Assembly (NCBI GenBank): GCA_021813085.1
Contig: JAKAMA010000021.1
Location: 1 to 13,490, forward strand
Source of the DNA: Chloroflexota bacterium
Lineage (GTDB): Bacteria > Chloroflexota > Dehalococcoidia > DSTF01 > JACRBR01
Length of the DNA stretch: 13,490 nt
Reading direction: 5' to 3'
A model generated the notes under the pieces. It was given only the letters and a program-made list of their open reading frames with translations, had not been told where the DNA came from and did not search any database. Each line of letters starts with the position of its first letter. The first letter of the stretch is position 1. Positions 1 to 13,490 of the stretch are shown piece by piece. Both the position numbers and the translations under genes were made by a program.

Positions 1-1
1 C

Positions 2-1480
2 GACATGGACGGCGACATCTACAACGCCGCCGCGATCATCTCCGACGGGCGCCTCGTCGCGCGCTACCGCAAGCAGTTCCTGCCGAACTACGGCGTCTTC
101 GACGAGGACCGCTACTTCCAGCGCGGCGCCTCGTCGCCGGTGTTCGTGATCGCCGGCGTCGGCGTCGGCGTCAACATCTGCGAAGACATCTGGTACCCGG
201 ACGGGCCGACGCGCCAGCAGGCGCACGCCGGCGCGGAGGTGGTGGTCAACATTAACGCCTCGCCCTACCACCGCGCCAAGGGCACGTTTCGCGAGAACAT
301 GATCGCGACGCGCGCCAGCGACAACGTCGTCGTCGTCTGCCACGTGAACGCCACCGGCGCGCAGGACGAGCTCGTGTTCGACGGCCACAGCCTGATCTGC
401 GACGAACGCGGCGAGCTGCTCGCGCGGGGCGCCCAGTTCCGCGAGGACCTGATCGTCTGTGACATCGACATCGAAGGCGTGCTGCAGGCGCGGCTGCACG
501 ACCCGCGCCACCGCAAGGCGCGCTTCGACCAGCAGGCCGCCGGGGGCACGCCGAAGGTCGTCGTCTCCGAGGCGCCGTTCGTCGCCGAAAAACCGCGCAT
601 CTCGCCGCCGCCGCTCGCCCCCGTCCTCGGCCCTGTCGCCGAGGTCTGGGACGCGCTGGTGCTCGGCGTCCGGGACTACATCGCGAAGACCGGCTTCAGC
701 ACCGTCCTCATTGGCCTCTCGGGAGGCGTCGATTCGTCGCTCGTCGCCTGCATCGCCGCCGACGCGCTGGACGCAGGGCACGTCGTCGGCGTGTCGATGC
801 CCTCGCGCTTTTCGTCCGAGGGCAGCAAGTCAGACGCCGCGGCGCTCGCGGAGCGGCTGGGCATCCGGCTGATGACGGTGCCCATCGAGCCGGCGTTCGA
901 GGCGTCGCTCGGGATGCTGGCGGAGCCGTTCGCCGGCACGCAGTCCGGCGTCGCCGAGGAGAACCTGCAGGCGCGCATCCGCGGCAACATCCTGATGTCG
1001 CTCTCCAACAAGTTCGGCTGGCTCGTGCTCACGACCGGCAACAAGAGCGAGATGGCGACCGGCTACTCGACGCTCTACGGCGACATGGCGGGCGGCTTCG
1101 CCGTCATCAAGGACGTGCCGAAGACGCTGGTCTACGAGCTGGCCCGCTACCGTAACGGCGTCGCCGGGCGCGACCTGATCCCGCAGGCCGTGATCGACAA
1201 GCCGCCGAGCGCCGAGCTGCGCCCGGACCAGCTCGACAGCGACTCCCTCCCGCCCTACGACGTGCTCGACCCCATCCTCGAGGCCTACGTCGAAGACGAC
1301 CGCGGCATCGAAGAGATCGTGGCGATGGGCTTCGACCCGCCGACTGTCCAGCGGGTGGTGCAGATGGTCGACCGGAACGAGTACAAGCGGCGGCAGGCGC
1401 CTCCCGGCCTCAAGGTCACGCCGCGCGCCTTCGGCCGCGACCGCCGCCTCCCCATCGCCAACCGCTACCGGCCCGGGTAG
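2..1480 (+). CDS. nadE: Glutamine-dependent NAD+ synthetase, 5' end outside window
   Basis: Makes NAD+ from deamido-NAD+ and ATP, with ammonia released from glutamine by its N-terminal domain; last step of NAD+ synthesis in the cytosol. Numbering from the first visible Met (base 5), a nitrilase-fold amidase domain covers about residues 1-185, with catalytic Lys23 (in YRKQ) and catalytic Cys59 (in NICEDIW). The synthetase domain follows, with the ATP-pyrophosphatase loop SGGVDSS at 239-245 and the family signatures [13 protein letters not shown] and [12 protein letters not shown] downstream. The family is usually about 550-580 residues, so roughly the first 80, including the amidase catalytic Glu, lie upstream. 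The reading frame is already open at base 2, so the Met at base 5 is internal. A 6-bp stem (1471-1476 with 1481-1486) spans the stop codon. Identification is certain; only the start is missing. Confidence 0.96.
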
Positions 1481-1560
1481 CCGGGCTGGCGGGGGAGTTG
1501 GGCCTGGATTCGCGCGAGACGCCATCGGATGGCACAATATGGCCCGTAGCAACCAAAGCA

Positions 1561-1595
1561 GTTGCCCGCCGCCGGGACCCGGTGGCGCAGGCAAC
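1561..1595 (+). promoter_or_regulatory. Strong leader hairpin abutting the ribosome binding site of the HAD gene
   Basis: GTTGCC (1561-1566) pairs perfectly with GGCAAC (1590-1595), continued by C1567-G1587. Inside it GCCGCCGG (1568-1575) pairs with CCGGTGGC (1579-1586), with one G-T pair and loop GAC. Only C1588-A1589 bulge out, giving an almost continuous 15-bp helix. The AGGAG ribosome binding site (1596-1600) starts on the very next base. An upstream GCAAC (1549-1553) could pair instead with GTTGC (1561-1565), so two exclusive folds can be drawn. A regulatory role is inferred; the pairing is directly visible. A high-GC background makes chance stems common, but this one is long. Confidence 0.45.
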
Positions 1596-1604
1596 AGGAG
1601 ACCG

Positions 1605-2237
1605 ATGTCCATTCGCGGCCTGATCTTCGACTTCGGCGGCGTCCTCTGGGACATGCGCTGGGACCTCACCCGCGAGCTCGAGCGCGCGCACGGCCTGCGG
1701 GATCACGCCATCGTCGAGACCCTGTACGCCGGCGACACCTGGCGCCAGGTCGAGGTCGGCGCCGGCGACCGCGAGCGCTGGCTGTCCGACGCGCACGCGC
1801 AGCTCGAGTCGATCGCCGGCCGGGCGCTGCCGCCGCTGCACCAGCACTGGCGCGAGCGCCAGCACCTCATCGCGCCGAACATCGACCTGATCCGCGCGCT
1901 GCGGCCCCCGTACCGGACGGCGGTGCTGAGCAACGCCGACAGCACGCTGCCGCAGCGGCTGCGCGACATCGGCATCGCCGGCCTGTTCGACGCGGTCGTC
2001 TGTTCGGCGGAAGTCGGAATGGCCAAGCCGGACGCCCGGATCTACGCGCTCGCCGCGGAGCGGCTCGGCCTGCCGCCGGCCGCGTGCGTGTTCATCGACG
2101 ACCTCGAGAGCAACGTCGCGGCGGCGCGCGCCGCCGGCATGGCGGGCGTCTGCTTCCGCGTCGACCGCGGCGACCGTCTCGACGAGCAGTTGCGCGCGGC
2201 CGGCGTCGCGCTGGAGGCAGACACGCTGCCCGCGTAA
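1605..2237 (+). CDS. HAD-superfamily (YihX-like, HAD-IA) phosphatase
   Basis: A 210-residue cytosolic hydrolase, most likely acting on a small phosphorylated metabolite; the substrate cannot be told from sequence. All four HAD motifs are present: I, nucleophile Asp9 in IFDFGGVLWD; II, Ser109 in VLSNAD; III, Lys141 in MAKPDARIY; IV, Asp165-Asp166 in FIDDLESN. The residue two after the nucleophile is Gly11 rather than the usual acid Asp, as in the E. coli YihX group (FDLGNV). The helical cap lies between motifs I and II. The start at 1605 is chosen because AGGAG sits 4 bases upstream and the protein then begins directly before motif I. An in-frame ATG at 1539 would add 22 low-complexity residues encoded by the leader hairpin and has no ribosome binding site. 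It follows nadE by 124 bases. Confidence 0.9.
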   Translation: MSIRGLIFDFGGVLWDMRWDLTRELERAHGLRDHAIVETLYAGDTWRQVEVGAGDRERWLSDAHAQLESIAGRALPPLHQHWRERQHLIAPNIDLIRALRPPYRTAVLSNADSTLPQRLRDIGIAGLFDAVVCSAEVGMAKPDARIYALAAERLGLPPAACVFIDDLESNVAAARAAGMAGVCFRVDRGDRLDEQLRAAGVALEADTLPA

Positions 2238-2283
2238 GGTGGAGCGCGCCGGGGGCCGAGGGCCCGGCCGGAGGAGGAGAGAC

Positions 2284-2394
2284 ATGGACCCGCAGTACCG
2301 TCTGTTCGCCCTGATCGTGATGACGTTCTGGATCATCGCCATCGCCCTCGCGATCTTCGCCGCGGTGGCGCCGAACTGGGCGCACTTCGCGTAG
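2284..2394 (+). CDS. 36-residue single-span membrane peptide
   Basis: A short open frame from ATG 2284 to TAG 2392-2394, preceded by an excellent ribosome binding site (GGAGGAGGAG, 2270-2279). The product is MDPQYRLF, then an uninterrupted hydrophobic stretch at about residues 7-29 (rich in Ile, Ala, Leu, Phe, Trp), then APNWAHFA. That is one membrane helix with a short polar tail on each side. It begins 46 bases after the HAD gene stop and may be co-transcribed with it. It resembles in style the tiny accessory subunits of membrane complexes, but no family is recognised and no partner is encoded nearby. The ribosome binding site and the clean hydrophobic segment argue that it is real. Confidence 0.6.
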   Translation: MDPQYRLFALIVMTFWIIAIALAIFAAVAPNWAHFA

Positions 2395-2407
2395 GACGCG
2401 GTGGTCA

Positions 2408-3049
2408 ATGCGACGGCTCCCAGTTGGTGCGATCCCCCTGCTGGGCCTGCTCGCGCTCATCGTCTTCTTGGGAGGGAAGACGAGGGATAAGGTCTCCGCA
2501 ACGCCCGGGTCGAACGGCAACGTTGTGCTGTTGTCAGTCGGCACCCCGGTGATCCCGCAAGCGGCGTTGCCGGCCCTCGCCGGCACGCGAAACGTGAGCA
2601 CGCCGGCGGAGCTCTATCAGGTGGCCCGGCCGGGTGACGTCATCGTCATCGACAAGAACCTATTCCCGCAGGTCGACCGTGCGTTCCTCAAAGGCGCGCT
2701 CGCAAACGGGCTGCCGATCGTGGCGCTGAATGTATCGGAGCGTGACCTGGCGCAGGCGACAGGCTACGTCGATGCCGTCGGCGCACGAGATCCGCTGATG
2801 CTCAAGTACATGAAGCTTCCAGCGCCGTTTGTCGGGTTCTCGTATAGCTACGTGTGGCTCAGCCTGCCGGGCTCCCAGGGGGTGTGGTACAACGGGGATG
2901 GACAGAAAGATTTCACTTCGTCATCTTTTGCGGCGAGCCTGCGCTCATACAGCTTGATGGCGCGAGGGCTGACGGAGCGGCCCGGCGGGCAGATCGTGCC
3001 CCTCGATCGACCCCAACCGATCACGCCGCAACCGCATCCGGCGCCCTGA
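2408..3049 (+). CDS. Hypothetical membrane-anchored protein, family not recognised
   Basis: A 213-residue protein. Residues about 5-23 are hydrophobic (IPLLGLLALIVFLGG), with two Arg in front and Lys/Arg/Asp after, fitting an uncleaved membrane anchor or signal peptide. The following region alternates beta-like strands and helices (NVVLLSVGTPVI, GDVIVIDKNLF, LPIVALNVSERDL), looking like an alpha/beta domain. The last 20 residues are Pro-rich. I recognise no catalytic motif. No convincing ribosome binding site precedes ATG 2408, which lies 13 bases after the small membrane ORF, so translation may depend on that ORF. Codon use is visibly less GC-biased than its neighbours (TTG, TCA, GTA, TTT appear), which suggests acquisition or a poorly expressed gene. 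Function is unknown. Confidence 0.6.
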   Translation: MRRLPVGAIPLLGLLALIVFLGGKTRDKVSATPGSNGNVVLLSVGTPVIPQAALPALAGTRNVSTPAELYQVARPGDVIVIDKNLFPQVDRAFLKGALANGLPIVALNVSERDLAQATGYVDAVGARDPLMLKYMKLPAPFVGFSYSYVWLSLPGSQGVWYNGDGQKDFTSSSFAASLRSYSLMARGLTERPGGQIVPLDRPQPITPQPHPAP

Positions 3050-3088
3050 CTCGAAGGGAGACTCGAGGTCGCGATTCGAGGTGCGGCA

Positions 3089-3116
3089 GACCTCCGACCT
3101 CCGACCTCCGACCTCC
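3089..3116. repeat. Heptamer tandem array (GACCTCC) x 4
   Basis: Four perfect head-to-tail copies of GACCTCC lie between the hypothetical gene and the CoA-transferase gene. A lone GAGGTC in the opposite orientation sits just upstream (3065-3070). The inverse-oriented version of the same unit appears on the far side of the CoA-transferase gene (4696-4723). Confidence 0.85.
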
Positions 3117-3162
3117 ACAACCCCCGGTCCCTCTTCCCCCTGCCGCCGAAGCCGAAGATAAT

Positions 3163-3199
3163 CCCGCGTGAGGCTGCGGCACGGGCCGCCGCACGCGGG
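3163..3199 (+). promoter_or_regulatory. Nested hairpin in the CoA-transferase leader
   Basis: CCCGCGTG (3163-3170) pairs perfectly with CACGCGGG (3192-3199). Nested inside, GCGGC (3176-3180) pairs with GCCGC (3185-3189) around ACGG. The structure ends 4 bases before the GAGGAGG ribosome binding site (3204-3210). A possible -10 box GATAAT lies just upstream at 3157-3162 (5 of 6 to consensus), with only a poor -35. A role in translation or mRNA stability is inferred. Confidence 0.35.
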
Positions 3200-3214
3200 T
3201 GACGAGGAGGCTCC

Positions 3215-4681
3215 ATGGACTGGCAGGAGATCTACAGGCAGCGGCTCACCACCGCGGACCAGGCCGTGCAGGCCGTCAAGTCAGGCGATACCGTCGTCCT
3301 GTCGATCTTTCCGCCGCTGACGCTGCCGCCCGCCCTCGCCGCCCGCAAGGACGACCTGCGCGACGTGACGATCCGCCTGCTCGCACCCGCCGCCGACCCC
3401 GGCTGGCTGCGCATGCCCGACGAGTCCGTCTTCAGCGTCGAGTTCGAGCTCTACATCGGCGACTTCGCCCGCTTCGTCACCGACGAGCGGCGCGGCTCCT
3501 ACCTGCCCAACCTCTTCTCCCTCGGCATGAAGGCCTACGACCAGAAGCGCCCCGACGTCCACCTCCCCGACGTCATCATGTGCAGCGTCTCGCCCCCGAA
3601 CCGCGCCGGCTTCTGCCACTTCGGCGCCCACCACTGGGTCCAGCGCTCCTACGCCCGGCGCTGCCCGACGGTGATCGCCGAGGTCAACCCGCACCTCCCC
3701 CAGGTCTACGGGGACGTCTACATCCACGTCTCCGAGATCGACCACTTCGTCGAGCTGCAACTGCCGCCCTTTGGCCGCGCCGAGTTCGACCGCGCCGTCG
3801 CCACCATCGCCGACCCGGTGCGCCGCGAAGGTTGGCGCAAGCTCGGCGACGAGCTGCCCGATATCAGCGTCCTCGCCGCCGTCGCTGGCGTCATGGCCGC
3901 CGTCTCACCCGAAGACGCCCGCCGCCTGCTCGGCATGGCCGAGCCGCCACCCGAGGCCGTGCCGATGGCGCGGTACCTCAACGAGATCGTCGAGGACGGC
4001 GACACGGTCCAGATCGGCACCGGCGAGCCGTCGCGCGGCGTCACGCGGCTCGGCGCCTTCGCCGGCAAGAAGCACCTCGGCATCCACACGGAGCTCGGCT
4101 GGCCCGGCCTCGCCCGCCTCTGGCGCGACGGCATCGTCGATGGCAGCCGCAAGGAGGTCCACCGCGAGAAGAGCGTCGCCGTTGCCTGGACGGGCTGCGA
4201 CCCGAACGACCTCGACATCATCGATGGCAATCCGCACTTCGAGCTGTACGACCCGGAGTACGTCCTGCACCCGCGCACGCTGACGAAGTTCGACCACTTC
4301 ATCGCCATCAACAACGCGGTTTCGGTGGACCTGCTCGGCCAGATCAACGCGGAGAGCGTGTTCGGCGGCCGCATCATCAACGGCACGGGCGGCCAGCCGG
4401 AGATGCACCTCGCCGGCGCCTTCTCACCCTACGGGCGCGCGATCACGCTGCTGCCGTCGACGGCGATGGGCGGCGCGGTGTCGCGCATCGTCGCGCAGAT
4501 GGAGCCCGGCTCGCTGGTCACGATCCCCCGTTTCTACGCCGACGTCGTGATCACCGAGTTCGGCGTCGCGCGCCTCTGGGGGAAGAACCACCGCCAGCGC
4601 GCCGAAGAGCTGATCGCCGTCGCCCACCCCGACCACCGCGACGACCTGCGCGCCCAGGCCCGCGCGCTCTGGTGGCCGTGA
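3215..4681 (+). CDS. Acetyl-CoA hydrolase/CoA-transferase (Cat1 / 4-hydroxybutyrate CoA-transferase family)
   Basis: Moves CoA between acyl-CoAs and free carboxylic acids (acetate, butyrate, 4-hydroxybutyrate, propionate or succinate in known members), or hydrolyses acetyl-CoA; cytosolic. The 488-residue product has the two-domain family layout: an N-terminal domain ending near 230 (IAEVNPHLPQVYGD is typical), then the C-terminal half with the CoA-site loop GTGEPS at 268-273, the likely catalytic Glu293 in GIHTEL (aligned by motif with Glu238 of Clostridium aminobutyricum AbfT, GIHSEM), GTGGQ at 390-394, and TEFGVARLWGK from 447. ATG 3215 has GAGGAGG 4 bases upstream. It is somewhat longer than the usual 430-450 residues. 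The exact substrate is not readable. An acyl-CoA thioesterase lies next to it, convergently, so both act on CoA thioesters. Confidence 0.92.
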   Translation: MDWQEIYRQRLTTADQAVQAVKSGDTVVLSIFPPLTLPPALAARKDDLRDVTIRLLAPAADPGWLRMPDESVFSVEFELYIGDFARFVTDERRGSYLPNLFSLGMKAYDQKRPDVHLPDVIMCSVSPPNRAGFCHFGAHHWVQRSYARRCPTVIAEVNPHLPQVYGDVYIHVSEIDHFVELQLPPFGRAEFDRAVATIADPVRREGWRKLGDELPDISVLAAVAGVMAAVSPEDARRLLGMAEPPPEAVPMARYLNEIVEDGDTVQIGTGEPSRGVTRLGAFAGKKHLGIHTELGWPGLARLWRDGIVDGSRKEVHREKSVAVAWTGCDPNDLDIIDGNPHFELYDPEYVLHPRTLTKFDHFIAINNAVSVDLLGQINAESVFGGRIINGTGGQPEMHLAGAFSPYGRAITLLPSTAMGGAVSRIVAQMEPGSLVTIPRFYADVVITEFGVARLWGKNHRQRAEELIAVAHPDHRDDLRAQARALWWP

Positions 4682-4695
4682 TGCGCGGGCGATGA

Positions 4696-4723
4696 GAGGT
4701 CAGAGGTCAGAGGTCGGAGGTCG
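4696..4723. repeat. Heptamer tandem array (GAGGTC[A/G]) x 4
   Basis: Four 7-bp units GAGGTCA, GAGGTCA, GAGGTCG, GAGGTCG start 14 bases after the CoA-transferase stop. Read on the other strand the unit is the one found upstream of that gene (GACCTC core), so the gene is bracketed by the repeat in inverted orientation. Confidence 0.85.
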
Positions 4724-4752
4724 GAAGGGGTCGCGTCCCGCGGGTGCCCCCT

Positions 4753-4780
4753 CCAACATCCAACATCCAACCTCTAACAT
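4753..4780. repeat. Second heptamer array (CCAACAT-type) x 4
   Basis: Units CCAACAT, CCAACAT, CCAACCT, CTAACAT, followed by a partial CCA. Same 7-bp period as the neighbouring array but a different unit. It fills the gap between the convergent CoA-transferase and thioesterase genes, where I see no convincing terminator hairpin. Confidence 0.8.
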
Positions 4781-4799
4781 CCAGTTCCCCCGGCGACCC

Positions 4800-5225
4800 T
4801 CACGGCATCGGCACCACCGCCAGCGTGCAGCGCGAGATGCACACCAGCTTCCCCGATTCGTCGCGGATCTCGATCGTCCAGACCTGGCTCGTGCGGCCGA
4901 TGTGCACCGGCTCCGCCGTCGCCCGCAGCAGCCCGTCTCGCTTCGGCCGCAGGTGGTTCGCGTTGATCTCCTGGCCCACGGCCACCATGCCCTCCGGGCA
5001 GTTGCGGCCCGCGCCGACCGACGCCGCGCTCTCCGCCAGCACCAGCGAGGCGCCGCCGTGCAGGATGCCGAACGGCTGGTGCACGCGGCTGCTGACCTCC
5101 ATCGTCATCACCACGCGCTCCTTTGAGATCTGCTCGAAGCGCATCGGGATCGCCTGGCCGATCACCTCGGCCATGCGCGCGTCCCACGCCCGGAGGTCGC
5201 CCTCCGGCGGCAAGGATCGTGGCAT
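4800..5225 (-). CDS. Hotdog-fold acyl-CoA thioesterase (PaaI family, EntH/YdiI-like)
   Basis: Hydrolyses an acyl-CoA or aroyl-CoA to the free acid and CoA in the cytosol. The 141-residue product matches the EntH/YdiI type closely: HQPFGILHGGASLVLAES at 49-66, with Gln50, His56 and Glu65, which correspond to Gln48, His54 and catalytic Glu63 of E. coli YdiI (MenI); then EINANHLRP and QVWTIEIRDESGKLVC. The start is set at 5225 because GAGGAGG lies 5 bases upstream on the minus strand. The in-frame ATG at 5246 adds seven residues, lacks a ribosome binding site, and would place that GAGGAGG inside the gene. YdiI itself acts in menaquinone synthesis, but no menaquinone gene is visible here, so the substrate is open. 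It is divergent from the GNAT gene. Confidence 0.92.
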   Translation of the reverse strand: MPRSLPPEGDLRAWDARMAEVIGQAIPMRFEQISKERVVMTMEVSSRVHQPFGILHGGASLVLAESAASVGAGRNCPEGMVAVGQEINANHLRPKRDGLLRATAEPVHIGRTSQVWTIEIRDESGKLVCISRCTLAVVPMP

Positions 5226-5373
5226 CTCCGCCTCCTCAGGTTGCATCGAGGGATAGTCTAGCCAGCCGTGATCGCGCGCGCGATGCGGGGGCCGCCTCCC
5301 CGCGCGGCTGCATGTCCCCTCAATCCTGTGGTACGATTGCGCACGCTGGCGGGCCGCGCCGGCGGGAGGCACC

Positions 5374-5952
5374 ATGACGACCGAGACCCCTACAGCCGGA
5401 TACAGCCGCACGTACCCGCGCGAGGCGCGCCTCAAGGGGGACAGGACGTTCCACCTGCGGCTGATGGACAAGACCATGCGCGATGCCGTGCTGGCCTTCG
5501 CGCGTGCGCTGCCGAAGGGCGACATCCTCTTCCTGCGCATGGACGTCACCGAGCCGCGCAACGTCGACATCTGGCTCCAGAACATCGCCGCCGGGCGCAC
5601 GATCACCCTCACGGCCTGGGACGGCGAGACGCTCGCGGGCTACGCCAGCCTCCATACGAACGATGTGCTGTGGACGCGCCACGTCGGCGAGATCCGCACG
5701 ATCGTCGGACAGGACTACCGCGGCATCGGCCTCGGGGCGCGGCTCGTCGAGGAGATGTTCGAGGTCGCGAAGCAGTTGGGGCTCAGGAAGATCACCGCCC
5801 AGATGACGTCCGACCAGCCGGGCGCGCGCGGGACCTTCGAGCGCGCCGGCTTCCGCCCGGAGGCGCTCCTCACCGACCACGTCATCGACAGCGAGGGCCG
5901 CACGCACGACATGCTGATCATGTCGTACGACATCGACGGGTTTAACGACTGA
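5374..5952 (+). CDS. GNAT-family N-acetyltransferase
   Basis: Transfers an acyl group, usually acetyl, from CoA to an amine of an unidentified acceptor. In the 192-residue product the acetyl-CoA pyrophosphate loop (motif A) is QDYRGIGLGARL, with Q113, R116 and the glycines of RGIGLG. It is preceded by the strand HVGEIRTIVG and followed by LGLRKITAQM and the motif-B region ARGTFERAGFRPEALL. The first 70 residues hold the more variable acceptor side. ATG 5374 has GGGAGG 4 bases upstream. A possible -10 box TACGAT at 5332-5337 would give a leader of about 30 bases, but no good -35 is seen. It shares a 148-bp divergent region with the thioesterase. It could be a protein or small-molecule acetylase; the sequence does not decide. 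Confidence 0.88.
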   Translation: MTTETPTAGYSRTYPREARLKGDRTFHLRLMDKTMRDAVLAFARALPKGDILFLRMDVTEPRNVDIWLQNIAAGRTITLTAWDGETLAGYASLHTNDVLWTRHVGEIRTIVGQDYRGIGLGARLVEEMFEVAKQLGLRKITAQMTSDQPGARGTFERAGFRPEALLTDHVIDSEGRTHDMLIMSYDIDGFND

Positions 5953-5972
5953 GTCGCGCGGGGGCTCGCGAC
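5953..5972 (+). terminator. Short hairpin directly after the GNAT gene
   Basis: GTCGCG (5953-5958) pairs with CGCGAC (5967-5972) around an 8-base loop and begins on the base after the stop codon. There is no T-run, so if it ends transcription it is not a textbook intrinsic terminator. The stretch to 6080 is GC-rich and holds nothing else I can support. Confidence 0.35.
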
Positions 5973-6093
5973 GCCTCGGGCTCACCGCCGCCGCGCTGCG
6001 CCGCCGCGGGGCACCTGCGCGCGGCGAGGGCCGGGGCGCGCGGTGTGGTCGCGACCCTGACGGATCGGCGACGGTCGCAATCCTCACCCCCTT

Positions 6094-6120
6094 CCCCCTC
6101 TCCGACATGCGGAGAGGGGG
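6094..6120. repeat. C-rich/G-rich hairpin repeat, probably interspersed family
   Basis: CCCCCTCTCC (6094-6103) pairs perfectly with GGAGAGGGGG (6111-6120), extended by G6104-C6110 around the loop ACATG, an 11-bp stem. The left side is preceded by CCTCACCCCCTT (6082-6093). On the right no matching AAGGGGGTGAGG follows; instead the sequence switches to the relic coding piece. It therefore looks like an interspersed hairpin element that has lost its right outer arm. It could also act as a terminator. Confidence 0.55.
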
Positions 6121-6134
6121 CCAGACAGTGCTGA

Positions 6135-6245
6135 TCGGGAGAACAGGAACAGCATCAACTGGACGAGGAGACCGGGCAGCCCTCGCTGTTCGACTCCGTG
6201 GTTGCCACGAGAAGCGACGACCGACCCGCGTCCGCCCGCCCGTGA
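6135..6245 (+). pseudogene. Relic C-terminal end of a lost protein
   Basis: Thirty-six sense codons lie between TGA 6132-6134 and TGA 6243-6245 with no ATG. The peptide reads like a protein tail: EQEQHQLDEETG, then QPSLFDS, then VVATRSDDRPASARP. Charged and Gln-rich residues and the QPSLF piece, similar to the QL[S/D]LF sliding-clamp-binding pentamer of DNA-acting proteins, make chance less likely. The hairpin repeat lies immediately upstream, where the body of the gene would have been. It ends 72 bases before the endonuclease-like gene. A deleted partner, such as a helicase or methyltransferase, is speculation; the frame could also be accidental. Confidence 0.35.
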
Positions 6246-6317
6246 AGGCCACCGCGACGTCTCCCCGACGGCGCACTCGGTGACCAGCGCACGAGGCGAC
6301 TTCCGGAGAAACTCGAC

Positions 6318-7229
6318 ATGGCCGGATCCCTCAAGCAATCTCAAGCGGTCAGCAGGCTGGCCGGTCACCTGTATGGATTCCTGCCTGGCACGCCCCACCC
6401 GTTCGCCGATCAGTCGATCTCCTTCGCCGGTGTAGCGCGTGATCTCGGTCTCGGGAAGTACTGGAGCGGCGGCAGCAAGCAGCCCGCCATCACTCAGCTC
6501 CTCCGGCTGACGCTCGAACAGCAGCCTGCGCGCTTCTGCGATCTGATCCTCCAAGCGGTGATCCGCGGCATGGCCTACCGCGAAAGCAAGGGCGGGCCGA
6601 TCACGCGGGAGGAGATCGACGAGTTGAACGGCCTTGTGGCGGAGGTCGGTTTCAAGATTCCCGACCTGCATGATCCGGAGTTCCTGAAGAGCCTTCCGCG
6701 CAACGAGCCACCGCCCGAAGAACATGAGGGCGTGTCGGCGGAGACGCTGCATGCGCTCCGAGAGCACTTCGGGACGGTCTTGGCGCTCGCTCCTGGCCCG
6801 CGAGGGTACGAGTTCGAGCGGTTCCTCAATGCACTGTTCGAGGCCCATGGCCTTGCGCCGCGAGGGTCCTTCCGGCTCGTTGGCGAGCAGATCGATGGGA
6901 GCTTTCAGCTAGGCCAGGACACGTATCTCGTCGAGGCCACGTGGCGAGACCAGAGGGTCGGAGCGGAAGAACTAGGGACGCTCGCGGAGAAGGTGCGGGG
7001 CAAGGCCGAGTGGTCGCGGGGACTGCACATCAGCTACTCGTCCTACACGACAGAGGGCCTCGCCGCCTTCGCCGTCGGGAAGCGGACGAACATCATCTGC
7101 ATGGATGGCCTCGACCTGCATGAGGTGTTGAACCGTGGCCTAAACTTGGAGGATGTGATCGGGCGCAAGGCGCGGCGCGCGGCGGAGACCAACCATGCGT
7201 ACGTGGCGGTCAGGGAACTCCTCCCTTGA
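6318..7229 (+). CDS. Restriction-endonuclease-like protein (PD-(D/E)xK type) with altered catalytic lysine
   Basis: A 303-residue protein. Residues 1-140 form a helical domain I do not recognise (SISFAGVARDLGLGKYW, SKQPAITQLLRLTLEQ). From about 155 comes a nuclease-like fold: YEFERFLNALFEAHGL with a conserved-looking Glu, then GEQIDGSF with Asp193, then the strand TYLVEATW. Related restriction endonuclease-like proteins read E-x-K here; this one has Glu206-Ala207-Thr208. The tail regions KVRGKAEWSRGLHIS, EGLAAFAVGK and ICMDGLDLHEVL fit the family. ATG 6318 has only a weak GGAG ribosome binding site 10 bases upstream. Codon use is less biased than in flanking genes, and a relic coding tail precedes it. 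It probably derives from an antiviral DNA-cleaving protein. Cleavage may be lost or use another residue. Confidence 0.7.
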   Translation: MAGSLKQSQAVSRLAGHLYGFLPGTPHPFADQSISFAGVARDLGLGKYWSGGSKQPAITQLLRLTLEQQPARFCDLILQAVIRGMAYRESKGGPITREEIDELNGLVAEVGFKIPDLHDPEFLKSLPRNEPPPEEHEGVSAETLHALREHFGTVLALAPGPRGYEFERFLNALFEAHGLAPRGSFRLVGEQIDGSFQLGQDTYLVEATWRDQRVGAEELGTLAEKVRGKAEWSRGLHISYSSYTTEGLAAFAVGKRTNIICMDGLDLHEVLNRGLNLEDVIGRKARRAAETNHAYVAVRELLP

Positions 7230-7349
7230 TCCTGGCCGGGGGCAAGGTCATGCCATGCCCGTCGGTAACGCGCGCGCGGTGACGCTCGCGGGGCCAGAGG
7301 CGTCGAAGAACCGCGACGCGCGTGGTCCAGCACTGCCGCGAAACCGCGT

Positions 7350-8882
7350 CTACACCGCCGGCGCCACCGGCGCCTGCTGCGCCGCTGGCGTGGCGGCCTT
7401 GCGGCGCGCCGGCTTCGCCCCGTTGCCGGCCGGCGCCCGCCCGTTCGACGGCCGCGCCACGCCGACGTCGCGCAGGTCGCTCGCGACGACACCCGCCGCG
7501 GCGCGCAGCCGCTGGAACTCGTCCGCGAACAGCCGCGCGATGACGTCGACGTCGGCGAGGATCTCCGGGTCGGAGATGATCGTGACGTACAGCCCCTTGT
7601 CGAAGCTCGTGATGCCGACGCCGATGCCGAGGTCGCCCGCCAGCGGCACCAGCGGGTAGTGCGCCAGCATGCGATGGCCGACGCTGTACAGCGGGATCAG
7701 CGGCCCGGGCACGTTCGTGCAGACGAGGTTGAGCGCGCCGCGCGGCACGCCCCCCATGCCGGCCAGCGCGTGGTACGCCGCCGGGATGTCCTCCGCCAGC
7801 GAGATCAGCGACTCGAAGGCGTCCGCCTGCCGCTGTGCCTTCAGCCGTCCCGTCTCCTCGCGCACGGCGGCGAGCCGCCGCACCGGGTCGGCAATGCCGA
7901 CCGGGATCTCGGGCAGCATCATCGACACGCGGTTGCCCAGCGCGCCCTTCTGGTCCTCGCGCCGCACGTTGACCGGGATCTGGAGCCGCAGCGTCGCGCC
8001 CTCCGTCTTGACGCCGTGGGATTCGAGGTAGCGCCCCAGCGCGCCGCCGAGCAGCGTCAGCATGACGTCGTTCACCGTGCCGCCCAGGGCGGATCGGATG
8101 CCGCGCACGTCGGTGAAGGAGACGTCGGTCCAGGCGACGCGCCGCTTGCCGCTGACCGGCTTGTTCCACGGCGCCGGCCGTGGCTGCCGGAGTGCCAGCG
8201 GCATCGCCACCTCGAGGGCGTGCGACAGCTCGGTCAGCCGCCGGAACTGCGCCCGGGCGTCCAGCAGCGTCTCCTGCCAGTCCGTCCAGGCGCGCAGCCC
8301 GGCCTCCCAGCGGTCGAGGAGCGCGTCCGTCCACGCCTCCATCGGCCCGGAGATCGCGCGCGGCTGCCACGGCTCGGCCGGCGGCGACGGTGGCGCCGGG
8401 TCCGGCGTCAGGTCCAGCACCGCCAGCAGCAGGTCGATGCCCGAGACGCCGTCGACCAGGCAGTGGTGCACCCGGCTCAGATACGCCGTCCGCCCGCCCG
8501 CGAGGCCGCGGATGACCGCGATGTCCCACAGCGGGCGGTCGCGCGGCAGCATCTCGGCGAACAGCTCGCCCGCGAGATCCAGGAGCTGCTGGTCGCTCCC
8601 CGGCGCGGGCAGATCGAACGCCCGCACGTGCCGGTCGATGCTGAACCGGGGGTCGTCCTCCCACGTGGGGTGCGCGGCGTGGAACGGCGGCACGACCGCG
8701 CGCTGCCGGTAGCGCGGGATCAGGTGCATGCGGGCATCGACGCTCTCCCGCAGCCGCTCGAAGGGGATATCGCCCTCGAAGATGGCGACCGAACCGATGT
8801 GGAGGGGCGCCTCCGGCTTCTCGAAGTACAGGAACCAGGCATCTTCGGCGCTCATGCGCCTCGACGGACGTGCTGACGGCAT
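7350..8882 (-). CDS. Wax ester synthase/diacylglycerol acyltransferase (WS/DGAT)
   Basis: Joins a fatty acyl-CoA to a fatty alcohol or diacylglycerol, making wax ester or triacylglycerol that collects in lipid bodies at the membrane. The 510-residue product carries the catalytic HHCLVDG (His139, His140, Asp144, Gly145), TVNDVMLTLLGGALGRYL, GNRVS at 316-320 and NVPGP at 390-394, all typical of the family, in order. The N-terminal MSAEDAWFLYFEKPEAPLHIG is also typical. The start at 8882 is supported by AGGAGG 7 bases upstream. The alternative Met nine residues later (8855) is the usual family start but has no ribosome binding site. The last 35 residues form an Ala/Pro tail with six Lys/Arg and no acid, beyond the normal family end. 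It is divergent from the lipase gene, so synthesis and breakdown lie side by side. Confidence 0.93.
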   Translation of the reverse strand: MPSARPSRRMSAEDAWFLYFEKPEAPLHIGSVAIFEGDIPFERLRESVDARMHLIPRYRQRAVVPPFHAAHPTWEDDPRFSIDRHVRAFDLPAPGSDQQLLDLAGELFAEMLPRDRPLWDIAVIRGLAGGRTAYLSRVHHCLVDGVSGIDLLLAVLDLTPDPAPPSPPAEPWQPRAISGPMEAWTDALLDRWEAGLRAWTDWQETLLDARAQFRRLTELSHALEVAMPLALRQPRPAPWNKPVSGKRRVAWTDVSFTDVRGIRSALGGTVNDVMLTLLGGALGRYLESHGVKTEGATLRLQIPVNVRREDQKGALGNRVSMMLPEIPVGIADPVRRLAAVREETGRLKAQRQADAFESLISLAEDIPAAYHALAGMGGVPRGALNLVCTNVPGPLIPLYSVGHRMLAHYPLVPLAGDLGIGVGITSFDKGLYVTIISDPEILADVDVIARLFADEFQRLRAAAGVVASDLRDVGVARPSNGRAPAGNGAKPARRKAATPAAQQAPVAPAV

Positions 8883-8924
8883 GGCGGGGCCTCCTGCCGG
8901 CCTTGTGTCCCCCCGTGGAGAGAT

Positions 8925-8940
8925 CCGAAGTATACTTCGG
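8925..8940. promoter_or_regulatory. Perfect 16-bp palindrome, likely operator
   Basis: CCGAAGTATACTTCGG is its own reverse complement over all 16 bases. It lies 43 bases upstream of the WS/DGAT start in the divergent region and stands out as AT-containing in a GC-rich stretch. Its centre holds TATACT (5 of 6 to the -10 consensus) on both strands, but no -35 sits at the right distance on either. A dimeric regulator site is the simplest reading; which regulator is unknown. Confidence 0.55.
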
Positions 8941-9029
8941 CCGCCGCCGCCCGGTGCGGGTTGATGAGAAGATCTTGCGAAAAATGGCCGTGTGCCTCTG
9001 GCGCCCGCTGATACGCCGGCGGGCCGGGA

Positions 9030-9052
9030 TTGCTTATATACTGTCAAAGCAA
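9030..9052. promoter_or_regulatory. Dyad TTGCTT-N11-AAGCAA with AT-rich core
   Basis: TTGCTT (9030-9035) and AAGCAA (9047-9052) are perfect inverted arms around an 11-base core beginning ATATACTG. The core contains TATACT (9037-9042), a -10-like box 86 bases before the lipase start, and on the minus strand a perfect TTGACA (9042-9047) without a matching -10. Between this and the lipase start lie a 12-bp palindrome GGCCGTACGGCC (9094-9105) and a GGGCG/CGCCC stem (9075-9087), so the lipase leader should be folded. Confidence 0.4.
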
Positions 9053-9127
9053 GGATGATGTGCGGGTAGCGGCTGGGCGCCGCGCCCCGGACGGGCCGTA
9101 CGGCCGCACACGCCGCCAGGGGGAAGC

Positions 9128-9901
9128 GTGACAGTAGCGACAGCCCCGCACGCCGAGACCAAGCGCTATGAGCCGACCAGCCGCCCCATCTGGCTCGAAG
9201 CCCTCTTCCCCATCGACTGGCTCTGCCTCCACGCCTCGCCCGTGTACTACGGCTTCGGCGTCCCGCGCGGCCACGGCGAGCCCGTCATCGTCGTCCCGGG
9301 CTTCCTCGGCAGCGACCGCTACCTGACGGAGATGCACCTCTGGCTACGCCGGATCGGCTATCACCCCTACTTCTCGGGCATCGGCCGCAACGTGGACTGT
9401 CCGGAGCTGCTCACGCAGCGGCTGCTGATGACGGTGCGGCAGGCGCACAACGAGACGCACCAGAAGGTGACGATCATCGGCCACAGCCTGGGCGGCATGC
9501 TCGCCCGCGCCGTCGCGCATCGCGAGCCGGAGCTGGTCAAGCAGGTGATCACGCTCGGTTCGCCATTCCGGTCGCTGCGCGCGCACCCGATCATCCTCAG
9601 CGCCGCGAACCTCGTGCGCTCCAACATCGTCGGGGCGCGGCGGGGCCGCCGCGAGGTGAAGCAGAGCTGCTACACCCCGGATTGTAGCTGCAGCTTCGTG
9701 CGCACGCTGACGGACGAAGAGCCGGACGACCTCTACCGCCGCACCGCCATCTATTCGAAGGTGGATGGTGTCGTCGACTGGCGCTCGTGCATCGAAGACG
9801 ACGTCGCGCTCAACCACGAGGTCACCGCCACCCACATCGGCATGGCGTTCAACCCGGACGTCTATCGCACCGTCGGGAACCTGCTCGCCGGGGTGGTGTA
9901 G
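9128..9901 (+). CDS. Alpha/beta-hydrolase, lipase/esterase type
   Basis: Probably hydrolyses ester bonds of a lipid or storage polymer. The 257-residue protein has the lipase layout: oxyanion-loop region VIVVPGFLGSD, nucleophile elbow GHSLGG with Ser120, likely acid Asp213 in SKVDGVVDW, and His236 in THIGM. These give a full Ser-Asp-His triad. A cluster of Cys181, Cys186 and Cys188 (SCYTPDCSC) lies in the cap region. No signal peptide is visible, so it acts inside the cell. The start is GTG 9128, 3 bases after GGGGGA; no better ATG is available. It is divergent from WS/DGAT and convergent with the phasin gene, which suggests a role in mobilising stored lipid or polyester. It could instead be a general triacylglycerol lipase. 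Confidence 0.88.
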   Translation: MTVATAPHAETKRYEPTSRPIWLEALFPIDWLCLHASPVYYGFGVPRGHGEPVIVVPGFLGSDRYLTEMHLWLRRIGYHPYFSGIGRNVDCPELLTQRLLMTVRQAHNETHQKVTIIGHSLGGMLARAVAHREPELVKQVITLGSPFRSLRAHPIILSAANLVRSNIVGARRGRREVKQSCYTPDCSCSFVRTLTDEEPDDLYRRTAIYSKVDGVVDWRSCIEDDVALNHEVTATHIGMAFNPDVYRTVGNLLAGVV

Positions 9902-9972
9902 CGAAGGCGCTTCCGCTCCGTCCCACGTCACGCGCGCCAGACGCCGGCCCCCGCGCCGCGGCCCGGGCGTGA

Positions 9973-10008
9973 CAGAGGGCGGAGCCGCGATGCGGACTCC
10001 GCCCTCTG
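9973..10008. terminator. Two-sided hairpin between convergent lipase and phasin genes
   Basis: A perfect 12-bp stem pairs CAGAGGGCGGAG (9973-9984) with CTCCGCCCTCTG (9997-10008), continued inward by CCGC/GCGG around loop GAT with one bulged A. In total 16 bp. It sits 71 bases after the lipase stop and 25 bases past the phasin stop on the other strand, so it can serve both. No T-run follows on the lipase side; on the phasin side no strong T-run is seen either. Confidence 0.65.
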
Positions 10009-10033
10009 CCGTCGGGCGCCTGTTGCCTGTAGT

Positions 10034-10561
10034 TTACTCCGTCGCCGCGCCGTTCGCAGCGGCCGCCGCCTTCTTCGCCTTCGCGGCGGTGGCGGCCGCG
10101 GTGCTGGCGGGCTGCTCCGCCTGCGCACCGGGGCGGCTCGTGATGCGGGTCACACCTGTGCGCACGCGCTCGGCCGTCACGCCTGCGACGTCCCGCGCTG
10201 CCTCGACGGCCGCCTCGCCCGCCGCGCGCTGCGCCTTGACGACCTTCTCGATGGTCTCGCGCGCCTCGCTGCGGGACTCGGACAGCTCGTCGAACATCTG
10301 GCGCGCCAGTTCGAGGGCGCGCCCCTGCGCCTTGGTCGTCGACTCCATCATCGCGCGGTAGAAGCCGCCGATGTCCGTCGGGTCATCCGCGAACTTGCGG
10401 CCCAGGTCGACCGCCTCGCGCTGGCCGCGCTGGGCCTCGCCGAGCAGGGTGCTCGAGACGCGGTAGCCGCGCTCGTTCCCGGCCTTGATCGCCTCGATGA
10501 TGGCGTCGTAGCTCTCCGTGAGCGCCTCGAAATACTTGTCGACCGCGGTGTTCTTCGCCAT
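10034..10561 (-). CDS. Phasin-like granule-associated protein with Ala/Lys tail
   Basis: A 175-residue, almost wholly helical protein, expected to coat the surface of storage granules (polyhydroxyalkanoate in known phasins) and control their size and number. From MAKNTAVDKYFEALTESYDAI to about residue 140 it is amphipathic, heptad-like helix without Pro (AKAGNERGYRVSS, KAQGRALELARQMFDEL, ETIEKVVKAQRA). The last 34 residues are Ala-rich with a KAKK cluster, resembling the DNA-binding tails of PhaF-type phasins. The start at 10561 is chosen because the helix begins there. AGGAGG lies 13 bases upstream, rather far, with GGGG closer. Phasins are poorly conserved, so the call rests on helix pattern and context: PadR regulator upstream and divergent, PhaE-like protein two genes away, lipase and WS/DGAT alongside. 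Confidence 0.75.
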   Translation of the reverse strand: MAKNTAVDKYFEALTESYDAIIEAIKAGNERGYRVSSTLLGEAQRGQREAVDLGRKFADDPTDIGGFYRAMMESTTKAQGRALELARQMFDELSESRSEARETIEKVVKAQRAAGEAAVEAARDVAGVTAERVRTGVTRITSRPGAQAEQPASTAAATAAKAKKAAAAANGAATE

Positions 10562-10622
10562 GGCTTCCCCGTTTCCTCCTGAATTGCCGTCCCGGCGGGA
10601 CTTGCATCGCCTCGTTGATAGA

Positions 10623-10633
10623 TGTAGATTACA
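10623..10633. promoter_or_regulatory. TGTA-N3-TACA dyad over the phasin -10, candidate PadR operator
   Basis: TGTAGATTACA has perfect 4-bp arms and covers the whole -10 box and the bases toward the transcription start. A wider reading is ATGT-N7-ACAT, near the ATGT-N8-ACAT form described for PadR-type operators. It lies between the divergent phasin and PadR genes. A protein bound here would block RNA polymerase at the phasin promoter. That PadR is the binder is inference from position and motif style. Confidence 0.5.
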
Positions 10634-10655
10634 CATAGCAGCAGTCGGCTGTCAA
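10628..10655 (-). promoter_or_regulatory. Sigma-70-type promoter of the phasin gene
   Basis: Read on the minus strand: -35 TTGACA (10650-10655, 6 of 6), a 16-bp spacer, and -10 TGTAAT (10628-10633, 5 of 6). Transcription should start near 10621, giving a leader of about 60 bases. It is the best promoter match in the window. Confidence 0.7.
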
Positions 10656-10724
10656 GTGGTAGCATCATCTAGCGGCAGAATAATGTTGGGCGCCGGCGGA
10701 CCCGGCGCCGGGAGACGTGATACG

Positions 10725-11132
10725 ATGGTCAGGCGCAAGGACGACGAGCAGGACACGCCCTTCCGGATGCACGGCGACCTGCTCACCACGACGCTGCTGG
10801 CGTTCCTCCGCAACTGGAACGCCTACGGCTACCAGCTCGCGCAGCAACTGGCGCAGGCGGGCCTGCCGGCCTTCGATTCCGGCACCGTCTATCGCACGCT
10901 GCGCCAGCTCGAGAAGACCGGCCTCGTGTCGTCGTTCTGGGACACGTCCGAGTCCGGCCCCGCCCGCCGCATGTACTCGCTGACGAAGGCGGGCGAACTG
11001 TTCCTCTCAAGCTGGATCGACGTCCTGGGGAGGTACCAGGCCGTCCTCCAGAAGACGCTCGACGGCTTCGCCCCGGCGGCGGGCATCGAGCAGGACGACG
11101 AGCAGACGCCGCCCCGCGCGGCGCGCCGGTAG
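10725..11132 (+). CDS. PadR-family transcriptional regulator (PhaQ-like position)
   Basis: A 135-residue winged-helix DNA-binding protein, expected to act as a dimer. The PadR signatures are in order: LLAFLRNWNAYGYQL (helix 1 to 2, Gly35-Tyr36), recognition region GTVYRTLRQLEKTGLV (53-68), and wing GPARRMYSLT (78-87), then a C-terminal dimer helix and a charged tail. The start at 10725 has GGGAG about 10 bases upstream; an in-frame ATG at 10683 would add 14 Gly/Pro-rich residues without a clear site. A possible promoter is GTGGTA (10656-10661), 17 bp, AATAAT (10679-10684). In Bacillus the PadR-type repressor PhaQ sits next to phasin genes and responds to polyhydroxybutyrate. Its place here, divergent from a phasin and 45 bases ahead of a PhaE-like gene, suggests the same job. 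Confidence 0.88.
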   Translation: MVRRKDDEQDTPFRMHGDLLTTTLLAFLRNWNAYGYQLAQQLAQAGLPAFDSGTVYRTLRQLEKTGLVSSFWDTSESGPARRMYSLTKAGELFLSSWIDVLGRYQAVLQKTLDGFAPAAGIEQDDEQTPPRAARR

Positions 11133-11177
11133 CAACGGCGCCGGACGCTCAGGCAGGACGCCGGAAGGAGCGCACCC

Positions 11178-11567
11178 ATGACAGAGAAGCAGACGGAGAA
11201 CCCCCTCGACCTCTGGCGGCAGTTCATCACCGACTCGGAGCGCCAGTGGAACGGCTTCTTCAAGGACGTGCTGGGCACCGACGCGTTCTCGACCGCCATG
11301 AACACCTGGGTCGAGACGTCGCTCACGATCCAGCGCATGGTGGCCGACAATCTGGAACGCTACTACAGCGCCTTCAACATCCCGACCCACGGCGACCTCG
11401 TCGCCCTCGGCGAGCGGATGAAGGGGATCGAGGACACGCTCGCGCGCCTCGAGGCGGCGCTCGCGGCCGCCGCGCCGGAGATCGCCGCCCGCGCCATCCC
11501 GGTGCGCACGAAGCCGCGCCGGACGAAGCGCCCGCCGGTCGCCGCGCACCCGAACGGCGCGCGCTGA
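11178..11567 (+). CDS. PhaE/PhaR-like PHA synthase partner or small phasin
   Basis: A 129-residue helical protein. DLWRQFITDSERQWNGFFKD at the start, GTDAFS at 33-38, a long helix to about 63, the NIPTHGDLVALGERM element (67-81) and the coiled coil GIEDTLARLEAAL (83-95) are the order seen at the ends of PhaE and PhaR, the small subunits of class III and IV PHA synthases, and in related granule proteins. NIPT(R/H) followed by a short coiled coil is the most telling part. The tail (100-129) has eight Lys/Arg and no acid. ATG 11178 has GGAAGGAG 7 bases upstream. It follows padR by 45 bases, likely in one operon. It is shorter than PhaE, and no PhaC is in the window, so it may act as a phasin. 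Confidence 0.65.
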   Translation: MTEKQTENPLDLWRQFITDSERQWNGFFKDVLGTDAFSTAMNTWVETSLTIQRMVADNLERYYSAFNIPTHGDLVALGERMKGIEDTLARLEAALAAAAPEIAARAIPVRTKPRRTKRPPVAAHPNGAR

Positions 11568-11687
11568 CGCCGGCCGCGCGACGCGGGGTTCGCGCACGGG
11601 ACAGACGAATCGCCACGCTCGGCGTCAGCGGCGGCACGCCCGCCGCACGCGGCGGAAGCCCGTCAGACGAGGTGCCGACAGGCGCCG

Positions 11688-11726
11688 GTCCGGCTTCGCC
11701 GGACGCACAGCCGGGGGCGGCTGTGC
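11688..11726 (+). terminator. Two adjacent hairpins after the PhaE-like gene
   Basis: First, GTCCGGC (11688-11694) pairs with GCCGGAC (11698-11704). Directly after it, GCACAGCCG (11705-11713) pairs with CGGCTGTGC (11718-11726) around GGGG. Back-to-back stems between convergent genes fit transcription termination, although no T-run follows. The rest of 11568-11778 holds no gene I can support. Confidence 0.5.
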
Positions 11727-11778
11727 TCCACGCCCGGCGGGCCACCCTCCAGTGCCCAACTCACGCGCCCCCGCCCCG

Positions 11779-12021
11779 TCAGTCGATGTTCGCCTTCCAC
11801 CCCAGCCACACCATCGCCGCGACCCCGGCGACGATCAGCGCGCCCGGAAAGAGCAGCGCGCCGCCGAACGCGCCCCAGCGGTCCGCAGGCGCCGCCGCGC
11901 TCACCGCGCGCCAGGTGCCGTAGCCCAGCGCCGCCGCCAGCCCCAGCGCGAGCGCGACGCCCGCCAGGACGAGGTCGCCGCGATCGAGGCCCAATCTCCG
12001 CCGCATCGCCCAATCTAGCAT
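11779..12021 (-). CDS. Small two-span membrane protein, family not recognised
   Basis: An 80-residue product: a basic start (MLDWAMRRRLGLDRGD), a first membrane span at about 18-37 (LVLAGVALALGLAAALGYGTW), a polar turn (AVSAAAPADRWGAF), a second span at about 54-75 (GALLFPGALIVAGVAAMVWLGW) and a KANID end. An alternative start at 12006 (MRRRLGL) removes five residues; neither has a strong ribosome binding site. The Arg cluster before the first span suggests a cytosolic N-terminus. It is divergent from the DUF4389 genes. The clean two-span pattern supports a real gene, but function is unknown. Confidence 0.6.
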   Translation of the reverse strand: MLDWAMRRRLGLDRGDLVLAGVALALGLAAALGYGTWRAVSAAAPADRWGAFGGALLFPGALIVAGVAAMVWLGWKANID

Positions 12022-12042
12022 CGCCCCGGCGCACGCGCATGC

Positions 12043-12068
12043 TTGACAGCGAGTCGAGCGATGTAAGA
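12043..12068 (+). promoter_or_regulatory. Candidate promoter of the DUF4389 genes
   Basis: A perfect -35 TTGACA lies at 12043-12048. The -10 is weak: TGTAAG (12063-12068, 4 of 6) at a short 14-bp spacing, or TAAGAG one base further on. It lies 40-66 bases ahead of the ATG, whose ribosome binding site is GGAGAGGAGAGG (12090-12101). Confidence 0.35.
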
Positions 12069-12108
12069 GAGTAGGCGCGCTTGCAACCTGGAGAGGAGAG
12101 GTCACGCT

Positions 12109-12702
12109 ATGACGACTGCGCTCGCGTCCGACGCCGCGCCCTACCCGGTCCGCCTCGAGGTCCCGTACCCGGACCACCTGTCACGGGGCCTGATCTTCGT
12201 CAAGTGGCTGCTGGCCATCCCGCACTACATCATCCTCTACTTCCTGGGCCTCGTCCTCGGCATCATCACCTTCATCGCGTTCTTCGCGATCCTCTTCACG
12301 AAGAAGTACCCCGAGGGCCTGCTCCGCTTCGCCGTCGGCACGCGGCGCTGGCAGGTGAACGTCAACGCCTATCTGTACTTGCTGCGCGATGAGTATCCGC
12401 CGTTCTCGTGGGACGCCGGGCAGTACCCCGCCGCGTTCGAGGTAGACCAGCCGGCGGCGCTGAACCGCTGGTTGCCGCTGATCAAGTGGCTCCTGGCGAT
12501 CCCGCACTACGTCGTTCTCGTGCTTCTCGGCATCGCGGTCATGTTCACGAGCTTCGTCGCCTGGTTCGCCATCCTCTTCACCGGCAACTACCCGCGGCCG
12601 CTGTTCGACTTCGCCGTCGGCGTGCTGCGCTGGAGCGAACGCGTGACGATGTACACGAGTCTGGTGACGGACGCCTACCCGCCGTTCCGGCTCGGGCCGT
12701 AA
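12109..12702 (+). CDS. DUF4389 membrane protein, internally duplicated
   Basis: A 197-residue membrane protein with two copies of the DUF4389 unit, about residues 14-105 and 108-195. Each copy has KWLLAIPHY, a long hydrophobic hairpin, FAILFT(K/G)(K/N)YP, a FAVG..RW element, and ends in YPPF (DEYPPFSW; DAYPPFRL). That predicts about two close membrane spans per copy with conserved Trp, Tyr and Pro at the borders. ATG 12109 follows a strong GA-rich ribosome binding site by 7 bases. The next gene starts 3 bases after its stop, so the pair is one operon. The biochemical role of DUF4389 is not established, and neighbours here do not settle it. Confidence 0.85.
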   Translation: MTTALASDAAPYPVRLEVPYPDHLSRGLIFVKWLLAIPHYIILYFLGLVLGIITFIAFFAILFTKKYPEGLLRFAVGTRRWQVNVNAYLYLLRDEYPPFSWDAGQYPAAFEVDQPAALNRWLPLIKWLLAIPHYVVLVLLGIAVMFTSFVAWFAILFTGNYPRPLFDFAVGVLRWSERVTMYTSLVTDAYPPFRLGP

Positions 12703-12705
12703 CGC

Positions 12706-13490
12706 ATGGCGATCGCCTATGAGCGGCCGCGCCCGCCGCACCCCGTCGCGTTCGACGTCACGTACCCGGAGCGGCTCTCTCGCGGGCTGATCTTCGTCAA
12801 GTGGCTGCTCGCGATCCCGCAGTTCATCATCGTCTACCTGCTGTACATCGTCGCCGAGATCCTCGCCGTGCTGGCGTGGTTCGCGATCCTCATCACGGGC
12901 CGCTACCCGAAGTCGTTCTTCGAGTTCGGCAGCGGCGTGCTGCGCTGGCAGGCCAACGTGCTGGCCTACGTCTTCCTGCTGCGCGACGAGTATCCGCCGT
13001 TCTCCTGGGAGCCGGGGGACTACCCGCTGCTGCTCGAGATCCCGTACGCCGACCGGCAGTCGCGCTTCCGGCTGTTCATCCGCCTCTTCGCCGTCATCCC
13101 GAACCAGATCGTGCTCCAGTTCGTGACGCTCGCAGCGCTCTTCACGACCTTCATCGCCTGGTGGGCGATCCTGATCACGGGCCGCTACCCGCGCGGGCTG
13201 TTCAAGTTCGCCGTCGGGACGATGCGCTGGTACGAGCGCCTGTACGCCTACCTGTTCCTGCTGCGCGACGAGTATCCGCCGTACAGCATCAACGCCGCCG
13301 CCCGCCCCGGGAACGAGGTGCTCTCCGCGATCATCGGCCTGCCGCTGTTCGCGGCGTACATGGCGCTGGTCCTCTCGCCCGGGATCGGGCTCCTGGGCGG
13401 CGGCAACGCGACCGTCTACGTCGCGCGGCAGGAGCTGACGGCGCCCGGCGGCCTCGCGAGCGCGCCGCCCTACGGCGAGAGCGGCCAGGT
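12706..13490 (+). CDS. Second DUF4389 membrane protein, runs off the window
   Basis: Open frame of 261 codons from ATG 12706 to the window edge without a stop. It again has two DUF4389 units: about residues 13-105 (RGLIFVKWLLAIPQF, FAILITGRYPKSFFEF, LLRDEYPPFSW) and 108-197 (RLFIRLFAVIPNQI, WAILITGRYPRGLFKF, LLRDEYPPYS). After the second unit comes an extra part absent from its neighbour: a hydrophobic span near 205-232 (VLSAIIGLPLFAAYMALVLSPGIGLL), then a polar stretch that may lie outside the membrane. No ribosome binding site of its own is clear and only three bases separate it from the previous stop, so translation is probably coupled. It is a paralogue of the gene before it by tandem duplication. 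Confidence 0.85.
   Translation, partial: MAIAYERPRPPHPVAFDVTYPERLSRGLIFVKWLLAIPQFIIVYLLYIVAEILAVLAWFAILITGRYPKSFFEFGSGVLRWQANVLAYVFLLRDEYPPFSWEPGDYPLLLEIPYADRQSRFRLFIRLFAVIPNQIVLQFVTLAALFTTFIAWWAILITGRYPRGLFKFAVGTMRWYERLYAYLFLLRDEYPPYSINAAARPGNEVLSAIIGLPLFAAYMALVLSPGIGLLGGGNATVYVARQELTAPGGLASAPPYGESGQ

Follow-up and report, generated by a model that had tools for sequence, protein, structure and literature searches.

The window, the whole 13,490-nucleotide stretch analyzed here, belongs to a member of the Chloroflexota (Dehalococcoidia) that is known from a draft genome alone. All five genes reported by the first-pass annotation were present at positions 7350 to 11567, and their adjacency was confirmed when each gene was located and scored by family models or alignment. 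The features are listed below.

5374..5952, + strand: GNAT acetyltransferase gene (Pfam Acetyltransf_1), an outer member of the conserved island
7350..8882, - strand: WS/DGAT (wax ester synthase/diacylglycerol acyltransferase; TIGR02946, PF03007, PF06974)
9128..9901, + strand: lipase-like alpha/beta hydrolase (Pfam), GxSxG as GHSLGG, probable triad S120-D213-H236
10034..10561, - strand: phasin-like helical protein in the phaP position, transcribed away from phaQ; the matches of its relatives to phasin models are weak
10617..10639, no strand assigned: predicted PhaQ operator, the 23-bp imperfect palindrome GATAGATGTAGATTACACATAGC, between phasin and phaQ
10628..10655, - strand: predicted phasin promoter, with -35 TTGACA (10655-10650) and the -10-like TGTAAT (10633-10628) inside the operator
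10725..11132, + strand: PhaQ-like PadR-family repressor (TIGR02719, PF03551)
11178..11567, + strand: PhaR-like subunit of a class IV-type PHA synthase (TIGR02132)

The strand pattern of the five genes (-,+,-,++) indicates at least four transcription units and not a single operon. The WS/DGAT scored 396 bits with TIGR02946, over the cut-off of 310, and its motif HHCLVDG (HHxxxDG) was present, in agreement with the catalytic assignment made earlier. In the lipase, none of the residues S120, D213, and H236 varied among the 18 aligned sequences, which include the window (the split lipase of locus L066 was excluded). The full triad described previously was thereby upheld as a probable one, assigned from conservation and order. 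The AF2 model of the lipase, built with only 18 sequences, had a pLDDT of 81.8. Its nearest folds were bacterial lipases and esterases; PHA depolymerases were absent among the 50 fold matches listed, an absence that does not exclude them.

The divergent helical protein can be called weakly phasin-like. With E values up to 5 allowed, phasin models matched part of the 19 aligned sequences, namely PF09361 in 10 (best E, 0.006), TIGR01841 in 7 (best E, 1e-4), and TIGR01985 in 5 (best E, 1.5e-4), but the protein of the window matched none of the phasin models. The earlier phasin call is supported, more weakly than the PhaR one. The PadR signatures were recovered (PF03551, 65 bits), and a narrower match was obtained with the PhaQ model TIGR02719 at about 110 bits, below its cut-off of 139.35. 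This model matched 17 of 17 aligned PhaQ-like sequences (best E, 2e-37), and by profile the gene most resembles PhaQ, the Bacillus repressor that responds to PHB.

The second small helical protein had been described as PhaE/PhaR-like, and only the PhaR part was retained. It matched TIGR02132 over residues 2-103 with 33.5 bits (E, 4e-8), far under the equivalog cut-off of 148.4. Among the 274 PhaR-like proteins found, 120 were listed and 18 were aligned together with the window, and all 19 aligned sequences matched this model. The PhaE model matched 6 of the 19 (best E, 0.0055), and PhaE was rejected. These matches place the protein as a diverged relative of PhaR, the class IV PHA synthase subunit; the two are homologous, and their equivalence is only putative. 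No plasmid relatives of the PhaR-like protein were found. Solved structures gave only weak matches for the PhaR-like or phasin-like protein, to lamin coiled coils and a designed helix bundle. The positions of PhaR (33.5 versus 148.4) and PhaQ (about 110 versus 139.4) below the curated cut-offs are points against the explanation preferred below.

PhaR-like matches occurred in 21 of the 197 genomes examined, and the gene order was conserved among these relatives. A phasin-like gene neighbored phaR in 20 of the 21 genomes, the lipase in 18, phaQ in 17, and WS/DGAT in 11; 20 genomes came from a comparison of neighborhoods hand-picked from search results, and the window was added from its own gene matches. 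A contig scan with two narrow peptide patterns returned only 6 loci. The GNAT gene adjoined WS/DGAT in loci of families f1 (except L059), f4, f55, f61, and f70. In most relatives, phaR was followed by phaC and often by a second GNAT gene (GNAT2), and the genus of the window has both elsewhere. In addition, of the 25 genomes strongly matching the phasin-like protein, 21 had phaC. Weak matches were left out of the co-occurrence counts for the phasin (2 of 27 genomes, G001 and G009), phaC (21 of 51 genomes, best match <30 bits), and WS/DGAT (11 of 28 genomes, best match ≤66 bits), and the Fisher values for co-occurrence ignore shared ancestry. The module was confirmed, is conserved in relatives, and is of the PHA type; by its gene families, the island is a set of PHA coat, switch, and helper genes joined to a wax/fat-making enzyme and a lipase.

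The phaC gene was adjacent to phaR in 17 of the 21 genomes and on another contig in three genomes of the window's own family, including G016 and G148 of its genus, where phaC and phaR were not side by side. Both genes were present in 20 of the 21 genomes, a count that ignores shared ancestry. In the window's own draft genome, which is incomplete, phaC was not found, and contig C259 of this assembly breaks off within GNAT2, about 200 bp before phaC would be expected. The lack of PhaC noted by the first-pass annotation was therefore rejected as a trait of the organism, because its relatives have phaC and the contig breaks at the expected place. The PhaC proteins of four relatives scored 320 to 358 bits with the class III PhaC model TIGR01836 (cut-off, 365) and carried GYCMGG, a Cys lipase box. 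The distance between the phaR and phaC matches was <0.6 kb in all 17 linked loci. A phaB gene of usual size is longer than this, so these loci have no room for phaB. The missing phaB space, the draft without phaC, and the window's helical protein without a phasin-model match are further points against the preferred explanation.

The palindrome was found beside phaQ in 24 of 24 phaQ loci (20 of 20 plus 4 of 4; 16 bits or more). Three f4 loci lack phaQ, and their phasin-phaR gap contained no such palindrome. When up to two mismatches were allowed, the operator pattern matched the window's draft genome only in the phasin-phaQ gap, and the reversed control gave no match. For the operator model, 13 sites served as the training set; they came from 11 of the 21 loci listed. 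With family-f1-type sites alone as the training set, the phasin-phaQ gap still came first in 13 of 15 other phaQ-bearing loci; the exceptions were L086 and L065, the latter with its top-ranked site in front of the lipase. From this distribution, the palindrome is probably the PhaQ operator. The TTGACA element occurred at the phasin-promoter spot in 19 of 24 phaQ loci; the initial promoter search covered 17 of the 24 loci and took the best of several spacings, and TTGACA was then checked in all 24. A generic promoter scan did not return the predicted phasin promoter. The promoter on the phaQ side was poor and TTGACA was missing on the phasin side in 5 of the 24 loci (L064, L065, L069, L074, and L086), and both observations count against the preferred explanation.

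No operator-like site was present before WS/DGAT or before the lipase in the window, where the only such site lies between phasin and phaQ. The proposal of one switch for all five genes was thus not supported. This absence, the placement of every unit on its own strand, and the genomes G085 and G196, in which GNAT-WS/DGAT-lipase lies apart from phasin-phaQ-phaR, would be expected if WS/DGAT and the lipase were merely beside the PHA genes and shared no function with them. We consider such chance proximity improbable, because WS/DGAT has one or two strong copies per genome, and yet of the 14 genomes having both it and phaR, 11 (from four families) have the two genes no more than a few kb apart. 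WS/DGAT also adjoins a second phaC in G025. In the WS/DGAT tree, the island copies fell into one group (support, 89/90), which also holds three unlinked or phaC-side copies, and were separate from the unlinked f1 copies. Furthermore, an operator-like site precedes the lipase in two of three g87 loci (L064 and L065, not L074). By gene order, WS/DGAT is a frequent neighbor of the PHA-type genes.

Several loci carry only part of the island. In the f70 genomes G153 and G197, the order was GNAT-WS/DGAT-lipase-phasin-operator-phaQ with phaR missing after phaQ, and neither phaC nor phaR was found in the four f70 genomes. G173 (f36) has lipase-phasin-two operators-phaQ-GNAT2 within a 430-kb contig; phaR-phaC was absent on gap-free sequence of this contig, phaC was not found elsewhere in the genome, and a separate contig holds the sole WS/DGAT, a diverged copy. 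In six f36 genomes and in G194 (f23), lipase-phasin-phaQ-phaR-phaC was retained, with no TIGR02946 match anywhere. The absence of phaR and phaC is not proven, since completeness of the f70 genomes is 72 to 92%, the G153 assembly is a scaffold interrupted by N runs, and diverged phaR genes escape the PhaR profile. Nevertheless, the retention of phasin, phaQ, operator, and lipase with phaR and phaC undetected makes a phasin-coated neutral-lipid body a candidate for these relatives in f70 and f36 rather than for this organism. In its strong form, phasin, PhaQ, and lipase would mainly serve wax ester or triacylglycerol made by WS/DGAT, with PHA secondary or absent. The f70 loci and G173 agree with this form, as does R. 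eutropha PhaP1, a phasin described as attaching to triacylglycerol inclusions in TAG-storing bacteria made to express it (PMC6273058). It is quite unlikely, however, given that phaC was found in all five other genomes searched of the window's family, that the f36 genomes and G194 keep the PHA genes without WS/DGAT, and that the f70 and G173 loci have the weaknesses described above. Somewhat less doubtful, and still tentative, is a re-use of the PHA coat-and-sensor pair (phasin and PhaQ with its operator) for a lipid body made by WS/DGAT. The island would then serve both granule types where both synthases are held, and in at least two lineages phaR-phaC would have been lost, whereas phasin, PhaQ, operator, and lipase would have been kept for their present role with lipid bodies.

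The same loci bear on the substrate of the lipase. It still adjoins phasin in the f36 and f23 genomes with phaC and without WS/DGAT, and it adjoins phaC in G056, as would suit an intracellular PHA depolymerase more than a lipase acting on neutral lipids. However, it lies beside WS/DGAT without phaRC in f70 and beside phasin without phaRC in G173, its best fold matches are triacylglycerol lipases and esterases, and PHA depolymerase models match it weakly (E, 0.012 and 0.02). The depolymerase assignment is therefore rather doubtful, although it would be compatible with the preferred explanation.

Altogether, the likenesses to PhaQ, PhaR, and phasin point to a Bacillus-type PHA island in Dehalococcoidia, and we regard it as quite probable that the window holds the phaP-phaQ-phaR part of such a class IV-like storage island, joined to WS/DGAT and lipase. 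From the gene families, gene order, palindrome, and phaC linkage in relatives, which are read directly in the sequences, we infer how the parts may work. The PhaQ-like repressor would bind the palindrome, which lies ahead of phaQ and spans the -10 region of the phasin promoter. Granules, once they appear, would titrate PhaQ and so allow synthesis of the phasin, which would coat them, and expression of phaQ-phaR would rise together with that of the phasin. PhaR may partner an unlinked PhaC in making PHA, WS/DGAT would produce wax ester or triacylglycerol, and the lipase would mobilize stored ester.

These results point to Bacillus-type PHA control (PhaQ and PhaR) in Chloroflexota and provide a concrete predicted operator for testing. 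Of the 120 listed PhaR-like proteins, those with a source-given name are called hypothetical. The results also link two storage chemistries that are usually studied apart, and the islands without detected phaC make phasin coating of neutral-lipid bodies in nature directly testable. Among the matches listed in a literature search (titles and abstract starts), nothing was recognized on PhaQ or PhaR of Chloroflexota or on WS/DGAT-phasin islands, and the search yielded no experiment demonstrating PHA in these bacteria, a further point against the preferred explanation.

Finally, the island was compared with known systems. As described for the class IV phaQP-phaRBC locus of Bacillus/Priestia megaterium, it combines a phasin, a PhaQ-type repressor, a PhaR subunit, and a PhaC synthase, and it shares a divergent arrangement in which phaQ controls, here by prediction, the region of its own promoter (PMC8390425, PMC9049629). 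In B. megaterium, phaQ shares a transcript with phaP and the pair points away from phaRBC (PMC8390425, PMC9049629), whereas here phasin diverges from phaQ-phaR. The Dehalococcoidia island also lacks phaB between phaR and phaC, adds WS/DGAT, lipase, and two GNAT genes, and encodes proteins that score below the equivalog cut-offs. It resembles the two-subunit class III PhaEC synthase in that the PhaC of four relatives scored best with the class III model, and no class IV PhaC model appeared in that scan; the partner subunit, in contrast, matches PhaR far better than PhaE. Rhodococcus jostii RHA1 likewise has WS/DGAT with the active-site motif and combines PHA and neutral-lipid capacity in one genome (PMC2667194). 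Its 14 WS/DGAT genes are scattered and are not described in that source as clustered with PHA genes (PMC2667194), whereas the one or two strong copies found here are mostly linked to the PHA island.

All five adjacent genes that the first-pass annotation had described as a storage-granule module were borne out in the window:

7350-8882, minus strand: WS/DGAT
9128-9901, plus strand: lipase
10034-10561, minus strand: phasin-like protein
10725-11132, plus strand: PhaQ-like protein
11178-11567, plus strand: PhaR-like protein

WS/DGAT and lipase form one divergent pair and phasin and phaQ another, so the strand pattern implies several transcription units. Where named, the relatives of the window proteins among the matches listed were from Dehalococcoidia or Chloroflexota. 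The gene order was kept in the fetched neighborhoods of relatives, running GNAT, WS/DGAT (-), lipase (+), phasin (-), phaQ (+), phaR (+), phaC (+, PHA synthase), and GNAT2 (+, a second GNAT gene), and phaC adjoined phaR in 17 of the 21 genomes with PhaR-like matches. The full GNAT-to-GNAT2 order was present in G051 and G180, and single loci of families f55 (L072) and f61 (L068) showed it without GNAT2; phaQ was missing from three f4 loci, and WS/DGAT from six f36 loci and the f23 locus. The profile search reported PhaR-like matches in 21 of 197 class genomes, a lower bound because much diverged phaR-like frames beside phaC in three f7 genomes (G003, G044, and G065; 21 to 25% identity) escaped it. 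Judged by homology, this is a real, conserved storage island in which WS/DGAT and lipase accompany a predicted PHA coat, switch, and synthase subunit of the Bacillus type.

The flanking features were as follows:

3215-5216: acyl-CoA transferase (AcetylCoA_hyd_C) and hotdog thioesterase, upstream
6318-7229: Mrr-type restriction endonuclease gene (PF04471), between GNAT and WS/DGAT
L062 11342-11872, also in L078, L079, L080, and L131: GNAT2 of relatives, related to the window GNAT (5374-5952)

The order of the transferase and thioesterase genes is unchanged in G148, G051, and G180, and the two could possibly serve monomer supply or removal. The Mrr-type gene looks like an insertion, since no more than about 230 bp occupy its position in L058, a near-identical relative, and none of the other loci compared matched it. 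GNAT2 follows phaC, also beside relocated phaC, and in L131 it follows phaQ where phaRC is absent.

The PadR-family protein was matched best by the PhaQ model TIGR02719 (about 110 bits; next NCBIfam model, about 40), which refines its earlier naming as a PadR regulator; all 17 aligned sequences, that of the window among them, matched this model. The small C-terminal gene, formerly called PhaE-like, matched only TIGR02132 (PhaR). All 19 aligned sequences matched this model and 6 matched PhaE (best E value, 0.0055); the PhaE/PhaR kinship thus stood, on the PhaR side. Because scores were below the equivalog cutoffs, both proteins are considered homologues of PhaQ and PhaR, with equivalence not proven. 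At its C-terminus, the PhaR-like family conserves a basic KPxRTKxP tail that might bind nucleic acids or granules. The divergent helical protein of the window matched no phasin model; in its aligned family (n = 19), phasin models were the commonest matches, although weak (PF09361, 10/19; TIGR01841, 7/19). Phasin is nevertheless its best name because of gene place and co-occurrence of strong phasin matches with phaC (21 of 25 genomes). Several JGI entries for its relatives read "DNA anti-recombination protein RmuC" and one "gas vesicle protein," which are likely mislabels.

The AlphaFold2 (AF2) model of the lipase (pLDDT, 81.8) was nearest to bacterial lipases and esterases. Its gene sits between WS/DGAT and phasin and occurs with either one alone, so its position fits PHA or neutral lipid as the substrate. 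In this family C221 is invariant and C181, C186, and C188 are nearly so; these three fall within or close to a region modeled with low confidence, and the L088 lipase lacks them.

WS/DGAT was near phaR in 11 of the 21 PhaR-like genomes and linked in 11 of the 14 that have phaR and a strong WS/DGAT. G085 and G196 carried WS/DGAT and lipase together, away from phaR. In G025, WS/DGAT lies beside a second phaC (L101 8189-10811, G025:C21; genes convergent), and the fetched 19.9 kb contained no match to phaR or phasin. In the WS/DGAT tree, the f1, f4, and f61 copies each formed a supported group, and the two f70 copies failed to group together. All island copies fell in one group (support 89/90, below the tool's 95/80 mark), which excluded the unlinked f1 copies; the two G025 copies and a single unlinked copy from G174 also belonged to it.

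A 23-bp palindrome (10617-10639; consensus GCTATGTGTAAATTACACATAGC), a predicted PhaQ operator, lies in the phasin-phaQ gap. The weight matrix found it beside phaQ in 20 of 20 phaQ loci, plus L103 and L121 of f70 and L131 and L134, with scores of 16 to 41 bits. In a 1-Mb Markov background, no site reached 13 bits and one scored 12. No site was found in the phasin-phaR gap of the three f4 loci without phaQ, one of which (L076) had a 13.5-bit match elsewhere. In our draft, a pattern search allowing up to 2 mismatches returned only the window palindrome (reversed control, 0). In 19 of 24 loci, the phasin strand carried a perfect TTGACA, 9 to 10 bases outside the palindrome (absent from L064, L065, L069, L074, and L086). 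In the 17 loci given to the promoter search, 16 to 18 nt separated this box from a -10-like hexamer within the palindrome. The proposal of one switch over the whole module was not upheld, as, within the window, the matrix found no operator-like site ahead of either WS/DGAT or lipase. Such a site preceded lipase in L064 and L065 and not in their genus-mate L074. None preceded the relocated phaC in L078 to L080, where the only match (12 bits) was in L078, about 5 kb beyond phaC.

The lack of PhaC is probably not a trait of the organism. We found no phaC in our draft (399 contigs, 76.8% complete; the window is contig C339). In same-genus genomes G016 and G148, phaC and GNAT2 are well inside other contigs, and in L005 phaR and phaC share a contig, with phaC 5.2 kb downstream and other genes between. 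Contig C259 of our draft (3,860 bp), a 90% match to the G148 phaC neighborhood, stops inside GNAT2, about 200 bp before the phaC position. Therefore, in this genus phaC sits away from phaR, and its absence from our draft most likely reflects a contig break. Elsewhere, phaC matches were in two pieces in L066 (G184) and L076 (G158), as were lipase and GNAT in L066, perhaps from sequencing errors or frameshifts. In L081 (G085:C52), a second phasin-PadR pair with two operator-like sites adjoins a phaC-like frame that is very divergent (29% identity).

Of the 25 genomes in which phasin matched strongly, 4 had no strong phaC (our draft, G153, G154, and G173). The f70 genomes G153 and G197 have GNAT-WS/DGAT-lipase-phasin-operator-phaQ; TIGR01836, PF07167, and the PhaR profile, which can miss diverged phaR, matched nothing in the four f70 genomes (72 to 92% complete), two of which have phasin. 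In G173 (90% complete), lipase-phasin-two operators-phaQ is followed by GNAT2 within about 150 bases, gap-free inside a 430-kb contig, and the best PhaC-like match elsewhere had an E value of 0.015. G154 has a phasin relative alone, with none of the other island genes in the 12 kb fetched. For the window organism, the PHA reading is favored over the phasin-coated neutral-lipid body suggested at first, which is a live possibility in the relatives whose islands yielded no phaC. Ralstonia eutropha PhaP1, expressed in TAG-storing bacteria, is described as binding TAG inclusions (PMC6273058).
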